64,000 nucleotides of DNA from Frondihabitans australicus (GTDB lineage: Bacteria > Actinomycetota > Actinomycetes > Actinomycetales > Microbacteriaceae), in assembly GCF_003634555.1 (NCBI RefSeq), contig NZ_RBKS01000001.1:62001-126000 (forward strand), in the 5' to 3' direction. Both the position numbers and the translations under genes were made by a program. Positions 1 to 64,000 of this stretch are shown piece by piece (the first letter of the stretch is position 1; each line of letters begins with the position of its first letter). The notes beneath the pieces were generated by a model that saw only the letters and a program-made list of their open reading frames with translations, searched no databases and had not been told where the DNA came from.

Positions 1-168
1 GCGCTCGCCATCGGGCTCATCGGCTGGTCGGGCTGCCCGATCCTCGAGGTGAACGTGCCCATCGCCGACCGCAACAAGACCCGCACCATGCAGGTCGGCA
101 CGCTCTTCTACATCGTCGGCGGCGTCCTCTGCGTCTTCGCCGTCATGCAGGGCCCGGTCGCGCACTAG
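1..168 (+). CDS. C-terminal end of a membrane protein (5' truncated)
   Basis: An open frame runs from the window edge to a TAG at 166-168, leaving the last 55 residues of a protein that begins upstream. Two hydrophobic stretches are visible: one at the start of the fragment (ALAIGLIGW) and one near the end (TLFYIVGGVLCVFAVM), separated by a polar loop rich in Arg, Asn and Lys. This fits the last two membrane segments of an integral membrane protein. I do not recognise the family from this fragment. Confidence 0.6.
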   Translation, partial: ALAIGLIGWSGCPILEVNVPIADRNKTRTMQVGTLFYIVGGVLCVFAVMQGPVAH

Positions 169-216
169 ACGCCGCAGCGCAAGGCACAGGCCAAGGCCCA
201 GGGCGCAGGAGCAGCG

Positions 217-840
217 TTACGCGCCCTCGGGCCGCACGCCCGCCGCGCTCGCCCAGTACGCCGCCCCCGCCGCCGGCCCGCCCGCGTCGTGGAGTCGGCG
301 GGCCTGGGACGCCGGCTTCCGCCGGGCCTGCGCCGCGATGAGCCCGGTGAAGCGGTCGCCGAAGTCGAGCCGCGGCGCTCGCCGGAGGACGTCGGCGACC
401 AGCGTGGGGGCCCAGCCGTCGGCTCCTGCGCCCCGCACGTCGAACGACGTCGCGACCTCGAGCAGGTGACCTTCGGGGTCGTCGGCCGGGTCGACGGACG
501 GCAGCATGTGCCGCTGGATCACCTCGCGCACGCGCTCGCGCCGGTCGGCGGGCCAGCCGGCCCCGGCGGCGAAGACCCAGCCGACGGCGCCGCCGGCGTC
601 CTCGAACGGCTGGTCGTGCGAGTCGAAGAGCGGCACGACGCCGAGGTCGTGCAGCATCGAGCTCACGAACAGGAGCTCGGCGTCGTAGTCCAGCCCGAGG
701 GCGTCGGCCCGCGCGACGCCCCAGGCGTACGACCGCAGGCAGTGGTTCACGAGGCCCGGGTCGGCCATCGCCCGCACGGTCTCGAGCGCGAGGGCGGCGG
801 TGGGGGTGGGCGGGGCCAGGAGGGCGTCGGCGGTGCTCAT
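217..840 (-). CDS. HD-domain phosphohydrolase-like protein
   Basis: A 207-residue protein with the metal-binding HD pattern: His33, the adjacent pair His64-Asp65 in MLHDLG, a further His111 and an Asp at 134. The family contains metal-dependent phosphohydrolases and cyanamide hydratase-like enzymes; the size and the SYAWG and HDLG surroundings resemble the latter group, but the substrate cannot be read from the sequence. No signal peptide or membrane segment is present, so it should be cytoplasmic. It lies downstream of, and on the same strand as, the MarR gene, with an 85-base gap. The ATG at 840 gives an N terminus consistent with the family. Confidence 0.7.
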   Translation of the reverse strand: MSTADALLAPPTPTAALALETVRAMADPGLVNHCLRSYAWGVARADALGLDYDAELLFVSSMLHDLGVVPLFDSHDQPFEDAGGAVGWVFAAGAGWPADRRERVREVIQRHMLPSVDPADDPEGHLLEVATSFDVRGAGADGWAPTLVADVLRRAPRLDFGDRFTGLIAAQARRKPASQARRLHDAGGPAAGAAYWASAAGVRPEGA

Positions 841-925
841 GCGCCCACGGTACGGACGAGGCCGGGTGCGGGGCGAGTGGCTGTCTGCCGTGGTGCGTCG
901 AGATCCTGCCAGTGTCGCCTCGGCG

Positions 926-1375
926 TCAGCGACGCCGGGGCACGCCTCGCGTGACTCGCACGAGTGCCGCGTGGTCGACCTCGCTCGACCCCGAGAGGAG
1001 GTCGCCGACGCCTGCCTCGTACGCCGCCTCGAGTGTCGCGCCGACGCGTCGGCCTTCGTCGGTGAGGGCGACGGTCGTGCTGCGGGCGTCGTGGAGCGAG
1101 GGGGCGCGCCGCACGAGGCCGCGCTTCTCGGCGCGGTCGACGAGGCCGGTGACGCTCGATCGGTCGAGGCCGAGCCGGTCGGCGAGGTCGGCCATGGTCG
1201 GCTCGCGGTCGCGCAGGATCCCCAGCACGCGCAGCTGCGTCACGGAGAGGTTCTCGGTCGCCGAGACGCGAGTCAGCACCTCGAGCACGGCGAACGAGAG
1301 CTGCGCGGCCGCGTCGACCACGCTGAGCTCCTGCGGCTCGTCGGGTCGCGTGCGCCCGGGTTCGACCTGTGTCAT
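926..1375 (-). CDS. MarR-family transcriptional regulator
   Basis: A 149-residue winged-helix protein. Residues about 44-80 form the recognition helix region (LADRLGLDRSSVTGLVDRAEKRGLV), followed by the MarR wing with the characteristic D-x-R (HDAR) and LTDEG motif near residues 95-108. MarR proteins act as dimers that release DNA on binding a small ligand, usually phenolic or oxidising. It is divergent from the oxidoreductase gene at 1453, and the 77-base gap holds a strong promoter overlapped by an inverted repeat, so it probably represses that gene and perhaps itself. The ligand is unknown. Confidence 0.85.
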   Translation of the reverse strand: MTQVEPGRTRPDEPQELSVVDAAAQLSFAVLEVLTRVSATENLSVTQLRVLGILRDREPTMADLADRLGLDRSSVTGLVDRAEKRGLVRRAPSLHDARSTTVALTDEGRRVGATLEAAYEAGVGDLLSGSSEVDHAALVRVTRGVPRRR

Positions 1376-1388
1376 TCCTCCACCCTAC

Positions 1389-1430
1389 TTGACATGGTTG
1401 GTGTCGCCAACTATATAGTTGGTGACACAA
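1389..1430 (+). promoter_or_regulatory. Near-consensus promoter overlapped by a MarR-type operator
   Basis: TTGACA at 1389-1394 and TATATA at 1412-1417 are separated by exactly 17 bases, an almost ideal housekeeping promoter pointing at the oxidoreductase gene. An inverted repeat covers the spacer and -10: the left arm TTGGTGTCGCCAACTA (1398-1413) pairs with the right arm TAGTTGGTGACACAA (1416-1430), differing by one inserted base and one substitution. A dimeric repressor bound here would block RNA polymerase. The neighbouring divergent MarR protein is the obvious candidate. Confidence 0.75.
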
Positions 1431-1452
1431 ACTACTTGTCGAAGGGAACACC

Positions 1453-2409
1453 ATGAAGGCAGCACTCGTCACCTCGTTCGCCGAGCCGCCCCGCTATGCC
1501 GACGTGCCCGAGCCGGTTCCGGTCGCAGGAGCCGGCGACGTGCTCGTCGAGGTCCTCGCCTCGGGCCTCCACCCGCGCATCCGCTCCCAGGCCGACGGCT
1601 CGCACTACACCTCCGGCGACGCTCTGCCGCTCGTCCCCGGACTCGACGGCGTCGGGCGCACGCCCGACGGCCGCCTCGCGTACTTCGTGCTGGGCGACAC
1701 CCCGCTCGGGGCGATGGCCGAGAAGACTCTGGTCGACCCGCGGCGCATGATCCCGCTGCCCGACGACGCCGACCCGGTGCTCATCGCCGCCGCCATGAAC
1801 CCGGCCATGTCGTCGTGGGTGGCTTTCCGCCGCAGAGTGACGTTCGAGCCGGGCATGTCGGTGCTGATCCTGGGCGCGACCGGATCGGCCGGGCAGCTCG
1901 CCGTGCAGATCGCCCGGCACCTCGGCGCCCGCGACATCGTGGCCGCCGGCCGCGGGCAGGAGAGGCTCGACGCCCTCCGGCCACTCGGCGCGACCGCCAC
2001 GATCGACCTCGCCGCCGCCCCCGACGCCGTCGCCGCCGAGATCTCGGCGAAGGCCGCCGAGGTCGACGTGGTGATCGACTACCTCTGGGGCGAGCCGGCG
2101 CAGAACGCGATCATGCCGCTGCTGCTCGGGCGGGCCGACCGGAGCCGGCTGGTCGAGTGGGTGCAGATCGGATCGGTCGCAGGAGCCGACATCGCGCTTG
2201 GGTCGGCAGCCCTCCGCCAGGCGAACATCCGGTTCCTCGGCTCGGGGCAGGGCTCCAACTCGGCCGCCGGCATCGTGGCGGAGCTGCCCTCCCTCGTCGC
2301 CGAGCTCGTCGCCGGCACGTTCACCATCGACGCGGACGGCGTGCCTCTCGCCGAGGTCACGCGGGTGTGGCAGGAGCCGGCGACGCGGCGCGTGGTGCTC
2401 CTCCCGTAG
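1453..2409 (+). CDS. MDR-superfamily quinone oxidoreductase-like dehydrogenase
   Basis: A 318-residue medium-chain dehydrogenase/reductase. The N-terminal GroES-like half starts with the usual KAALVTSF strand; the Rossmann dinucleotide motif GATGSAG lies at residues 141-147, with the downstream AAGRGQERLDAL segment expected to contact the NADPH ribose phosphate. The structural-zinc cysteine lobe of alcohol dehydrogenases is absent, pointing to the zinc-free quinone oxidoreductase branch. A Shine-Dalgarno-like AAGGGA at 1442-1447 supports the ATG at 1453. Expression is probably controlled by the divergent MarR regulator, which fits a role against reactive carbonyls or quinones; the substrate is inferred only from that. 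Confidence 0.8.
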   Translation: MKAALVTSFAEPPRYADVPEPVPVAGAGDVLVEVLASGLHPRIRSQADGSHYTSGDALPLVPGLDGVGRTPDGRLAYFVLGDTPLGAMAEKTLVDPRRMIPLPDDADPVLIAAAMNPAMSSWVAFRRRVTFEPGMSVLILGATGSAGQLAVQIARHLGARDIVAAGRGQERLDALRPLGATATIDLAAAPDAVAAEISAKAAEVDVVIDYLWGEPAQNAIMPLLLGRADRSRLVEWVQIGSVAGADIALGSAALRQANIRFLGSGQGSNSAAGIVAELPSLVAELVAGTFTIDADGVPLAEVTRVWQEPATRRVVLLP

Positions 2410-2425
2410 CGCCTAGGCTGTCGGG

Positions 2426-2788
2426 GTGCTGACACGCCGAGACGCCGCCCTCCGGCTCGACATCCCTCTCGAGATGGCCGCCCGCCACGGGATCCCCGGC
2501 CGGCTCACCGAGGCCGAGCTCGAGGCGATCGAGCAGGATCCGCCCGCGTGGCTGGTGCAATCACGGGCGAACCGCACCTCGTCGAAGAAGGTCTGGGTGT
2601 CCCTGTCGTGCGTGGTCTGCGGCTTCAGCGAGACCGCGAGGCCGAAGAAGTGGTGGCCCGAGTGGACCTGGCTGGTCTGCGACTACCACGACCCCGCGCA
2701 GGCACCGGATCCCGAGGACGGGTTCGCGCGGCGCGAGGTCGAGGGGATCGGCAGCCGGCTCGTCGCGCTGGTCGACGAGCGGCCGTAG
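2426..2788 (+). CDS. Small uncharacterised protein with paired cysteines
   Basis: A 120-residue frame with a GTG start 17 bases after the preceding stop. The N-terminal half is acidic-amphipathic (LTEAELEAIEQDPPAWL), and the middle holds a Cys-x2-Cys pair (SCVVC) followed by several Trp residues (KKWWPEWTW) and a further Cys-Asp-Tyr-His. The cysteine and histidine spacing could bind a metal, but three Cys and a His do not match a motif I can name. It reads like a conserved actinobacterial protein of unknown function. Strong codon bias and tight spacing support a real gene. Confidence 0.6.
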   Translation: MLTRRDAALRLDIPLEMAARHGIPGRLTEAELEAIEQDPPAWLVQSRANRTSSKKVWVSLSCVVCGFSETARPKKWWPEWTWLVCDYHDPAQAPDPEDGFARREVEGIGSRLVALVDERP

Positions 2789-2807
2789 CCGACCGGAAGC
2801 CGGGGCG

Positions 2808-3107
2808 TCAGCCCTTCTTGTCGGCCTTCTCCGCCTTCTCGGCGGCCTTGCGGGCCTGGATGGCGTCGCGCTCGTGGGCGAGCGACTCCATCGTGGCCGG
2901 GTCGAGGAAGTCGATGAACGGGTTCGTCTGACCCGTGCGAGCCTCGACGATGTTCGCGTAGGCGGCGGCGGCCTGGCGGAGATCCGCTGCGGCGCGCCCG
3001 GCCTTCTTGAGCGGCACGGGCTTCAGCCCGACGATCTGAGCGTGCTTCTCGAGCGCCTTCGTCAGATCGTGCAGGGCGGTATCGATTTTCTTCGTCACAG
3101 GGGTCAT
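2808..3107 (-). CDS. Small Ala/Lys-rich protein of unknown function
   Basis: A 99-residue protein starting at the ATG at 3107 (MTPVTKKIDTALHDL); a longer in-frame extension upstream looks non-coding (Arg/Pro-rich). The sequence is strongly helical: residues 5-60 form one or two amphipathic helices, and the tail after residue 78 is a charged Ala/Lys/Glu helix ending KADKKG. No enzyme motif, signal peptide or membrane segment is visible. It converges on the preceding plus-strand gene with only a 19-base gap. Function not recognised. Confidence 0.6.
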   Translation of the reverse strand: MTPVTKKIDTALHDLTKALEKHAQIVGLKPVPLKKAGRAAADLRQAAAAYANIVEARTGQTNPFIDFLDPATMESLAHERDAIQARKAAEKAEKADKKG

Positions 3108-3133
3108 TGTGCCGTAGCAAGGTAAACACGCAA

Positions 3134-3212
3134 GCCGGGCGCCCTGCGCCCGGCGCTCCCTTGGGCTCGGCGGCGCCGCCCCGCCAGCGGAGATGCGGCT
3201 TCGCCGTATCTC
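3134..3212. terminator. Two hairpins downstream of the SDR gene
   Basis: Within the 156-base gap after the SDR stop, GCCGGGCGC (3134-3142) pairs perfectly with GCGCCCGGC (3146-3154) across a 3-base loop. A second stem, GAGATGCGG (3190-3198) with CCGTATCTC (3204-3212), has one mismatch and a CTTCG loop. Neither is followed by a clear T tract, so termination is an inference from position at the 3' end of the minus-strand SDR gene. Confidence 0.35.
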
Positions 3213-3263
3213 ATCCGCTTGGGGCGACACCGCCGGGCCGGCTCGCTTCGCTCGCGATGACCG

Positions 3264-3956
3264 TCAGAAGGGAGCGACGCCGTTCCGGTCGACGAACTTT
3301 CCTGATTCGCCGTCAACACCCGCAGTCGCCAACCCCACGATCGCATCCGTCCCCTCGGTCACGGTCTGGTGCCCCGAGTTGCCGTTGAGGTCGGTCGCCG
3401 TGTATCCCGGGTCGGCGGCGTTGATGCGCAGCCACGGGAGCGCCTTGGCGTACTGCACCGTCATCATGGTGAGCGCCGACTTCGACGAGCAGTAGGTCGG
3501 TGCGATCACCGTCGACTCCACGCGGGAGGTGTCGTGCACCTCGGCGAACGATCCGAGGCCGCTGGTGACGTTCACCACGGTCGGGGCCGCCGACTCCTGC
3601 AGCGTGGGCAGGAAGGCGCGGATCATGCGCGCGGCGCCGAACACGTTCACCGCGTACACCTCCTCGAAGTCCGCCGCCTCGAGGTCGGCGGCGTCGCGGT
3701 GCGGTCCGGTGATGCCGGCGTTGTTCACGAGCACGTCGAGGCCGCCCGCGGCGGTGACGGTCGTGACGGCCGCGTCCACCGACTCCTGCGACGTGACGTC
3801 GAGCTGCACGAACGAGGCGCCGAGCTCGTCGGCGGCCTTCTGGCCGCGCTCGGCGTCGCGGGCGCCGATCCACACGGTGTGCCCGGCCTCGATCAGGCGG
3901 CGGGCGGTTTCGTAGCCGAGGCCCTTGTTGGCCCCGGTGATGAGTGTCGTTGTCAT
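3264..3956 (-). CDS. Short-chain dehydrogenase/reductase
   Basis: A 230-residue classical SDR. The cofactor motif TGANKGLG is at residues 7-14, the NNAG motif at 78-81, Ser132 in NVTSG, and the catalytic pair Tyr155/Lys159 in YCSSK; the PGYTATDLN segment follows at the usual place. Arg33 in GARD after the second strand suggests a preference for NADP(H). Length and motif spacing are normal. It is divergent from the MmyB-type regulator at 4058, separated by about 100 bases; such pairs are very common in actinobacteria and the regulator probably controls this gene. Substrate unknown. Confidence 0.85.
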   Translation of the reverse strand: MTTTLITGANKGLGYETARRLIEAGHTVWIGARDAERGQKAADELGASFVQLDVTSQESVDAAVTTVTAAGGLDVLVNNAGITGPHRDAADLEAADFEEVYAVNVFGAARMIRAFLPTLQESAAPTVVNVTSGLGSFAEVHDTSRVESTVIAPTYCSSKSALTMMTVQYAKALPWLRINAADPGYTATDLNGNSGHQTVTEGTDAIVGLATAGVDGESGKFVDRNGVAPF

Positions 3957-4057
3957 GGGTCAAGACTGCGCGCTCGGCATAGGATGCGCGTGGCTCGGCT
4001 CAGCGTACGGACCGGCAGTACCACCCCCGATCCTGCGCCCGGGGTCAGACTGGATGG

Positions 4058-4906
4058 ATGCAGACGGAGCGCGCGGGGCTCGGCCCCCTTCTGAAGGCCT
4101 GGCGCGAGAGACTGTCGCCGGCCGACGTCGGACTGCCCTCGGGCGGCAACCGCCGGGCCGTGGGCCTCCGCCGCGAGGAGCTCGCGGCGCTCGCGGGCCT
4201 CAGCGTGGACTACGTCGTGCGGCTCGAGCAGGGCCGTGCGACGAACCCGTCGGAGCAGGTCGTGGCGTCGCTCGCCCGGGCCCTCCAGCTCGGCGACCTC
4301 GAGCGGGAGCATCTGTACGTGCTGGCGCACCTGCTGCCGCCGTCGCCGGGGCGGGTGTCGAGGCACATCCCGGCGGGGGTGCAGCGGCTCGTCGCCCGGC
4401 TCGGCGAGACGCCGATCGCCGTCTTCACGGCCTCCTGGGACCTCGTCACCTGGAGCCCGCTCTGGGCAGCGCTGCTGGGCGACCCGTCGGGCCTCGCCGA
4501 GCGAGACCGGAACCTGCTGCGGATGCGCTTCTCGGGGCGCATGATGGGCAACCCCGTGCGCTCCGGCCGCGACCCGAAGCTCTTCGAGAGCGCGCTCGTC
4601 TCCGACCTGCGTTGCATCGCCGCCCGCTACCCCGATGACCCGGGTGTGCGGTCGCTGATCGCCGACCTCCTGGAGACGAGCGAGGGCTTCGCCGCCCTCT
4701 GGCGGGGCGGCGCCGTCGGAGAGCACGTTTCCGAGCGCAAGACGGTCGAGAACCCGCTCGTCGGCGAGGTCGAGCTCGACTGCGACGTGTTCACGGTGCC
4801 GGGAGCGGACCTCAGGATCGTGGCGTACACCGTCGCGGCGGGCACGCCCGAGGCCGAGAAGCTCGACTTCCTGAGGGTCAGCGCGCTCGCCGCCCTCCGG
4901 AGCTAG
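4058..4906 (+). CDS. XRE-type regulator with MmyB-like ligand-binding domain
   Basis: A 282-residue protein. Residues about 30-65 form a Cro/C1 helix-turn-helix (LRREELAALAGLSVDY, then VVRLEQGR), and residues about 105-275 carry the MmyB-like PAS-related domain with the typical FTASWDLVTWSPLWAALLGD start and NPLVGEVELD end. These regulators usually control an adjacent, divergent SDR or other reductase and bind a hydrophobic ligand; methylenomycin MmyB is the named relative. Its stop codon overlaps the stop of the convergent peroxidase gene through a shared CTAG. Confidence 0.85.
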   Translation: MQTERAGLGPLLKAWRERLSPADVGLPSGGNRRAVGLRREELAALAGLSVDYVVRLEQGRATNPSEQVVASLARALQLGDLEREHLYVLAHLLPPSPGRVSRHIPAGVQRLVARLGETPIAVFTASWDLVTWSPLWAALLGDPSGLAERDRNLLRMRFSGRMMGNPVRSGRDPKLFESALVSDLRCIAARYPDDPGVRSLIADLLETSEGFAALWRGGAVGEHVSERKTVENPLVGEVELDCDVFTVPGADLRIVAYTVAAGTPEAEKLDFLRVSALAALRS

Positions 4907-5403
4907 GCGGCCGCGGGGAGGTTCTGCTCGACCAGGGCCACGAACTCGGGCGTCGCGGGCGACTCCTGCGGGCGGACGCGAGCGATGATCTGGCCACCGG
5001 GCGCGACGAGGTACTTCTCGAAGTTCCACGCCACGTCGCCCGAGTCGCCCTGCGAGTCGACGGTCTCGGTGAGCACGTCGTAGACCGGGTGGCGGTTCTC
5101 GCCGTTGACCTCGATCTTCGCGAAGACGGGGAAGTCGACGCCGTAGGTCGCGACGCAGAACTCCTGGATCTCCTCGTTGGAGCCGGGCTCCTGGCCGTTG
5201 AACTGGTTGCAGGGGAACCCGACCACCTGGAGGCCCTGGTCGCGGTAGGTCTCCTGCAGCTTCTGCAGGTCGCCGTACTGGGGTGTGAGGCCACAGCGGC
5301 TGGCGACGTTCACCACGAGCAGGAGCTTGTCGTCGTAGGCGCCGAGGGTCGTGGTGTCGCCGGTTGCGGTCTCGACCGGGATGTCGTAGAGGCTCATATC
5401 CAA
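4903..5403 (-). CDS. Glutathione peroxidase-family thiol peroxidase
   Basis: A 166-residue protein of the non-selenium glutathione peroxidase family. The peroxidatic Cys37 lies in NVASRCGLTPQY; the partner residues Gln71 (FNGQEPGS) and Trp126-Asn127 (AWNFEKYL) complete the catalytic tetrad. Actinobacteria lack glutathione, so reduction by thioredoxin is expected; Cys65 and Cys83 are candidates for the resolving cysteine. The true start may be the second Met at 5397 (MSLYDIP), which matches relatives better. It converges on the regulator gene with a four-base overlap. Confidence 0.85.
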   Translation of the reverse strand: MDMSLYDIPVETATGDTTTLGAYDDKLLLVVNVASRCGLTPQYGDLQKLQETYRDQGLQVVGFPCNQFNGQEPGSNEEIQEFCVATYGVDFPVFAKIEVNGENRHPVYDVLTETVDSQGDSGDVAWNFEKYLVAPGGQIIARVRPQESPATPEFVALVEQNLPAAA

Positions 5404-5448
5404 ATCGTACGTCCGACAGGTGTCGTGTGCTGGGCTGGGGGCGAACGC

Positions 5449-5484
5449 ACAGGCGGGGCCGGGCGAACGCCCGACCCCGCCTGT
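5449..5484 (-). terminator. Strong hairpin terminator after the ABC exporter operon
   Basis: ACAGGCGGGGC (5449-5459) pairs with ACCCCGCCTGT (5474-5484) with one mismatch, and the inner CGGGCG and CGCCCG segments extend the stem around a short AA loop. It lies 16 bases beyond the stop of the minus-strand permease gene and upstream of the peroxidase gene, the right place for a terminator of the exporter operon. Confidence 0.6.
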
Positions 5485-5499
5485 CGCGTGATGTCCGTC

Positions 5500-6381
5500 C
5501 TACACGTCGCGGCGCTTGACGAGAATCAGCGCGATGATGCCCGTGAGCACGACCCAGCCGATCACGACGAGGAAGCCCTGCGTCTGGTCGAGCGTGATGA
5601 GGCCGTCCTTGACGCTGGCCGTGCCCGAGCCGTAGCCGAACATCTTCGACCCGGCCTCGGAGGGCAGGAACGCCTGCACGTTGCTCGCCCACTTCGCCTG
5701 CGTGATCGAGACGATGATGTTCATCACGATGTCGGCGACGAAGAGCAGGCCGATGCCGGCGGCGATTCCGCCCGCGCTCGAGCGGACGATCAGGCCGAGG
5801 AAGAACGAGATGAGGCCGGCGAGGGCGAGGAACCCGGCTCCGGCCACCAGAGACAGCCAGAAGGTGCCGTCTGACCAGTCGATCGAGATGTTCGACGAGT
5901 TCGACAGCAGAGGCGTCGCGACGACGGTCGCGAGGATCAGCGAGACGAACCCGACGACGAAGGTCACCACACCGAAGACGATCGCCTTCGAGAAGACGGC
6001 GCCGAGGCGGCGGGGGTCGCCGGTGAAGGTCGACTTGACCATGCCCGTGGCGTACTCGCCCGTGATCACCAGGGCGCCGAGCACGGCGGCGATGAGCACA
6101 GTGAAGTTGATGCCCAGCGTCACGACTGTGGTCGCGCCGGCCATGCCGGCGCTCGCTGCGGCTGCCCCGCCGGGTCCCCGTGCGTCGCGGCCACCGAGCC
6201 CGACGTTCGCGATGAGCGCGGCGAACCCGACGTTCAGCAGCAGGATCAGCGCGTAGCACCAGAACGTCGACCGGAGCGAGCGCAGCTTGATCCATTCGGA
6301 GCGCAGGAGCCCGCCGAACGTCAGCCGCGAGAGGTTGGCGTGGCCGCGAGCGGCTTGGGGAGCGAGAGTGGCGGTGCTCAT
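5500..6381 (-). CDS. ABC-2 type transporter permease
   Basis: A 293-residue integral membrane protein. The cytoplasmic N terminus holds the LLRSEWIKLRSLRSTFW motif typical of ABC-2 permeases; about six hydrophobic segments follow, with a Gly/Ala-rich external loop after the first (residues about 65-85) and a basic KRRDV end. It forms the membrane half of an ABC transporter with the ATPase encoded immediately upstream; the two genes overlap by four bases (ATGA, 6378-6381) and should be translationally coupled. Proteins of this pair type usually export drugs, peptides or lipids; the substrate is not evident. Confidence 0.85.
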   Translation of the reverse strand: MSTATLAPQAARGHANLSRLTFGGLLRSEWIKLRSLRSTFWCYALILLLNVGFAALIANVGLGGRDARGPGGAAAASAGMAGATTVVTLGINFTVLIAAVLGALVITGEYATGMVKSTFTGDPRRLGAVFSKAIVFGVVTFVVGFVSLILATVVATPLLSNSSNISIDWSDGTFWLSLVAGAGFLALAGLISFFLGLIVRSSAGGIAAGIGLLFVADIVMNIIVSITQAKWASNVQAFLPSEAGSKMFGYGSGTASVKDGLITLDQTQGFLVVIGWVVLTGIIALILVKRRDV

Positions 6382-7361
6382 CGGGCGACCTCCTCGGTCT
6401 GACGGGCGGACTCGGGTGCGACGGGCGCGGTGGCGCCGCCGGCGAACGCGGCGGCCGCGCTCGTGTCGCGGTACTCCACTTCGTCCTGGGTGAGGGACAT
6501 GTAGGCGTCCTCGAGCGAGCCGGCCAGCGGTGTAAGCTCGTGCAGCACGACACCGGCGCCCGCGGCGAGCTCGCCGATGCGCGACGACGGCATGCCGTGC
6601 ACCTCGAGAAGGTCGGCGGCGGTGCCGGTGACGGTCACACCGGCCGACGTGAGCAGCCCGGTGAGCTGCCCGGCCTGCGGGGTGCGCACGCGCACGCCGT
6701 CACCCTGGGCGCGAGCCAGGATCGTCTCGACGGACTCGTCGGCGATCACGCGGCCGCGACCGAGCACGATGATGTGGTCGGCGGTCTGCGCCATCTCGCT
6801 CATGAGGTGCGACGAGAGGAAGACCGTGCGACCCTCCTTCGCCAGGTGGCGCGCGAGGTTTCGTACCCAGACGACGCCCTCGGGGTCGAGGCCGTTGACG
6901 GGCTCGTCGAGGATCAGCGTCGCCGGGTCGCCGAGCAGAGCGGCGGCGATGCCGAGGCGCTGCCCCATGCCGAGTGAGAAGCCGCCGACGCGCTTCTTCG
7001 CGACGGTCTCGAGTCCGGTGAGGGCGATGACCTCCTGCACCCGCTTCTTGCCGATGCCGTGGGTCGCGCCCATGGCGAGCAGGTGGTCGTAGGCGCTGCG
7101 GCCGCGGTGCACGGCCTTGGCGTCGAGCAGCACGCCGACCTCGCGCAGGGGTGCGCGGTGCTCGGAGTAGTGCTTGCCGTTGACGGTGACGTCGCCCGAG
7201 GTGGCGCGGTCGAGTCCGACGATGAGGCGCATCGTCGTCGACTTTCCGGCGCCGTTCGGGCCGAGGAAGCCGGTGACGAGACCGGGCTTGACGTCGAACG
7301 AGACGTGGTCGAGGGCGGTGCGTTCGCCGTAGCGCTTGGTGAGGTTGTCCGCGTGGATCAT
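6378..7361 (-). CDS. ABC transporter ATP-binding protein
   Basis: A 327-residue ATPase: Walker A GPNGAGKST at residues 34-42, signature FSLGMGQR at 128-135 (Leu-Gly in place of the usual SGG), Walker B LILDEP at about 149-154, and the switch His in SSHLMSE. After about residue 220 there is an extra C-terminal region ending in a disordered Ala-rich tail, as in BcrA/DrrA-type exporters such as bacitracin and daunorubicin ATPases. It pairs with the downstream permease. The ATG at 7361 matches the family N terminus (MIHADNLTKRYG). Confidence 0.88.
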   Translation of the reverse strand: MIHADNLTKRYGERTALDHVSFDVKPGLVTGFLGPNGAGKSTTMRLIVGLDRATSGDVTVNGKHYSEHRAPLREVGVLLDAKAVHRGRSAYDHLLAMGATHGIGKKRVQEVIALTGLETVAKKRVGGFSLGMGQRLGIAAALLGDPATLILDEPVNGLDPEGVVWVRNLARHLAKEGRTVFLSSHLMSEMAQTADHIIVLGRGRVIADESVETILARAQGDGVRVRTPQAGQLTGLLTSAGVTVTGTAADLLEVHGMPSSRIGELAAGAGVVLHELTPLAGSLEDAYMSLTQDEVEYRDTSAAAAFAGGATAPVAPESARQTEEVAR

Positions 7362-7531
7362 GTTGTGGGCTCCATGCAGACGACGCTACGAGCGTGCCCC
7401 GGCTCCTGCGTCATGCCTGGGTACCACGGGCGTCGTCTCGCGGGAGTCAGTTCTGGCTTGCGGTCACTCTCTCCAGATGGTTGGCTGTCCGGTGTGTGGA
7501 ATGAGACACATGGATTCGCAAGGGAGATTTC

Positions 7532-8425
7532 ATGATGAAGTGGAAGATCGCTGTCACGGCCATCGTGCTCGTGTCGATGTCAGGGAGTGGCACGGCCGCC
7601 GCTGCAGCGCCGGCAGCATCGGCGGTGACGACTCGGGCGGTATCCGCTCTGTCCCAGGCGGGCGTGAACCTGGGCAGCGTCGCCGGGGTCACAACTCGCG
7701 ACGGACGTTCTGAAACAACGGGCGCTCAGATCACCAGTGGCGGAGCCCTCGCCGCGCCGCCCGCGTCGGGCGGCTCGCGTGAAGCTTCGTTAGGAGTGCA
7801 GCCCGAGGCCGTGAGGAACGAGAGCCGAATCGTCTCCGGGTCGCTCGCGATATTCGACCGTCACGATTCGGCCGTCGCCATGAGCGCCGAAAATCGAGCC
7901 GGCTATTCGATCCTCTACGACAGCGGTGCGCCGACCGACTACCGCTACGACGTCACGCTCGACGGGAGGCCGGCCCACCTGACCCTCGCGGCCGGCGGCG
8001 CCGTCGCGATCTCGAATTCTGACGGAATCGTCGTCGACGTGTTCCAGCCGCCGTGGGCGCGGGATGCCCATGGCGTCGAAGTTGCGACCCGGTACCGGAT
8101 CGATGGCGGGACGCTCGTGCAGGAGGTTGATCACGCGGGCGCCACGTACCCCGTCGTCGCGGACCCGCGGCTGGCATGCGACCTCGTCTTCTGCACCCTC
8201 GAGCTGACCCGAGCCGAAACAAAGAAACTCGCGAACAACGCGCTCGGTGTCAACGGTGTGTGCGCGATCATGGGACCCGTGGCTCCGGTCTGCGCCGTAG
8301 TCGTCACGGGCATGTGGGTCCAGGCCAAGATCGCCGTCGGGCGTGGTCAGTGCGTCGGCGTTCGAGGTGTGCGCGCCCCCGTCATCACGGGCATCCATGC
8401 CGTCTACACGACGTGCTACGCATGA
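7532..8425 (+). CDS. Secreted protein of unknown function with Cys-containing C terminus
   Basis: A 297-residue protein with a clear Sec signal: KWK, then a hydrophobic stretch and an Ala-rich cleavage region near residue 26. Residues about 100-215 include a short beta-rich module ending in HAGATYPVVADP, a segment I recognise from many actinobacterial exported proteins of unknown function. The last 85 residues hold six cysteines, suggesting disulfides outside the cell. A GGGAGA Shine-Dalgarno precedes ATG 7532. Codon use is visibly less GC-biased than in neighbouring genes, which suggests relatively recent acquisition or relaxed selection. It overlaps the next gene by ATGA. Confidence 0.7.
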   Translation: MMKWKIAVTAIVLVSMSGSGTAAAAAPAASAVTTRAVSALSQAGVNLGSVAGVTTRDGRSETTGAQITSGGALAAPPASGGSREASLGVQPEAVRNESRIVSGSLAIFDRHDSAVAMSAENRAGYSILYDSGAPTDYRYDVTLDGRPAHLTLAAGGAVAISNSDGIVVDVFQPPWARDAHGVEVATRYRIDGGTLVQEVDHAGATYPVVADPRLACDLVFCTLELTRAETKKLANNALGVNGVCAIMGPVAPVCAVVVTGMWVQAKIAVGRGQCVGVRGVRAPVITGIHAVYTTCYA

Positions 8426-8616
8426 CGCGCACACCCGATCGAACCGCTCGGCGCGTACTCACCGGCGCGAGTGTCGCGACCGCAGTGGGCGGAGTCGCCG
8501 CCTTTCTCTGGGGCTCGCCCGTCACGGGTTACGTCGTCTTCGGCGCAGCCATCTCTCTCATCGCCGTCCGCATCGTGATCGACAGGCGATCACGCCGACG
8601 CCGGCGACGGGAATGA
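8422..8616 (+). CDS. Small two-helix membrane protein
   Basis: A 64-residue protein whose ATG at 8422 overlaps the stop of the secreted-protein gene (ATGA), indicating translational coupling. Two hydrophobic segments (about residues 11-29 and 34-51) are joined by a tight Ser-Pro-Val turn and followed by an extreme basic tail, DRRSRRRRRRE. The tail should stay in the cytoplasm. The pairing suggests the two products work together, for example in export or immunity, but nothing in the sequence proves it. Confidence 0.6.
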   Translation: MTRTPDRTARRVLTGASVATAVGGVAAFLWGSPVTGYVVFGAAISLIAVRIVIDRRSRRRRRRE

Positions 8617-8695
8617 GGTCCGCGAGGGGCGGGCATACCCGGAGGCGGCCGACCGAACCGCGAGACGACCGCGCTGGCCGCGCTGGCCGCAGGAG

Positions 8696-10378
8696 CTACC
8701 GGGCCGGCCTCACGAAGCGGCCGTCGGCGTGGTCGCGGGCCGACTGGCCCTGCATCACGAAGTGCTGCTTCTTGCCCGTCGCGGTGTAGGGCAGCTCCTT
8801 CACGAACGCGTAGAGCCGCGGGCGCTTGAAGTCGGCGAGGTCGATCGACGCCCGGCAGAACGCCTCGAGCTCGTCGGCCGCGGCCTGCTCGTCGCCGAGG
8901 GCGCCGTCCTTCCGGACCACGTACGCCACGACGAGCTGACCCCACTCCTGGTCGGGGAGCCCGCAGACGATCGAGTCGGCGACGCCCTCGTGCGCCGCGA
9001 GGGTCTCCTCGACCTGCACCGGGTGGACGTTCTCGCCGCCGGAGATGATCATGTCGTCCTTCCGGCCGACGACGGTGATCACCTCGTCTTCGTTCCAGGT
9101 CGCGAGGTCGCCGGCGTAGAACCAGCCGTCGCGGAACTTCTTCGCGTCTTCCGCCGGGTTGTTCCGGTAGGTGTAGCCCGACTTGATCGAGCGGACGGCG
9201 ACCTCGCCGATCTCCTTGCCGTCCTTCGCCACCTGGTCGGACGGGTCGCCGAGACCCGTGCCTCGCACGGCGACGATGACGACGTCGTCGTCGATCGAGG
9301 CTCGGCCCGCGGCGCCGGCGTAGGTCGTGAGCTCGTCGCCGGGCAGGAACGTGTTCCAGAACGCCTCGGTCGTGCCGTAGCCGTTCGAGATGTTCGGCGT
9401 GAGCACCTTCTGGTACCGCAGCGCGGCGTTCCGCTCGAACGGGGCGCCCATCGTCACGATGCCCTTGAGCGTCGACAGGTCGCGGTGGTGGGCCTCCTGC
9501 TCGTCGGCGAGGCGCTCGAGGTTGGTGGGAGCGCCGATCACGTACGTCACGCCCTCGTTCTGCACGAGGTCGAGCACGAGGCCCGCGTCGAACCGGGGCA
9601 GTGTGACCGCCTCCGCACCCATGTAGAACACCGTGTTCGGCCCGGCGCAGTACGTGCCGCCGCGGTGGAACCACGGCGACATGTTCATCGTCTTGTCCTT
9701 CGGCGTGAGCGACATGTTGATGATCACGTCGTGCGCCGTGAGCACCTCGTTGAGGCTGGTCAGCGGCACGGCCTTCGGGCGGCCGGTGGTTCCAGACGTG
9801 TACAGGCGCGTCGTCTCGTCCCAGGTCGAGCCGTCCTTCGGCGCGGTGAACGAGGGGCCCTCAGGATCGAGGAGCTCGGCGAATCCGATCGCCCCCTCGA
9901 CGGCCGAATGGTCTTCGGGCCCCACGGCCACGAGCACCGGCGGGCGGTGCTCGGCCAGCTCGAGCGCGTTCGCGATGATCGAGGCGTCGGCGGCCTCGAA
10001 GAGGAAGACGACGGGCTTCGAGTCGTCGAGGATGAAGGCGGTCTCGCCGGCCGCGAGGCGGAAGTTCATCGGCGAGCCGACGGCCCTGATGCCCTGCGTG
10101 GCGACGTAGAGGAAGGCGAACTCGGGCCGGTTCATCAGCTGGTAGCAGACCACGTCGCCCGTGCCCACCCCGCGCTTCGCGAGACCCGAGGCGAGCTGGC
10201 CGGTGACCTCGCCGAGCTCGCGGTAGGTCCAGCTCCGGCCCGTCTCGGAGTCGGTGAGGGCCGTGCGGGTCGCGTAGCGGTGGATGTTCCGCTCGACGCC
10301 GGTGGCGTACGTGTAGTGGTTCTCGAAGACGCCCCGGAAGACGGTGGCGTCGTAGTCGCTGTTGGCACTTCCGGTCAC
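8696..10378 (-). CDS. Acyl-CoA synthetase of the AMP-forming (ANL) family
   Basis: A 560-residue adenylate-forming enzyme. The phosphate-binding loop YTSGTTGRPKAVP is at residues about 193-205, GYGTTEAFW at about 333-341, the ribose-binding WFYAGDLATW and the hinge VVGRKDDMI follow, and the C-terminal catalytic lysine lies in YTATGKKQHF. This order fits fatty-acyl or aryl-CoA ligases that activate a carboxylate with ATP and transfer it to CoA. No adjacent beta-oxidation genes are present, so chain-length preference is open. ATG 10378 gives a normal N terminus. Confidence 0.85.
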   Translation of the reverse strand: MTGSANSDYDATVFRGVFENHYTYATGVERNIHRYATRTALTDSETGRSWTYRELGEVTGQLASGLAKRGVGTGDVVCYQLMNRPEFAFLYVATQGIRAVGSPMNFRLAAGETAFILDDSKPVVFLFEAADASIIANALELAEHRPPVLVAVGPEDHSAVEGAIGFAELLDPEGPSFTAPKDGSTWDETTRLYTSGTTGRPKAVPLTSLNEVLTAHDVIINMSLTPKDKTMNMSPWFHRGGTYCAGPNTVFYMGAEAVTLPRFDAGLVLDLVQNEGVTYVIGAPTNLERLADEQEAHHRDLSTLKGIVTMGAPFERNAALRYQKVLTPNISNGYGTTEAFWNTFLPGDELTTYAGAAGRASIDDDVVIVAVRGTGLGDPSDQVAKDGKEIGEVAVRSIKSGYTYRNNPAEDAKKFRDGWFYAGDLATWNEDEVITVVGRKDDMIISGGENVHPVQVEETLAAHEGVADSIVCGLPDQEWGQLVVAYVVRKDGALGDEQAAADELEAFCRASIDLADFKRPRLYAFVKELPYTATGKKQHFVMQGQSARDHADGRFVRPAR

Positions 10379-10440
10379 TGGTGGTACCCCTCTGTCTTTT
10401 CAGCCGCGCCCTCGCTTGCCGCGCGCCTGTCGCACTGTGC

Positions 10441-10482
10441 CCGCCACCCAGCGTGGCGGTCCCCCCGCGCCCGTAGACGGGC
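10441..10482. other. Two short hairpins in the gap upstream of the acyl-CoA synthetase
   Basis: CCGCCAC (10441-10447) pairs with GTGGCGG (10453-10459), and GCCCG (10469-10473) with CGGGC (10478-10482). They lie in a 171-base gap between the start of the synthetase gene and the end of the small gene at 10550. They could terminate transcription from the upstream minus-strand genes or be part of the leader; there is no T tract. Nothing else is evident in the gap. Confidence 0.3.
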
Positions 10483-10549
10483 ACGTCTTCCGGAGACTAC
10501 TGGAATCGGCCATGAATCCGCATCAGCCGTCGTCGGGCTGTGGAGAGCG

Positions 10550-10774
10550 TCAGACGGCGCGGTCGTCCGAGGAGCGCGACTCGTCGTCGTCGCTCTCGAG
10601 GAAGTCGGCGTAGGACGGCCCTGGATCCTGCGCCCTGACCGTCGGCCGTCGCACGACGGGCTCTGCCGCGACCCGAAGGCCGTCGCGCCCGCGCGCGGGG
10701 GGAGTGCGCCGCGGGCCCAGGCGCTCGACGCGCGCCGGAGGCACGCCGGGGTCGCTCTCGTATCGGCTGCTCAC
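10550..10774 (-). CDS. Possible small disordered protein
   Basis: A 74-residue frame beginning MSSRYESDPGVPP. It is Arg/Pro-rich in the middle and ends in an acidic Ser/Asp tail (ESDDDESRSSDDRAV), with no hydrophobic core, so it would be intrinsically disordered. Codon third positions are GC-rich but this alone does not exclude chance. It lies on the same strand as its neighbours in an otherwise empty 500-base gap. I do not recognise a family; treat as tentative. Confidence 0.4.
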   Translation of the reverse strand: MSSRYESDPGVPPARVERLGPRRTPPARGRDGLRVAAEPVVRRPTVRAQDPGPSYADFLESDDDESRSSDDRAV

Positions 10775-10889
10775 GGGCGTCGGCCTGTCGGTCGGCGGTG
10801 CATGCGACGACTATCTCAGAGCCCGCCCCCGAGCGCCAGGGTCTTCGAGCCCTGGCTCGTGGTGTCTGTCGGGTCGCAGGAGCCCGGCC

Positions 10890-12197
10890 TCAGGCCGGCG
10901 CGAAGAAGGCCGCGGCGGCCAGCGACAGCGCCTCGGGGTCGCGAGAGCCGATCAGCTCGCGCGCCGAGTGCATCGAGAGCAGCCCGGGGCCGACGTCGAT
11001 GGTCCGGATGCCGAGGCGTGTGGCCGACAGCGGCCCGATCGTCGACCCGCACGGCATCGCGTTGTTCGAGACGAAGGTCTGGAACCCGACGCCCGCCTGC
11101 TCGCACGCGCGGGCGAACTCGGCGGTGCCGACGCCGTCGGTCGCGTACCGCTGCTTGGCGTTGATCTTGAGCAGCGGCCCCCGGTTGGCGACGGGCTGGT
11201 TGGCGGGGTCGTGCCGCTCGGGGTAGTTCGGGTGCACGAGGTGCCCGGCGTCGCTCGACAGCAGCCAGGAGCCGGCGAACGCCCTCGCCCGATCGCTCGC
11301 GTCGCCGCCGAGCCCCGCCGTGATCCGCGTGAGCACGTCGTCGAGGAACGGTCCGCTGGCGCCCGAGGTGCTGGCCGAGCCGACCTCCTCGTGGTCGAAC
11401 GCCGCGAGCACGGCGATGCTGCTCGCGGAGTCGAGGGCCTCGGCCGTGGCGATGAGCGCCGCGAGGCCGGCGTGGACGCTGGTGAGGTTGTCCATGCGGC
11501 CGCTGGCGAAGAACTCCTCCTCGAAGCCGAGGAGCGCGGGTGCCGCCGTGTCGGCGACGAGCACGTCGTGCCCGGCCACCTCGTCGGCGTCGACGCCCGC
11601 CACACCGGCCAGCGCGGCCAGAATGTCGTCCCCGCGGCGGGGTGCACCGGCGGGGTCGGTGAGCCCGACGATCGGGTGGAGGTGCCGCTGCGGGTCGAGG
11701 GCGAGGCCGTCGTTGACGCCTCGGTCGAGGTGGATCGCGAGCTGCGGGATCCTGAGCACTGGCCCCGTCCGCACGAGATGGACGGCGCCGTCGCGGGTGA
11801 CGAGGCGGCCGGCGAACTCGAGGTCTCGGTCGAGCCACGAGTTGTAGAGGGGGCCGCCGTAGACCTCGACGCCGGCCTGCTGCCAGCCGAGGCTGCCGGT
11901 GTCGGGGTTCGGCTTGAGCTTGAATGACGGGGAGTCGGTGTGAGCGCCGACGATGCGGAACGGCGTCGTGGCCGTGGCGCTCTCGGGCTGCACCCACGCG
12001 ATGATCGCCCCGTCGCGCACCACGAAGCGTCGCCCCGGCGTCTCGGGCCAGGCGTCGTGCTCGCGGAGACGGGTGAAGCCCGCCGCCTCGAGCCGCCGGG
12101 CCGCCTCGGCCGAGGCATGGTACGACGAGGGCGAGGCCTGCACGAAGGCGGCGAAGTCGGAGAGGTGGGCGTGGTCTGCGAGGCTCATCCCCTCCAT
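10890..12197 (-). CDS. apeB: M18 family aminopeptidase
   Basis: A 435-residue di-zinc aminopeptidase of the aspartyl aminopeptidase (M18) family. Metal and catalytic residues are recognisable: His86 and Asp88 in VGAHTDSP, Asp in SGRMDNLTS, the Glu pair in FDHEEVGS, Asp in SSDAGHLVHPNY and the C-terminal His in LSMHSARE. Length is normal for the family. It removes N-terminal (often acidic) residues from peptides in the cytoplasm. Met4 at 12188 (MSLADHAHL) is an equally plausible start. It stands alone between small hypothetical genes. Confidence 0.9.
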   Translation of the reverse strand: MEGMSLADHAHLSDFAAFVQASPSSYHASAEAARRLEAAGFTRLREHDAWPETPGRRFVVRDGAIIAWVQPESATATTPFRIVGAHTDSPSFKLKPNPDTGSLGWQQAGVEVYGGPLYNSWLDRDLEFAGRLVTRDGAVHLVRTGPVLRIPQLAIHLDRGVNDGLALDPQRHLHPIVGLTDPAGAPRRGDDILAALAGVAGVDADEVAGHDVLVADTAAPALLGFEEEFFASGRMDNLTSVHAGLAALIATAEALDSASSIAVLAAFDHEEVGSASTSGASGPFLDDVLTRITAGLGGDASDRARAFAGSWLLSSDAGHLVHPNYPERHDPANQPVANRGPLLKINAKQRYATDGVGTAEFARACEQAGVGFQTFVSNNAMPCGSTIGPLSATRLGIRTIDVGPGLLSMHSARELIGSRDPEALSLAAAAFFAPA

Positions 12198-12233
12198 CGT
12201 GCCACCCCGGTGATGCGAGGGCGCGCGAGCGGG

Positions 12234-12533
12234 TCAGCCGACGATGCGGAGTGCGGGGCGCGCCTGCCCGGCGATGCCGACGAACTCGGTGCGGACGGCG
12301 TTGAGGCTGGCGCAGTAGGCACGCGGCCTCGAGTCGTCGGCGAAGGCGACCTCGTAGATGCCCGCGATGCGCGAGAGCCGACCCAGGAACGCGTCGGGGG
12401 ACGCAGGATCCAGCCGCCGGTCGTAGATCGACCACCGGTCGCGCCCGGTGCAGAAGAAGTGGACCTCGCTCTCGGACGTGATCGGGCCGAGGACGCCCTC
12501 GGGGCGCTCGACGATCGTGAGTCGCGTGGTCAT
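12234..12533 (-). CDS. Small conserved-looking protein of unknown function
   Basis: A 99-residue protein starting MTTRLTIVERPEGVLG. It alternates beta-like segments (VHFFCTGRDRWSIYDRRL) with helical ones (AFLGRLSRIAGIYEV), consistent with a small alpha/beta fold, and has no signal or membrane segment. It is on the same strand as the M18 gene, 36 bases before it, and may be co-transcribed. I do not recognise the family. Confidence 0.6.
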   Translation of the reverse strand: MTTRLTIVERPEGVLGPITSESEVHFFCTGRDRWSIYDRRLDPASPDAFLGRLSRIAGIYEVAFADDSRPRAYCASLNAVRTEFVGIAGQARPALRIVG

Positions 12534-12601
12534 GCGCGAACGCTACGCCGCGACTCTTAACGGTTCCGAAACGACACCTGAAGGCCAGCCCAGCCCTCTC
12601 T

Positions 12602-12659
12602 GCGACACAACGCGACACCTGCGACGTGCTGAGACGTCGCGGGTGTCGCGTTTTGTCGC
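12602..12659. repeat. Copy 1 of a 58-60 nt dyad repeat, likely bidirectional terminator
   Basis: A 26-base left arm (12602-12627) pairs with 12634-12659 across a 6-base loop with two mismatches. Key elements read CGACACAACGCGACACC on the left and GTGTCGCGTTTTGTCG on the right. The outer stem is an A tract paired with a T tract, so transcripts in either direction end in a U-rich 3' arm. It follows the stop of the hydrolase gene at 12672 (minus strand). A closely related copy is at 23471-23530. Confidence 0.75.
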
Positions 12660-12671
12660 GAGGGGGCAGCC

Positions 12672-13469
12672 TCAGGCGACGAGCGACTCCTGGAAGGTCC
12701 GGATGAGGTCGGTGACGTCGTCGACCGGCAGCAGCGACGACGCGTGATCCTGCCCGATCAGCTCGAAGAAGCTGCCGCGCGCCATGCGCCGTGCGGCCTC
12801 CTGCGACTGCCGGTAGCGGTCGGGGTCGTCGGTGCCGGCCAGCAGGAGCGTGGGGACCGTGATCGCGGCGGCCCCGTCGATGCCCAGCGGGGCCGCCGAC
12901 TCGATCCCCTCGAAGTAGGCCTCGAGCGCGACCGGGTCGTTCTGCCGGAACGCCAGCGCCGTCGCCGGGTCGATCTCACGGCCGCGGTGGTCGCCCCAAC
13001 GGCGGATGAACTCCTCCATGCCGCCCGTCTCGAGAGCCTCGCGCCAGGTGGGGAAGAACGTGGTGGCGATCCTGTCGGTCATCGCCTCGAACGAGCCGCC
13101 GATGGTCGTGAGGGTCAGGAGGCGAGAGGGTATGCCGGCCGCGATCCGCAGACCGATGCGGGCCCCGATCGAGTAGCCGACGTAGTGCGCAGCGGTGGCC
13201 CCGACCTCGTCGAGGACCCCGAGGACGTCGCCGATGAAGAGCGGCGGCTGGTAGGCCTCGGGGGCGTGCGGCTTGCCGCTGCGGCCGTGCCCACGCAGGT
13301 CGAGCGCGATCACGGTGAAGTCGCGCTCGAGGTCGCGGATGTACCCGAGGCCGCGCCAGGTGCCCTTCGACAGACCGGAGCCGTGCACCAGGATCAGAGG
13401 GTCGCCCGACCCGGAGACCTCGTACGCGATCTCCGTGCCGTCCAGGCCGTTCTGCACCGTGCCTCTCAT
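12672..13469 (-). CDS. Alpha/beta hydrolase
   Basis: A 265-residue alpha/beta-hydrolase fold protein. The oxyanion HGSG is at residues 29-32, the nucleophile elbow GYSIGA places Ser100 where GxSxG is expected, the acid is probably Asp in LLAGTDDPDR, and the catalytic His lies in GQDHASS near the C terminus. The segment ALDLRGHGRSGKP is typical of esterase and lactonase-like members. The ATG at 13469 is chosen because longer in-frame starts run into the divergent gene at 13569. Substrate unknown. Confidence 0.8.
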   Translation of the reverse strand: MRGTVQNGLDGTEIAYEVSGSGDPLILVHGSGLSKGTWRGLGYIRDLERDFTVIALDLRGHGRSGKPHAPEAYQPPLFIGDVLGVLDEVGATAAHYVGYSIGARIGLRIAAGIPSRLLTLTTIGGSFEAMTDRIATTFFPTWREALETGGMEEFIRRWGDHRGREIDPATALAFRQNDPVALEAYFEGIESAAPLGIDGAAAITVPTLLLAGTDDPDRYRQSQEAARRMARGSFFELIGQDHASSLLPVDDVTDLIRTFQESLVA

Positions 13470-13568
13470 GTGCCCAGTCTCTTCATAGGCCCAGTCTGGC
13501 AGTCGGCTGGGCGCCGTCGCCAACGGCGCCGTCGAGCGCGGCAGCACGAGCGGGGCCACACTGACGTC

Positions 13569-14300
13569 ATGAAGGGCTACACCTCCGACCAGATCCGCGC
13601 CGCCGAGAAACCGCTGCTCGACGCGGGCGAGCCGCTCATGCTCCGTGCCGCCGCCGCGCTCGCCGACGAGGTCGAGCGGGTCCTCGCCGATCGCGGCCCG
13701 ATGCTCGGTCGCGAGCGCCAGGTCGTGCTCGTGCTGGCGGGGTCGGGCGACAACGGCGGCGACGCGCTGTACGCGGCCGCGACGCTGGCCGAGGCCGGGC
13801 ACGACGTCCGGGTGCTCACGACGGGGTCGCGCGTGCACGAGGCGGCGCTCGCGGCGGCCGAAGCGGCGGGCGCCGACGCGTCGAACCGCGAGGCGGAGCC
13901 GGGAACCGCGGCGTTCGACGAAGTCGTGGAGGGGATCGACGTGATCGTCGACGGGATCCTCGGGATCGGGCGGGTCTCGGATCCTGCGCTCCGCGGTCGA
14001 GGCCGGGCCGTGGCCGCGGCGCTCAGGCCCAGGGTGCTCATGCGGATGATGGGTGCGCCGAGCGTGGTGGCGGTCGACGTGCCGTCGGGCATCGGCGTCG
14101 ACGACGGCTCGGTTCCCGCGGGCCCCGACGGCGATGCCGTGGTGCTGCCGGCGCTCGTCACGGTGACGTTCGGGGCCGCGAAGGCCGGGCTGCTGATCGC
14201 GCCTGCGGCGGGCCTGGCGGGCAGGATCCGAGTCGTCGACCTCGGCCTCGACCTCGAAGGCGCCGAGCCCGCCGTCACCACCCCCGACGCCCAGGCGTGA
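13569..14300 (+). CDS. nnrE: NAD(P)H-hydrate epimerase
   Basis: A 243-residue YjeF N-terminal domain protein. The N terminus GYTSDQIRAAEKPLL and the phosphate loop AGSGDNGGDALYAA (residues 57-70) are typical, as is VAVDVPSGIGVDDG near residue 170. It equilibrates the R and S forms of hydrated NAD(P)H so that the dehydratase can repair both. In many bacteria it is fused to the ADP/ATP-dependent dehydratase NnrD; here only the epimerase domain is present, so NnrD must be encoded elsewhere. It converges on the MFS gene with a 12-base gap. Confidence 0.85.
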   Translation: MKGYTSDQIRAAEKPLLDAGEPLMLRAAAALADEVERVLADRGPMLGRERQVVLVLAGSGDNGGDALYAAATLAEAGHDVRVLTTGSRVHEAALAAAEAAGADASNREAEPGTAAFDEVVEGIDVIVDGILGIGRVSDPALRGRGRAVAAALRPRVLMRMMGAPSVVAVDVPSGIGVDDGSVPAGPDGDAVVLPALVTVTFGAAKAGLLIAPAAGLAGRIRVVDLGLDLEGAEPAVTTPDAQA

Positions 14301-14312
14301 CGGCGGCCTCGA

Positions 14313-15764
14313 CTACCTCTTGACGAGGGAGAGCGGTTCGGTGATCGCCTCGAGGCTCTTGCGCTCGGCGTCGACGCCGAGGACGAACGCGATGACGCCG
14401 CCGAGGATCATGACGCCTGCACCGAGGAAGTAGCCGATGGTGAGCGGTCCGCGCGACGAGCCGTCGCCGACCAGGGCGCCGAACAGCGACGGAGCGATGG
14501 CGCCGACGATCTGGCCGATGGCGAAGAAGTACGAGATGACCTGGCTGCGCATCTCGAGCGGAAAGATCTCCGACACCGTGAGGTAGGCGCTCGAGGCGCC
14601 GGCCGAGGCGAAGAAGAACGCCACGCACCAGAAGATCGTCTGCGTCGTCGCGTTGAGCACGCCGGCCTGGAACAGGACCGCCGAGACGGCCAGCACGATG
14701 CCCGCGAGGAGGTAGGTCGCGAAGATCATCTTGCGGCGGCCGATCGTGTCGAACAGCCGACCGAGCACGAGCGGGCCGATCAGGTTGCCGATCGCGAAGG
14801 GGAAGAAGTAGTACTGCGTCGACGACGAGCTCGTGTGGTAGAAGTTCTCGAGCACCAGGGCGTACGAGAAGAAGATCGCGTTGTAGAGGAAAGACTGCGT
14901 GATCATCATCGCCAGGCCGGTGACGGTGCGCTTGGGATACTTCAGCCACAGCACGCGCCAGATCTGCCGGAACGGGATGCTGTCGGTGCGCTTCACCTCG
15001 ATCGCCTGCGAGTCGTCGACGGGTTCGAGCGTTCCGCCCTCGGACTGCACCCGCGCCTCGATCTCGGCGACGGTGTCTTCGGCGCGCTGCTCGTAGCCGT
15101 GCGTCATGTACCAGCGAGGGCTCTCCGGGATGTTCCGGCGCAGCCAGATGATGCCGATACCGATGACCGGGCCGATGAAGAACGCGAGGCGCCATCCGAC
15201 GTTCACCGCGAAGAGCGAGTGGTTCAGGAAGAAGATGTTCGCCACGGCGCCGAGTGCCGCGCCGCCCCAGTACGTGCCGTTCACGGCGATGTCGACGTGG
15301 CCGCGGTACTTCGAGGGGATCAGCTCGTCGATGGCCGAGTTGATCGCGGCGTACTCGCCGCCGATGCCCATGCCGGCGATGAAGCGGAAGACGAACAGGA
15401 ACCACACCGCGGGCGAGAGACCGGCGACGCCCGAGCCGACGAGGTAGATGACCAGGGTCAGGATGAAGAGGCGCTTTCGTCCGAGCCGGTCGGAGAGCCG
15501 ACCGAAGATGATCGCGCCGAAGACCTGCCCGATGAGGTAGGTCGTGCCGAGGTTGCCGATGAGCCCCGACGACATGTGGAACTCCTGCGCGAACCCGTTC
15601 GACGCCACGATCTCGATCTCGAGACCGTCCAGCACCCACGAGATCCCGAGGCCCAGAATGACCGTCCAGTGGAACCTCGTCCACGGCAGCCGGTCCATCC
15701 TCGCCGGCACGAGGCTCCTGATCGGCCCGTCGGTGACTCCCGACGTCGTCGTCGCAGTCGACAT
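14313..15764 (-). CDS. MFS transporter
   Basis: A 483-residue major facilitator protein with about 12 hydrophobic segments. The loop 2-3 motif GRLSDRLGRKRLF is at residues about 88-100 with the repeat GRLFDTIGRRKMI in the second half; GMGIGGEY in TM4 and PESPRWYM before the central loop are typical of the sugar-porter and aromatic-acid/SV2-like branches. A charged central loop (about residues 215-265) separates the halves. GGGAGG lies just upstream of ATG 15764. Proton-coupled uptake of an organic solute is likely; which one is not clear. Confidence 0.85.
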   Translation of the reverse strand: MSTATTTSGVTDGPIRSLVPARMDRLPWTRFHWTVILGLGISWVLDGLEIEIVASNGFAQEFHMSSGLIGNLGTTYLIGQVFGAIIFGRLSDRLGRKRLFILTLVIYLVGSGVAGLSPAVWFLFVFRFIAGMGIGGEYAAINSAIDELIPSKYRGHVDIAVNGTYWGGAALGAVANIFFLNHSLFAVNVGWRLAFFIGPVIGIGIIWLRRNIPESPRWYMTHGYEQRAEDTVAEIEARVQSEGGTLEPVDDSQAIEVKRTDSIPFRQIWRVLWLKYPKRTVTGLAMMITQSFLYNAIFFSYALVLENFYHTSSSSTQYYFFPFAIGNLIGPLVLGRLFDTIGRRKMIFATYLLAGIVLAVSAVLFQAGVLNATTQTIFWCVAFFFASAGASSAYLTVSEIFPLEMRSQVISYFFAIGQIVGAIAPSLFGALVGDGSSRGPLTIGYFLGAGVMILGGVIAFVLGVDAERKSLEAITEPLSLVKR

Positions 15765-15851
15765 GTCCTACCCTCCCTGAAAACCCGCCCGGCCCGAAAG
15801 GCCGAACTGAACGGTCTGCACGGCCGCACAGAGGGGGACGGTAGTCCTCCG

Positions 15852-17558
15852 CTACAGGTGACGCTCGGCGATCTTCTCGCGCGCGGTGAGGGCGATGCGC
15901 GAGGTGAGGATCTCGGCCCCTGCCGTCCCCTCGTAGTCGAGGATCGTGTACTGGCCGCAGGTGACGGTCTGCACGGGCTTGCCGAAGACCTGCGACGGGG
16001 CGACGGGGAAGTGGCTGTGCGAGTCGACCACGAGGTACGACACCTCCTGGCCGGTGAAGTCGGACGCGTTGTCGAGCCAGAGCGTCGCGTTGTAGTCGCC
16101 CGTGATCTGGACGATCTTCACCGTCGGGTCGCCGTAGGTCTTCAGCGCCCGCATGGTCCAGTAGCGGCCTGCGCCGGTGAGGTCGCGACCGGCGATCCAG
16201 TTCGACAGGCAGGTGGCGGGGGCGTACGCCTGCGTCGACGGGGCGGTGGCGATGACCCGCACGGCGGTGACGCTCAGCCCGCTCGCGATCAGGGTCAGCG
16301 AGACCGCCGAGGCGAGCAGGATCCGACGGCTCGGCCACCGCAGGCGCACCCCGGTCAGCTGCGGCACCCGTTCGAGCGCGTACGAGGCGAGCACGACGAA
16401 CGCCGCCGCCGGCGCGAAGAAGAGCGGCATGAGGTAGCGCGTCGCGGTCGTGCCGAGCACGACCGCGGCGATCGCGGTCACGACGATCGAGCAGGCCGAG
16501 ATCACGAGCGCGAGAGTGACCCGGGTCGGCCAGCGCCGGGCGACCGCGAGGATCGCGACGACGAGCGTGCCCGTGACGGCCACCACGAGCACCGACATCT
16601 CGATCGCGCCCTGCCACGTGCTCGCGGTCTGGAAGTAGTCCTTCACGTAGTACCGAACCGACACCGCCATGCGGTCGATGCGGAGGTAGTGCGTGATCTC
16701 GATCGAGATGTACTTCGCCATCGGGATGCGCGCGAGGTACCCGATCACGGCCGCGCCGAGGGCGGCGGCGCCGAGCTCGACGGCCCGTCGAGGGCGCAGC
16801 AGACTGCGCCGGAGCAGGATGACTGCCGCCAGCGCGATCGGCGCCGACGCCCACATCGCGAACAGCGGGTTCGAGAAGGTGGCGAGCGCCGAGAGCGCGA
16901 CCAGCCCGGCTCCTGCGACCCGACGCCGTCGCCGGGTCGTGCCGGTCGCGGCGACGACGGCCAGGGGGATCGCGGCGATCAGCGAGAGGGTCGTGCCGTA
17001 GTAGTACGTCGTCGTCAGAAACAGCGTGACGAGCTCGAGGGTCGCCCGCTGGTCGGTGTGCTCGAGCAGGCTGCACACGACGAGCGCCGCGATCGGCGCG
17101 AGCGCGATGGCGATCTTCGTGCGGCGGGCGAACGCGGGTGCCACGACCCCGGTGAGCGCGCGCAGGAGCAGGTACAGCAGCACCAGGGTCACGACCGCGT
17201 TGGCCATGAGGTCGGCGTGCACCCCCGGCACGACCGCCGCGATGCCGAGGTAGATCGGGATCTCGGGGAACACGAAGAGCACCGACGACATCGCCCACCG
17301 CATCGCCTGGCCCTCCTGGATCGAGCGCTCGACGAGGGGCATGAGCACCGAGTCGCCGTTGTAGAAGAACACCGTCGAGCGGGCCGAGAGGACGAGGTGC
17401 GCGAGGGCGCCGAGGCCCAGGGCGGCGGCGAGCAGGATGCCGGAGAGCTCGAGGAGGACGGCCCTGCGGCGGCTCCTGCGACCCGGCCGGTGCGTCTCGC
17501 CGACCGCGGGGCGGTCGGCGGCGGTGGTCAGGGAGGATGTCGGCAGCTGGTCGAGCAC
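15852..17558 (-). CDS. Polytopic membrane protein, possibly GT-C glycosyltransferase-like
   Basis: A 568-residue protein with a basic cytoplasmic N terminus (RPGRRSRRR) and about 11 hydrophobic segments, followed by a roughly 130-residue C-terminal soluble part. After TM1 the first outer loop contains YNGDSVLMPL, with an acidic residue where GT-C enzymes keep a catalytic Asp; this layout is the basis for the tentative class. No lipid-phosphate sugar transfer motif can be confirmed. It is upstream of the MFS gene on the same strand, with an 87-base gap. Family not firmly recognised. Confidence 0.6.
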   Translation of the reverse strand: MLDQLPTSSLTTAADRPAVGETHRPGRRSRRRAVLLELSGILLAAALGLGALAHLVLSARSTVFFYNGDSVLMPLVERSIQEGQAMRWAMSSVLFVFPEIPIYLGIAAVVPGVHADLMANAVVTLVLLYLLLRALTGVVAPAFARRTKIAIALAPIAALVVCSLLEHTDQRATLELVTLFLTTTYYYGTTLSLIAAIPLAVVAATGTTRRRRRVAGAGLVALSALATFSNPLFAMWASAPIALAAVILLRRSLLRPRRAVELGAAALGAAVIGYLARIPMAKYISIEITHYLRIDRMAVSVRYYVKDYFQTASTWQGAIEMSVLVVAVTGTLVVAILAVARRWPTRVTLALVISACSIVVTAIAAVVLGTTATRYLMPLFFAPAAAFVVLASYALERVPQLTGVRLRWPSRRILLASAVSLTLIASGLSVTAVRVIATAPSTQAYAPATCLSNWIAGRDLTGAGRYWTMRALKTYGDPTVKIVQITGDYNATLWLDNASDFTGQEVSYLVVDSHSHFPVAPSQVFGKPVQTVTCGQYTILDYEGTAGAEILTSRIALTAREKIAERHL

Positions 17559-17671
17559 GTCTCCGACACTGCCCGGTCGCTCCTCAGACAGTCTTAAGAA
17601 CCGGTGTCGCCCAGATAACGGCTGTCGAAGAAGTCGCTGTACGCGCGGTGTCGGCCGACCGGAACGCAGAA

Positions 17672-17701
17672 GGCCCCGCCCGACCGGACTCGAGCGGGGC
17701 C
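17672..17701 (-). terminator. Hairpin terminator after the PadR gene
   Basis: GGCCCCGC (17672-17679) pairs perfectly with GCGGGGCC (17694-17701) across a 14-base loop, 14 bases beyond the stop of the minus-strand PadR gene. On the minus strand it is followed by TTCTG, a weak U-rich stretch. Confidence 0.55.
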
Positions 17702-17715
17702 GTGGTGCGGTGAAG

Positions 17716-18441
17716 CTAGTCGGCGAGGATCGTGTACAGCGCGCGCCGCAGCTCGTCGATCTTCGCCGTGGCCTCGGAGCGCTGCTCGGCGGTCGCGTCG
17801 AAGTGGAACTGCTTGAGGACGCCGGCGAGCTTCATCGCGGAGACGATGAACTCGTCGTGGCGGCCGGGCTCGACGGTGGCGTCGCCCCAGGCCGTCGCGA
17901 TCTCGTCGGAGTGTTCGGCGACGTAGGCGCGACCGGCCTCGGTCAGGTCGAAGGTCGACTGGCGGCCTTCGCCCGACTCGACGATGAGGTCTTCGTCGAC
18001 GAGCTGCGCGAGCGTCGGGTAGACCGAGCCGGGGCTCGGCTTCCACGAGCCGTCGGTGCGCTCGGCGATGGCCTTCATGAGGCCGTAGCCGTTCGCCGGG
18101 GCCTCGTTCAGCAGCGACAGGATCGCGAGACGCACGTCGCCCTTACGGGCACGCCCGCGGCCGCCCCGCGGCCCGAAACCGGGGCCGAAGCCGCCGAAGC
18201 CGGGACCGCCGAAGCCGCCGAAACCGGCGGCGCCGGGGCCGAAGCCGCCGCCGAAGCCGGGCCCGCGACCGCGGCCCATGGCGCGGCCGAAGCGCTCGGC
18301 ACCGCGGCCGAACCGCTCGGCACCGGCGGCGAAGCGCTCGGCGCCCGAGAAGTCGGGGCGGTGGTCGTGGTGTGCGCGCTCGCCGGGGTGGCCGCCGAAG
18401 CGCGGGTTGTCAGGGAAGGAGAAGTTCTGTCGGGTACCCAT
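17716..18441 (-). CDS. PadR-family transcriptional regulator with Gly-rich N-terminal region
   Basis: A 241-residue protein. Residues about 1-105 are His/Arg then Phe/Gly-rich (repeats such as GFGGFGGPGFGG), a low-complexity region often seen in actinobacterial PadR proteins; residues about 105-180 are the PadR winged helix (LAILSLLNEAPANGYGLMKAI, then GSVYPTLAQLVDEDLI), and a C-terminal helix mediates dimerisation. AAGGAG precedes ATG 18441. Its promoter contains a perfect 10-base palindrome, so autoregulation is likely. The inducer and other targets are unknown; the divergent hydrolase gene may be one. Confidence 0.85.
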   Translation of the reverse strand: MGTRQNFSFPDNPRFGGHPGERAHHDHRPDFSGAERFAAGAERFGRGAERFGRAMGRGRGPGFGGGFGPGAAGFGGFGGPGFGGFGPGFGPRGGRGRARKGDVRLAILSLLNEAPANGYGLMKAIAERTDGSWKPSPGSVYPTLAQLVDEDLIVESGEGRQSTFDLTEAGRAYVAEHSDEIATAWGDATVEPGRHDEFIVSAMKLAGVLKQFHFDATAEQRSEATAKIDELRRALYTILAD

Positions 18442-18559
18442 GAGGTACTCCTTTCGGTTGTCGTTCGAGTTGTGGGGGCGGCGGGCTCGGAGCCGAGTGC
18501 TGGGTCGGGCTGTCAGGCCGGGCCGCTCGCGCCGGTGTTCGATCCGGCGATAGGTCAAA

Positions 18560-18587
18560 GATATATCGTGATAGTTCGTTAAGTCAA
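18560..18587 (-). promoter_or_regulatory. PadR promoter with palindromic operator
   Basis: On the minus strand, TTGACT (18587-18582) and TATATC (18565-18560) are spaced by 16 bases and point at the PadR gene. The perfect palindrome TATCGTGATA (18564-18573) overlaps the -10 and spacer. A/T-rich stretches like this are rare here. The arrangement predicts PadR autorepression. Confidence 0.65.
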
Positions 18588-18638
18588 CACTCGACCCGAA
18601 AAATCTTTTCGCCGGGCGTGAGCGGGCAGACTGGAGCG

Positions 18639-19607
18639 ATGGCAGGCGATCCCGCGACCGACGTCGACGTGTCTCGAGTCGAGAGCGAGGACTCCCGCGT
18701 CTACGTCCGCGTCTCGACCATCGGCAAGTCGGGCACCCGCCCGTTCGTGCTCGTGCCCGGCATCGGCGTGGCCAGCAACTACTTCGAGCGCCTCGCGCCC
18801 AATCTCAACGAGTTCGGGCCGGTGCACGCACTCGACCTGCCCGGCTTCGCCGGCGTGCCGCACCCCGACCAGGCGATGAGCATCCGCGAGTACGCCGATC
18901 TCGTGGGCCGCGCGATCGACGAGCTCGGCCTCGACGACCCGGTCGTCGTCGGCCACTCGATGGGAACGCAGGTCGTCGTCGACCTGGTCGCCCGTCGACC
19001 CGAGCTGACGACCTGTGTGCTCATCGGGCCGGTGATCAACCCCGCGGAGCGCAGCGTCGGGCTGCAGGGCATTCGCTTCCTGCAGGCGGCGATGCACGAG
19101 CCCGGCCGCGTGAAGCTGCTGGCCATGAGCGCCTACCTGTTCTGCGGCCCGAAGTGGTTCTCGCGGATCCTGCCGAAGATGATGCGGTTCCCGATCGAAC
19201 GCGCGCTGCCCCACGTGAAGGCCGACACGCTCGTGATCCGGGGCGAGTTCGACGCGGTGGCGCCCCGCGACTGGGTGCGGAGATGCGGCGAGCTGCTGCC
19301 GTCGTCGCGCCTCTGGGAGATCCCCGGGGCCGCGCACTCGGTCATGCACGCCCACGCCGAAGAGGTGGCGAAGCTCTGCGTCGAGCACGCGCGGCAGCCG
19401 CTGGAGTACGACGAGGAGGGCACGCTGCGCGAGTTCGTGCACGACGACGGCGGCGACCGCCACGCGAGCACTCCCGCCTCGCTGTTCGGGTCGATCCGCG
19501 GCCGGCTCGTCGAGGCGCTCGGCATGATGCGCGAAGACGACCGGCTCATCGAGCAGGGAAAGACCGAGCACGCCGAGGCGTCGCAGGAGGCGCACGGCGG
19601 CGATTGA
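18639..19607 (+). CDS. Alpha/beta hydrolase
   Basis: A 322-residue alpha/beta-hydrolase. VLVPGIGV provides the oxyanion region, VVGHSMGTQ the nucleophile Ser, GEFDAVAPRDW the acid region, and GAAHSVMH the catalytic His. The last 60 residues are a charged extension beyond the usual fold. A GTG at 18618 would add seven residues; the ATG at 18639 is preferred but neither has a convincing Shine-Dalgarno. It is divergent from the PadR gene. The substrate cannot be inferred. Confidence 0.8.
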   Translation: MAGDPATDVDVSRVESEDSRVYVRVSTIGKSGTRPFVLVPGIGVASNYFERLAPNLNEFGPVHALDLPGFAGVPHPDQAMSIREYADLVGRAIDELGLDDPVVVGHSMGTQVVVDLVARRPELTTCVLIGPVINPAERSVGLQGIRFLQAAMHEPGRVKLLAMSAYLFCGPKWFSRILPKMMRFPIERALPHVKADTLVIRGEFDAVAPRDWVRRCGELLPSSRLWEIPGAAHSVMHAHAEEVAKLCVEHARQPLEYDEEGTLREFVHDDGGDRHASTPASLFGSIRGRLVEALGMMREDDRLIEQGKTEHAEASQEAHGGD

Positions 19608-19619
19608 CTCGCTGCGCCC

Positions 19620-19907
19620 CTACTGCTCGAGGCCGAGCAGCAGCGGGATCAGGAGCCCCGCGATCCACACCGCGATGAAGATGGCGGCGCCGAAGAAGAT
19701 CAGCATGCCGCGGCGCCGCGACGGCGTGCCTGGCCCGGCACCCCAGAGCGAGGCGCGCTGCACGATCGTGTGCGCCTCGAAGACGATCTTGGCGACGTCG
19801 CGGTCGGACCGGTCGAGCTTGCCGTCGAGGTCGAGGGCGACGATCTTCTCGGCCTCGGGCAGGGTCATCCGCGTGTGATTCCTGCGGGGACGACCGGTGC
19901 GGGGCAT
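19620..19907 (-). CDS. Small protein with a C-terminal membrane anchor
   Basis: A 95-residue protein with a basic N terminus (MPRTGRPRRNH), a soluble region with LPEAEKIVALDLDGKLDRSD, and one hydrophobic segment near the C terminus (MLIFFGAAIFIAVWIAGLLIPLLLG). It would be tail-anchored with its N terminus inside. The second Met at 19868 (MTLPEAEK) is an alternative start. It converges on the hydrolase gene with a 12-base gap. No family recognised. Confidence 0.6.
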   Translation of the reverse strand: MPRTGRPRRNHTRMTLPEAEKIVALDLDGKLDRSDRDVAKIVFEAHTIVQRASLWGAGPGTPSRRRGMLIFFGAAIFIAVWIAGLLIPLLLGLEQ

Positions 19908-20062
19908 GCCTCCAGCGTGGCACGGATCGGCTGTGCGATCGATGCTTCTGCTCGTCGTCGAGGGGCGGTGGCGGCCGGCCCGCCGACGAGCCGGAAAACG
20001 AAACTCTGGCAAAGCCCTTTACACGGGCCATGAATCGTCGCAAGATCGTGGCAACCACAAAA

Positions 20063-20107
20063 GACAACGTTGTCTGCCCGCATTCGGGGGGTTTGACAAC
20101 GCTGTCA
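20063..20107. promoter_or_regulatory. Two LacI-type operators upstream of the mannosidase
   Basis: GACAACGTTGTC (20063-20074) is a perfect 12-base palindrome with a central CG, and TGACAACGCTGTCA (20094-20107) is the same site with one substitution. Their centres are 32 bases apart, about three helical turns, placing both on one face of the DNA, 19 to 63 bases before the start codon. This is the form of LacI-family repressor sites. No LacI gene is in the window. Confidence 0.75.
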
Positions 20108-20125
20108 CCATCGAAAGGCTGATCA

Positions 20126-23100
20126 ATGGCAGTTCGACCCAGACGGATCGCGCTCGGCGCCTCCGTCGCCGTCATCGCGGCGGGTGTCTTCGTTCCGGGG
20201 GTGGCCGCGCAGGCGGCGACGCCCTACGTGGCCTCTCCCGCCTCTCTCGTCGACCCGATCATCGGCACCTCCGGTGCGGTCGACGACTTCCCCGGGGCAG
20301 ACGTGCCCTTCGGCATGGTGCAGTGGAGCCCCGACACCCCGTCGCGGCCCTCCGGCGGCGGCTACGAGTACAACGACAAGACCGTCACGGGGTTCAGCCT
20401 GACGCACATCTCGGGGCCGGGGTGCGCCGCGTCGGGTGACGTGCCGATCCTGCCGACCTCGGGGGCTCTCGGCTCGAACCCGGGCGCCGCGACCCTGCCC
20501 CTCGACCACTCGGCCGAGACCGCGCAGGCCGGCTACTACAAGCTCGCCGCGTCGGGGATCACGACCGAGCTGACGACGTCGCTGCACACCGGATCGGCGC
20601 GCTTCACCTTCCCGAAGAACGACCAGTCGAACCTCACCTTCAAGCTCTCCGACTCGGCCGCGGGATCGTCGAGCACCCGCTTCCAGGTGATCAGTCCCAC
20701 CGAGGTGCAGGGCTCGGTCACGAGCGGCAACTTCTGCGGCGCGACCGACAAGTACACCGTGAACTTCGACATGGTGTTCGACCAGCCGATCACCGGCTAC
20801 GGCACGTACCAGAACTCGACGGTGCAGCAGGGCGCGAAGTCGCTCGACATCACCAAGAACCTCGCCCCGCGGGTGAAGCAGCAGGCCACCCTGCAGCCGA
20901 AGTCGTCGAACGGGGTCGCGCAGTCGCGCCCCGACGTGTCGGGCAAGGCGACTCCGAGCGCAGGAGCCGCGACACCGAAGCAGAACGCGGTCGTCTCTCC
21001 GCCCGTCTCCGGCGCCGACGGAGCGTACGTCTCGTTCGACACCTCCTCGAACCAGCAGGTCCAGGCGAACGTCGGAATCTCGTACGTGTCGACGGCCAAC
21101 GCGAAGAAGAACCGTGTGGCGGAGGACCCGTCGTTCGCCTTCGACGCCCAGCACACCGCCGCCACGAAGTCGTGGAACGACATGCTGTCGAAGATCCAGA
21201 TCGGCGGGGGTGACACCACCGCGCAGAAGACCTTCTACACGGCGATGTATCACGCGCTCCTGCACCCCAACGTGTTCAGCGACGTCAACGGCCAGTACGA
21301 GGGCTTCGACAACGTGGTGCACACGGCCGCCAAGGGTCACGCCGAGTACGCGAACTACTCGGGCTGGGACATCTACCGCAGCCAGGTGCAGCTCGCTGCG
21401 ATGGTGGCGCCGCAGCAGACCAGTGACTCGATCAGGTCGATGCTGAACCAGTACGACCAGACCGGTCAGCTGCCGAAGTGGGCGCTGAACAACGGCGAGT
21501 CGTACGTCATGGTCGGCGACCCGTCGGATGCGATCATCGCCGACGCGTATGCCTTCGGTGCGACGGACTTCAACACCGCCGCCGCCCTGAAGGACATGGA
21601 GACCGAGGCCACCACGCCGAACAACGTGCGACCCGGCCTCACCGACTACCTCGACACCGGGTACCTGCCCCTCGACGGCACGTACAGCTGCTGCAACTAC
21701 TACGGCGCCGTGTCGACGCAGCAGGAGTACAACACCGCCGACCACGCCATCTCGACCTTCGCGGCCGCGCTCGGCAAGAAGTCGGTCGCGCAGACATACG
21801 CCGCCCGATCGAACAACTGGGAGAACGTCTTCAACCCCGCGTCGAACTACCTCGAGCCGAAGCTCGAGTCCGGCGCCTACGCGGCCGGATTCACGCCGAC
21901 CTCGTCGAACGGGTTCGTCGAGGGCTCGAGCGCGCAGTACACGCCGATGGAGCCGTTCGACATCAAGGGTCTCTCCGAGGCCGCCGGCGGGAACGCCGCG
22001 TGGATCGCGAAGCTCGACTCTCTGACGTCGACCATCAAGAACCCGACCGCCGCCAACGCCGACTTCGGCAACGAGCCGTCGATCGAGATCCCCTGGGAGT
22101 ACGACTACGTCGGCGCTCCGTACCGCACGCAGGAGGTGGTGCGTCAGATCCAGCAGCAGATCTTCACGAACCAGCCCGCCGGCATCGCGGGCAACGACGA
22201 CCTCGGCACGATGAGCGCCTGGTACGTGTGGAGCGCCCTCGGGTTCTACCCGGAGACGCCCGGCACGACCGACCTGGCGCTCGGCAGCCCGGTCTTCGCG
22301 AAGGCCGCGATCCACCTGCCCAGCGGCAAGACGCTCACGATCACCGGCAACGGCGCCTCGGTGTCGAACCCGTACGTGCAGTCGATGACGTCGGCGGCGA
22401 CGGGGGCCAAGGCCGCGTCGTGGTCGCACGCCTACCTGCAGCCGGGCCTCATCACGTCGGGTGGCACGGTGAACTTCACGCTCGGCTCCACGCCGAACAC
22501 GTCGTTCGCCTCGGCCGCGGCCGATGCTCCGCCGTCCGACACGACCGGGCTCTCGACGGCCCTCGGCTTCGCGAAGCAGAGCGTCGTCGTGACCCAGCCG
22601 GGAACCCCGGCGACCGTGACGATCGGCGCGCGCAACCTCACCGCGAAGGCGCAGACCGTCTCGTGGACGGGCGCTGGCGGCACAGGAGTCACGGTCGGCC
22701 CGACCTCGGGCTCGCTCGTGCTGAAGAAGAGCGCCGACGGCACCGCACAGGTGTCGGTGAACGCGCCGACGACCGAGGGCCGCTACGACGCGACCTTCTC
22801 GTTCCGCGACGCCACCGGCAACCCGCTGCCGAAGGTCGTCGTCGAGATCGACGTCGCCAAGCCCGGCTCGCTCTGGCCGTATTACAACGACCAGGGCGTT
22901 GCGTCCGACGGAGCCTCGACCTCGGGCAGCTTCGACGGCGAAGGCTGGTCGTACTCTCAGCAGGCGCTCGCAGCGGCGGGCGTCACGGCCGGGGGCACGG
23001 TCACGTCGAACGGGCTGAGCTACACCTTCCCGACCCCGACGACCGACGGCTTGGACAACATCCAGGCCGGCGGGCAGACGGTGCCGCTCGCAGGAGCAGC

Positions 23101-23464
23101 GGGAGCCACGCGCTTCGGGATCCTCGGCGCCGCCGCCAACGGCAACCCGGGGTCGGAGGGCACCTTCGTGATCACGTACACCGACGGGTCGACGCAGAGC
23201 ATCACGATGGGACTCACCGACTGGACGCTCAACGGAGGCGGTGCCACGACACCGGCCGACGGCAACACGATCGCGGCGACCACGCCGTACCGTGACACCT
23301 CGTCGGGCGGCCGCGACACGGTCAACGCCTACCTGTTCACCGCCGACGCGGCGCTGCAGGCGGGCAAGACGGTGCAGAGCGTCACGCTGCCGTCGACCGT
23401 GACCAACGGATCGCTGCACGTGTTCGCGTTCGCGGTCGGCACACCGGCCGCTGCGGCGAACTAG
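20126..23464 (+). CDS. Secreted GH92 family alpha-mannosidase
   Basis: An 1112-residue exported glycosidase. Residues 1-30 form a Sec signal (RPRR, hydrophobic core, AAQA cleavage). The GH92 catalytic region spans about residues 35-770: the N-terminal VDPIIGTSGAVDDFPGADVPFG, the SGWDIYRSQVQL and EIPWEYDYVGAPYRTQ motifs, and GNDDLGTMSAWYVWSALGFYP, which holds the paired aspartates of the calcium-dependent inverting mechanism. About residues 790-870 look like an immunoglobulin-type spacer domain and about 880-1110 like a galactose-binding-type carbohydrate module. GH92 enzymes trim alpha-1,2/1,3/1,6-mannans and fungal or plant N-glycans. LacI-type operators upstream indicate induction by a sugar. 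Confidence 0.9.
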   Translation: MAVRPRRIALGASVAVIAAGVFVPGVAAQAATPYVASPASLVDPIIGTSGAVDDFPGADVPFGMVQWSPDTPSRPSGGGYEYNDKTVTGFSLTHISGPGCAASGDVPILPTSGALGSNPGAATLPLDHSAETAQAGYYKLAASGITTELTTSLHTGSARFTFPKNDQSNLTFKLSDSAAGSSSTRFQVISPTEVQGSVTSGNFCGATDKYTVNFDMVFDQPITGYGTYQNSTVQQGAKSLDITKNLAPRVKQQATLQPKSSNGVAQSRPDVSGKATPSAGAATPKQNAVVSPPVSGADGAYVSFDTSSNQQVQANVGISYVSTANAKKNRVAEDPSFAFDAQHTAATKSWNDMLSKIQIGGGDTTAQKTFYTAMYHALLHPNVFSDVNGQYEGFDNVVHTAAKGHAEYANYSGWDIYRSQVQLAAMVAPQQTSDSIRSMLNQYDQTGQLPKWALNNGESYVMVGDPSDAIIADAYAFGATDFNTAAALKDMETEATTPNNVRPGLTDYLDTGYLPLDGTYSCCNYYGAVSTQQEYNTADHAISTFAAALGKKSVAQTYAARSNNWENVFNPASNYLEPKLESGAYAAGFTPTSSNGFVEGSSAQYTPMEPFDIKGLSEAAGGNAAWIAKLDSLTSTIKNPTAANADFGNEPSIEIPWEYDYVGAPYRTQEVVRQIQQQIFTNQPAGIAGNDDLGTMSAWYVWSALGFYPETPGTTDLALGSPVFAKAAIHLPSGKTLTITGNGASVSNPYVQSMTSAATGAKAASWSHAYLQPGLITSGGTVNFTLGSTPNTSFASAAADAPPSDTTGLSTALGFAKQSVVVTQPGTPATVTIGARNLTAKAQTVSWTGAGGTGVTVGPTSGSLVLKKSADGTAQVSVNAPTTEGRYDATFSFRDATGNPLPKVVVEIDVAKPGSLWPYYNDQGVASDGASTSGSFDGEGWSYSQQALAAAGVTAGGTVTSNGLSYTFPTPTTDGLDNIQAGGQTVPLAGAAGATRFGILGAAANGNPGSEGTFVITYTDGSTQSITMGLTDWTLNGGGATTPADGNTIAATTPYRDTSSGGRDTVNAYLFTADAALQAGKTVQSVTLPSTVTNGSLHVFAFAVGTPAAAAN

Positions 23465-23470
23465 CCTCCC

Positions 23471-23530
23471 CGCGACAAAACGCGACAGCTGCGACGTCCT
23501 CAGGCGTCGCAGCTGTCGCTTTTTGTCGCG
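23471..23530. repeat. Copy 2 of the dyad repeat, between convergent genes
   Basis: 28-base arms 23471-23498 and 23503-23530 pair with two mismatches across the loop CTCA. Key segments are CGACAAAACGCGACAGC on the left and GCTGTCGCTTTTTGTCG on the right. It begins 7 bases after the mannosidase stop and ends 39 bases before the CitE-like stop, so a hairpin that terminates both ways fits. It closely matches the element at 12602-12659. Confidence 0.8.
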
Positions 23531-23569
23531 CGGGGCGAGCGGCCGGGTCGGACTGGCGGCCGGGCCGGG

Positions 23570-24427
23570 CTAGCTGGGCTGGATGCCGAACGCGGTGGCG
23601 AGGCGCTCGATCTTCTGCGCGCGGCCGAGGCGGGGCAGGTCGGAGCCGTCGCGGATCACGCGGCCGCGCGCCTCGAAGTCCGCGAGGAAGTCGCGGGCCC
23701 AGGCGGTGTCCGACGGCGTGGGCGAGATGACCTCGTTGATGACGGGCAGCTGGTCGGTGTCGAGGCAGAGCTTGCCGGTGAGGCCCAGATTCACGGCGAT
23801 CGTCGACTGCTCGCGGAGCACCCCGTGGCTGGTGCCCACGGTCGGGCCGTCGATCGGGCCGGGGAGGTTCCCGATCCTGGACGCGATGACGAGGCGTGAG
23901 CGCGGGTAGGCCATCGCCATGTCGTCGGCGCTGGTGCCGGTGTCGCGCCGGTAGTCGCCGGAGCCGAAGGCGAGGCGGAATGCACCGCGGGCGCTGGCGA
24001 TCGAGGGGGAGATCTCGATGCCGAGGGCGGACTCGACGAGGGGGAGCACCCGCTGCACGCCGTGGAGGCGGTCGAAGGTCTCCGAGACGTGCTCTGCTGC
24101 CTCGGTCTTGGCCAGCATGACGCCGAGCAGGCCGGGGAGGCCGACGAGGGCGTCGACGTCGTCCGACCAGAAGTCGCTGGAGCGGTCGTTGATGCGCACC
24201 CACGCTTGACCGCCCGACTCGAGCCACTTCACGACACCCTCGCGGGCCGCGGGCTTTGCCTTGGGGTCGACGGCGTCCTCGATGTCCAGCACGATCTGGT
24301 CGGCGCGCGAGCGGCTGGCGGTGTCGAACGTGTCGGGCCGGTTGCCGTTGACCAGGAGCCACGAGCGAGCGATCTCGGCGTCGGGGCGCGGTCGCTGCGT
24401 CGCCGCTGGGCTGTCGGTGGTGGTCAT
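23570..24427 (-). CDS. CitE-like CoA-ester lyase (HpcH/HpaI family)
   Basis: A 285-residue TIM-barrel enzyme. Recognisable pieces are RSWLLVNGNRPD at the N terminus, VLDIEDAVDPKAKPAAR with the metal-binding acidic pair, AWVRIND, LPLVESALGI containing the conserved Glu, and FGSGDYRRDTG. The family includes citrate lyase beta subunit and malyl- or citramalyl-CoA lyases; the stand-alone form without CitD/CitF implies a CoA-ester substrate. The assignment to a particular acyl-CoA is not possible. It converges on the mannosidase across the dyad repeat. Confidence 0.8.
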   Translation of the reverse strand: MTTTDSPAATQRPRPDAEIARSWLLVNGNRPDTFDTASRSRADQIVLDIEDAVDPKAKPAAREGVVKWLESGGQAWVRINDRSSDFWSDDVDALVGLPGLLGVMLAKTEAAEHVSETFDRLHGVQRVLPLVESALGIEISPSIASARGAFRLAFGSGDYRRDTGTSADDMAMAYPRSRLVIASRIGNLPGPIDGPTVGTSHGVLREQSTIAVNLGLTGKLCLDTDQLPVINEVISPTPSDTAWARDFLADFEARGRVIRDGSDLPRLGRAQKIERLATAFGIQPS

Positions 24428-24647
24428 GTGCCCTCGTGCTCGTTCGTCGTCGATCGGTCGGCCTCAAGGGTAGCGGGCTGCCTCGACGGGCGTCGCGAGG
24501 TCACTCGACGGCGAGTGGTCGCGGCTCCTGCGCGGAGGTCGGGGAGGGGCGACGTTCGTGCATTCGCGCCGGATTGCGGCGGGGGAGCCCGGATCTGCCC
24601 TCGTCCGGGGGTACTCTCTCGCGCGAGACCGACCAGGAGGAGCCACC

Positions 24648-26042
24648 ATGACGGACCCGAACACCGCTCACGGCGCGGTCAACCCCGCGTCGCCCACCCA
24701 GGTCGTCGACGACGACGCGCCGACCTCGGCCCCGACGCCCGCGCCCGACGACGCGGCACCCGTCCGCGCCTGGAGCGTCACGCGCGACGGCGATGCGGCG
24801 CCCGCTGCCGAGCCCATCGACGCTGAGCCCGCCGAGCCCGACGCACCCGCGGCCGAGGATGCGCCCGCGGCCGAAGCGCCCGCCGCCGAGGCGACCGCGC
24901 CCGAAGCACCTGCCGCCGAGGCTCCTGCGCCCGCGGCAGCGACCACCGCCGCGCCCGCAGCCGCCGAGCGCCCCGTGCCCCCGCTCTCGCCGCCGGCGTC
25001 GAGCCCGGTCGCGCCCGGAGCCCCCCGCGACGACAGCGTCCTCCGCGAGGCCGAGGCGGCCCGTGCCGGCGAGGCCGCCCCCGCGACGGCAGCCTCCCCG
25101 GCGGCACCAGTCGCCGCCGGCTCCGCGCCCACCTCGGCGACCACTCTCGGCGCCGACGAGGACGACCTCGACGACACCCGCCTGTCGGCCCCCAACGGCG
25201 CACGCTCGTCGACGGCCGCCTGGACCCCTCCGCCCGCTCCGGCGTCGCCCGCCGAGTTCCCCGCACCGACCGTGTCGACCCCCACGCCCTACGCGCCGTC
25301 CTCCGGCGAGACCGGCCAGACGGAGGCGATCCGCCCGCCGATGACGAGCACGACGCCGATCCAGAGCCTCGGCACGAGCCCGGCCGAGCGCCTCGGCTTC
25401 GAAGGCATCGCGGGCTCCGACGAGGGCTTCACCCCCGAGGAGCTCGCCCAGCGACGCGCCTTCCGCGACGAGCTCACGATCCGCCAGAAGCAGGAGTTCG
25501 CCGGCATCAACTTCGGCGCCGGCTTCTTCGGCTGGCTCGCCGCGACCGGTCTCGCCGGCATCCTCTACGTGATCGCGGGAGCCATCGCCTACGCCTCGGG
25601 CCTGGCCCAGGCCACGGTGATCACCGGAAAGACCGACACGGTCAAGTCGCTCGGCTCGGCCTTCGACACGCACACCCTGCAGATCACCGGTCTGGTCGTC
25701 GTGCTGGTGGTCCTCTTCCTCTCCTACTTCGTCGGCGGCTTCGTCGCCAGTCGTATGGCCCGGTTCTCCGGCCTCAAGCAGGGCCTCGCCGTGTGGCTGT
25801 GGGGAATCCTCGTCTCGATCATCGTCGGCGTGGTCGGCGTCGTCCTGGCCAGCCAGTCGACGACCGTCACCGCGTTCCAGTCGAAGAACGGCACGTTCGA
25901 CTTCACCGGCCTGCTCGAGCCGACGTTCCTCATCGGCGCGGGCCTCGTGATCGTCCTGTCGATCGGCGGGGCGCTCCTCGGCGGTCTGGCCGGTCAGAGC
26001 TTCCACCGCAAGGTCGACCGCTTCGGCGTCGAGGACATCTAG
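24648..26042 (+). CDS. Membrane protein with long disordered Ala/Pro/Glu-rich N terminus
   Basis: A 464-residue protein. Residues 1 to about 235 are low-complexity Ala/Pro/Glu/Asp with repeats of APAAEAPAAE type; about residues 245-290 are acidic then basic (FTPEELAQRRAFRDEL, then RQKQEF), and four hydrophobic segments follow (about 295-320, 345-367, 380-405 and 425-450). AGGAGG lies 8 bases before ATG 24648. Actinobacteria commonly encode such four-helix proteins with variable disordered cytoplasmic arms. Function not known. Confidence 0.75.
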   Translation: MTDPNTAHGAVNPASPTQVVDDDAPTSAPTPAPDDAAPVRAWSVTRDGDAAPAAEPIDAEPAEPDAPAAEDAPAAEAPAAEATAPEAPAAEAPAPAAATTAAPAAAERPVPPLSPPASSPVAPGAPRDDSVLREAEAARAGEAAPATAASPAAPVAAGSAPTSATTLGADEDDLDDTRLSAPNGARSSTAAWTPPPAPASPAEFPAPTVSTPTPYAPSSGETGQTEAIRPPMTSTTPIQSLGTSPAERLGFEGIAGSDEGFTPEELAQRRAFRDELTIRQKQEFAGINFGAGFFGWLAATGLAGILYVIAGAIAYASGLAQATVITGKTDTVKSLGSAFDTHTLQITGLVVVLVVLFLSYFVGGFVASRMARFSGLKQGLAVWLWGILVSIIVGVVGVVLASQSTTVTAFQSKNGTFDFTGLLEPTFLIGAGLVIVLSIGGALLGGLAGQSFHRKVDRFGVEDI

Positions 26043-26087
26043 GCCGTCCTCAGGCCAGGCATCGCGGCGCAGGAGCCGGCGGCACGC

Positions 26088-26885
26088 CTACACGAGGTAG
26101 GTGACGCTCGCCGGCGCCTCCAGCCCCGCCAGGAGGTGCACGAACGTCTGCCAGACGTCGTCGAAGAGCACCTCGCGCACGATGTGCTGCTCGTAGGCGG
26201 ACGAGAGCAGCGCCTCGTCGACGGCGGGGAGCTCGGGGTGCAGGTCGACCGAGACGATCTCGTCGCCGGCCCTCTCGGTGATCCTGCGGCCCAGGAGCCT
26301 GCCCGTCGAGCGCTCCGTGACCAGCATCTCGTCGGTCGAGGGGCGGCTCGGCAGGATCCGGGGCTCGGACACGTCGACCACGCCGAACGGCGTGCTCGCG
26401 CTCGGCCCGGCGACCCGGGTGCCGATGACGGCCGAGACGACGTGGCTGTGCTCGGGCACCTCGTCGGGGAGGCTCGTGTCGAGGCCGGCGGACGCATCGC
26501 GGACGGCCCGCTCGGCAGAGGCTCGGATGCGGTCGCGGTGCTGGTGGAGGAGGACGGCGACGTCGCGCATCCAGGTCTCGAGGCGGTGGAGCTCGTCGTC
26601 GTCGAACGGGGCCGCTGCTCCTGCGCCCGGAGGGAACGTGCGGGCGGTGAACGTGCCGATCTCGGGCAGGTTCTCCCACTCGAGGAGGAGTCGCGAGAAC
26701 GCGCCGAGCCTCGGCATGAGCAGGAGGCGGCTGGACCGCGCCGTCGCCTGGAAGTGCAGGTCGGGCTCGACGAGGAGACCGTCGATGTCGACGGCGGCGC
26801 CGAACGCGCGGTCGGGCAGGACGAGGCCGACGGTCAGTCCGCGGAAGAGGGGGACGGGCGCGCGCCGACCGGACACGGTGGTCAC
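26088..26885 (-). CDS. Protein of unknown function, translationally coupled
   Basis: A 265-residue protein read from a GTG at 26885 that overlaps the TGA of the preceding small gene (GTGA), the reason for choosing this start over longer ones. It begins TTVSGRRAPVPLFRGLTVGLVLPD, looks soluble, and has alternating beta and helical segments with an acidic C-terminal half. No catalytic motif or repeat is apparent. Coupling to a small membrane protein suggests a shared job at the cytoplasmic face of the membrane. Family not recognised. Confidence 0.65.
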   Translation of the reverse strand: MTTVSGRRAPVPLFRGLTVGLVLPDRAFGAAVDIDGLLVEPDLHFQATARSSRLLLMPRLGAFSRLLLEWENLPEIGTFTARTFPPGAGAAAPFDDDELHRLETWMRDVAVLLHQHRDRIRASAERAVRDASAGLDTSLPDEVPEHSHVVSAVIGTRVAGPSASTPFGVVDVSEPRILPSRPSTDEMLVTERSTGRLLGRRITERAGDEIVSVDLHPELPAVDEALLSSAYEQHIVREVLFDDVWQTFVHLLAGLEAPASVTYLV

Positions 26886-27085
26886 TTCCGCACCAGTGTC
26901 GGGAACACGAAGACGGCGAAGACGAGGAACGCGGCCATGACGCAGAACACGATCCACGTGCTTCGCGGCAGGGTCGTCTGCCCTTCGGCCTCGCGCCTCG
27001 AGAGTCGCCGGTGGCGCGTCACCGCCTGCAGTGCCACCACGGCGATGATGGCGACCGCGAGCAGGGCGATGATCAGGATTTCCAC
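26882..27085 (-). CDS. Small two-helix membrane protein
   Basis: A 67-residue protein: an N-terminal hydrophobic segment (EILIIALLAVAIIAVVALQAV), a strongly basic middle (TRHRRLSRREAEG) and a second hydrophobic segment (WIVFCVMAAFLVFAVFVF). Both ends should face outward or both inward around a cytoplasmic basic loop. It is the first gene of a two-gene unit with the 265-residue protein, with overlapping stop and start. Confidence 0.65.
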   Translation of the reverse strand: MEILIIALLAVAIIAVVALQAVTRHRRLSRREAEGQTTLPRSTWIVFCVMAAFLVFAVFVFPTLVRK

Positions 27086-27199
27086 GGCGTCCAGTGTGAC
27101 ACCTCGGCGGGCGGGCTCGTGACCGTCGTCGCTCGCCCGCGGCCTCGCCCGCCCCGTCGCCCTCGGGTGAGCGGCGGCTTGCGGCTATTCATCCGTTCC

Positions 27200-27416
27200 C
27201 ACGGCGCAACTTCGCTACTGTGAGAGGGCGTCCGGCTGGTTACCGGGCGCCCAGCGTCGATGACGACGGGCAGACCGTCGTTCTCCTGATCCGAGCGTCG
27301 AGACGCCCGCCAGCTCTCGCCGCCGACATGCCCTCGGCTCCGGCCGGGGGCATGTCCTCGTTCTCCGGGCGCCATCGTCATCACGGCGCCGTTGCACGCC
27401 CGTGACCTTTTTCCGA
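27200..27416 (+). ncRNA. Candidate structured RNA in a 541-base gene-free gap
   Basis: The gap 27086-27626 has no convincing gene but several consecutive stems: GGCGTCCGG with CCGGGCGCC (27227-27250, one G-U pair), CGACGG with CCGTCG (27265-27281), GACATGCCC with GGGCATGTC (27327-27357, perfect 9 pairs) and GGCGCC with GGCGCC (27369-27391), then a T5 run near 27410-27416. This could be a small RNA or a long 5' leader. A 61-residue frame at 27220 covers it but looks like a chance translation. I could not match it to a known RNA class. Confidence 0.3.
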
Positions 27417-27506
27417 GCGGACTCTTGGCTTCGGGTGGTTCCGCTGAGCACGCGCTAGGAGTAAACCGAAAGAGTCTCGCGTAACGGGATCAGGTACACG
27501 AGCCTG

Positions 27507-27544
27507 GCGGGGCGGGCCGGCCGGCGGGTCGCCCGCCCCGCTTT
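27507..27544 (+). terminator. GC-rich hairpin followed by TTT, upstream of the sedolisin gene
   Basis: GCGGGGCGGGC (27507-27517) pairs perfectly with GCCCGCCCCGC (27531-27541), followed by TTT. Since no plus-strand gene lies just before it, it either ends a non-coding transcript from about 27.2 kb or attenuates transcription into the sedolisin gene 83 bases further on. Confidence 0.55.
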
Positions 27545-27626
27545 CGTGCTCCTGGGTCACGCTCGAGCGTCCGGGTATTCTGTCGGTGGCTCGGAGTCTG
27601 TCGGTGGCGCGGAGTAGAGAAGAGCC

Positions 27627-29225
27627 ATGACAGATTCGACGGGCCCCCTCGACCACCTCGAACTCGTTCCCCTGGCGGGAAGCGAGAAGCCGGCCGCACC
27701 GGGCGTGCAGCCGGCCGCGACCTCCCTCGGCGACGACGCCACGGTGCCCGCGACCCTCGTGCTGCGGCGGGCGAACCCCGTCGACACGGCGACCGCGTTG
27801 CAGGCCCCGGTCGACCGCGACGCCTACGTTCGCGACCACGGCGCGACCCAGGCCGACGTCGACCTCGTCACCTCCACCCTCGAGAGCCTCGGTCTCACCG
27901 TCGTCGACTCCGACGCACCGTCGAGGCGCGTCCGCGTCGAAGGGCCGGCGTCGGTCATCTCGCGTGTGTTCGGCACGTCGCTCGAAGCGGTCACCTCGCT
28001 GGCGCCGACGCGGGGCGGCGAGACGGCCCCCGGCGCCGACGCGCCCCGCGTCGAGCACCGTCAGCGGTCCGGCGGCCTCAGCGTACCCAAGCAGCTCGAC
28101 GGCGTCGTCACGGCCGTGCTCGGCCTCGACGACCGGCCCCAGGCGCGGGCGCAGTTCCGCGTCGCGCGAGCCGAGGCTCAGAGCGTGAGCTACACCCCGG
28201 TCGAGCTCGGCGAGGCCTATCGATTCCCGGCCGGCACCGACGGCACGGGGCAGACGATCGCCATCGTCGAGCTCGGCGGCGGCTACGAGCAGTCCGACCT
28301 CGACACCTACTTCACGCAGCTCGGCGTCGGCAGCCCGGCCGTGTCGGCCGTCGGGGTCGACGGGGCGAAGAACGTCCCTGGGCAGGATCCCAGTGGCGCC
28401 GACGGCGAAGTGCTCCTCGACATCGAGGTCGTCGGGGCACTCGCCCCGAAAGCGTCGATCGTGGTCTACTTCGCGCCGAACACCGACGCCGGCTTCGTCG
28501 ACGCCATCTCGCAGGCAGCGCACGCGACTCCCGCGCCGACGACCATGAGCATCAGCTGGGGTCAGAGCGAGGACGCCTGGACGGCGCAGGCGCGCACGGC
28601 GCTCGACGACGCCCTGGTGGACGCCGCGGCGCTCGGGGTCACGGTCACGGCGGCGGCCGGCGACAACGGCTCGAGCGACGGTGCGACGGATGGCAAGAAC
28701 CACGTCGACTTCCCCGCCTCGAGCCCGCACCTCCTGGCGTGCGGCGGCACGAGCCTGCAGGCGTCGGGCGACACGATCTCGAGCGAGACGGTCTGGAACG
28801 ACGGTGCCGGTCGCGGCGCGACCGGTGGCGGGGTGAGCGACGCGTATCCGCTGCCGAGCTGGCAGCAGAGCGCCGGTGTCCCGGTGGCCCCGGCGAGCGG
28901 TGGGGGCCGTGGAGTGCCCGATGTGGCAGGCAATGCCGATCCTGCGACCGGCTACCGCGTGCTCGTCGACGGCACCGCGACCGTGATCGGCGGCACGAGC
29001 GCAGTTGCGCCGCTCTGGGCGGCCCTCGTCGCCCGTCTCGCCCAGTCGGTCGGGTCACCGCTGGGGCTGATCCAGCCGAAGATCTATGCGGCGGGCGCGT
29101 CGGGTGCGTTCCGCGACATCACGTCGGGCGACAACGGCGCGTTCAAGGCCGGCACGGGGTGGGACGCCTGCACGGGGCTCGGGTCGCCCGACGGCGAGGC
29201 CCTGCTTCAGGCGCTGAAGGCCTGA
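27627..29225 (+). CDS. Sedolisin (S53) serine-carboxyl peptidase with pro-domain
   Basis: A 532-residue pro-kumamolisin-like peptidase. Residues about 40-175 are the activation domain; the catalytic domain carries Glu261 and Asp265 in DGEVLLDIEVVG, the oxyanion Asp346 in AAGDNGSSDG, and the nucleophile Ser458 in GGTSAVAPLWA. The C-terminal calcium site is visible in FRDITSGDNGAF, then AGTGWDACTGLGSP. Such enzymes are acid-active and self-processing. There is no obvious Sec signal at the N terminus, as in several bacterial kumamolisins, so the export route is unclear. Confidence 0.9.
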   Translation: MTDSTGPLDHLELVPLAGSEKPAAPGVQPAATSLGDDATVPATLVLRRANPVDTATALQAPVDRDAYVRDHGATQADVDLVTSTLESLGLTVVDSDAPSRRVRVEGPASVISRVFGTSLEAVTSLAPTRGGETAPGADAPRVEHRQRSGGLSVPKQLDGVVTAVLGLDDRPQARAQFRVARAEAQSVSYTPVELGEAYRFPAGTDGTGQTIAIVELGGGYEQSDLDTYFTQLGVGSPAVSAVGVDGAKNVPGQDPSGADGEVLLDIEVVGALAPKASIVVYFAPNTDAGFVDAISQAAHATPAPTTMSISWGQSEDAWTAQARTALDDALVDAAALGVTVTAAAGDNGSSDGATDGKNHVDFPASSPHLLACGGTSLQASGDTISSETVWNDGAGRGATGGGVSDAYPLPSWQQSAGVPVAPASGGGRGVPDVAGNADPATGYRVLVDGTATVIGGTSAVAPLWAALVARLAQSVGSPLGLIQPKIYAAGASGAFRDITSGDNGAFKAGTGWDACTGLGSPDGEALLQALKA

Positions 29226-29252
29226 CTTCCCGCGGCGTGCCTGAGTGCGCCG

Positions 29253-29744
29253 CTACTCTTCGCCGATGTCTTCGTTCCAGAGGGCGTGGTTCTCGGCGAT
29301 GAAGGTGCCCATGACCTCGATGAGGGCCGGGTCGGCGAGTGTCGTCACGGCGACGCCATTCTCTTCCAGCCAGTCCTGACCGCCCCGGAAGTTCTCGGCC
29401 TCGCCGACGACGACACGGCCGATGCCGAACTGGCGGACGAGCCCCGAGCAGTACCAGCACGGCGACAGCGTGGTGACCATCGTCGTGCGCCGGTAGCTCG
29501 TCTGGCGGCCCGCGGCGAGGAACGCGCTGGTTTCGCCGTGCAGCGCCGGGTTGTCGCCCTGCACGCGCATGTTGTGGCCGGAGCCGAGGAGGCGACCGTC
29601 GTCGTCGAACAGGGCCGCGCCGATCGGGATGCCGCCCTCGGCCAGCGACTTCAGGGCCTCGGCGCGGGCGACCTCGAGCTTGTCGGCGTCGGTGGCGTAC
29701 ACGAGCCCGTCGCCGGGTGTCCCGCCGTCGTCGAAGGCGGTCAT
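29253..29744 (-). CDS. Cytosine deaminase of the fungal/CDA type
   Basis: A 163-residue zinc deaminase: His69 and Glu71 in HGETSAF and Cys96/Cys99 in SPCWYCSG give the H(A/G)E and PCxxC metal and proton-shuttle motifs. Size and the MVTTLSPCWYCSGL context fit yeast-type cytosine deaminase, unlike the amidohydrolase-type CodA of enterobacteria. The gene is coupled (ATGA overlap 29741-29744) to a cytosine permease, which strongly supports cytosine as substrate: cytosine to uracil plus ammonia for pyrimidine salvage. Confidence 0.85.
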   Translation of the reverse strand: MTAFDDGGTPGDGLVYATDADKLEVARAEALKSLAEGGIPIGAALFDDDGRLLGSGHNMRVQGDNPALHGETSAFLAAGRQTSYRRTTMVTTLSPCWYCSGLVRQFGIGRVVVGEAENFRGGQDWLEENGVAVTTLADPALIEVMGTFIAENHALWNEDIGEE

Positions 29745-31183
29745 GCGACGTCGTCCGCCGCGTCGATGCCGACCGGCACCCCGCCGTCGGTGCCGTGCGT
29801 GCCGCCGCTGAGGGGAGCGCCGAGGGCGGGCCGGAAGGCCTTGAAGAGCACGAAGTAGAGGATCGCGGCGAGCACGAAGCCGACGAGCGCCGTGATGTCG
29901 CCGACGCCGGTGTGCTTCGAGATCGGGCCGGTGTAGAAGGTCTCGTCGCAGAACAGCCAGATCGAGACGAACGCGGCGACGACGAACGCGATGATGCCCG
30001 CCGGGTTCAGGTAGCGGCGGTGGTCGGGCAGGAGCTCGGCGATCGACGTGCCGCGGCGGAGGTACCGATCGGTGAGCACGACGCCGAGCCACGGCGCGAT
30101 CCAGTAGGCGATCACCAGGAGGAAGTTGTTGTACTTCGTACCGGCGTCGGCGAGTGCGCTCCACGCGATGAAGAAGCCGATGACGCCGAACCCGAGGGCG
30201 ACGATCGCTCGTCGCAGGCTGAACGGGATCCTGATGCCCGCGGCGAGGAACGACATCGCGCCCGAGTAGATGTTCAGCGCGTTGGCGGCGATGGCGCCGA
30301 TGGCGATGGCGATCAGCGTGAGGTCTTTGACGGCGGTGGGCATCGTCGACACGAAGGCACCCGTGGGGTCGCTGTCGCTCATCGCGATCGTCGCCGACGC
30401 GGCGCCCGCGAACATGAGCACCGTGCAGGAGACGAAGTTGCCGAGCCCCGCGGCCCAGGCGATCGAGGCGCGACGGGTGGAGGCCGGAAGGTAGCGCGAG
30501 TAGTCGGAGGCGTACGGGTTCCAGCCGCAGGCGTAGCCGAACGCCGCCGCGGCCGTCGCCGTGAAGCCGCCGAAGCTGAAGCCGCCTCCCTTGGGGGTGA
30601 AGCCGAGGTGCGCGTGCGAGACGATCACGACCGTCGCGATGAGGAAGATGATGCCGAGGGCGATCGCGGCGTAGCGCTCGAACGTCTGCACCAGGTCGTG
30701 GCCGATGAACGCCACGCCCACCTCGATCACGACGACGATGAGAAGCGACAGGACCGTCGGCATCCCGGTCAGCGTGGTGAGCGCGAATGCGCCCGACACC
30801 GAGTTCACGGCGAACCAGCCGAGACCCGCCATGACGGTGTTGATGCCGGCCGGCAGGATGTTGCCGAAGAAGCCGAAGGCCGTGCGGCTGATCACGAACT
30901 GGGCGAGGCCCTCACGCGGACCCCAGGTCGACAGGACTCCCTGCGTGATGGCGCCGAGCGCGTTGCCGAGGGCGAGGGCGGCGACGGCCTGCCAGAAGCT
31001 CAGCCCGAAGATGATGCCGAGCACGCCGACGAACACCGTCGCGAACTCGAGGTTGGGCGACGACCACGTCGCGAACAGCTGCCACGGCGACCCGTGGCGG
31101 CGTTCGGCGGGGATCGCTTCGATTCCGCCCGATTCGATGGCGGCGGGGCGGTAACGGGGAGCATCGACGATGGCCATGGCCAC
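29741..31183 (-). CDS. codB: Cytosine permease (NCS1 family)
   Basis: A 480-residue NCS1 transporter with about 12 hydrophobic segments. The N-terminal ATWSSPNLEFATVFVG, the WGPREGLAQFVISRTAFG segment and AFGYACGWNPYASDYSRYLP are hallmarks of purine/cytosine permeases. It imports cytosine, probably with sodium or protons, for the co-transcribed deaminase. The C-terminal tail is Gly/Asp-rich and likely disordered. ATG 31183 (MAMAIVDAP) is followed by a second Met codon. It is divergent from the dehydrogenase gene at 31270. Confidence 0.85.
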   Translation of the reverse strand: MAMAIVDAPRYRPAAIESGGIEAIPAERRHGSPWQLFATWSSPNLEFATVFVGVLGIIFGLSFWQAVAALALGNALGAITQGVLSTWGPREGLAQFVISRTAFGFFGNILPAGINTVMAGLGWFAVNSVSGAFALTTLTGMPTVLSLLIVVVIEVGVAFIGHDLVQTFERYAAIALGIIFLIATVVIVSHAHLGFTPKGGGFSFGGFTATAAAAFGYACGWNPYASDYSRYLPASTRRASIAWAAGLGNFVSCTVLMFAGAASATIAMSDSDPTGAFVSTMPTAVKDLTLIAIAIGAIAANALNIYSGAMSFLAAGIRIPFSLRRAIVALGFGVIGFFIAWSALADAGTKYNNFLLVIAYWIAPWLGVVLTDRYLRRGTSIAELLPDHRRYLNPAGIIAFVVAAFVSIWLFCDETFYTGPISKHTGVGDITALVGFVLAAILYFVLFKAFRPALGAPLSGGTHGTDGGVPVGIDAADDVA

Positions 31184-31269
31184 CAGGCTAGTGCCGTCTG
31201 CGCACTCTGCAAGAAACGGCCTGACGGCCGCTGGGCGCGAGCAGGATCCGGAGGACTAGCGTCCAGATC

Positions 31270-32673
31270 ATGGCCACCTCGAAGACGTCGTCCCTGCTGA
31301 TCCTCGGAGCCTCGGGCGACCTCGCCGCCCGCCTCCTCATGCCCGGCCTCGCCGGTCTCCTCGCCCACGAACCCGACCGCCGCGTCCAGCTGATCGGCGC
31401 CGGCGTCGAAGACCTGACGGACGCGCAGTGGAAGGCCCGGGTGAAGGAGTCGTTCGCGAGCGTCAAAGCGAAGGGGCCGGCCGTGCAGGCCACGCTGCGC
31501 TCGACGAAGTACATCAAGGCCGACGTGACGGCGAAGGACGACCTGCAGAAGCTCGTGGACGCGTGCACCTCGGATCCTGCGATCTATTTCGCCCTGCCTC
31601 CCGCGATCACCGAGCTCGCCTGCGGTCAGCTGCAGAAGATGGAGCTGCCGCCTGCGACGAGCCTCGCTCTCGAGAAGCCGTTCGGCACCGACGAGCGCAG
31701 CGCCAAGAAGCTCAACACGCTGCTGCTGAAGATCGTGCCGGAGAACCGGATCCACCGGGTCGACCACTTCCTCGGCCGCTCCACCGTGCTCAACCTGCTC
31801 GGCCTCCGCTTCGCCAACCGCCTGATCGAGCCGATGCTGTCGAACCGCGACGTCGAGAACATCGAGATCGTCTACGACGAGCAGCTCGGCCTGGAGAATC
31901 GCGCGCGGTACTACGACCACGCCGGTGCGCTCGTCGACATGATCCAGAGCCACCTGCTGCAGGTGCTCGCGGTACTCGTGATGGAGGCGCCGGCGACGCT
32001 CAGCGCGCAGGACGTCCGGGACCAGAAGCAGCTGGCGTTGAGGGCCATGCGCATCTGGGACGACGACCCCGCGAGCAGTCGCCGCGCCCGCTACACCGGC
32101 GGCACGATCAACGGTCGCAAGCTGCCCGCCTACGTGAAGGAGGACGGCGTCGACCCGTCGCTCGGCACCGAGACGCTGGCCGAGGTCGTCGTCGAGGTGC
32201 GCAACATGCGGTGGGCCGGCGTGCCGATCATGCTGCGCTCCGGCAAGGCGCTCGGCGACTACCGCCGCGAGATCGTCGTGACGTTCAAGGCCCCGACGCA
32301 CGTGCCGCCGGAGTTCCACACGCTCAAGGAGCCCGACCGCCTCAGGATCCTGATCGACCCCGACGAGATGTTCCTCGAACTCAACGTCAACGGCCCCGGC
32401 GACCCCCTCGTCATCGACCGGGCGGCGCTCGAGGCGGTCTTCAACCCCGGCGACCTCCCGGCCTACGGCGAGGTGCTGCAGGGCATCCTCGACGGCGACG
32501 CCGCGCTCTCGGTGCGCGGCGACGCCGCGGTCGAGGGCTGGCGCATCGTCGCCCCGGTGCTCGCCGCGTGGCGCAAGAACGAGGTGCCGCTGGACGACTA
32601 TCGCGCAGGATCAGCGGGCCCGGCCTCGTGGCCGAAGGGTCTGGCCGAGGCCGCCCCCGCCCAGAAGCGGTGA
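31270..32673 (+). CDS. Atypical glucose-6-phosphate dehydrogenase paralogue
   Basis: A 467-residue protein of the Zwf family: GASGDL at residues 13-18, EKPFG with Lys136 at 135-139, and RVDHFLGR at 163-170 with the catalytic-base region further on. It departs from canonical enzymes: GDLAKRK reads GDLAARL, and the phosphate-binding DHYLGKE reads DHFLGRS, so Tyr becomes Phe, Lys becomes Arg and Glu becomes Ser. Neither opcA, tal nor gnd is adjacent, unlike the main actinobacterial zwf operon. It is probably a second, specialised sugar-phosphate dehydrogenase. The stop codon is followed by copies of its own end sequence. Confidence 0.7.
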   Translation: MATSKTSSLLILGASGDLAARLLMPGLAGLLAHEPDRRVQLIGAGVEDLTDAQWKARVKESFASVKAKGPAVQATLRSTKYIKADVTAKDDLQKLVDACTSDPAIYFALPPAITELACGQLQKMELPPATSLALEKPFGTDERSAKKLNTLLLKIVPENRIHRVDHFLGRSTVLNLLGLRFANRLIEPMLSNRDVENIEIVYDEQLGLENRARYYDHAGALVDMIQSHLLQVLAVLVMEAPATLSAQDVRDQKQLALRAMRIWDDDPASSRRARYTGGTINGRKLPAYVKEDGVDPSLGTETLAEVVVEVRNMRWAGVPIMLRSGKALGDYRREIVVTFKAPTHVPPEFHTLKEPDRLRILIDPDEMFLELNVNGPGDPLVIDRAALEAVFNPGDLPAYGEVLQGILDGDAALSVRGDAAVEGWRIVAPVLAAWRKNEVPLDDYRAGSAGPASWPKGLAEAAPAQKR

Positions 32674-32712
32674 CGGCGCAGAAGCGGTGACGGCGCAGAA
32701 GCGGTAGGTGCC
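32662..32712 (+). repeat. 17-bp tandem repeat over the dehydrogenase stop codon
   Basis: CAGAAGCGGTGACGGCG occurs at 32662-32678 and again, identically, at 32679-32695; a third copy starts at 32696 and matches for 10 bases before diverging (CAGAAGCGGT, then AGGTGCC). The first copy encodes the last residues Gln-Lys-Arg and the stop. This looks like slippage duplication of the gene end and might vary in copy number between strains. Confidence 0.85.
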
Positions 32713-32714
32713 CG

Positions 32715-33518
32715 CTATCCGAACCGCTCCACGGTCTCGCGGAAGTACGCGTCCGCCAGCGCCCGCTTCTCGCCGGGGTCGCGCGGCTCGGCGTGCTCGT
32801 ACAGCTGAGTAGCCCGAGCGAACTGCTCCTCGATGAAGCGCAGGATCGCGGGCGGCGGAGTCCCGGTGCCCATCTCACGCGTGACGCGCTTCACGGCGAG
32901 GAGCTCTTCGGTCTCGCGAACGACGTCGGTGGGCGGGTCGCACTCGGCGAGCAGGGTCGCCAGCTCCATCGGCGCGACCGCCGACGACGCGTTGACGTCG
33001 AGCCAGCGGAGCGCCGCGGCGGCCCGGAGCGCGTAGAAGGTCCGCTTGAGCTTCACCGGGCCGTCGGCATCCGGCCACTGGTTCCGGCCCGAGTGGAGGT
33101 AGTGGCGGCCCGTCAGGGCTCGGTCGGCCACCGCCTCGGCGAGCTCCAGGAGCCCGTCGCGGAACCCCGCGTCGCCCCGGTACACGATCGGCGACCGCAG
33201 CCACTCGACGACGACGGCGTTCCCTCGCGTGAGCAGCTCCACCGCCTTGGCGAGGTCCCAGCCGTTCACGTCGAACACCTCGTCCAGCGGCGTCTCGATG
33301 ACGTCGCGGGGCCGCCAGAGCGAGAGGTAGTCGTCGCGGGGCCGGACATAGAGGAATCGGCAGTCGTAGTCGCTGTCGGGCGACGGGAACCCCCACGCCC
33401 GGCTGCCGCTCTCGATGGCCCAGACGACCGACACGCCGTGGTCGCGGCCGACGCCGTCGAGACGGGCGTCGATCTCGGCGACGACGAGGGGATCGAGTTC
33501 GGCCGGGACATTCCGCAT
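32715..33518 (-). CDS. Nucleotidyltransferase-domain protein (YcgL/RNA-repair type)
   Basis: A 267-residue protein with a polymerase-beta-like nucleotidyltransferase core: ESGSRAWGFPSPDSDYD at residues about 36-52 gives the GSR motif and the Asp pair that binds magnesium. The rest (RPRDVIETPLDEVFDVNGWDL, then KRTFYALRAAAALRW) matches the COG3541-type family often linked to RNA repair or antiphage islands. ATG 33518 follows the predicted family N terminus. No ligase or repair partner is adjacent, so its role is open. It is convergent with the dehydrogenase gene across the tandem repeat. Confidence 0.75.
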   Translation of the reverse strand: MRNVPAELDPLVVAEIDARLDGVGRDHGVSVVWAIESGSRAWGFPSPDSDYDCRFLYVRPRDDYLSLWRPRDVIETPLDEVFDVNGWDLAKAVELLTRGNAVVVEWLRSPIVYRGDAGFRDGLLELAEAVADRALTGRHYLHSGRNQWPDADGPVKLKRTFYALRAAAALRWLDVNASSAVAPMELATLLAECDPPTDVVRETEELLAVKRVTREMGTGTPPPAILRFIEEQFARATQLYEHAEPRDPGEKRALADAYFRETVERFG

Positions 33519-33636
33519 CCTGCGACCGTACCCGACGTTCGGCCGATTCCGAACGAAAGGGTCTGGCATCGACGGCGGCGCAGGTCGATCATGGGGGCAG
33601 GCCGCGACGACGCGGCCCCGACCAACGGAGGTCTCC

Positions 33637-34611
33637 ATGGCAACGACGCCCGCCGCGCACGCGGCCCCGCCCTTCGACTCGGAGCTCGAGCCGATCCTCC
33701 AGCAGCTGAAGGACACCCTGCCGTCGAGCATCACCCCCGAGATGATCCCGCTGATCCGGCAGGCGCCCGAGCCGACGGTCGCGGAGCTCATCGGCGATCG
33801 TGCCCTCACTCATCGCGAGGTGGTGGTCCCCGGGCCCGACGGCGCGCCCGACATCACCCTCTCGGCCTTCGCCCGCGACGACCATCGAGCGGGCGGCCCG
33901 GGAATCTTCCACATCCACGGCGGCGGCATGATCATCGGAAGCCGCTTCTCGGGCGTGAGCGCGATGTTCGACTGGGTGGAGTCGCTCGACGCGGTGTGCG
34001 TGTCGGTCGAGTATCGCCTGGCCCCGGAACACCCCGATCCTGCGCCCGTCGACGACTGCTACGCGGGGCTGTGCTGGGCGTCCGAGCACGCCGACGAGCT
34101 GGGATTCGACGCGGGCAGGATGCTCGTGGCCGGGGCCAGCGCCGGGGGAGGCCTCGCCGCGGGAGTCACCCTGCGCGCCCGAGACGAGGGCGGGCCGCGC
34201 CTCGCCGGCTCCCTCCTGATCTACCCCATGCTCGACGACCGCAACGAGACCGTGTCGAGCCAGCAGATCGCAGGGATCGGCGTCTGGGACCGCGCCAGCA
34301 ACGACACCGGCTGGGACGCCCTGCTCGGCGACCGGCGACGCACCGACGCCGTCTCGATCTACGCCGCACCCGCTCGGGCGACCGACCTGTCGGGGCTGCC
34401 GCCGACGTTCATCGACGTGGGGACGGCCGAGGTGTTCCGCGACGAGGACGTCGCGTACGCGTCGCAGATCTGGGCCGACGGCGGCGACTGCGAGCTGCAC
34501 GTGTGGCCGGGCGGGTTCCACGGGTTCGACCTCATGGCGCCCGAGTCCGACCTCGCGAGGCGGATGGTCGCGGTGCGGTCGGCCTGGGTGACGCGTGTGC
34601 TGACCCGCTGA
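33637..34611 (+). CDS. Alpha/beta-hydrolase esterase, hormone-sensitive lipase (family IV) type
   Basis: A 324-residue esterase. The family IV HGGG oxyanion motif is at residues 94-97 (FHIHGGGMI), the nucleophile Ser in GASAGGGLAAG near residue 167, Asp in IDVGTAEVFRDED and His in GGFHGFD. These act on short-chain acyl esters in the cytoplasm. The N-terminal cap (residues about 10-60) fits. GGAGG is 9-13 bases before ATG 33637. The SDR gene that follows begins 42 bases after the stop. Confidence 0.85.
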   Translation: MATTPAAHAAPPFDSELEPILQQLKDTLPSSITPEMIPLIRQAPEPTVAELIGDRALTHREVVVPGPDGAPDITLSAFARDDHRAGGPGIFHIHGGGMIIGSRFSGVSAMFDWVESLDAVCVSVEYRLAPEHPDPAPVDDCYAGLCWASEHADELGFDAGRMLVAGASAGGGLAAGVTLRARDEGGPRLAGSLLIYPMLDDRNETVSSQQIAGIGVWDRASNDTGWDALLGDRRRTDAVSIYAAPARATDLSGLPPTFIDVGTAEVFRDEDVAYASQIWADGGDCELHVWPGGFHGFDLMAPESDLARRMVAVRSAWVTRVLTR

Positions 34612-34653
34612 CCGAGAGGGCGGTGGCGGGCGTTCGGTCACCAGAATGGAGGC

Positions 34654-35379
34654 ATGACCTCTGATGCCCCCGCCACCCGCCCGACCGCCCTCGTGACCGG
34701 AGCCACCCGTGGCATCGGCCGCGCCATCGCCCTCGACCTGGGCCGCACTCACCACGTCATCCTCGGCGGCCGCGACCAGACCGTGCTCGATTCGCTCGCC
34801 GCCGAGCTGCCGTCGGCGTCGACGTGGGCGGCCGACATCGCGACCGGGCCCTACGACGGCTTCCTGTCGTCGCTCCCTGTCGGGGACAACGGCGAGCGTC
34901 GCCTCGACGTCGTCGTGCACTCGGCGGGTGTGGTCGCGGGCCTGCCGCTGGGAGAGACCCCGATCGACGAGTGGCGACGCGTCTTCGAGGTCAACGTCTT
35001 CGCGGTGGCCGAGGTCACGCGCCTCGCGCTGCCGGCCCTGCGCCGAGCCGCGGGCACCGTCGTGCTGATCAACAGCGGCGCGGGGTTCTCGTCGAGCGCG
35101 TCGGGCACCGTCTACGCGGGCAGCAAGTTCGCCCTCCGCGCCCTCGCCGACGGACTGCGAGAGGAGGAGCGCGGCAACGGCGTGCGGGTCAGCTCGGTGC
35201 ACCCGGGCCGCGTCGACACCGACATGCAGCACGAGAACGTCGCCTTCGAGGGCGGCACCTACGACGCCGACCTGTACCTCGCCCCACAGGACATCGCCGA
35301 CGCCGTCCGGCTCGTCGTCGACCTGCCCCACAACGCGGTCGCTGAGACGGTGAGCGTGCGCCCCCTGCGTCGCTCCTGA
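34654..35379 (+). CDS. Short-chain dehydrogenase/reductase
   Basis: A 241-residue SDR: TGATRGIG at residues 15-22, a HSAG variant in place of NNAG (VVVHSAGVV), Ser in INSGAGFS and the catalytic Tyr/Lys in VYAGSKFAL, then HPGRVDTDM. Arg40 in GGRDQ suggests NADPH. It follows the esterase gene on the same strand with a short gap, so the pair may be co-transcribed. Substrate not evident. Confidence 0.85.
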   Translation: MTSDAPATRPTALVTGATRGIGRAIALDLGRTHHVILGGRDQTVLDSLAAELPSASTWAADIATGPYDGFLSSLPVGDNGERRLDVVVHSAGVVAGLPLGETPIDEWRRVFEVNVFAVAEVTRLALPALRRAAGTVVLINSGAGFSSSASGTVYAGSKFALRALADGLREEERGNGVRVSSVHPGRVDTDMQHENVAFEGGTYDADLYLAPQDIADAVRLVVDLPHNAVAETVSVRPLRRS

Positions 35380-35405
35380 GATTTTCGATATTGAGTCTTG
35401 CGCGA

Positions 35406-35440
35406 TATTTCACATACATGCATACTTGAGATGTGAAATA
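35406..35440. promoter_or_regulatory. Inverted repeat TATTTCACAT ... ATGTGAAATA upstream of exported protein
   Basis: Perfect 10-base arms at 35406-35415 and 35431-35440 flank a 15-base AT-rich spacer, and a third TTCACAT stands nearby at 35447. A TTGAGT (35392) with ATACAT 17 bases on (35415) could be the promoter. The A/T-rich block is exceptional here. It is 51 bases before the exported-protein gene and probably its operator or a leader hairpin. Confidence 0.6.
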
Positions 35441-35491
35441 CGCAGGTTCACATCAGTGAGGCCCTGCTCCCGACCAGAAGGACCCCATCTC

Positions 35492-36115
35492 ATGAAGCTC
35501 ATCTCCAAGATCGCCATCTCGGCCGGCATCGCCGGTATCGCCGCGCTCGCCGTCGTCGCTCCCGCGAACGCCGCAACGAGCCAGCCCATCGAGGACACCA
35601 TCGGCACGATCGCTCCCGGCACGTCCGGCGACATCGGCTTCTACTATTCGAACGGCGACGCGACCGCCAACACCGGCAACGTCACGATCGTGCTCACGGC
35701 GCCCACCAACGCCACGTTCAACCAGAACGAGGTCTGGGGTATGGACTTCCCCGGCGGCGAGAGCTCGGGTAGCTCGCGCCCCGTCCTGACCGGCTGCACG
35801 CTGAACGGGACCTCCACCCAGATGACCTGCACCGGCAACCTGACCGTCATGGCGCCGGTGGGCGGCAAGCAGAGCACCCTCCAGCTGACCGCGAACGTCG
35901 CCGTCGCGGCTGACACCGCTGCCGAGACCACGTTCAACAACGGTTCCGCCGTTATCACCGGTGGTGGCGGCATCACGGGCGGCACCGTCTCGCTGGGCTA
36001 CAAGACGCCGGCCGAGGCCGAGACCCCCGTCATCGCTCCGGTGATCGGCGCGGGCGCGCTCGCCGCTGCGGGCATCGCCGGTGGCGTCGCCCTGCTGCGC
36101 CGCAAGCGCGCCTAA
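35492..36115 (+). CDS. Exported protein with signal peptide and C-terminal membrane anchor
   Basis: A 207-residue protein. Residues 1-28 form a Sec signal (KLISK, hydrophobic core, ANA-A). The mature part is Thr/Asn/Gly-rich and beta-like (DIGFYYSNGDATANTGNVT), with two cysteines (TGCTLNG and MTCTG) that may form a disulfide. A final hydrophobic segment (VIGAGALAAAGIAGGVALL) followed by RRKRA is a sortase-like tail, but no LPxTG precedes it; AEAETPVIAP is found instead. It is likely a surface protein anchored by its C terminus. A perfect terminator follows. Confidence 0.75.
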   Translation: MKLISKIAISAGIAGIAALAVVAPANAATSQPIEDTIGTIAPGTSGDIGFYYSNGDATANTGNVTIVLTAPTNATFNQNEVWGMDFPGGESSGSSRPVLTGCTLNGTSTQMTCTGNLTVMAPVGGKQSTLQLTANVAVAADTAAETTFNNGSAVITGGGGITGGTVSLGYKTPAEAETPVIAPVIGAGALAAAGIAGGVALLRRKRA

Positions 36116-36130
36116 GCAGCACTGAATCCG

Positions 36131-36170
36131 CCGCCGGCGGGTCGACTTCGGTCGACTCGCCGGCGGCTTT
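36131..36170 (+). terminator. Rho-independent terminator of the exported-protein gene
   Basis: CCGCCGGCG (36131-36139) and GTCGAC (36141-36146) pair with GTCGAC (36151-36156) and CGCCGGCGG (36158-36166) around a TTCG tetraloop, with one central mismatch, followed by CTTT. This is one of the clearest terminators in the window. Confidence 0.85.
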
Positions 36171-36225
36171 CGCGTACCCCGTTATCCGGTATGCGAACAC
36201 CGTAGGAGCACGCCGATCCGCGCCA

Positions 36226-36239
36226 TGACAGCGCTGTCA
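36226..36239. promoter_or_regulatory. LacI-type operator upstream of the symporter
   Basis: TGACAGCGCTGTCA is a perfect 14-base palindrome with central CG, differing at a central position from TGACAACGCTGTCA upstream of the GH92 gene. It lies 119 bases before the symporter start. A LacI-family repressor, not encoded here, is predicted to bind both. Confidence 0.7.
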
Positions 36240-36357
36240 GGGCGCAAAGGTACAGCACTCCGATTCGATGTGCCTAATCGCCATCAGACGTGTAACGTCC
36301 CCCGACGGCCCGGAAGCCACAGCTCCCGGCCTCCCGACGACGACGTTCAGGAGACGT

Positions 36358-38058
36358 ATGCATCCCCCCGCCTCGAGCCTCGCGCTCGCCACCGATGTCA
36401 GCATCAGGCTCAGCCTGAGCTGGGTCGACTACCTCATGCTCATCGTGTACTTCGCGATGGTCATCTCGATCGGCTTCATCGCGCGGCGCCGCGTCCGCAC
36501 GAGCATGGACTTCTTCCTGTCGGGCCGTTCGATGCCGGCGTGGATCACGGGCCTGGCGTTCGTCTCGGCGAACCTCGGTGCGACCGAGATCCTCGGCATG
36601 GCGGCCAACGGTGCCCAGATCGGCATCTCGACGCTGCACTACTACCTCGTCGGCGCCGTGCCCGCGATGGTGTTCCTCGGCCTCGTGATGATGCCCTTCT
36701 ACTACGGCTCGAAGGTGCGGAGCGTCCCGGAGTTCATGCTTCGGCGCTTCGGCAAGGCGCCGCACGCCGTCAACGCCGTCGCGTTCGCCGTGTCGAACGT
36801 GCTGATCGCGGGCATCAACCTCTACGCGATGGCGATCGTGATCGAGGCGATGCTCGGCTGGCCCGAGTGGGTCGCGATCATCGTCTCCGCCGCGTTCGTG
36901 CTCATCTACATCACGCTCGGCGGCCTCTCGAGCGCCATCTACAACGAGGTCGCGCAGTTCTTCGTCATCATCGCCGGCCTCGTGCCGCTGACGATCGTCG
37001 GCCTCCACCGCGTCGGCGGCTGGAGCGGCCTCAAGAGCGCCTTCGCGAAGACCGACTCGGTGCAGCACCTGTCGGCCTGGGCGGGCACGGCGATCGGCCA
37101 CGTCTCGAACCCGATCGGCGCCAACTGGCTCGCCATCGTGCTCGGCCTCGGCTTCGTGCTCGGCTTCGGCTACTGGACCACCAATTTCACCGAGGTGCAG
37201 CGCGCCTTCAGCGCGAAGAACATGTCGGCCGCACGGCGCACGCCTCTCGTCGCTGCGTTCCCGAAGCTCTTCATCCCGTTCATCGTCGTCGTGCCGGGCC
37301 TCATCGGCGCCGCCGTGCTCGGCAACCAGCTCGCCGCGACCAGCGACGCCACGCACCTGTCGTACAACGACGTGATCCCGAAGCTGATCCAGATGTACCT
37401 GCCGGAGGGTGTCCTGGGAGTGGCGGTCACCGGGCTCCTGGCGTCGTTCATGGCCGGTATGGCGGCCAACGTGTCGAGCTTCAACACGGTCTTCACCTAC
37501 GACATCTGGCAGCGCTACATCAAGCCGAAGATGAGCGACGAGCACTACCTGCGCGTCGGCCGCTGGGTCACCGTGATCGGCGTGCTGATCGGCATCGCGA
37601 CCGCGTTCATCGCGGCCGGCGCCGGCAACATCATGACCTACATGCAGACGCTGTTCTCGTTCTTCAACGCACCGCTGTTCGCCGTGTTCATCCTCGGCCT
37701 GCTCTGGAAGCGGATGACGCCGGTCGCCGCCCTCTGGTCGTACCTCGCGGGCATCGCCGCGCCGACGATCGTGTGGATCTCGTACCTCAACGACCCGTCG
37801 CTCTTCGCCACCGGCACCGCCGAGACGCTCTACGGCGCGATCATCTCGTTCGTCACGGTGATCGTCGTCGGCGTGATCCTCTCGGCGTTCACGAAGCCGA
37901 AGGACGTCAAGGACCTGAAGGGCCTCGTCTACGGCGTCGGCAAGATCGACATGTCGATGGACTCGGTCGTCGGCGACACCGCCTGGTATCGCTCGCCCGT
38001 CCTGCTCGGCACGGTCGCCCTGATCCTGTGCGTCGTCCTCTACCTGCCGTTCCTCTAG
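36358..38058 (+). CDS. Sodium:solute symporter (SSS family)
   Basis: A 566-residue transporter with about 13 hydrophobic segments. LSWVDYLMLIVYFAMVISIG begins the fold; RTSMDFFLSGRSMPAW, ANLGATEILGMAANGAQIG and KVRSVPEFMLRRF are characteristic of SLC5-like sodium symporters. It takes up a small organic solute with sodium. A LacI-type operator upstream suggests a sugar or derivative. The start at 36358 is the first ATG in the membrane-protein frame consistent with relatives. A small 2-helix protein is encoded 11 bases downstream and is probably co-translated. Confidence 0.85.
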   Translation: MHPPASSLALATDVSIRLSLSWVDYLMLIVYFAMVISIGFIARRRVRTSMDFFLSGRSMPAWITGLAFVSANLGATEILGMAANGAQIGISTLHYYLVGAVPAMVFLGLVMMPFYYGSKVRSVPEFMLRRFGKAPHAVNAVAFAVSNVLIAGINLYAMAIVIEAMLGWPEWVAIIVSAAFVLIYITLGGLSSAIYNEVAQFFVIIAGLVPLTIVGLHRVGGWSGLKSAFAKTDSVQHLSAWAGTAIGHVSNPIGANWLAIVLGLGFVLGFGYWTTNFTEVQRAFSAKNMSAARRTPLVAAFPKLFIPFIVVVPGLIGAAVLGNQLAATSDATHLSYNDVIPKLIQMYLPEGVLGVAVTGLLASFMAGMAANVSSFNTVFTYDIWQRYIKPKMSDEHYLRVGRWVTVIGVLIGIATAFIAAGAGNIMTYMQTLFSFFNAPLFAVFILGLLWKRMTPVAALWSYLAGIAAPTIVWISYLNDPSLFATGTAETLYGAIISFVTVIVVGVILSAFTKPKDVKDLKGLVYGVGKIDMSMDSVVGDTAWYRSPVLLGTVALILCVVLYLPFL

Positions 38059-38069
38059 AAAGGGCCGCC

Positions 38070-38414
38070 ATGACTGACAACTCGAAGAACGACGCAGGAG
38101 CCGCGACGAGCGCCGACGAGCGCGCCGCGATGGTCCGCTCGACCCGTCGCTGGGACCTCCGGCGCCTCCTCGGCGGCCTGTTCGCCTTCTACGGCATCAT
38201 CTGCGTGATCCTCGGGATCGTGCACAGCTCGTCCGACCTGCACAAGACCGGTGGCATCGCCATCAACCTGTGGGCGGGCATCGGCATGATCGTCGCGGCG
38301 ATCGCCTTCCTCGTCTGGGATCGGCTCGCGCCGGTGCCCGAGGAGGACATCGTCGGCAGCCTCGAGGCGCAGGATCACGAGAAGGCCGTCGGCGAGGGCC
38401 GCGCCGCCGGCTAG
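38070..38414 (+). CDS. Small membrane protein partner of the symporter
   Basis: A 114-residue protein, start 11 bases after the symporter stop, with AAAGGG just before. A polar N terminus (about 30 residues) is followed by two hydrophobic segments (GGLFAFYGIICVILGIVHS and GGIAINLWAGIGMIVAAIAFLVW) and an acidic tail (PVPEEDIVGSLEAQDHEK). Gene order makes it a likely accessory subunit; I do not recognise a named family. Confidence 0.7.
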   Translation: MTDNSKNDAGAATSADERAAMVRSTRRWDLRRLLGGLFAFYGIICVILGIVHSSSDLHKTGGIAINLWAGIGMIVAAIAFLVWDRLAPVPEEDIVGSLEAQDHEKAVGEGRAAG

Positions 38415-38422
38415 CCCCGCAC

Positions 38423-38457
38423 CCCGCGGGCCGGGTCGGCCGGCCCGAGCCCGCGGG
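38423..38457. terminator. Shared hairpin between convergent genes
   Basis: CCCGCGGG (38423-38430) pairs with CCCGCGGG (38450-38457; the arm is its own complement), with inner CGGG and CCCG adding to the stem. It directly abuts the stop codon of the tag gene on the minus strand and follows the symporter operon, so it can end both transcripts. Confidence 0.6.
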
Positions 38458-39069
38458 CTAGGCCCAGACCCCCGACGACCCTCGTCGGTGGCTGTCGACG
38501 AGGTGGGTGTCGACGATGCCGATCGCCTCCATCAGGGCGAACATCGTCGTCGGCCCGACGAAGCGGAAGCCCTTGGCCTTCAGGGCCTTCGAGAGGGCCT
38601 TCGACTCGTCGCTCTGCGTCGGGATGTCGGCGAACGTTCGCGGCTCGTACGTCGCCTCGGGCCGGAACGACCACACGAAGTCGCCCAGCCCGCCCTCCGG
38701 CCGCAGGTCGAGGGTGGCCTGGGCGTTCGTGATGGCGGCGTCGATCTTCAGCCGATTGCGCACGATGCCGGCGTCGGCCATGAGGCGCGCGCGGTCGTCG
38801 TCGCCGTAGCGGGCGACTTTCTCGGGGTCGAAGTCGTCGAACGCGGCCCGGAACGCCGGCCTCTTACGGAGGATCGTCGCCCACGACAGCCCCGACTGGA
38901 ACGCCTCGAGCGTGAGCCGCTCGTACACGCCGCGCTCGTCTCGAACCGGCATGCCCCACTCGGTGTCGTAGTAACTCTGCATCAGCGGGTCGGTGGCCGC
39001 CCAGACCGGGCGCGCCAGCCCGTCGGCACCCAGGACGACGGCCGACGACCGTACTTCTTGATCGCTCAC
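38458..39069 (-). CDS. tag: DNA-3-methyladenine glycosylase I
   Basis: A 203-residue Tag-family base-excision glycosylase that removes 3-methyladenine. DPLMQSYYDTEWGMP, LTLEAFQSGLSWATILRKR, FVWSF, SKALKAKGFRFVGPTTMFALMEAIGIV follow E. coli Tag in order, including the Glu in LEAFQSGLSW and the WATILRKR helix. Compared with E. coli Tag (Cys4, His17, His175, Cys179 zinc snap), the first Cys, the His (here YYD) and the last Cys are missing, so the zinc site is probably lost. Size is normal. Confidence 0.85.
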   Translation of the reverse strand: MSDQEVRSSAVVLGADGLARPVWAATDPLMQSYYDTEWGMPVRDERGVYERLTLEAFQSGLSWATILRKRPAFRAAFDDFDPEKVARYGDDDRARLMADAGIVRNRLKIDAAITNAQATLDLRPEGGLGDFVWSFRPEATYEPRTFADIPTQSDESKALSKALKAKGFRFVGPTTMFALMEAIGIVDTHLVDSHRRGSSGVWA

Positions 39070-39112
39070 GGGTGAAGCCTAGTTTTCACCTCCGACAAAG
39101 GATTTGACCAGG

Positions 39113-40093
39113 ATGCCGCGCGACCGCTTCACTGGTGACATGATCGCGCCGCAGCTTCGCGGGGCCGACGTGCGGACGACGATGTCCAGCGCGGCCGCCA
39201 CCCGCATCGACCTGCACCAGCACCTCCTGCCGCCCGTGTTCCTCGACGTCCTCAGGTCGCGCCAGGTGCTGCCCTACGTCCGCGACGAGTGGACCCTCTA
39301 CACCGAGGGCGAGTCGCCCTACTCGCTCAATCCGACGGCCCACGACGTCGAGCGCCGGCGGCAGCAGGAGCAGGCGGAGGGCAAGGGCGAGGTGCTCCTG
39401 TCGCTGCCCGGCAACCTCCGCATCGAAGACCTCCCGTTCGACGAGGCGTCCGTGCTCGTCGACGCCTGGCACCGGTCGGCGCTCGATCTCGGGGATCCGT
39501 TCCGAGTGTGGGCGGCGACCCCGATCACGCGCTTCGACCTCGACGGCCTCGCCGACGTCCTGAGCGACGACCGCGTCGTCGGTCTGCAGCTGCCGGCGTC
39601 GTCGCTCGCGACCACCGACGACGTCGCGCGCCTCGAGCCGGTGCTCGGGCTGGTCGAGGTCTTCGGCAAGCCCGTCCTCGTCCACCCCCGGCACGTCGTC
39701 GCGGCTCCTCGCAGCGGAGTGGCCACGGCCGACTCGATCCCGCGGGCCGAGCAGCTCAAGGCGGCCTGGCTCAGCTGGCAGGAGCTCGGCCGAGCCCAGC
39801 ACCCGAGCCTGCGCATCGCCTTCATCGCCCTCGCGGGGCTGGCTCCGCTCGCCCAGGCGGCCTCCCAGCCGCGCGGCCAGAAGCCCAAGGCCGACCCCAA
39901 CGTCTTCTACGAGACGAGCGCCTACGACGAGCGCGCGATCGACGCCATGGCGAGGCTCGTGGGCGGCGCATCGCTCGTCCACGGCTCGGACCGCCCCTTC
40001 CGGCAACCGCGCGACTACGCGCTCGGCGCCGCGCTCAACCACGCGGTCTTCTCCTCGAACCCGCGAACCCTCCTCACCGGCCAGACCTCCTAG
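39113..40093 (+). CDS. Amidohydrolase-related TIM-barrel protein
   Basis: A 326-residue protein with amidohydrolase-2 features: [17 protein letters not shown] near residue 31 holds the first HxH metal pair, VLVHPRHVV the second-strand His, and HGSDRPF the C-terminal Asp. Members decarboxylate or hydrolyse aromatic and lactone substrates. AAAGGA at 39097-39102 is at good distance from ATG 39113, preferred to TTG 39104. The end of the barrel is short compared with many relatives. It is followed 37 bases later by an aldo-keto reductase gene. Confidence 0.7.
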
Positions 40094-40130
40094 CGGCGTC
40101 CCGGGCGCCGTTCGGCGTAGCGTGAGCGCC

Positions 40131-41117
<987 letters not shown>

Positions 41118-41118
41118 G

Positions 41119-41397
41119 GTGCCGGTCGTCGAGCGGCGCCGCTTCGTCGTCAGCGGCGTCGTCCAGGGCGTCGGGTTTCGCTGGGCGACGCGCGTCGAGG
41201 CCGCGCGCCTGGGTCTCGTCGGCTATGCGCGCAATCTCGTCGACGGCACGGTCGAGATCGAGGCGGAGGGCGGGGCGCAGGAGCTGGCGGAACTCGCCTC
41301 GTGGCTCGACGCCGGCGGCCCTCCCTCCGCCCGCGTCACGAGTGTCGACGCCGCCGTGGTGCCGCCACGCGGCGGCTCGGCGTTCGACGCCCGCTAG
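41119..41397 (+). CDS. acyP: Acylphosphatase
   Basis: A 92-residue acylphosphatase. The phosphate loop [12 protein letters not shown] holds the catalytic Arg21, and Asn39 lies in GYARNLVDG; the second half has the expected GTVEIEAEG strand. It hydrolyses acyl-phosphates such as 1,3-bisphosphoglycerate or acetyl-phosphate. The GTG start immediately follows the aldo-keto reductase stop. Length matches the family. Confidence 0.9.
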
Positions 41398-41457
41398 ACC
41401 CGTTCCACCGCCCGCCTCGCCCCGCCGCCGCCTCGCCCCGCCCTGCGCCGCCCCACA

Positions 41458-41511
41458 CCAAATTTCGGACACAACTCCATGCCCTTCGTTGGAGCTGTGT
41501 CCGGATTTTGG
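41458..41511. repeat. First of two adjacent dyad elements (CGGACACAACTCC type)
   Basis: 22-base arms 41458-41479 and 41490-41511 pair with three mismatches around a 10-base loop. The core CGGACACAACTCC on the left matches GGAGCTGTGTCCG on the right. It lies 60 bases after the acylphosphatase stop. The similarity to the next element suggests a duplicated dyad; no reading frame needs it. Confidence 0.75.
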
Positions 41512-41529
41512 GTGGCGGGCGGCCGGACA

Positions 41530-41585
41530 CCCGAAATCCGGACAGAACTCCAACGATTCCGTTGGTGTTGTGTCCGAAATTCGGG
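41530..41585. repeat. Second adjacent dyad element
   Basis: 26-base arms 41530-41555 and 41560-41585 pair with four mismatches across the loop ATTC. Left core CGGACAGAACTCCAACG, right core CGTTGGTGTTGTGTCCG. It repeats the sequence of the first element 72 bases earlier. The element is about 50 bases before the small membrane protein gene at 41635. Confidence 0.75.
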
Positions 41586-41634
41586 TTTGAGGGACGGCGC
41601 GCGATGCCTGACGCCGGCACCCTAAAGTGGGCGC

Positions 41635-41928
41635 ATGCTGATGCGGGTGTGGGCGTGGATCTCGGCGGGGCTCGGGCTGGCGATCATGGTGATGACGTAC
41701 ATCGACGGCGCGATCGTGGGCGTCTGGGCCGATGAGCATCAGACCGCGGCCGAGACTTATCCCGACGACGTCCTGCCCTTCTTCGTCGCGGGCATCGGCT
41801 TCGTCCTGCTCGTCGGCGGGCACGCCGTCGCACTCGCCGGTGGCCGCCGCGCGACCCCGGCGCCTGGCTACGAGCGTCACCCCGGCCGATCCGCGACGCG
41901 AGACCCGCGGGGCGCCGGTCGTCAGTAG
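41635..41928 (+). CDS. Small two-helix membrane protein
   Basis: A 97-residue protein with two hydrophobic segments (WAWISAGLGLAIMVMTYI and LPFFVAGIGFVLLVGGHAVALAG) separated by an acidic loop, and a Pro/Arg-rich C-terminal tail. Its end overlaps the end of the convergent TauE gene by seven bases. It may be a plain anchor protein; no family recognised. Confidence 0.55.
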   Translation: MLMRVWAWISAGLGLAIMVMTYIDGAIVGVWADEHQTAAETYPDDVLPFFVAGIGFVLLVGGHAVALAGGRRATPAPGYERHPGRSATRDPRGAGRQ

Positions 41929-42695
41929 GCGCGCCCGGCCAGGTACGCCGCGAGCACCACGCCGCAGACCGCGATCGCCGGCCGCAGCACCCGCGACGGC
42001 ACTCGCCGCGCCACCGACGGACCGATCAACCCGCCGACGAGCGCGCCGACGCCGAGCGGCCACACGGCCCGCCAGACGACCGACCCGAGCAGCGTGAACA
42101 GCACGGCGGGCCCGATGTCGGCGGCCAGGAGGATCACGTTCTTGAGCGAGTTCGCCCGGAACAGGCGCGGCTCGGTGGTGAGGAGGAGCAGGGCGATCAT
42201 GAGGATCCCCGATCCTGCGCCGAAGTAGCCGTTGTACGCGGCCACCCCCGCGCCCGCGACCCTGACCGCCGTCGGGCTGAGGCGGCTGTCGCGGCGGGCC
42301 TGCCACCGGGTGATCGCTGGCTGCAGCAGCAGGATCACCGACCCCGCCAGCACGAGGAAGGGCACGACGCGGTCGAACACCCCGCCCGGCGTCACCACGA
42401 GCAGCACGGCGCCGCCGAACGAGAACAGCACGATCGGGGGCATCCAGCGGCGGAGGGTGGGGGAGTGGCCGTCGAGGTCGGGCTTCGCGCGGAGCGCCGA
42501 GCCCGCGCCGGAGCCGAGGAGGGCGAGCGTCGAGGTGATGTTCGCGGTGAGCGGCGGGATTCCGACGGCGAGCAGGGCGGGGTAGGCGACGAGCGAGGTG
42601 ATGCCGCCGGCCGTGCCGATGACGCCCGCGACGATGCCGGCGCCGAGGAGGAAGAGCTCGAAGGTCCAGCCGTGCACGCCCCCAGCCTTCCACAT
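41922..42695 (-). CDS. TauE/SafE family anion exporter
   Basis: A 257-residue transporter with about eight hydrophobic segments. AGIVAGVIGTAGGITSLVAYPALLAVG at the N terminus and YNGYFGAGSGILMIALLLL in the second half are the two inverted-repeat GxxGxGGG-type motifs of the TauE/SafE (TSUP) family. These proteins export sulfite, sulfoacetate or related anions or C2 compounds. No sulfur gene is directly next to it, so the anion is uncertain. The ATG at 42695 gives a normal N terminus. Confidence 0.8.
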   Translation of the reverse strand: MWKAGGVHGWTFELFLLGAGIVAGVIGTAGGITSLVAYPALLAVGIPPLTANITSTLALLGSGAGSALRAKPDLDGHSPTLRRWMPPIVLFSFGGAVLLVVTPGGVFDRVVPFLVLAGSVILLLQPAITRWQARRDSRLSPTAVRVAGAGVAAYNGYFGAGSGILMIALLLLTTEPRLFRANSLKNVILLAADIGPAVLFTLLGSVVWRAVWPLGVGALVGGLIGPSVARRVPSRVLRPAIAVCGVVLAAYLAGRAY

Positions 42696-42794
42696 GCTCG
42701 GCGCGGGCTCGGCGCCCCTCTGACGGGAGGGCGCGCGAGGCGTGTGTGGCGGTTACCCTGGTCGCTCAGAGCAATCGCACTCGAGGGGGAATTC

Positions 42795-43031
42795 ATGCTG
42801 GTAGACCTCGGCGGATGGTCGCACTTCGTCATCCTGGGAGTGGTGCTGGCGGTCTTCGTCGTCTCGCTCGTGATGGTCTGGCAGTCCGCCGGCCGGGGCA
42901 CCGTCGAGCGGGTCGTGTGGACCGCGCTCATCGTCTTCATCCCTGTCGTCGGGATCCTCGCCTGGCAGGGCAACTTCTGGATCGGCCTCGCCATGAAGCG
43001 TCTGAACCGCCCGCGAGGCAACGCGAGCTGA
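42795..43031 (+). CDS. Small membrane protein of PLDc_N type
   Basis: A 78-residue protein with two hydrophobic segments (FVILGVVLAVFVVSLVMVW and VVWTALIVFIPVVGILAW) and the PVVGILAWQGNFWIG end typical of the short PLD-nuclease N-terminal domain. It resembles the gene at 52724-52957. The next gene begins 7 bases after the stop. GAGGGG is 9-14 bases before ATG 42795. Confidence 0.7.
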   Translation: MLVDLGGWSHFVILGVVLAVFVVSLVMVWQSAGRGTVERVVWTALIVFIPVVGILAWQGNFWIGLAMKRLNRPRGNAS

Positions 43032-43038
43032 TGCCGTC

Positions 43039-44196
43039 GTGACCGGCGGGCACGTGGGCATCCGAGACGTCGCACGCCGACGACTGGTCGCGCAAGGCAT
43101 CGCACGCGACCCGAGCGACGCGGACGACCCCGCGCCGACGCTCGCCGAGGTCGCGGCGTCGCAGCTCGCCACGCAGGCGCAGGACCTCCCCGGCGCGAAG
43201 TGGGCTCTCGGCCTCCGTGCCCGCGCCACCGAGGTCGAGGTCGACGCGGCGCTCGCCGACGGCACTGTCGTCCGCACCTGGCCCGCCCGCGGCACCCTCA
43301 TGATCACGGCCCGCGCCGACGTCCGCTGGCTCACCGAGCTCCTCGCCCCGCGAGCGTTCGGAGCGGCCGCGAGCGTGTGGCGCCGCGACGGCCTGACGCC
43401 CGACGACTTCGTGCGGGCGTCCGACATCGCACGTGCCGAGCTCCGGGGCCGGTCGCTGGCGCGCGACGCCCTGCTCGAGGTCTGGCGCGCGAACGGCATC
43501 GAGACGACGAAGAACCGCGGCTCCCACCTGCTCCGCCAGCTCGCCGGCGAGGCGCTCATCGTCTTCGGCCCGCCGACGACGAACCCGAAGACCGGTGCCG
43601 CCGTCCAGACCTTCGCCCTGCTGGCCGACCACGCCCCCGAGGCCGAGCCGCGCGACCGCGACGACGCCCTGCGCGAGCTCGCCGTCCGCTACTTCACCGG
43701 CCACGGGCCGGCCACCGTCCGCGACCTCGCCTGGTGGAGCGGCCTCACCATCGCCGACTGCCGCCGTGCGGTCGATCTCGCGGGCGACGCGCTTGCCCGG
43801 TGCGACGTCACGGGCCAGGAACCAGGGCCGCAGGATCGGGAGGCCCTCCTCACGAGCGCCGCTCACCCGCCGAGCATCGCCGAGCCCGGCGACGTCCGGA
43901 TCCTGCCACCCTTCGACGAGCTTCTCGTGGGCTACGCGGATCGCGCCGCGCACCTCGACGAGGGCGACTTCGCCAAGGTGGTGCCGGCGTCGAACGGGCT
44001 GTTCCGGCCGGTCGTCACCGTCGATGGTCGGGTGGTCGGCACGTGGCGCCGAACCCTCGTGAAGAACGACGCGGTCGATGTCGCGGTGGAGACGTTCCGG
44101 CCCCTCGATGCGGCGGTCGAGGCGGCGATCGACGCCCGTGTCGACGAGTACGCGCGCTTCGCGGCGAGGTCGCGTTATGAGGCGGCTTCCGGTTGA
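43039..44196 (+). CDS. Winged-helix AlkZ-like DNA glycosylase family protein
   Basis: A 385-residue protein of the HTH_42/AlkZ family: three winged-helix-type domains in tandem, starting IRDVARRRLVAQGI. The catalytic QxQ-type motif of AlkZ is recognisable as Gln46-Ala-Gln48 in ATQAQDLPGAKW. AlkZ from Streptomyces unhooks interstrand crosslinks made by azinomycin; relatives cleave N7-alkylated bases. GTG 43039 is used as start. It lies between small membrane and transporter genes, with no biosynthetic cluster beside it, so a general alkylation-repair role is plausible. Confidence 0.75.
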   Translation: MTGGHVGIRDVARRRLVAQGIARDPSDADDPAPTLAEVAASQLATQAQDLPGAKWALGLRARATEVEVDAALADGTVVRTWPARGTLMITARADVRWLTELLAPRAFGAAASVWRRDGLTPDDFVRASDIARAELRGRSLARDALLEVWRANGIETTKNRGSHLLRQLAGEALIVFGPPTTNPKTGAAVQTFALLADHAPEAEPRDRDDALRELAVRYFTGHGPATVRDLAWWSGLTIADCRRAVDLAGDALARCDVTGQEPGPQDREALLTSAAHPPSIAEPGDVRILPPFDELLVGYADRAAHLDEGDFAKVVPASNGLFRPVVTVDGRVVGTWRRTLVKNDAVDVAVETFRPLDAAVEAAIDARVDEYARFAARSRYEAASG

Positions 44197-44204
44197 CCGG
44201 TCGC

Positions 44205-44289
44205 GTTACCCACCGGGGTAACGGCCTCTGACCTGGGCTTTTCTATTGTGAACGGAAGGTTACAGGTCGCGCAATTGAAGAGTTACCTG
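44205..44289. promoter_or_regulatory. GTTAC-box control region of the ABC/monooxygenase operon
   Basis: The dyad GTTACCC (44205-44211) and GGGTAAC (44216-44222) is followed by GTTACAG (44259-44265) and GTTACCTG (44282-44289). GTTACAG and GTTACCTG recur exactly (the latter reversed) in the gap beside the GntR gene at 56.56 kb. GTTAC should be rare in this GC-rich DNA, so four boxes in 85 bases point to an operator array. TATTGT (44243) is a possible -10. Confidence 0.6.
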
Positions 44290-44330
44290 CGCTGACGATT
44301 TCGGAAATACGCACAGGTCAGGCTTTCGGC

Positions 44331-45458
44331 ATGACCCTGAGAGAGCCCGACACGATCGACGAGACCCGCGCCGAGGCCGAGCGTCTCGCCGCTCTCGACA
44401 CGGCGATCACGCCGCGTCGACGCTCCATCTCGGCGAACCTCTGGTTCGTCCGCCCCATCGTGCTCACGATCATCAACCTGTTCGTGTTCGTGCTGATCGC
44501 GTTCTTCCTCGTGAAGCTGATCCCCGGCAACCCGCTCGTCTCGGCGTCGGGCGGCCGGCTCTCGGGCAAGGCGCTCGAGAAGGCGATGGCCACCTACGGC
44601 CTGAACGACCCGTGGTACGTGCAGCTCGGCACCTACCTGAAGCAGCTCGCTCACTTCGACCTCGGCACGTCGATCGCGTCGGGCCGCCCCGTGGCTCAGG
44701 ACTTCGCCACCCGGATCCCGTCCACCCTCGAGTTCGTGCTCTTCGGCCTGCTGTTCGCCTGCCTGTTCTCGCTCGCGGTGTCGTACTTCATCGTCACTCA
44801 CCGCCAGAACCGCGTCTCGAAGATCCTCGCCTCCTACGCCCGCTCGGCCGGCGCCCTGCCCGAGTACGTCATCGGCATCGCGTTCCTCTTCATCTTCTAC
44901 GCCGAGCTGCACTGGGCTCCCGCCCCGTCGGGCCGTCTCGACCCGATCCTGATCCAGCCGAAGCAGGTCACCGGCTTCCCGATGCTCGACTCGATCATCG
45001 CGGGCAACACGGCCGACCTGCAGTCGTACGCGGCGCACCTCGTGCTGCCGGTCATCGTCATGGTGCTCGCCGACTCGCCGATCCTGATCAAGATGCTCAT
45101 CCTCAGCCTCGACGACGCCATCGACGACCCCGCCACCAAGTTCCGTGTGGCCTCAGGAGCCAGCCGACGCACCGTCCTCCTGAGCGTCTACCGGCGTGCG
45201 GCCCCGAGCGCGGTGGCCACCCTCGGCATGCTCTTCGGAATCCTGATCGGCGGCGCGGTCGTGCTGGAGTCGCTGTTCAGCCTCGGCGGCCTCGGGCAGT
45301 ACGCCGTCGACGCGGTGAACTCGTCGGACGTCTTCGCGCTCCGGTCGTTCCTGGTGGTCGTCGCCGCGATGTGTCTCGCCATCTACCTGATCACGGACAT
45401 CGTCACGATGCTCCTCGACTCCAGGCGCCGCACCGGCGTCGCCGGGAAGGACGCCTGA
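44331..45458 (+). CDS. Dipeptide/oligopeptide-type ABC transporter permease (DppB-like)
   Basis: A 375-residue permease with six hydrophobic segments. After a 30-residue basic N terminus, TIINLFVFVLIAFFLVKLIPGNPL is TM1 with its following loop, and the EAA coupling region lies near residues 268-290 (KFRVASGASRRTVLLSVYRRAAPS). It forms the membrane channel with the DppC-like protein next, coupled by ATGA. The operon runs on to two monooxygenase genes, so it probably imports their substrate. Substrate class (peptide-like or aminopolycarboxylate-like) is inferred from the family. Confidence 0.85.
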   Translation: MTLREPDTIDETRAEAERLAALDTAITPRRRSISANLWFVRPIVLTIINLFVFVLIAFFLVKLIPGNPLVSASGGRLSGKALEKAMATYGLNDPWYVQLGTYLKQLAHFDLGTSIASGRPVAQDFATRIPSTLEFVLFGLLFACLFSLAVSYFIVTHRQNRVSKILASYARSAGALPEYVIGIAFLFIFYAELHWAPAPSGRLDPILIQPKQVTGFPMLDSIIAGNTADLQSYAAHLVLPVIVMVLADSPILIKMLILSLDDAIDDPATKFRVASGASRRTVLLSVYRRAAPSAVATLGMLFGILIGGAVVLESLFSLGGLGQYAVDAVNSSDVFALRSFLVVVAAMCLAIYLITDIVTMLLDSRRRTGVAGKDA

Positions 45459-46357
45459 TGTCGCTCGACACCCCCGTCGCCGTCACCACCGACGAGCCGC
45501 TGCTCCAGGCGCCCACCGCCACGCGACCGAGGAAGGAGAGCCGGGCGGGCTTCTACTGGCGCCTCGTGCCGTTCGCCATCGTGATCCTGCTGGCCATCAT
45601 CGGCCCGCTCCTCGCCAACCACCCGGCGACGAGCGTCGTCGGCGACCAGTCGGTCGCCCCGAGCGGCAAGTTCTGGTTCGGCACCGACGCCAACGGCCTC
45701 GACGTCTACTCGCGCGTCATGACGGCGTTCCGCCTCGACGTGATCATCGCCCTCAGCGTCACGGTGATCGCGACCGTCGGCGCCATGGCGATCGGCCTCG
45801 TCTCGGGCATGTACCAGTCGAACCGCTCGGCGCTCGGCCTCCTCGCCCGGCTGCTCGGCCGTGCCGTCGACCTGGTGCAGTCGATCCCGGTCATGATCGC
45901 CGGCCTCGTGCTCGTGTCGTTCTTCGGCCGCAACGCCGTGGTCATCACGCTCACGCTCGGAATCGTGCTCATCCCGTTCCAGGCGCGCCTCATGCGCACC
46001 GAGGTGCTGCGGACGCGCACCGACGGGTACGTCGACGCGGCGCGCATGTCGGGGGAGTCGGAGTTCCGCCTGCTCCTGCGCCATGTGCTGCCCAACTCGT
46101 TCCGGCCGACCCTCGAGAACACGTCGTCGATCTTCGCGATGGGCATCATCTTCTGCGCCGCCCTCGGGTTCCTCGGCGTCGGCATCCCGACGCCCGCCGC
46201 CGAGTGGGGCACCATGCTCGCGGCCGGCGCTCCGGACGCCGCGGTCGGCCGCTGGTGGTCGGTCGCCTTCCCCGCCGCCGCGCTCGCCTTCTCGGTCTGG
46301 GCCTCGTCGGTCGTCGTCGCCGCGTTCGTCGGCCGCGGTCGCCGCCGGAGCCGCTGA
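45458..46357 (+). CDS. Dipeptide/oligopeptide-type ABC transporter permease (DppC-like)
   Basis: A 299-residue permease. RLVPFAIVILLAIIGPLL is TM1; WFGTDANGLDVYSRV (residues about 71-85) is a hallmark of the DppC/OppC family; the EAA loop DGYVDAARMSGESEFRLLLRHVLPNS is near residues 183-208. About six hydrophobic segments. Its ATG overlaps the TGA of the previous permease. It heterodimerises with that protein and is driven by the two ATPases. Confidence 0.87.
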   Translation: MSLDTPVAVTTDEPLLQAPTATRPRKESRAGFYWRLVPFAIVILLAIIGPLLANHPATSVVGDQSVAPSGKFWFGTDANGLDVYSRVMTAFRLDVIIALSVTVIATVGAMAIGLVSGMYQSNRSALGLLARLLGRAVDLVQSIPVMIAGLVLVSFFGRNAVVITLTLGIVLIPFQARLMRTEVLRTRTDGYVDAARMSGESEFRLLLRHVLPNSFRPTLENTSSIFAMGIIFCAALGFLGVGIPTPAAEWGTMLAAGAPDAAVGRWWSVAFPAAALAFSVWASSVVVAAFVGRGRRRSR

Positions 46358-46442
46358 CGCCGGCGCCGACGCCGACGCGCCAGTCCCACTGATCCTGCTC
46401 CACTCCCTCCTCCCTCCCCGCACCCACAGGAGTACTACCCAC

Positions 46443-48065
46443 ATGACAAAACGCACCAGGCTCCTCGCCATCGTGGCCGTCGCCGCGGCCGGCGCTCTCG
46501 GCCTCGCCGGCTGCAGCTCCGGCTCGAGCTCGTCGTCGTCGAGCAGCACCTTCGTCGAGGTCACCGCGGCCCAGCCGCAGAGCTTCTCGTACGAGACCAG
46601 CGCCACCGGCTACGAGGCGGCCGAGTTCTTCATGAACACCGGCGCCACCCTGATCCGCAACAAGTACGTGGCGGGCACCGGCGGCCAGTCGGCTCACGAG
46701 GACTACAACGACTTCACCGGCGTGCTCGCGAAGAGCTACGACGTCTCGTCGGACGGCCTCACCTACACGTTCCACCTCGACACGAAGGCGCGCAGCAACT
46801 ACGGCGACAAGCTGACCGCCGACGACGTCATCTGGACCATGCAGCGCAAGTTCGCCGTCTCGACCTCGATCGTGCCCTTCATCAGCGCCCCGTTCATCAC
46901 CTCGGCGACGCAGTTCAAGAAGGTCGACGACTCGACCGTCACCCTGACGGTGGCGAAGGCCAGCTACGGCTACACGGCGCTGTCGCTGCTCGCGAACGTC
47001 GGCTACAACATCTACGACGCCGACGTGCTCAAGAAGCACACCACCTCGTCGGACCCCTGGGCCGTCAAGTGGTCGGGCACCCACGCCAACTTCGGCTTCG
47101 GCGCGTACAAGCTCACCAGCTACACGCCCGGTGAGCAGATGGTCTACGACGCGAACCCGTACTACCCGCTCGGCGAGCCCAAGGTGAAGCGCATCGTGCA
47201 GCGCGAGGTGGCCGACGCCGGTCAGCGCTCGAACCTCGTCAAGTCGGGCGACGCGCAGATCGCCACGCAGCTCCGCCCGGCCGACCAGATCTCGCTGCAG
47301 AAGTCGAAGTCCGCGCAGATCTTCACCGTGCCGACCAACGCCTACGTCTACATGCCGCTGCTCACCTCGAAGGGCACCTTCAAGGACGTCAACGTGCGCA
47401 AGGCCCTGGCCTACGCGATCCCCTACGACAAGATCAACAGCAACGTCTACCACGGCCGCGCCACGTCGATCTCGACGATCCTGTCGGACAAGGACCCCGG
47501 CTTCGACGGCGACGGCCTCACCGCCAACTCGACCGACATCGCGAAGGCGAAGTCGATCCTGTCGGCCGCCGGCTACACCTCTCCGGTCAAGTTCACGCTG
47601 ACGGTCAACAACTCGGTGCCCGACCTCATGGAGGCGGCCGTCCAGATCCAGACCGCCGTCAAGGCCGCAGGATTCGACGTCACCATCAACGCCGTGAACT
47701 CCGCCGCGTTCCAGACCGGTCTCGCCGACAAGTCCTTCGAGGCGTCGATCCAGCGCGACTACGCGGTCGTCCAGTCGCCGCCCTACGTGCTGTCGCTCTT
47801 CTACACGCCGAAGTCGGTCATCAACTGGCCCGACTTCACCAGCTCCGAGCTGATGAGCGACATCGCCGCGGGCAACGCAGCCGGTGACCCCACGGGTGCC
47901 GCCGCCGGCAAGGAGTGGAACGCCGCGCAGAAGGTGCTCCAGAGCCAGATGCCGACGATCTACATCAACTACGTCCAGCCGCTGAACGCCTTCGCCACCA
48001 ACGTGAAGGGCTACGTGTTCCGGTCGGACAACGTCATCGACTACTCGCAGCTCAGCCTGAAGTAG
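46443..48065 (+). CDS. Solute-binding lipoprotein (family 5) of the ABC importer
   Basis: A 540-residue extracytoplasmic binding protein. The lipobox LAGC ends at Cys24 after a basic/hydrophobic signal, followed by a Ser/Gly-rich linker. Family 5 features are YTFHLDTKARSNYGDKLTADDVIWTMQRKFA and KDVNVRKALAYAIPYDKIN. It captures the substrate and delivers it to the permeases. The gene is in an unbroken operon and is followed by a hairpin that may raise its mRNA relative to the downstream genes. Confidence 0.87.
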   Translation: MTKRTRLLAIVAVAAAGALGLAGCSSGSSSSSSSSTFVEVTAAQPQSFSYETSATGYEAAEFFMNTGATLIRNKYVAGTGGQSAHEDYNDFTGVLAKSYDVSSDGLTYTFHLDTKARSNYGDKLTADDVIWTMQRKFAVSTSIVPFISAPFITSATQFKKVDDSTVTLTVAKASYGYTALSLLANVGYNIYDADVLKKHTTSSDPWAVKWSGTHANFGFGAYKLTSYTPGEQMVYDANPYYPLGEPKVKRIVQREVADAGQRSNLVKSGDAQIATQLRPADQISLQKSKSAQIFTVPTNAYVYMPLLTSKGTFKDVNVRKALAYAIPYDKINSNVYHGRATSISTILSDKDPGFDGDGLTANSTDIAKAKSILSAAGYTSPVKFTLTVNNSVPDLMEAAVQIQTAVKAAGFDVTINAVNSAAFQTGLADKSFEASIQRDYAVVQSPPYVLSLFYTPKSVINWPDFTSSELMSDIAAGNAAGDPTGAAAGKEWNAAQKVLQSQMPTIYINYVQPLNAFATNVKGYVFRSDNVIDYSQLSLK

Positions 48066-48078
48066 TCCGCACCACCCC

Positions 48079-48108
48079 GGGCCGGCGGTGCTGATCCGCC
48101 GCCGGCCC
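48079..48108 (+). terminator. Intra-operon hairpin after the binding-protein gene
   Basis: GGGCCGGCGG (48079-48088) pairs perfectly with CCGCCGGCCC (48099-48108). It begins 13 bases after the stop and is not followed by T residues. Such stem-loops after binding-protein genes often stabilise the upstream mRNA or partly terminate, giving excess binding protein; this role is inferred. Confidence 0.5.
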
Positions 48109-48152
48109 GGCCCCTTCCACTTCTGTCACAGCCGTCTCAGCCGGAGGACCCC

Positions 48153-49016
48153 ATGCCAGACACCACCGACACCGCCCCCGTCCTGCGGGTCCGCGACCTG
48201 TCCGTCACCTACGGCACCAACGTCGCCGTCAAGCACGCGAACCTCGAGGTGCGCCCCGGTGAGCGCGTGGCGATCGTGGGAGAGTCAGGATCCGGCAAGA
48301 CCAGCCTCGGCAACGCCATCGCGGGCTTCCTCGACCTCGACGCCGGCCGCGTCGACGTCGACACCCTCGAGCTGCAGGGCACCGCGCTCGACCGCTCGGG
48401 GAGGGGCGCACCGCGCATCCCGCGACGCACTCCCGGCCTGTCGATGATCTTCCAGGACGCCATGTCGTCGCTCGACCCGGTCTGGACGATCGGCAGCCAG
48501 CTCACGGCCGTGCTCCGCGAGACCGAGAACGTGTCGCGGGCGCAGGCCAAGAAGGACGCCCTCGAGTGGCTGCGCCGGGTCGGAATCACCGACCCCGAGC
48601 GGGTCATGCACGCCAAGCCGGGCGAGCTGTCGGGCGGCATGCGCCAGCGCGTCATGATGGCCATCGCGCTGTCGTCGAAGCCGGCGCTCCTCATCGCCGA
48701 CGAGCCGACGAGCGCCCTGGACGCCTCTCTCGCCGTCGGCGCGATGAAGCTGATGGTCGAACTCGCCGAGCGCGAGGGCACGGCCGTGCTGATGATCACC
48801 CACGACATCGAGCTGTGCCGCAAGTTCACCGACTTCGTGATCGTGATGTACCACGGCGAGATCGTCGAGCAGATCTCCTCCAGTGAATTGAGTAACGCCA
48901 AAGACCCGTACACGCGCGGGCTCCTCGAGTGCGTGCCGACGCTCGCCTCCGCCCGGCTCGACGAGCTGCCCACGCTCGAGTCCGTCCGCGCCCGCCTCGA
49001 AGGGACCGCAGCATGA
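48153..49016 (+). CDS. ABC transporter ATPase (DppD-like)
   Basis: A 287-residue ATPase: Walker A GESGSGKTS at residues 43-51, LSGGMRQR signature, Walker B LLIADEPTSALD and H-loop ITHD. FQDAMSSLDPVWTIGSQL after the Q-loop is characteristic of peptide/nickel-type ATPases. The C-terminal DPYTRGLLECVPTL tail is present but lacks the iron-sulfur Cys cluster seen in some DppD proteins. Start and stop are tightly linked to the next ATPase (ATGA). It energises the importer. Confidence 0.87.
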   Translation: MPDTTDTAPVLRVRDLSVTYGTNVAVKHANLEVRPGERVAIVGESGSGKTSLGNAIAGFLDLDAGRVDVDTLELQGTALDRSGRGAPRIPRRTPGLSMIFQDAMSSLDPVWTIGSQLTAVLRETENVSRAQAKKDALEWLRRVGITDPERVMHAKPGELSGGMRQRVMMAIALSSKPALLIADEPTSALDASLAVGAMKLMVELAEREGTAVLMITHDIELCRKFTDFVIVMYHGEIVEQISSSELSNAKDPYTRGLLECVPTLASARLDELPTLESVRARLEGTAA

Positions 49017-49834
49017 GCGCCTCCACCCCCACCACCGCGACCGGCTCGACCGCCGTGGCCCGCGGCGTCCGCATCGAGGCGCACGAGGTCCGCAAGAGCT
49101 ACGGCCGCAAGACCGCCGTCGAGGGCGTCTCGTTCGTCCTCGCGCCGGGTGAGCGCGTCGGCATCGTCGGCGAGTCGGGATCCGGCAAGTCGACGATGGC
49201 GAAGATCATCACCGGCCTCGAGAAGTCGTCCGCCGGCAGCATCACCGTCGACGGCCGCGAGCTGAACGACCTCATGTCGTCGCGTCAGGGTCAGCTCGAG
49301 TACCGCCGCCGAGTGCAGCTGGTGGCCCAGGACACCACCTCGACCTTCGACCCCCGGCACAGGATCCGAGAGTCCCTCCGAATCCCGGCACAGATCCTCG
49401 GCGGCCACGACGTCGCCGGGGCCGACGCCGCCATCGCCGAGATCACCGCCGAGCTCGGCATCGAGCCCGCCTGGGTCGACCGCTACCCCGGTGAGCTCTC
49501 CGGCGGCCAGCGTCAGCGCATGTCGATCGCCCGGGCCCTCATCGTCCGGCCCGACCTCGTCGTCTGCGACGAGGCGGTCTCCGCCCTCGACGTGTCGGTC
49601 CAGGGCGTCGTGCTCAACCTGTTGAAGCGCTATTCCGTCGAGCACGGCGCAGGCCTCATGTTCGTCTCGCACGGCCTGCCCGCCACGGCGTTCATCACAC
49701 GGGAGCTCGTCGTTATGAACGCCGGCCGGGTCGTCGAGACGGGCCGCACTCTCGAGCTCCTGGAACGCCCCTCCCACCCCTACACGCAGAAGCTCGTCGG
49801 CGCCTACGAGGACGCCGACGAGACCGCCGCCTGA
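49013..49834 (+). CDS. ABC transporter ATPase (DppF-like)
   Basis: A 273-residue second ATPase: Walker A GESGSGKST at residues 53-61, LSGGQRQR signature and Walker B VVCDEAVSALD (DEA rather than DEP, common in DppF). VAQDTTSTFDPRHRIRESL after the Q-loop and PSHPYTQKLVGAYED near the end are typical. It pairs with the DppD-like ATPase. The monooxygenase gene follows after a 117-base gap. Confidence 0.87.
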   Translation: MSASTPTTATGSTAVARGVRIEAHEVRKSYGRKTAVEGVSFVLAPGERVGIVGESGSGKSTMAKIITGLEKSSAGSITVDGRELNDLMSSRQGQLEYRRRVQLVAQDTTSTFDPRHRIRESLRIPAQILGGHDVAGADAAIAEITAELGIEPAWVDRYPGELSGGQRQRMSIARALIVRPDLVVCDEAVSALDVSVQGVVLNLLKRYSVEHGAGLMFVSHGLPATAFITRELVVMNAGRVVETGRTLELLERPSHPYTQKLVGAYEDADETAA

Positions 49835-49951
49835 GTCCTCCCCACCACCGCACCCTCCCCACCGGCGCCCGCACGGCGACGTCGGCACGGCACCCCCATG
49901 CCTCGGCCGACACGCGCGCGGCGCACCAGCACCACCAGAGAAAGGCTCCAC

Positions 49952-51286
49952 ATGTTCCACCTCGGATGGTTCCTCGGCTCCGGATTCGGAATCCAGCCCT
50001 GGAGCGCCACGAACGGCGACGGCCCCTGGGCCGGCAGCAACGTCCACGACTGGATGAAGCCCGACATCTACATCGACCTCGCCAAGAACCTCGAGCGCGC
50101 AGGATTCGACTACATCCTCATCGAGGACACCGCGATGGTCGAGGACTCGTACCAGCAGTCGGCCGAGACGTCGCTGCGCCGCGGGTTCATGGCGCCCAAG
50201 AACGACCCGATGCCGCTCGTGCCGCTGATGACCCGCGCGACGAATCACATCGGCGTGATCCCCACCGTCTCGACCATCCAGTACCCGCCGTACCTCGCGG
50301 CCCGCCTGTACACGACGCTCGACCACCTGACCAAGGGGCGCGTCGGCATGAACGTCGTCACCAGTGTCACCGACCGCGTAGCGCAGAACTTCGGCTACGA
50401 CCGCCACCTCGACCACGACGAGCGCTACACGATGGCGATGGAGTGGATCGACGTCGTCAAGCAGCTGCAGGGGTCGTGGGAGGAGGGCGCCGTCGTCGCC
50501 GATCCCGAGGCCGGAATCTACGCCGACCACACGAAGGTGCACCCCATCGACTTCGAGGGCGAGTACTTCAAGTCGCGCGGGCCGCTCAACACGATCCCCG
50601 GCCCGCAGCGCCTCGTGCCCGTCTGCTCGGCCGGCTCGTCGATGCCCGGTCGCCGCCTCGCGGCCCGGTACGACGACACGATGATCGCCCAGCTGCCCGA
50701 CGGCCCCTCGGCGCGGAAGTACCGCGACGACATGCGCGCCCTCGTCGCCGAGGAGGGCCGCAACCCCGACGACGTGAAGTTCATGTTCATCGCGACGCCG
50801 ACGATCGCCGCCACCGACGCGGAGGCCGTCGAGAAGGCGGCCGCGGCCAAGGAGTGGAAGAAGTCCGACAAGGCGGTCGAGTACAACCTCTGGAACATGT
50901 CGTACACCTCCGGCGGTCGCATCGACTTCGGCGGCATCGACCCCGACACCAAGGTCAAGGACATCGACCTGTCGAAGCAGAACGGCGAGCACACCTCGAT
51001 CGCCAACCTCTTCGGCGGCCGGGAGGAGCAGACGCTCCGCGAGGTCGTGTCGACGTCGTTCCAGATCGGCGACATGGGCCTCGTCGGCTCGCCCGACACC
51101 GTGGCCGCCAAGATGGGCGACCTGATGGACGAGATCGGCGGCGACGGGTTCCTCTTCTACCTGCCGACCACCCGCTACAACATGGCGATGGTCGCCGACG
51201 GCCTCGCCCCCGCCCTGAAGCGCCGCGGCCTCACCCGCGAGAGCTACACCGGCGGCACCCTCCGCGACAACCTTCTGCAGTTCTGA
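49952..51286 (+). CDS. Flavin-dependent monooxygenase, NtaA/SnaA/DszA group (copy 1)
   Basis: A 444-residue luciferase-like monooxygenase. MFHLGWFLGSGFG, ERAGFDYILIEDTA, TVSTIQYPPYLAARLYTTLDHLTKGRVGMNVVTS and the YFKSRGPLNTIPGPQR insertion match the FMNH2-dependent NtaA/SnaA/DszA group (nitrilotriacetate, pristinamycin and dibenzothiophene-sulfone monooxygenases). The family oxidises C-N or C-S bonds with O2 and reduced flavin from a partner reductase; no reductase gene is in the window. It is nearly colinear with the next gene. AAAGG precedes ATG 49952. Confidence 0.87.
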   Translation: MFHLGWFLGSGFGIQPWSATNGDGPWAGSNVHDWMKPDIYIDLAKNLERAGFDYILIEDTAMVEDSYQQSAETSLRRGFMAPKNDPMPLVPLMTRATNHIGVIPTVSTIQYPPYLAARLYTTLDHLTKGRVGMNVVTSVTDRVAQNFGYDRHLDHDERYTMAMEWIDVVKQLQGSWEEGAVVADPEAGIYADHTKVHPIDFEGEYFKSRGPLNTIPGPQRLVPVCSAGSSMPGRRLAARYDDTMIAQLPDGPSARKYRDDMRALVAEEGRNPDDVKFMFIATPTIAATDAEAVEKAAAAKEWKKSDKAVEYNLWNMSYTSGGRIDFGGIDPDTKVKDIDLSKQNGEHTSIANLFGGREEQTLREVVSTSFQIGDMGLVGSPDTVAAKMGDLMDEIGGDGFLFYLPTTRYNMAMVADGLAPALKRRGLTRESYTGGTLRDNLLQF

Positions 51287-51312
51287 CCGCCCTCGATCAC
51301 AGGAGTACCACC

Positions 51313-52647
51313 ATGTTCCATCTCGCCTGGTTCCTCGGCGACGGCTACGGCATCCACCCGTGGAGCACCACCAACGGCGACGGCCCCTGGGTCGGCTCGA
51401 ACGCCTTCGACTGGACCGACCCCGACATCTACATCGACATGGCGACGAGCCTCGAGCGCGCAGGATTCGACTACATCCTGATCGAGGACACCGCGATGGT
51501 CGAGGACAGCTACAACGGCTCGGCCGACACGTCGCTGCGCCGAGGCTTCATGGCCCCGAAGAGCGACCCCATGCCGCTCGTGCCGATCATGACGCAGGCC
51601 ACGAAGCACATCGGCGTGATCCCGACGGTGTCGACGATCCAGTACCCGCCGTACCTCGCGGCTCGCCTCTACACGACGCTCGACCACCTCACCGGAGGCC
51701 GCGTCGGCATGAACGTCGTCACGAGCGTCACCGACCGCGTCGCGCAGAACTACGGCTACGACAAGCACCTCGACCACGACGAGCGCTACGCCATGGCGAT
51801 GGAGTGGACCGACGTCGTGCTCCAGCTGCAGGACTCGTGGAAGGACGGCGCCGTCATCGCCGACCCCGAGTCGGGCGTCTACGCCGACCACACGAAGGTG
51901 CAGCCGATCGACTTCGAGGGCAAGTACTTCAAGTCGCGCGGCCCGCTCAACACGATCCCCGGCCCCCAGCGCCAGCCTCCGATCTGCTCCGCAGGCTCGT
52001 CGGAGCCCGGCCGCGACCTGGCCGCGAGGTACGACGACACCATGATCTCGATGGTGCGCACAGGAGCCGAGGGACGCGCCTACCGAGACGACATGCGGGC
52101 TCGGGTCGCCGCCTACGGGCGCAACCCCGACGACGTGAAGTTCATGTTCCTCGCCACGCCCACCATCGCCGCCACCGATGACGAGGCCTGGGCGATGGTC
52201 GAGGCCGCCCGCGCCTACCGGGCCAGCGACAAGGGCATCGAGTACAACCTCTGGAACATGTCGTACACCTCGGGCGGCCGGATCGACTTCGGCGGCATCG
52301 ACCCCGACACGCTGATCCGCGACATCGACCTGACGAAGCAGAACGGCGAGAACACGTCGATCAAGAACCTGTTCGAAGGGCACGAGGACAAGACGCTGCG
52401 CGAGGTCGTCGCGACGTCGCACCAGGTCTCGGACATGGGCCTGTGGGGCTCGCCCGACACGGTCGCCGGCAAGATGGAGGACCTCATGGCCGAGATCGGC
52501 GGCGACGGCTTCCTGATCTACATGCCGACGACGCGCATGAACTTCGCGCTCGTGGCCGACGGCCTGGCCCCGGCGCTGCGTCGTCGCGGGCTGATCCGCG
52601 AGGAGTACACCGGCGGCACGCTGCGCGACAACCTGCGGGCGTTCTAG
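51313..52647 (+). CDS. Flavin-dependent monooxygenase, NtaA/SnaA/DszA group (copy 2)
   Basis: A second 444-residue paralogue, aligning with copy 1 from end to end without a gap and with roughly three quarters identical residues by eye, so the pair arose by tandem duplication. Differences cluster at the start (GDGYGIHP for GSGFGIQP) and around residues 30-50 and 200-300, which might alter substrate choice. AGGAG precedes ATG 51313. Being last in the importer operon, it probably acts on the imported compound or its first product. Confidence 0.87.
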   Translation: MFHLAWFLGDGYGIHPWSTTNGDGPWVGSNAFDWTDPDIYIDMATSLERAGFDYILIEDTAMVEDSYNGSADTSLRRGFMAPKSDPMPLVPIMTQATKHIGVIPTVSTIQYPPYLAARLYTTLDHLTGGRVGMNVVTSVTDRVAQNYGYDKHLDHDERYAMAMEWTDVVLQLQDSWKDGAVIADPESGVYADHTKVQPIDFEGKYFKSRGPLNTIPGPQRQPPICSAGSSEPGRDLAARYDDTMISMVRTGAEGRAYRDDMRARVAAYGRNPDDVKFMFLATPTIAATDDEAWAMVEAARAYRASDKGIEYNLWNMSYTSGGRIDFGGIDPDTLIRDIDLTKQNGENTSIKNLFEGHEDKTLREVVATSHQVSDMGLWGSPDTVAGKMEDLMAEIGGDGFLIYMPTTRMNFALVADGLAPALRRRGLIREEYTGGTLRDNLRAF

Positions 52648-52723
52648 CCGCCGTCGCCCCCCGACCCCCTGGGCAACAGGGGTGCGCCCCGACCCGTTCC
52701 CCCGCGGGCCGGGGCGCTGTCGT

Positions 52724-52957
52724 TCAGGTGGCGTCGGAGCGTCGCCGGAGGTGGCGCGAGATGCGGCCCAGCGCCTGGTTGATGAAGAAGCCGACCGCGC
52801 CCACCAGTGGCAGGAGGAGGACGATCGCCGACCAGATGACCTTGATCAGGGTGGGGCGCTCGCGACCTGCCCACACCACGATCAGGGCCGTGAGCTCGAG
52901 CACGGCGATGACCACGGCCGTGACAATCCGCTCGCTGCCGTAAGCGCTCTCGAACAT
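52724..52957 (-). CDS. Small membrane protein of PLDc_N type
   Basis: A 77-residue protein with two hydrophobic segments (RIVTAVVIAVLELTALIVVW and LIKVIWSAIVLLLPLVGAVGFF) and the PLVGAVGFFINQALGR ending of the short PLD-nuclease N-terminal family. It resembles the gene at 42795. It begins 14 bases after the stop of the secreted-protein gene upstream on the same strand and converges on the monooxygenase operon. Confidence 0.65.
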   Translation of the reverse strand: MFESAYGSERIVTAVVIAVLELTALIVVWAGRERPTLIKVIWSAIVLLLPLVGAVGFFINQALGRISRHLRRRSDAT

Positions 52958-52971
52958 GGTCGTCTCCGTTC

Positions 52972-53661
52972 TCAGCCGTACAGGCTGACGCTCGTGCCGC
53001 TGACGCGGATGCCGAAGGCGCCCGAGACGCCGCTGCCGATGTGGACCACGTCGGCCTTGTACGTCAGCTCCGCCCAGGCCGGGCCCGCGGAACTCTGAGT
53101 CGCGCGCTTCACCGAGGCGGACACGGAACAGCCACCGATGGTGTTGGCGCATCGGGCACTGCGCACGTCTCGGACTTTCGCCTTGCCTGATGAGCTCGTT
53201 TGGTAGTCGACGACGAACGACGCGTTGCTGAAGATGTCGCTGATGCTGATCTTGCAGTTCGTGTTCCAGCCGCCCGAACCCAAGCAGCCCGACTTCGAAC
53301 TCTCGATTGAGGGCGCACCATCGTCCGCGCCCTCCGTGGACATCGTTCGCCGCGAGCCGTCTGCGAAGACGTCGACGACACTGGCGCCGTCATCGGCCGA
53401 CGAGGACGAGACGGGGACAGCGTCAGGTCGCGCGGAATCAGGGATGGATCCGGCCTCGATCTTCGCGACGAGTGCGACCTGCGTCTGGGCGGGAACACCG
53501 AGCGCATCCATTCTCGCGTGGAGACCGGCTACCTGCTGCTGCGTGATCGCGACGGGTTCAGCGCTCGCCGGAGTCGCCCCGATGAGGCTGCAGGCGCCGA
53601 CGGCGAGCAGGGACGCCGCTGCGACGAGCGATCGACAGGCGGGCTGGGAACGGGGCGGCAT
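52972..53661 (-). CDS. Secreted protein of unknown function
   Basis: A 229-residue protein with a Sec signal (RSQPACRSL, hydrophobic stretch, TPASA cleavage near residue 34); VGAC could alternatively be a lipobox. The mature part starts with a helical QQQVAGLHARMDALGVP segment, then a Ser/Asp-rich linker and a Ser/Gly beta-rich C-terminal domain with four cysteines (GCLGSGGWNTNC, then RCANTIGGC). Codon use is less GC-rich than in the neighbours. AAGGAG precedes the ATG. Family not recognised. Confidence 0.65.
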   Translation of the reverse strand: MPPRSQPACRSLVAAASLLAVGACSLIGATPASAEPVAITQQQVAGLHARMDALGVPAQTQVALVAKIEAGSIPDSARPDAVPVSSSSADDGASVVDVFADGSRRTMSTEGADDGAPSIESSKSGCLGSGGWNTNCKISISDIFSNASFVVDYQTSSSGKAKVRDVRSARCANTIGGCSVSASVKRATQSSAGPAWAELTYKADVVHIGSGVSGAFGIRVSGTSVSLYG

Positions 53662-53713
53662 GGAAGGCTCCTTTGGCTTGCGCGACGCGAGGCCGAGCGG
53701 CCTCGTAAGGAGA

Positions 53714-53740
53714 ATGTCAAATCAGAGCCTGGTATGTCAA
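53714..53740 (-). promoter_or_regulatory. Two direct TTGACAT repeats upstream of the secreted-protein gene
   Basis: On the minus strand TTGACAT occurs at 53740-53734 and again at 53720-53714, 20 bases apart, about 53 and 73 bases before the start codon. Either may be a -35 element, or the pair may be a binding site. No clear -10 is spaced correctly. Confidence 0.4.
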
Positions 53741-53753
53741 TAATGATCCAGCG

Positions 53754-55145
53754 TCAGCACTCGATCACGTTGACGGCGAGCCCGGCCTCCGAGGTCTCCT
53801 TGTACGACGACGCCATGTCGCGCCCGGTCTGCCGCATCGTCTCGACCACGGTGTCGAGGCTGACGAAGTGCGAGCCGTCGCCGAGCAGCGCCAGCCGCGT
53901 GGCGGCGACCGCCGTGCCGGCCGCGATCGCGTTCCGCTCGATGCACGGCACCTGGACGAAGCCGCCGACCGGGTCGCAGGTGAGTCCGAGGTGGTGCTCC
54001 ATCGCGATCTCGGCCGCGTTCTCGACCTGGCGAGGGGTTCCGCCCAGGATCGCGGTGAGTCCCGCCGCGGCCATCGACGATGCCGAGCCGACCTCGCCCT
54101 GGCACCCCGCCTCGGCTCCTGAGATCGACGCGTTGCGCTTGTAGAGCGAGCCGACGACGGCGCTCGTGAGCAGGTAGTCGCGGACGACCCTCGCACGCGG
54201 CACCCCGGCGAACTCGATCGCGTAGCGGCCGACGGCGGGGATGATGCCGGCCGCGCCGTTCGTCGGGGCCGTGACGACGCGACCGCCGCCCGCGTTCTCC
54301 TCGTTCACCGCGAGGGCGAACGCCTGGAGCCACTGGGCCGGGGCATCGGGCAGCGCGGGTTCGGCCCGCAGAGCTGCCGCGACCGAGGCGGCGCGGCGCG
54401 GCACCTTCATCCAGCCGGGCAGCACGCCGGTGGCTGACAGCCCGGCGTCGATGCACCCCTCCATCGCGCGCCAGCGCTGCTCGAGCCCGGCGGCGACGGC
54501 GTCCGACCCGTGCAGCGCGCACTCGTTCGCCCAGGCGATCTCGGCGATCGACTCGCCGCGCGCCGCGCAGAGCGCGAGCAGCTCGGCGGCGGTCGCGAAG
54601 CCGAGCGGCGCCTCCTGGGCGGGCAGCGCTCGGTCGTCGTCGCCCTCGCGCACCACGAAGCCGCCGCCGACCGAGAAGTACGTCTCGCGGGCGAGCACCC
54701 GGCCCGACTCGTCGACGGCCGACAGCTGCAGCGCGTTCGGGTGCTGCGGAAGGCGCGTCAGCGGGGCGAGGGTGAGGTCGTCGTCGCCCCAGGCGAGAGG
54801 GTGCGCGCCGAGGAGGCTCACCGATCCTGCACCCTGGGCTCTGGCGAGAGCACCGCGGACCTCGTCGGGGTCGCACGTCTCGGGCGCGAGGCCCTGCAGC
54901 CCCGCGATCACGGCGTCGGGCGTGCCGTGCCCGAGGCCGGTCGCCGCGAGCGATCCGAACAGCGTGACCGTCACTCGACCCACTGCCTCCAGGCCGCAGG
55001 ATCGGCCCACGCCCTCGGCGAAGAGCCTCGCCGCGCGCATCGGCCCGACCGTGTGAGACGACGACGGCCCCACCCCCACCGAGAACAGGTCGAGGGCGGA
55101 GACGTAGTCGGTGGTGCGGGTGGCGACGCTGCCGGTGGTGCTCAT
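53754..55145 (-). CDS. sdaA: L-serine dehydratase, single-chain iron-sulfur type
   Basis: A 463-residue L-serine ammonia-lyase with fused beta and alpha domains. SALDLFSVGVGPSSSHTVGPMRAA opens the beta domain; the alpha domain holds ANECALHG, ITGAPTNG-type APTNGAAGIIPAVG, and the Cys in GCQGEVGSASS, LTCDPVGG and VPCIERN that ligate the 4Fe-4S cluster, with the conserved C terminus MASSYKETSEAGLAVNVIEC; the terminal Cys acts as the tail ligand. It converts serine to pyruvate and ammonia. It follows the third monooxygenase by 69 bases on the same strand, suggesting co-transcription. Confidence 0.88.
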   Translation of the reverse strand: MSTTGSVATRTTDYVSALDLFSVGVGPSSSHTVGPMRAARLFAEGVGRSCGLEAVGRVTVTLFGSLAATGLGHGTPDAVIAGLQGLAPETCDPDEVRGALARAQGAGSVSLLGAHPLAWGDDDLTLAPLTRLPQHPNALQLSAVDESGRVLARETYFSVGGGFVVREGDDDRALPAQEAPLGFATAAELLALCAARGESIAEIAWANECALHGSDAVAAGLEQRWRAMEGCIDAGLSATGVLPGWMKVPRRAASVAAALRAEPALPDAPAQWLQAFALAVNEENAGGGRVVTAPTNGAAGIIPAVGRYAIEFAGVPRARVVRDYLLTSAVVGSLYKRNASISGAEAGCQGEVGSASSMAAAGLTAILGGTPRQVENAAEIAMEHHLGLTCDPVGGFVQVPCIERNAIAAGTAVAATRLALLGDGSHFVSLDTVVETMRQTGRDMASSYKETSEAGLAVNVIEC

Positions 55146-55214
55146 GCTCTCGACGGTACGCCTGTCCGGCCGGGGCACAGCACACACCCGGCCGGACAGG
55201 ATTCTTGTGCGCCC

Positions 55215-56519
55215 CTAGAAGGCCAGGAGGTTCTCGCGGAAGGTGTCGTGCTCGTAGCCGTCGCGGATGAGCCCGCGGCGACGGAGCACCGGCGCGAGGC
55301 CGTCGCACACCTCGGTGAGGTTCTTGCGGGTGACGGGCAGGCCGATGAGGAACCCGTCGCCGCCGGCCTCCTGCACGGCCTCGTCCATCTGCGCCGCGAC
55401 GGTCTCGGGCGACCCGACGAGGCGCACCGAACCGGTCGTGTCGCGCTGTGCGGGAAGGGCCTCGCGCAGGGTCTTGCCGTCGGCCTTGGCGAGGAAGGCC
55501 TCGATCACCGACTGGTGGCCGTTGCTCTTGCCCTTCAGCTCCTGCGGCAGCGGCTCGTCGAGGTCGAACTTCGCGAAGTCGAAGCCGGAGGTGTACGAGA
55601 GGTTCGCCAGCTGGGCGTCGATCGAGTCCTTGGTGGCGGCCAGCATGCGCTCGTTCTTCTCCTCGGCCTCGCGGTCGGTGTCGCCGAGCACCGGCTGCAC
55701 GAGGAAGAGCACCTTGAGGTCGTCGGGGTTGCGGCCGAAGCCCGCGGCCCGGCGGCGGATGTCGTCGCGGTACTCCTTCATGGCGGCGACGCCGGGCGCC
55801 GACGCGATGAGCGTGTCGGCGTTCTTCGCGCCGAGGTCGCGGCCCTTCGGCGACCCGCCGGCCTGGCAGAGCACTGGGTGGTGCTGCGGCGACGGCACCG
55901 TGTTGAGCGGTCCGCGCGTCCTGTAGAACTGTCCCTCGAAGTCGACGTGGCGTACCTTCTCGTGGTCGGCGAAGACGCCGGTGGCCTCGTCGAGCACGAG
56001 CGCGTCGGCGTCCCACGACGACCAGAGCGCCTTGACCGCCTGCACCCACTCGTCCGCCATCTCGTAGCGGAGGTCGTGCTCGAAGTGCTGCTCGTAGCCG
56101 TAGTTCTGGGCGGCGGCGTGAGGCGACGCGGTCACGAGGTTCATGCCGACGCGGCCGTGCGAGAGGTGGTCGAGGGTGTTCATGAGTCGCGCCGCGAGGA
56201 ACGGCGGGTAGAACGGCGTGGCGGCGGTGGCGATGATGCCGAGGTGCTTCGTGGCCGCGGCCAGCAGGGGCACGAGGGGCATCGGATCCTGCCGGATGAT
56301 GGCCGTGCGCAGCGAGTACTCGAACGACGAGCCGAAGACGTCAGGAAGCACCGAGGAGTCCTCGAGCATCATGTAGTCGAACCCGGCGCGCTCGAGGCTC
56401 GTCGCGGCGTCGATGAACAGCTGCGGGTTGGCGACGTCGCGACCGACGTTGCCCGACCACTGCTCATTCCAGCCGTAGGCGCCGAAACCGTAGCCGAGGA
56501 ACCAGCCCAAGTGGAACAT
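55215..56519 (-). CDS. Flavin-dependent monooxygenase, NtaA/SnaA/DszA group (third, divergent)
   Basis: A 434-residue protein of the same group as the two at 50-52 kb. It keeps MFHLGWFLGYGFGAYGW, ERAGFDYMMLEDSS, FYPPFLAARLMNTLDHLSHGRVGMNLVTASP and FYRTRGPLNTVPSPQ but is clearly more distant. It may act on a different intermediate or on a related compound. The gene is divergent from the GntR regulator at 56754, and their gap carries GTTAC boxes shared with the importer operon. L-serine dehydratase follows it. Confidence 0.87.
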   Translation of the reverse strand: MFHLGWFLGYGFGAYGWNEQWSGNVGRDVANPQLFIDAATSLERAGFDYMMLEDSSVLPDVFGSSFEYSLRTAIIRQDPMPLVPLLAAATKHLGIIATAATPFYPPFLAARLMNTLDHLSHGRVGMNLVTASPHAAAQNYGYEQHFEHDLRYEMADEWVQAVKALWSSWDADALVLDEATGVFADHEKVRHVDFEGQFYRTRGPLNTVPSPQHHPVLCQAGGSPKGRDLGAKNADTLIASAPGVAAMKEYRDDIRRRAAGFGRNPDDLKVLFLVQPVLGDTDREAEEKNERMLAATKDSIDAQLANLSYTSGFDFAKFDLDEPLPQELKGKSNGHQSVIEAFLAKADGKTLREALPAQRDTTGSVRLVGSPETVAAQMDEAVQEAGGDGFLIGLPVTRKNLTEVCDGLAPVLRRRGLIRDGYEHDTFRENLLAF

Positions 56520-56562
56520 GCATCATCCAATCTCTGTGATGCCTCCACTGTGGAGGGCGCTC

Positions 56563-56688
56563 GTTACAGCCGGAGCGCGGTCAGGTAACCGCTGATTGCG
56601 CGACCGAAGCCGCTGTTCGCGCGCCCGATGTTGCAGGCTTGTAAAAGGATTCCGCGACCCCTCAGAATCCGCTGGGAGCGCTGTTACC
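56563..56688. promoter_or_regulatory. GTTAC-box region between the third monooxygenase and the GntR gene
   Basis: GTTACAG (56563-56569) and CAGGTAAC (56582-56589) form an imperfect inverted pair 44-70 bases before the monooxygenase start; GTTACC recurs at 56683-56688, 66 bases before the GntR start. GTTACAG and the complement of CAGGTAAC both occur at 44259 and 44282, ahead of the importer operon. These are candidate sites for the adjacent GntR protein. Confidence 0.6.
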
Positions 56689-56753
56689 ATCGGCTCACCA
56701 CTCGAAGCCGCCTGGTCTGAGGGGGGCAGGCGCGGAAGGATCCGGAGCCTGCC

Positions 56754-57542
56754 ATGACGATCGCACCGCAAGACCACCCTCGCTTCGCCTCGCACCGCGG
56801 GGTCGACGAGCAGCCCGTGACGACGGAGCACCCGCGCGCGAAAGGCGGCACCGCCCGTGGCCGCCAGATCTCCGCTCGCCGGGTGCGCGACCTCATCACG
56901 GCCTCGATCCGGGCCGGCCTCATCGACGCGGACGACCCCCTGGCCGAGGAAGACCTCATGGTCGTCTTCGACACCAGCCGCGGCTCGGTGCGCGCCGCCC
57001 TCACGCAGCTGAGCGAGATCGGCTTCGTCGAGCGGAAGCGCCGGGTCGGCACGACGGTCAACCGCATCGGCATCAGCATGCCCCTCACCGACATCCAGGC
57101 CGTCCACGACGAGGTCTTCATCGACATCATCGAAGACCGGGTGGTGACGAGCTTCCCGCTGGTGCGCGAGCGGCTCCAGATCGACGAGCCCGAGGTGCGC
57201 ATGGTCGAGAACACCTTCACCGCCGACGACGAGGTGATCGGCCTCCGCTCGGCCTACTACTCGCGGCGGTTCTCGCAGGATCCCCGGGTCGTCCCCACGA
57301 CCAGCCCCATGTCCGAGACGATCCGCGTGTTCTTCGGCGCCGACCCGGGCCAGGTCACCGTGTCGATGGGCAGCGACGCGGCCGACGCGCACACCGCCCG
57401 CGTGCTCGGCGTCGCCGAGGGTCACCCGCTCATCGTGCGCGAGATGACCTACTACTCCTCCGACGGCCAGCCGCTGCAGACGGTGTTCGACCGGTTCCGC
57501 GGCGACCGCGTGAGGCTCGAAGCGGTCACGAGCGTCGTCTGA
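56754..57542 (+). CDS. GntR-family regulator with UTRA domain
   Basis: A 262-residue regulator. After a 35-residue polar N terminus, residues about 40-104 form the GntR winged helix (RDLITASIRAGLID, then TSRGSVRAALTQLSEIGFVERKRRVGTTV); residues about 115-258 fit the UTRA ligand-binding domain (VVTSFPLVRERLQI, then LGVAEGHPLIVREMTYYSSDG, then FDRFRGDR). HutC-type members respond to the small-molecule substrate of the genes they control. Its position and the shared GTTAC boxes make it the likely controller of the whole monooxygenase module. Confidence 0.85.
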   Translation: MTIAPQDHPRFASHRGVDEQPVTTEHPRAKGGTARGRQISARRVRDLITASIRAGLIDADDPLAEEDLMVVFDTSRGSVRAALTQLSEIGFVERKRRVGTTVNRIGISMPLTDIQAVHDEVFIDIIEDRVVTSFPLVRERLQIDEPEVRMVENTFTADDEVIGLRSAYYSRRFSQDPRVVPTTSPMSETIRVFFGADPGQVTVSMGSDAADAHTARVLGVAEGHPLIVREMTYYSSDGQPLQTVFDRFRGDRVRLEAVTSVV

Positions 57543-57545
57543 AGG

Positions 57546-58415
57546 TCAGCGGGCGAGGAGCGCGGCGAGCTCCACGGGGGTGATCGCCGGATCCTGCGCC
57601 ATGGGCACGCCGTCGAGCTCGGTGACGGCCGCGATCTGCCGGCCGCTCGACGACAGCCAGACGGCCGAGGCGCCCTGCAGTTCGGCCAGAGTCATCGAGC
57701 GGTACTCGACCTTCGCGCCGCGCGCCTCGACGTCGGCGAAGAACGCGCCCTGCGTCGTGCCCTTGAGCACGCCCAGCTCGACCGGGGTCGTGACGTAGAC
57801 GCCGTCGATCAGGGCGATGACGTTCGAGTTCGGCCCTTCGAGCACGATGCCGTCGGTCGAGACGAACACGACGTCGTCCGCGCCCCGCCGCGCCGCCTCG
57901 CGGAGGGCCGCCATGTTGATCGCGTACGAGAGCGTCTTGGCGCCCTGGAGAAGCCACGGCGACGTGTCGGCCACGTCGCTGCGGTAGCCGCGGTCGAGCG
58001 TGACGACCCGGATGCCGCCCTCGCGAGCGGCCCGGTACGACGGCGACGCGAACACGTGCACCCAGCCCGTCGGCACTCCGGTGCCCTCGACCCCGCGCGT
58101 GAAGATCACCTTGGCGAGCAGCTCGGTCTCCGGCTCGTCGGCCAGGTCGGCAGCGCGCAGGATCGCCGATCGCCACACGTCGAGATCGGGCGCCGGCAGG
58201 TCGAGCATGCGCGCCGATCGGGCGAAGCGCTCCAGGTGGGGTTCGAGCGCCTGCGCTCGCCCGCCCACGATCCCGACGCTCTCGAAGATCCCGTCGCCGC
58301 GGGTGGCGGACAGGTCGGCGACCGAGACGTGGGGCTTCGCGGGATCGACCTGGTCGACCGAGACGACGGCGCCCGTGGCGTCGTGGGTGAGCAGGAGGAG
58401 CACCGGTGCAGTCAT
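57546..58415 (-). CDS. Class IV aminotransferase (PabC/DAAT-like)
   Basis: A 289-residue fold-type IV PLP enzyme. VADLSATRGDGIFESV near residues 32-47, the PLP lysine Lys160 in LLQGAKTLSYAINM, and VLEGPNSNVIAL are in the order of 4-amino-4-deoxychorismate lyase and branched-chain or D-amino-acid aminotransferases. PabC is favoured because no transporter or amino acid genes are near, but this is not decisive. The stop is 3 bases from the GntR stop, convergent. Confidence 0.8.
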   Translation of the reverse strand: MTAPVLLLLTHDATGAVVSVDQVDPAKPHVSVADLSATRGDGIFESVGIVGGRAQALEPHLERFARSARMLDLPAPDLDVWRSAILRAADLADEPETELLAKVIFTRGVEGTGVPTGWVHVFASPSYRAAREGGIRVVTLDRGYRSDVADTSPWLLQGAKTLSYAINMAALREAARRGADDVVFVSTDGIVLEGPNSNVIALIDGVYVTTPVELGVLKGTTQGAFFADVEARGAKVEYRSMTLAELQGASAVWLSSSGRQIAAVTELDGVPMAQDPAITPVELAALLAR

Positions 58416-58445
58416 GTGTCCGACCGTACCGCTACGGTGGTCGGC

Positions 58446-59117
58446 ATGGCTGGCAGAGCATCGCGCGGAACGGGTGTCCAGGCACCGAGACTCGACGACG
58501 TCGATCCGCAGGGCCTCCGCGCGGTCGACGCCGCAGGGCTGGGCGAACGCGAGACGCACGACGGCGAGCTGTTCGACGGCGGCGACGTCTCGGGCGCCGA
58601 CCTCCAGGGCTCGACGTTCACGGAGTGCCGGTTCGACGGCGTCACCCTCGGCGGCGCGCTGCTGCGCGGCAGCCGCTTCGTCGACACGGTGCTCGCCGAC
58701 CCGTTCGCGCCCGAGCTCAGCGCGGCGCGCACCACCTGGAAGCGCGTGCGCGTCGACCGCCCGCGCTGGGGGAGCGCCGAGCTCTTCGACGCCGAGTTCG
58801 AGGGCGCGCTGATCCAGGGCGGCAAGATCGACTACCTCAACCTGCGCCAGTCGCAGCTGACCGACGTCGTCATCGAGGGCTGCTCCATCGGCGAGCTCGA
58901 CCTCGGCGGCGTCACGGCCACGCGGGTCGCCCTCCGCGACTGCCGCCTCGGCACCCTCGACCTCACCCGCGCGACGCTGTCGTCGTTCGACCTGCGCGGC
59001 GCCACGTTCGACCGTCTCGACGGCGTCGACGGGCTCCGCGGCGCGGTCGTCGACGAGTACCAGCTGGCGCTCCTGGCACCGCTGCTGGCGGCGCAATCGG
59101 GGCTCGTGGTGGCCTAG
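58446..59117 (+). CDS. Pentapeptide-repeat protein
   Basis: A 223-residue protein with A(D/N)LxG-type pentapeptides: GADLQGSTFTECRFDGVTLGGALLRGSRF at residues about 49-77 and a second block at about 130-195 (LNLRQSQLTDVVIEG, then DLRGATF), which should form a right-handed quadrilateral helix. Between the blocks a Trp/Arg-rich insert breaks the repeat. Some family members mimic DNA and protect gyrase; no such role can be read here. ATG 58446 is divergent from the aminotransferase start by 30 bases. Confidence 0.75.
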   Translation: MAGRASRGTGVQAPRLDDVDPQGLRAVDAAGLGERETHDGELFDGGDVSGADLQGSTFTECRFDGVTLGGALLRGSRFVDTVLADPFAPELSAARTTWKRVRVDRPRWGSAELFDAEFEGALIQGGKIDYLNLRQSQLTDVVIEGCSIGELDLGGVTATRVALRDCRLGTLDLTRATLSSFDLRGATFDRLDGVDGLRGAVVDEYQLALLAPLLAAQSGLVVA

Positions 59118-59249
59118 AGCCCGCGTCGAGGCCGAGCGATCCCCGATCCTGCGCCCCTGTCACGCTTCGGCCGGCGGCGCAATGTCATGTGCCGAAACGC
59201 GTAAGCAATCCGAAACAAAGCGGTGATAGCGTCGCCTGCAAGCAACGCG

Positions 59250-59386
59250 CTCCGGGGTCAGTGAAAATCTGTACCGGCGGTATAGTCCGCGACCCGCTCG
59301 CTTCCTGCAGAGGCCGATCTCTGAAAGGGGCGGGCGGCTGAACTGGTGCAATTCCAGTGCCGACGGTGAAAGTCCGGATACGAGGC
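59250..59386 (+). ncRNA. FMN riboswitch (RFN element)
   Basis: The conserved parts are in order: CTCCGGGGTCAGTGAAAATC, ACCGGCGGTATAGTCCGCGA, a variable stem, ACTGGTGCAATTCCAGTGCC and GACGGTGAAAGTCCGGATAC. These match the RFN consensus of flavin-sensing leaders. It lies about 100 bases before ribE, and the segment from about 59387 to 59485, containing a GC-rich stem and the GGAGAAGAG Shine-Dalgarno, is the expression platform. FMN binding is expected to shut down expression of the rib operon. Confidence 0.92.
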
Positions 59387-59489
59387 AGCGCGCGTGCTCG
59401 CGAGCCGGTGCGCCCGAAAGCAGGGGCCGGCTCCCGAGCGGCGACGACGAGTCGACCTTCCCCGGAGCACACCACAGACCGGAGAAGAG

Positions 59490-60146
59490 ATGTTCACGGG
59501 AATCATCGAAGAGCGCGGCGTCGTCACGCGAGTCGACGACGTCGGGGACTCGGTGCGACTCACCGTCCGCGGCCCGAAGGTCGTCGACGACGTCCACCAC
59601 GGCGACTCGATCGCCGTGAGCGGAGTCTGCCTCACCGTCGTCGAGTCCACGGCCGACTCGTTCACGGCCGACGTGATGAAGCAGACCCTCGTGATGTCGA
59701 CCCACGGCGACCTCGCCGAGGGCTCCCCGGTCAACCTCGAGCGTGCCGCCCGCGTCGGCGACCGGCTCGGCGGCCACATCGTGCAGGGCCACGTCGACGG
59801 CACGGCGACCCTCGTCGAGGTGCACCCCGGAGAGGCCTGGCGCCGCCTCCGCTTCTCCCTCAGCGACGAGCTCGCGCCCCTCCTCGTCGACAAGGGGTCG
59901 ATCACCCTCGAGGGCGTCAGCCTGACCGTGAGCGACATCTCCGAGGCAGGAGCAGCGGACGGCTGGTTCGAGGTGAACCTCATCCCCGAGACCCTCGCCG
60001 CCACCACCCTCGGCGAGAAGCAGGTCGGCGACCGCGTGAACGTCGAGACCGACGTGCTGGCCCGACACGTGCGCCGCATGCTCCGGATCGACGAGGTCGC
60101 CACGGCCGCGCTCGACGCCAGCCCCGTCGCGACGGTGGGTCTCTGA
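59490..60146 (+). CDS. ribE: Riboflavin synthase alpha chain
   Basis: A 218-residue protein of two lumazine-binding domains: MFTGIIEERG, SGVCLTVVES in the first (near residue 50) and EGVSLTVSDIS with FEVNLIPETLAATTLG in the second. It dismutates two molecules of 6,7-dimethyl-8-ribityllumazine to riboflavin and a pyrimidine. First gene after the riboswitch, with GGAGAAGAG just before ATG 59490; its stop overlaps the next start (TGATG). Confidence 0.93.
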   Translation: MFTGIIEERGVVTRVDDVGDSVRLTVRGPKVVDDVHHGDSIAVSGVCLTVVESTADSFTADVMKQTLVMSTHGDLAEGSPVNLERAARVGDRLGGHIVQGHVDGTATLVEVHPGEAWRRLRFSLSDELAPLLVDKGSITLEGVSLTVSDISEAGAADGWFEVNLIPETLAATTLGEKQVGDRVNVETDVLARHVRRMLRIDEVATAALDASPVATVGL

Positions 60147-60823
60147 TGCCGACGACCGCGCAGGGCCCTGCCGCGCACAACACGATCGAGTCGGCCCTCG
60201 AGCACCTTCGTCTCGGTCGCCCCGTGATCGTCGCCGACGACGAGAACCGCGAGAACGAGGGCGACATCGTCCTCTCCGCCGAGCTCGCCACGCAGGAGTG
60301 GATGGCGTGGCTCGTGCGCTGGTCGTCCGGCTTCGTCTGCGCGCCGATGACCGCCGAGATCGCCGACCGGCTGGACCTCCCGCCGATGGTCGCGCGCAAC
60401 GAGGACGCCCGGGGAACGGCCTACACGATCAGCGTCGACGCGGCCCGCGGGGTGACCACGGGCATCAGCGCGCACGATCGCGCGCACACGCTGAACGTCC
60501 TCGCCTCGGCGGACAGCGTGCGCGGCGACCTGCACCGGCCCGGCCACATCCTGCCGCTTCGCGCGCTGCCCGGCGGCGTGCGCGTCCGCTCCGGCCACAC
60601 CGAAGCGTCGGTCGACCTGATGATCGCCGCGGGCCTCCGCCCTGTCGCGGCGATCAGCGAGATCGTCGCCGACGACGCGGCCGGCGACATGATGCGCCTG
60701 CCCGAGCTGATCGAGTTCGGCGCGCGCGAGGGCGTTCCGGTCATCACGATCGCCCGGCTGATCGCATGGCTCGATCAGCAGGATCTCCACGCAGTCACCA
60801 CCACAGAAGGAGTCACCGCATGA
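60146..60823 (+). CDS. ribB: 3,4-dihydroxy-2-butanone-4-phosphate synthase, stand-alone
   Basis: A 225-residue RibB domain: DDENRENEGD at residues 31-40 holds the metal-binding and catalytic Glu/Asp, with SGFVCAPM, GTAYTISVDA, RPGHILPLRA and RSGHTEASVDL in the expected order. It makes the four-carbon unit from ribulose 5-phosphate. Actinobacteria usually carry a RibBA fusion with GTP cyclohydrolase II; here the protein ends after the RibB domain. Its start overlaps the ribE stop, and its stop overlaps the ribH start. Confidence 0.92.
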   Translation: MPTTAQGPAAHNTIESALEHLRLGRPVIVADDENRENEGDIVLSAELATQEWMAWLVRWSSGFVCAPMTAEIADRLDLPPMVARNEDARGTAYTISVDAARGVTTGISAHDRAHTLNVLASADSVRGDLHRPGHILPLRALPGGVRVRSGHTEASVDLMIAAGLRPVAAISEIVADDAAGDMMRLPELIEFGAREGVPVITIARLIAWLDQQDLHAVTTTEGVTA

Positions 60824-61308
60824 GCGGCGAGGGAGCACCCCAGGCCCAGGACATCGACGGCACCGGAGTCCGCGTGACGATCGTCGCCGGAACCTGGCAC
60901 GACGTCATCACCGACGGCCTCATCGCAGGAGCCCAGCGCGCCCTCGACACGATGAACGCCACGACGACACTGGTGCGCGTGCCCGGCAGCTTCGAACTGC
61001 CGCTGGTCGCGAAGGCCGCGCTCGAGAACGGCGCCGACGCGGTGGTCGCCCTCGGCGTCATCATCCGCGGCGGCACGCCGCACTTCGAGTACGTGAGCGA
61101 CGCGGCGACCTCGGGGCTCACCCGGGTCGCGCTCGACACCGGCAAGCCGGTCGGCTTCGGCCTGCTCACCCTGGACGACGAGCAGCAGGGCCTCGACCGC
61201 GCGGGCCTGCCCGACTCCAAGGAGGACAAGGGCGCCGAGGCGGCGGCGGCGGCCGTCGAGACGGTCCTCACGCTCCGGAAGCTGACCTCTCCAGCTCTCG
61301 CGAACTAG
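60820..61308 (+). CDS. ribH: 6,7-dimethyl-8-ribityllumazine synthase
   Basis: A 162-residue lumazine synthase. VRVTIVAGTWHDVITDGLIAGAQ, the phosphate-binding VPGSFELPLVAK, and GVIIRGGTPHFEYVSDAATSGL with the catalytic His are all present, with the C-terminal KGAEAAAAAVE helix. It condenses the RibB product with the ribityl-uracil intermediate, usually as an icosahedral shell. AGAAGGAG precedes the ATG, which overlaps the ribB stop (ATGA). It closes the operon. Confidence 0.93.
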   Translation: MSGEGAPQAQDIDGTGVRVTIVAGTWHDVITDGLIAGAQRALDTMNATTTLVRVPGSFELPLVAKAALENGADAVVALGVIIRGGTPHFEYVSDAATSGLTRVALDTGKPVGFGLLTLDDEQQGLDRAGLPDSKEDKGAEAAAAAVETVLTLRKLTSPALAN

Positions 61309-61344
61309 TCGCGGCGGCGCTGTCGGCGCGTCGAGGCGCTGCCC

Positions 61345-61911
61345 TCAGTCTTTTCCGACGATGCGGGCGGTCGCCTCGCGGACGACCTCGGCTCGCCGAG
61401 CGGTGTCCTCGTCGCTGTGCGCGCTCTGCCACTGCGGCGTGACGAACCACGACAGCACGAGGCCGAACACGATCGTGCCGAGCTCGTCGGGGCGCCAGTC
61501 GAGCGAGATGTCGCCGGCCTCCTGCGCCGCGAGCATGGCCGAGCGACGGCCCTCGAGCTCCTCGTGGTTCACGATGCCGGGCGCGACATACGTCACACCC
61601 TCGATCTGACCCCAGAGCAGCATCCGGGCGTCGTCGATGTGCTCGGCGAAGTGCACGTACAGCCTCGATGCCCAGCCGGGCATGTCGTGCGCGTCGAACG
61701 GCACGGCCGAGACCCAGCGGTCGACGCTGGCGCCGAGCGCGGTGTCGAAGAGTTCGCGCTTCGTGCGGAAGTGCGCGTAGAGGCGTTCCTTGCTCGCCTC
61801 CGCCTCCCGGGCGATGGTGTCGATGCGTGCGCCGGCGAGGCCTCTCTCGGCGAATTCGACCTGTGCTGCGGCGAGGATGCGGTCTCGAGGGGGTGTGTCC
61901 CGGCGTGCCAT
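61345..61911 (-). CDS. TetR-family regulator
   Basis: A 188-residue repressor: DRILAAAQVEFAERGLAGARIDTIAREAEASKERLYAHFRTKRELFDT at residues about 9-56 contains the TetR helix-turn-helix. The C-terminal helices form a ligand pocket whose effector is unknown. It converges on the rib operon. The ATG at 61911 is chosen; an upstream Met at 61938 is also possible. No adjacent effector gene suggests the target. Confidence 0.8.
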   Translation of the reverse strand: MARRDTPPRDRILAAAQVEFAERGLAGARIDTIAREAEASKERLYAHFRTKRELFDTALGASVDRWVSAVPFDAHDMPGWASRLYVHFAEHIDDARMLLWGQIEGVTYVAPGIVNHEELEGRRSAMLAAQEAGDISLDWRPDELGTIVFGLVLSWFVTPQWQSAHSDEDTARRAEVVREATARIVGKD

Positions 61912-61992
61912 GAGATGAGTGTATGGGCTACGGGGCATCTCCGAAACAGGCGGTTCGGTGGGTGAACGCGAGGTGACTCGGCTCCTGCGCCC

Positions 61993-62433
61993 TCAGCCCG
62001 CAGCGCGGGTCATCGGGACGTGCCAGATGTCGTCCTCGAGGAACCTCTCGCCCGACGTCACGAAGCCGAAGCGGCCGTACCAGGCCTCCAGGCGCTCCTG
62101 CGCGTCGAGGCGGGTGAGACGCCCCTCGCACAGCTCGACGGCGCGGGTCATGAGGGCGCCGGCGTGGCCTGCGCCGCGGGCTTCGAGGGCGGTGGCGACG
62201 CGCCCGATCCTGCGATCGTCGCCGTCGTGGAGCACCCTCACGGTGGCCAGCACGCGGCCGTCGTCGCCCTCCGTCCACAGCAGGACGGTGCCCGGCTCGG
62301 TGTCGCGGCCGTCGAGCTCGGGGTAGGGGCAGTCCTGCTCGACGACGAAGACGTCGACCCTCAGGCGCAGGATCGCGTACAGCGTCACGGGGTCGATCGT
62401 GGCCAGCGGGGATTCGTGGTGCGTGGCGGGCAT
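61993..62433 (-). CDS. GNAT acetyltransferase (ElaA type)
   Basis: A 146-residue ElaA-like N-acetyltransferase. RLRVDVFVVEQDCPYPELDGRD is the family N-terminal motif; RIGRVATALEARGAGHAGALM is the acetyl-CoA-binding loop (R/QxxGxG/A); LDAQERLEAWYGRFGF is the typical end. ATG 62433 follows family alignments; an upstream frame exists but runs into non-coding sequence. The substrate is unknown. Confidence 0.8.
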   Translation of the reverse strand: MPATHHESPLATIDPVTLYAILRLRVDVFVVEQDCPYPELDGRDTEPGTVLLWTEGDDGRVLATVRVLHDGDDRRIGRVATALEARGAGHAGALMTRAVELCEGRLTRLDAQERLEAWYGRFGFVTSGERFLEDDIWHVPMTRAAG

Positions 62434-62462
62434 GCTCCGACAGTAGCGGGCGGCCGATGGTC

Positions 62463-62500
62463 GCGGGTCCGGACAAAACCGCATCGATGTGGTTCTTTGG
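62463..62500. other. Short dyad between the GNAT and PfkB genes
   Basis: ACCGCAT (62477-62483) pairs with ATGTGGT (62486-62492) around CG, with one G-U. The left flank CCGGACAAAACC resembles the CGGACAnAAC core of the 41.5 kb dyads and the CGACAAAAC of the 12.6 and 23.5 kb copies. It might be a degraded member or part of the leader of the kinase gene. Weak evidence. Confidence 0.3.
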
Positions 62501-62578
62501 AGGCGGGATCAGGCCCACCACCGACCGCTTCTCACCCGTGAGGGGGAACGGCCGGCCATCGAGCCCGGCCTTCGCACC

Positions 62579-63586
62579 ATGACCAGCACCGCTCCCCGTG
62601 CCGTGGGCCTGCAGCGACCCCGGCTCCGTTCCGGCCTCGATCCTCTCGACCCGCTGGATCCGCTGGTGACGAGCGCGATCACCTCGCCGGTCGAGCCCCG
62701 CACCGACGGCCGGGTCGTGGTGGTGGGCGACGTGCTCGACGACATCATCGTGGCCCTCGACCGGCGCCCGGCAGTGGGCACCGACACCGACGCCACCATT
62801 CGGCACCGCGCGGGCGGCTCGGCCGCGAACACGGCCGCGTGGCTCGCTTCGCAGGGGGTCGGCGTCGACTTCGTCGGGCGCGTCGGGTCGAGCGACCTCC
62901 ACCGCCACTCGCTGCTGCTGCAGAACGCCGGAGTCACGCCCCGCCTCCTCCACGACCCTCTCGAGCCGACCGGCACCGTCGTCATCACCGTGGCCGGCAC
63001 CACGCGCACGATGCTCACCGACCGCGGTGCCAGCGCCGGCCTCGAGCTCGCATCGCTCGACGGGGCGCTGTTCGACGGCGCCGCGATCGTGCATCTCACC
63101 GGCTACAGCATCGTGCAGGATCCGACACCCGACGCCTTCCAGCACCTCGTCGCGCGGGTCCGCGCCGCGGGGGCGCTCCTCAGCGTCGACCCGGCGTCGT
63201 CGGGCTTCGTCTCGTCGTTCGGGCCCGCGGCCTTCCTCGACCTCGTCGACGGCGCCGACCTGTTCTTCCCGAGCCTCGACGAAGGAGCGCTGCTCACCGG
63301 TCGTGACGACCCCGACGCGATCGTGCAGGAGCTCCTGCCCCGGTTCGGCGCCGTGGCGCTCACGCTGCCGGACGGCGGAGCGGTCGCCGGCCGACGCGGC
63401 GGGAAGCTCGTGCACGCGGCGCCGTCGACGGTCCGCCTCGTCGACCCGGTGGGCACGGGCGACGCGTTCAGCGCCGGGTTCCTGGCGGCCTGGCTGAAGT
63501 CGCCGAGCCTCGCGCTGTCGGTGCGGCGCGGCACGAAGCTCGCCGCTCGCGCCCGGGCCGTCGTCGGCGGTCGTCCCGCCCGCTGA
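62579..63586 (+). CDS. PfkB-family carbohydrate kinase
   Basis: A 335-residue ribokinase-type kinase. VVVVGDVLDDIIV opens the fold; GGSAANTAAWLA and the C-terminal DPVGTGDAFSAGFLAAW anion hole with its catalytic Asp are clear. The N-terminal 35 residues are not conserved and include a DPLDPLDPL repeat. Some relatives phosphorylate pseudouridine, fructose or ribose; no partner gene fixes the substrate. The ATG at 62579 is used; earlier in-frame starts would run into the preceding leader. Confidence 0.8.
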   Translation: MTSTAPRAVGLQRPRLRSGLDPLDPLDPLVTSAITSPVEPRTDGRVVVVGDVLDDIIVALDRRPAVGTDTDATIRHRAGGSAANTAAWLASQGVGVDFVGRVGSSDLHRHSLLLQNAGVTPRLLHDPLEPTGTVVITVAGTTRTMLTDRGASAGLELASLDGALFDGAAIVHLTGYSIVQDPTPDAFQHLVARVRAAGALLSVDPASSGFVSSFGPAAFLDLVDGADLFFPSLDEGALLTGRDDPDAIVQELLPRFGAVALTLPDGGAVAGRRGGKLVHAAPSTVRLVDPVGTGDAFSAGFLAAWLKSPSLALSVRRGTKLAARARAVVGGRPAR

Positions 63587-63643
63587 TTCGTGCCGCGACG
63601 CTCAGCGCCGGCGACCCGCTCGGGCCGAGAACGCGTCGAGGGC

Positions 63644-63693
63644 TTTTATGAGAAAAGCCTCTATCTCATAAAATGCGTCCTCATTCTTATGAG
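63644..63693. repeat. AT-rich TTTTATGAGA dyad and repeat
   Basis: TTTTATGAGA (63644-63653) and TCTCATAAAA (63664-63673) are perfect 10-base arms with a 10-base loop; TTATGAG recurs at 63687-63693, where it contains the stop codon of the DUF1801 gene. Such AT-rich symmetry stands out here. It lies between convergent genes, so it may be a terminator or a protein-binding site. Confidence 0.55.
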
Positions 63694-64000
63694 CTAGGCG
63701 TCTCGCCGCCGCCGGCGTCGCTCGCGCGATGACGGTAGACGCCGGCCGTGAGCGCCGCGTACGAGGCGGCCACGATCTCCCGCAGCACCCCGAGGTCGAC
63801 GCCGTCGAGCCTCTTCAGATAGAGGCAGCCGGTCGTCGTCCGGTGCGGGCCGAGGCGCGCCAGCTGCTTCTCGTACGTGGCGCAGCCGTCCATGAGGTAC
63901 ACGACCAGGCCCGTCGTCCGCACTCCGAACGCGGCGGCCGCCGAAGAGCCCGAATGGCCTGAGGCGTACTCGTAGTCGTAGTGGCCGAAGCCGATGATGC
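63687..64000 (-). CDS. DUF1801-family protein (5' end outside the window)
   Basis: The frame is open to the window edge, so the first residues are missing. The visible end reads IIGFGHYDYEYASGHSG, then LVVYLMDGC, RLGPHRTTTGCLYLKRL and DLGVLREIVAAS, the pattern of DUF1801 (YdhG-like) proteins: small, soluble, of unknown function. The stop is a TAA within an AT-rich repeat. Confidence 0.75.
   Translation of the reverse strand, partial: IIGFGHYDYEYASGHSGSSAAAAFGVRTTGLVVYLMDGCATYEKQLARLGPHRTTTGCLYLKRLDGVDLGVLREIVAASYAALTAGVYRHRASDAGGGETPSS

Follow-up and report, generated by a model that had tools for sequence, protein, structure and literature searches.

Which compound, if any single one, would be imported and broken down by a locus of Frondihabitans australicus that combines a peptide-type importer with three luciferase-like monooxygenases (LLM1, LLM2 and LLM3), a serine dehydratase and a GntR-type regulator, and do these genes form one regulon? 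The locus lies in a 64,000-nucleotide stretch of contig NZ_RBKS01000001.1, referred to here as the window. The host, a member of Frondihabitans (Microbacteriaceae), is a plant-associated, soil-type bacterium, and the genome comprises 4.04 Mb. An earlier note on this DNA had proposed all of these genes as a candidate regulon, and all are indeed present between positions 44205 and 57542 of the window with intact reading frames:

44331..45458, + strand: PermB, Opp/Dpp-type ABC permease (BPD_transp_1; nearest NCBIfam relatives Opp2B/NikB/DppB, none reaching cut-off)
45458..46357, + strand: PermC, Opp/Dpp-type ABC permease (BPD_transp_1; relatives Opp4C/DppC, below cut-off)
46443..48065, + strand: SBP_bac_5 substrate-binding lipoprotein of cluster C (SBP_bac_5, 230 bits; AF2 pLDDT 87.9)
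48153..49016, + strand: DppD/OppD-like ATPase (ABC_tran)
49013..49834, + strand: DppF/OppF-like ATPase (ABC_tran)
49952..51286, + strand: LLM1, predicted NtaA/DmoA-family FMNH2-dependent monooxygenase (TIGR03860, 356 bits; AF2 pLDDT 90.9)
51313..52647, + strand: LLM2, tandem duplicate of LLM1 (TIGR03860, 365 bits; 79% identity to LLM1)
53754..55145, - strand: sdaA, single-chain Fe-S L-serine ammonia-lyase (TIGR00720, 587 bits; cut-off 345)
55215..56519, - strand: LLM3, predicted NtaA/DmoA-family FMNH2-dependent monooxygenase (TIGR03860, 396 bits; 48% identity to LLM1)
56754..57542, + strand: GntR-family regulator with a UTRA ligand-binding domain (PF00392 and PF07702)

The Opp/Dpp-type set is complete, with an SBP_bac_5 lipoprotein, two BPD_transp_1 permeases and two ATPases, and it runs into LLM1 and LLM2 with plus-strand gaps of -4 to +117 bp, which are compatible with one transcript. 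The genes are arranged as two units on opposite strands, the importer with LLM1/LLM2 and LLM3 with sdaA, and what is supported is joint control of the two halves. A scan for consensus promoters and terminators gave no signal exceeding chance. Both domains of the regulator pass their gathering scores (GntR winged helix, 48.2 bits with a cut-off of 27; UTRA, 43.4 bits with a cut-off of 23.8).

That the two halves belong together is borne out by related genomes, since they form one operon in a sister Frondihabitans species and in Curtobacterium. The gene order in this second Frondihabitans (G001) is importer-LLM1-LLM2-OYE-LLM3-sdaA on one strand with gntR divergent, and that of the Curtobacterium operon is gntR/importer-LLM1-OYE-LLM3-SsuE-HsaB, where OYE denotes an Old Yellow Enzyme; GntR relatives with 58–66% identity head the clusters in both. 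The window version appears to derive from an ancestral single operon, with gntR diverging from importer-LLM1-OYE-LLM3 (plus FMN reductases in Curtobacterium), that an inversion in this strain would have split, each half retaining an operator-like site. These sites are as follows:

44267..44286, + strand: operator-like site TCGCGCAATTGAAGAGTTAC, core dyad GCAAT-N6-GTTAC at 44271-44286, 45–64 bp upstream of the importer start
56585..56603, - strand: second operator-like site TCGCGCAATCAGCGGTTAC, in the LLM3/gntR divergent region, 66–84 bp upstream of LLM3, with a spacer of 5 (6 at the importer site)

The pattern TCGCNYAATN{5,6}GTYAC matches twice in the 4.04-Mb genome, both times at this locus (importer and LLM3), and its reversed control gives 0 matches, a uniqueness that is partly built in because the pattern was read off these same promoters. 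A rare promoter element common to the importer and LLM3 units, and found nowhere else in the genome, strengthens the proposal of a regulon and suggests that the candidate operator marks which genes come under joint control. An element of the TCGCGCAATTGAAGAGTTAC type is also found between gntR and PermB, in the same orientation, in G001 and in two Curtobacterium strains. A more independent test than genome-wide uniqueness is the count of the core dyad in other genera: with a spacing of 6, the 42 kb upstream of cluster genes contain 13 copies, at sites that stem from about five lineages, compared to 3–4 copies in 1.36–1.38 Mb elsewhere, and with spacings of 4, 5, 7 or 8 these upstream regions contain none. 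A direct-repeat control pattern was likewise enriched in these genera (8 upstream, 11 elsewhere). A palindrome motif learned de novo from the other genera only separates the window sites poorly because of GC-rich flanks, and within the window five other sites score above the importer site, which comes sixth; the counts were therefore made with the core dyad alone. The dyad is present and conserved at the expected places, and as a predicted operator it may be bound by GntR at both sites.

In our view, the locus is likely to be a catabolic import-and-oxidise cassette that was acquired horizontally and is controlled by a single GntR/UTRA regulator. Together with the DppBCDF-like importer, the lipoprotein would take up a small polar compound, probably amino-acid-, peptide- or opine-like, which the monooxygenases would oxygenate using O2 and FMNH2 supplied by flavin reductases encoded elsewhere. 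Stepwise hydroxylation at carbons adjacent to N or S would lead to cleavage of C-N or C-S bonds. GntR would occupy the dyad GYAAY-N5/6-RTTRC in front of each transcription unit and come off once its UTRA domain has bound the compound or one of its breakdown products. No flavin reductase is encoded within the window; the candidates in the genome, one PF01613 and five PF03358 proteins, all lie outside it.

The serine dehydratase had been taken earlier as a hint that the pathway produces serine or a serine-yielding amino acid derivative. In this strain sdaA lies 69 bp downstream of LLM3 (39 bp in G001), so transcription from the LLM3 promoter could extend into it, and at most this would connect it to the cassette. 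The gene is resident in the genus: it is the sole serine dehydratase gene of the genome, is single-copy in 7/7 Frondihabitans genomes, and keeps a pabC-like neighbour also in four Frondihabitans species without an LLM beside sdaA. In the LLM-free Frondihabitans genomes the place of the cassette is occupied by marR and a gene encoding ~700 residues, and the cassette appears to have replaced this pair of marR and a transporter-sized gene between sdaA and alkZ. Moreover, sdaA is missing from all related clusters outside Frondihabitans (0/71 loci). Thus, synteny largely refutes serine as a product, and participation of SdaA in the pathway is very unlikely; it is probably a resident neighbour. Synteny thereby removes serine as a substrate lead, and the shared operator-like site is the better one.

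We then considered what the monooxygenases themselves reveal. All three exceed the curated whole-protein cut-off of TIGR03860 (NtaA/DmoA family, 279.7 bits), and it is this family membership that supports their assignment to the FMNH2-dependent two-component enzymes that cleave C-N or C-S bonds; the duplication of LLM1 and LLM2 is likewise confirmed. With 28 Bac_luciferase matches across the genome, NtaA/DmoA-type enzymes are abundant, so the presence of LLMs alone is not remarkable. The LLM1 model adopts a luciferase-like TIM-barrel fold whose best Foldseek match is BdsA (5xkd; TM 0.85, probability 1.00), and the NtaA-family structure 3sdo shares 33–35% identity with the LLMs. LLM1–3 form an uncharacterised clade of their own, apart from EmoA and NtaA, and their identities to characterised C-S, C-N, alkane and dehalogenating relatives are flat at 28–36%; the rank of the nearest relative is therefore a weak guide to chemistry, and a substrate assignment from the nearest characterised enzyme was rejected. 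For the importer, NCBIfam equivalog scores are all far under cut-off, and the AF2 model of the lipoprotein finds its closest folds in GbpA, Aapf, DppA and the opine-binding AgaA/MoaA (Z 36–39). A substrate reading from this fold was rejected, as the scores do not distinguish binders of peptides, glutathione, opines, nickel chelates and sialic acid.

Two chemistries have to be weighed within the cassette model. LLM1–3 could act on an imported organosulfur compound by C-S cleavage, with sulfur as the nutrient, which we regard as possible but short of probable. C-S cleaving enzymes (BdsA/DszA, DmoA) are the closest solved relatives by sequence, and BdsA/DszA, a dibenzothiophene sulfone monooxygenase, is the best structural match as well as the best sequence match of LLM3. 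However, it shares 32–35% identity with the LLMs within the flat range given above, and the locus lacks the DszB/DszC partners and has a polar-solute importer. There is a precedent in Gordonia terrae C-6, where an organic sulfur source brings a joint increase of peptide-type ABC importers and of FMNH2-dependent monooxygenases whose locus tags neighbour theirs (PMC3868597). The Bacillus subtilis yxe/ytm operons, which use S-(2-succino)cysteine via YxeK and YtnJ/CmoJ, share with the locus a monooxygenase of the same superfamily, a dedicated catabolic operon and, as predicted here, oxygenative substrate cleavage (PMC9706529), but they employ N-acetyltransferase and deacetylase steps for which we found no genes in 44.2–57.5 kb, and YtnJ is 28–32% identical to LLM1–3. 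Regulation looks compound-specific, with a GntR/UTRA protein and a cluster-unique site, rather than like a sulfur-limitation switch: the core dyad has six further matches in the genome, none of them in front of another LLM.

Somewhat doubtful, in our view, is C-N cleavage of a natural compound of the aminopolycarboxylate type, or of an N-substituted amino acid resembling an opine, for degradation; several LLMs would then strip several N-substituents. The module logic is that of the EDTA operon of Chelativorans sp. BNC1, in which an Opp-type importer (eppABCD) is combined with emoA and emoB (PMC7312458), and the two loci share an Opp/Nik-type importer, a cluster C binding protein and a TIGR03860-family FMNH2-dependent monooxygenase. 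The modelled lipoprotein fold is close to AgaA/MoaA and NikA, but the match is just as good for peptide-, glutathione- and sugar-binding proteins. EmoA belongs to the more distant relatives (about 27–28% identity to LLM1 by structure alignment, which does not indicate a close relationship to the EDTA/NTA enzymes), no iminodiacetate oxidase is encoded nearby, and the locus differs from the EDTA operon in having three monooxygenases, no in-cluster reductase and a conserved dyad with a GntR/UTRA regulator. In Microbacterium maritypicum, from the same bacterial family as the host, the riboflavin lyase RcaE shares fold and enzyme family and cleaves a C-N bond of a natural compound, but identity by structure alignment is 28–29%, and no other rca genes were recognised in the cluster.

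The import-and-oxidise cassette has many counterparts. Related clusters comprising an importer, 2–7 monooxygenases, FMN reductases, MFS pumps and GntR are widespread in Actinobacteria, and of the outside loci, 26 have three or more importer subunits; 24 of these also have at least two LLMs and 19 have GntR. Those of Curtobacterium, Rhodococcus, Nakamurella, Cellulomonas, Pseudonocardia and Cryobacterium contain the same module types as this locus, and the same dyad in several lineages, but vary in LLM number, SsuE/HsaB reductases, MFS pumps, and OYE or ribAB. We found no description of such clusters in the papers searched, nor of this cluster or its operator in the open literature searched. 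The same kind of gene set appears to be widespread and unstudied in the phylum, and several lineages apparently share its control signal. We tentatively suggest a large, undescribed class in which an Opp-type importer and 2–7 monooxygenases of one uncharacterised clade, controlled by GntR/UTRA via the dyad GGCGTAAY-N6-RTTACGCC, have specialised together in one family of natural compounds, such as amino acid conjugates with N or S linkages from plants or microbes. Since the related clusters are found repeatedly in Actinobacteria, frequently in genera associated with soil or plants, a single identified substrate would assign a function to many monooxygenases whose present annotation goes no further than nitrilotriacetate monooxygenase or LLM class oxidoreductase; the Curtobacterium operon, which carries its own flavin reductases, would be simpler to study.

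Two neighbouring gene sets were also considered as substrate leads. A dihydroxyacetone-type kinase and RpiB beside a second cluster in G001 were rejected as a hint of a sugar: three relatives have dhaKL-rpiB-gntR as a resident operon with no monooxygenases adjoining it. A ribose-type importer beside LLM2 relatives (68–73% identity) in Subtercola, Cryobacterium and Rhodococcus gives no lead; its position indicates that the predicted LLM2-type monooxygenase goes with more than one type of importer.

The window holds a real, coherent, GntR-associated cassette for import and oxidation. Every gene named in the earlier note, which had proposed that importer, monooxygenases, serine dehydratase and regulator form a candidate regulon, was found with its reading frame intact:

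44267-44286 (+), operator-like site
44331-49834 (+), Opp/Dpp-type importer: permeases PermB and PermC, the SBP_bac_5 lipoprotein SBP and ATPases DppD and DppF
49952-51286 (+), LLM1, TIGR03860 monooxygenase
51313-52647 (+), LLM2, TIGR03860 monooxygenase in tandem with LLM1
53754-55145 (-), sdaA, single-chain L-serine ammonia-lyase
55215-56519 (-), LLM3, TIGR03860 monooxygenase, upstream of sdaA
56585-56603 (-), operator-like site
56754-57542 (+), gntR, GntR/UTRA regulator, divergent from LLM3

LLM1 is 79% identical to LLM2 and 48% identical to LLM3. The genome consists of one contig of 4.04 Mb and encodes 28 Bac_luciferase proteins. A second GntR/importer cluster lies at 549-568 kb (G000:C1; L039, L040), with four LLMs and a dicarboxylate symporter gene alongside; its LLM nearest to LLM1 is 58-59% identical.

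The importer-LLM1-LLM2 half and the LLM3 half belong together, as the earlier note had supposed, given gene order in relatives and a shared promoter site. In the sister Frondihabitans genome G001 a single strand carries PermB-PermC-SBP-DppD-DppF-LLM1-LLM2-OYE-LLM3-sdaA, where OYE is an Old Yellow Enzyme, with gntR divergent from PermB. Two Curtobacterium genomes similarly have gntR divergent from PermB-PermC-SBP-DppD-DppF-LLM1-OYE-LLM3-SsuE-HsaB, the last two being FMN/flavin reductases. By comparison with these orders, the window's cluster is rearranged: LLM3, sdaA and gntR are inverted and the OYE gene is absent; the closest OYE relatives in the genome (70% and 64% identical) are both encoded away from the cluster. 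The gntR of G001 (L135:2618-3330) is split over two frames near residue 171, reflecting either a pseudogene or a sequencing error.

Comparison of promoter regions yielded the pattern TCGCNYAATN{5,6}GTYAC, which has two matches in the window (0 in 100 shuffles) and two in the whole genome, both at this cluster (reversed control, 0). The putative operators lie 45-64 bp upstream of PermB and 66-84 bp upstream of LLM3, each pointing toward its own operon, and from this position we infer that GntR binds them. G001 and the two Curtobacterium genomes have this element, in the same orientation, between gntR and PermB, and in a Rhodococcus yunnanensis cluster it stands ahead of the genes for the importer. 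Its core is the dyad GYAAY-N6-RTTRC. In loci of other genera, the intergenic sequence upstream of cluster genes (42 kb) contains 13 instances of this dyad, which come from about five lineages and are thus not all independent, against 3-4 in the 1.36-1.38 Mb outside it; with a spacing of 4, 5, 7 or 8 the dyad was never seen upstream of cluster genes in these loci. Controls upstream and elsewhere gave 1 and 1 (inside-out), 0 and 14 (reversed) and 8 and 11 (direct repeat), the last indicating that half-sites occur in direct orientation too. A palindrome learned from the other genera only (consensus CGGCGTAAY...RTTACGCCG) ranks the importer site only sixth in the window, because of its GC-rich flanks. 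Genome-wide, the core dyad occurs at seven places, one being this importer promoter and none of the other six lying upstream of any further listed Bac_luciferase LLM gene. The conserved site at both transcription units strengthens the proposal of joint regulation. Just 5' of the importer, a perfect inverted repeat (44205-44222, GTTACC-CACCGG-GGTAAC) is possibly a second regulatory element or belongs to the end of the upstream gene.

The suggestion that serine, or a serine-yielding derivative, is a product was abandoned. The sdaA gene is the sole serine dehydratase gene of this genome, and each of the seven Frondihabitans genomes has it once. In four of them (G002, G003, G004, G006) sdaA has no LLM beside it: one flank is the same pabC-like aminotransferase gene, and the other carries genes for MarR and a ~700-residue protein, which an AlkZ-like gene follows in G003 and G006. 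In the window genome and G001 the importer/LLM cassette occupies the place of the MarR/~700-residue pair, and none of 71 related loci from public genomes carries sdaA. Thus, sdaA is resident, and the cassette landed next to it. G001 has a further cassette (gntR, SBP, LLM1, LLM3) that precedes the dhaKL-rpiB-gntR operon, likewise resident, and the neighbours of this mobile cassette are therefore poor guides to its substrate. Between LLM2 and sdaA (52724-53661), two small minus-strand genes lack Pfam matches; the N-terminus of one product resembles a signal peptide. Frondihabitans sp. PhB188 (L045) has homologues (47% and 32%) alongside a distinct LLM cluster.

Solved relatives (BdsA/DszA, DmoA, LadA, HcbA1, YtnJ, NtaA family) are 28-36% identical to LLM1-3, which a tree places in an uncharacterised clade of mainly actinobacterial proteins. 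The LLM1 model (pLDDT 90.9) best matches BdsA (TM 0.85), with HcbA1, LadA, DmoA and RcaE close behind. For the binding-protein model (pLDDT 87.9), proteins that bind glutathione, peptides, opines or nickel chelates score much alike (Z 34-39). No flavin reductase is encoded in the window; elsewhere the genome encodes one PF01613 and five PF03358 proteins. Among described arrangements, the Chelativorans EDTA operon comes closest, combining an Opp/Nik-type importer with EmoA and EmoB (PMC7312458). Related monooxygenases are used by Bacillus succinocysteine operons (PMC9706529). Gordonia terrae C-6, given an organic sulfur source, upregulates importers of the peptide type and FMNH2-dependent monooxygenases whose locus tags neighbour theirs (PMC3868597). 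By analogy, the window cluster would most likely function like these three systems. Judged by the tests applied, it belongs to neither the EDTA/NTA nor the succinocysteine systems.

Among the 71 loci, chosen from named genomes by similarity to the monooxygenases, 26 encode three or more subunits of such an Opp/Dpp-type importer; 19 of these have GntR, 16 an MFS pump and eight the SsuE/HsaB pair. The importer and GntR counts are independent of locus selection; at least two LLMs occur in 24/26, a count not independent of it, since loci were picked by monooxygenase similarity. Genera with related loci include Rhodococcus, Rhodococcoides, Nakamurella, Cellulomonas, Pseudonocardia, Cryobacterium, Williamsia and Nocardia. 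In Rhodococcoides trifolii (L084:83-11296), a nearly unbroken row of seven LLM genes plus one for an EmrB-like MFS pump adjoins GntR. The LLM cluster of Williamsia and Nocardia (L113:2143-5992, L119:8-3754) additionally has two flavin reductase genes and the bifunctional riboflavin gene ribAB, as though flavin supply were built into the operon. Next after Curtobacterium, the nearest outside relatives of LLM2 (L128, L129, L123; 68-73%) are accompanied by an alpha/beta hydrolase and by ABC importers of the ribose type in place of the Opp type. Micrococcales relatives show another recurring set (L052, L053, L054, L055, L056), in which a related LLM group pairs with a histidine-ammonia-lyase-like protein, with a PLP-dependent (PALP) enzyme nearby and, in three of the loci, a non-Opp-type ABC importer.
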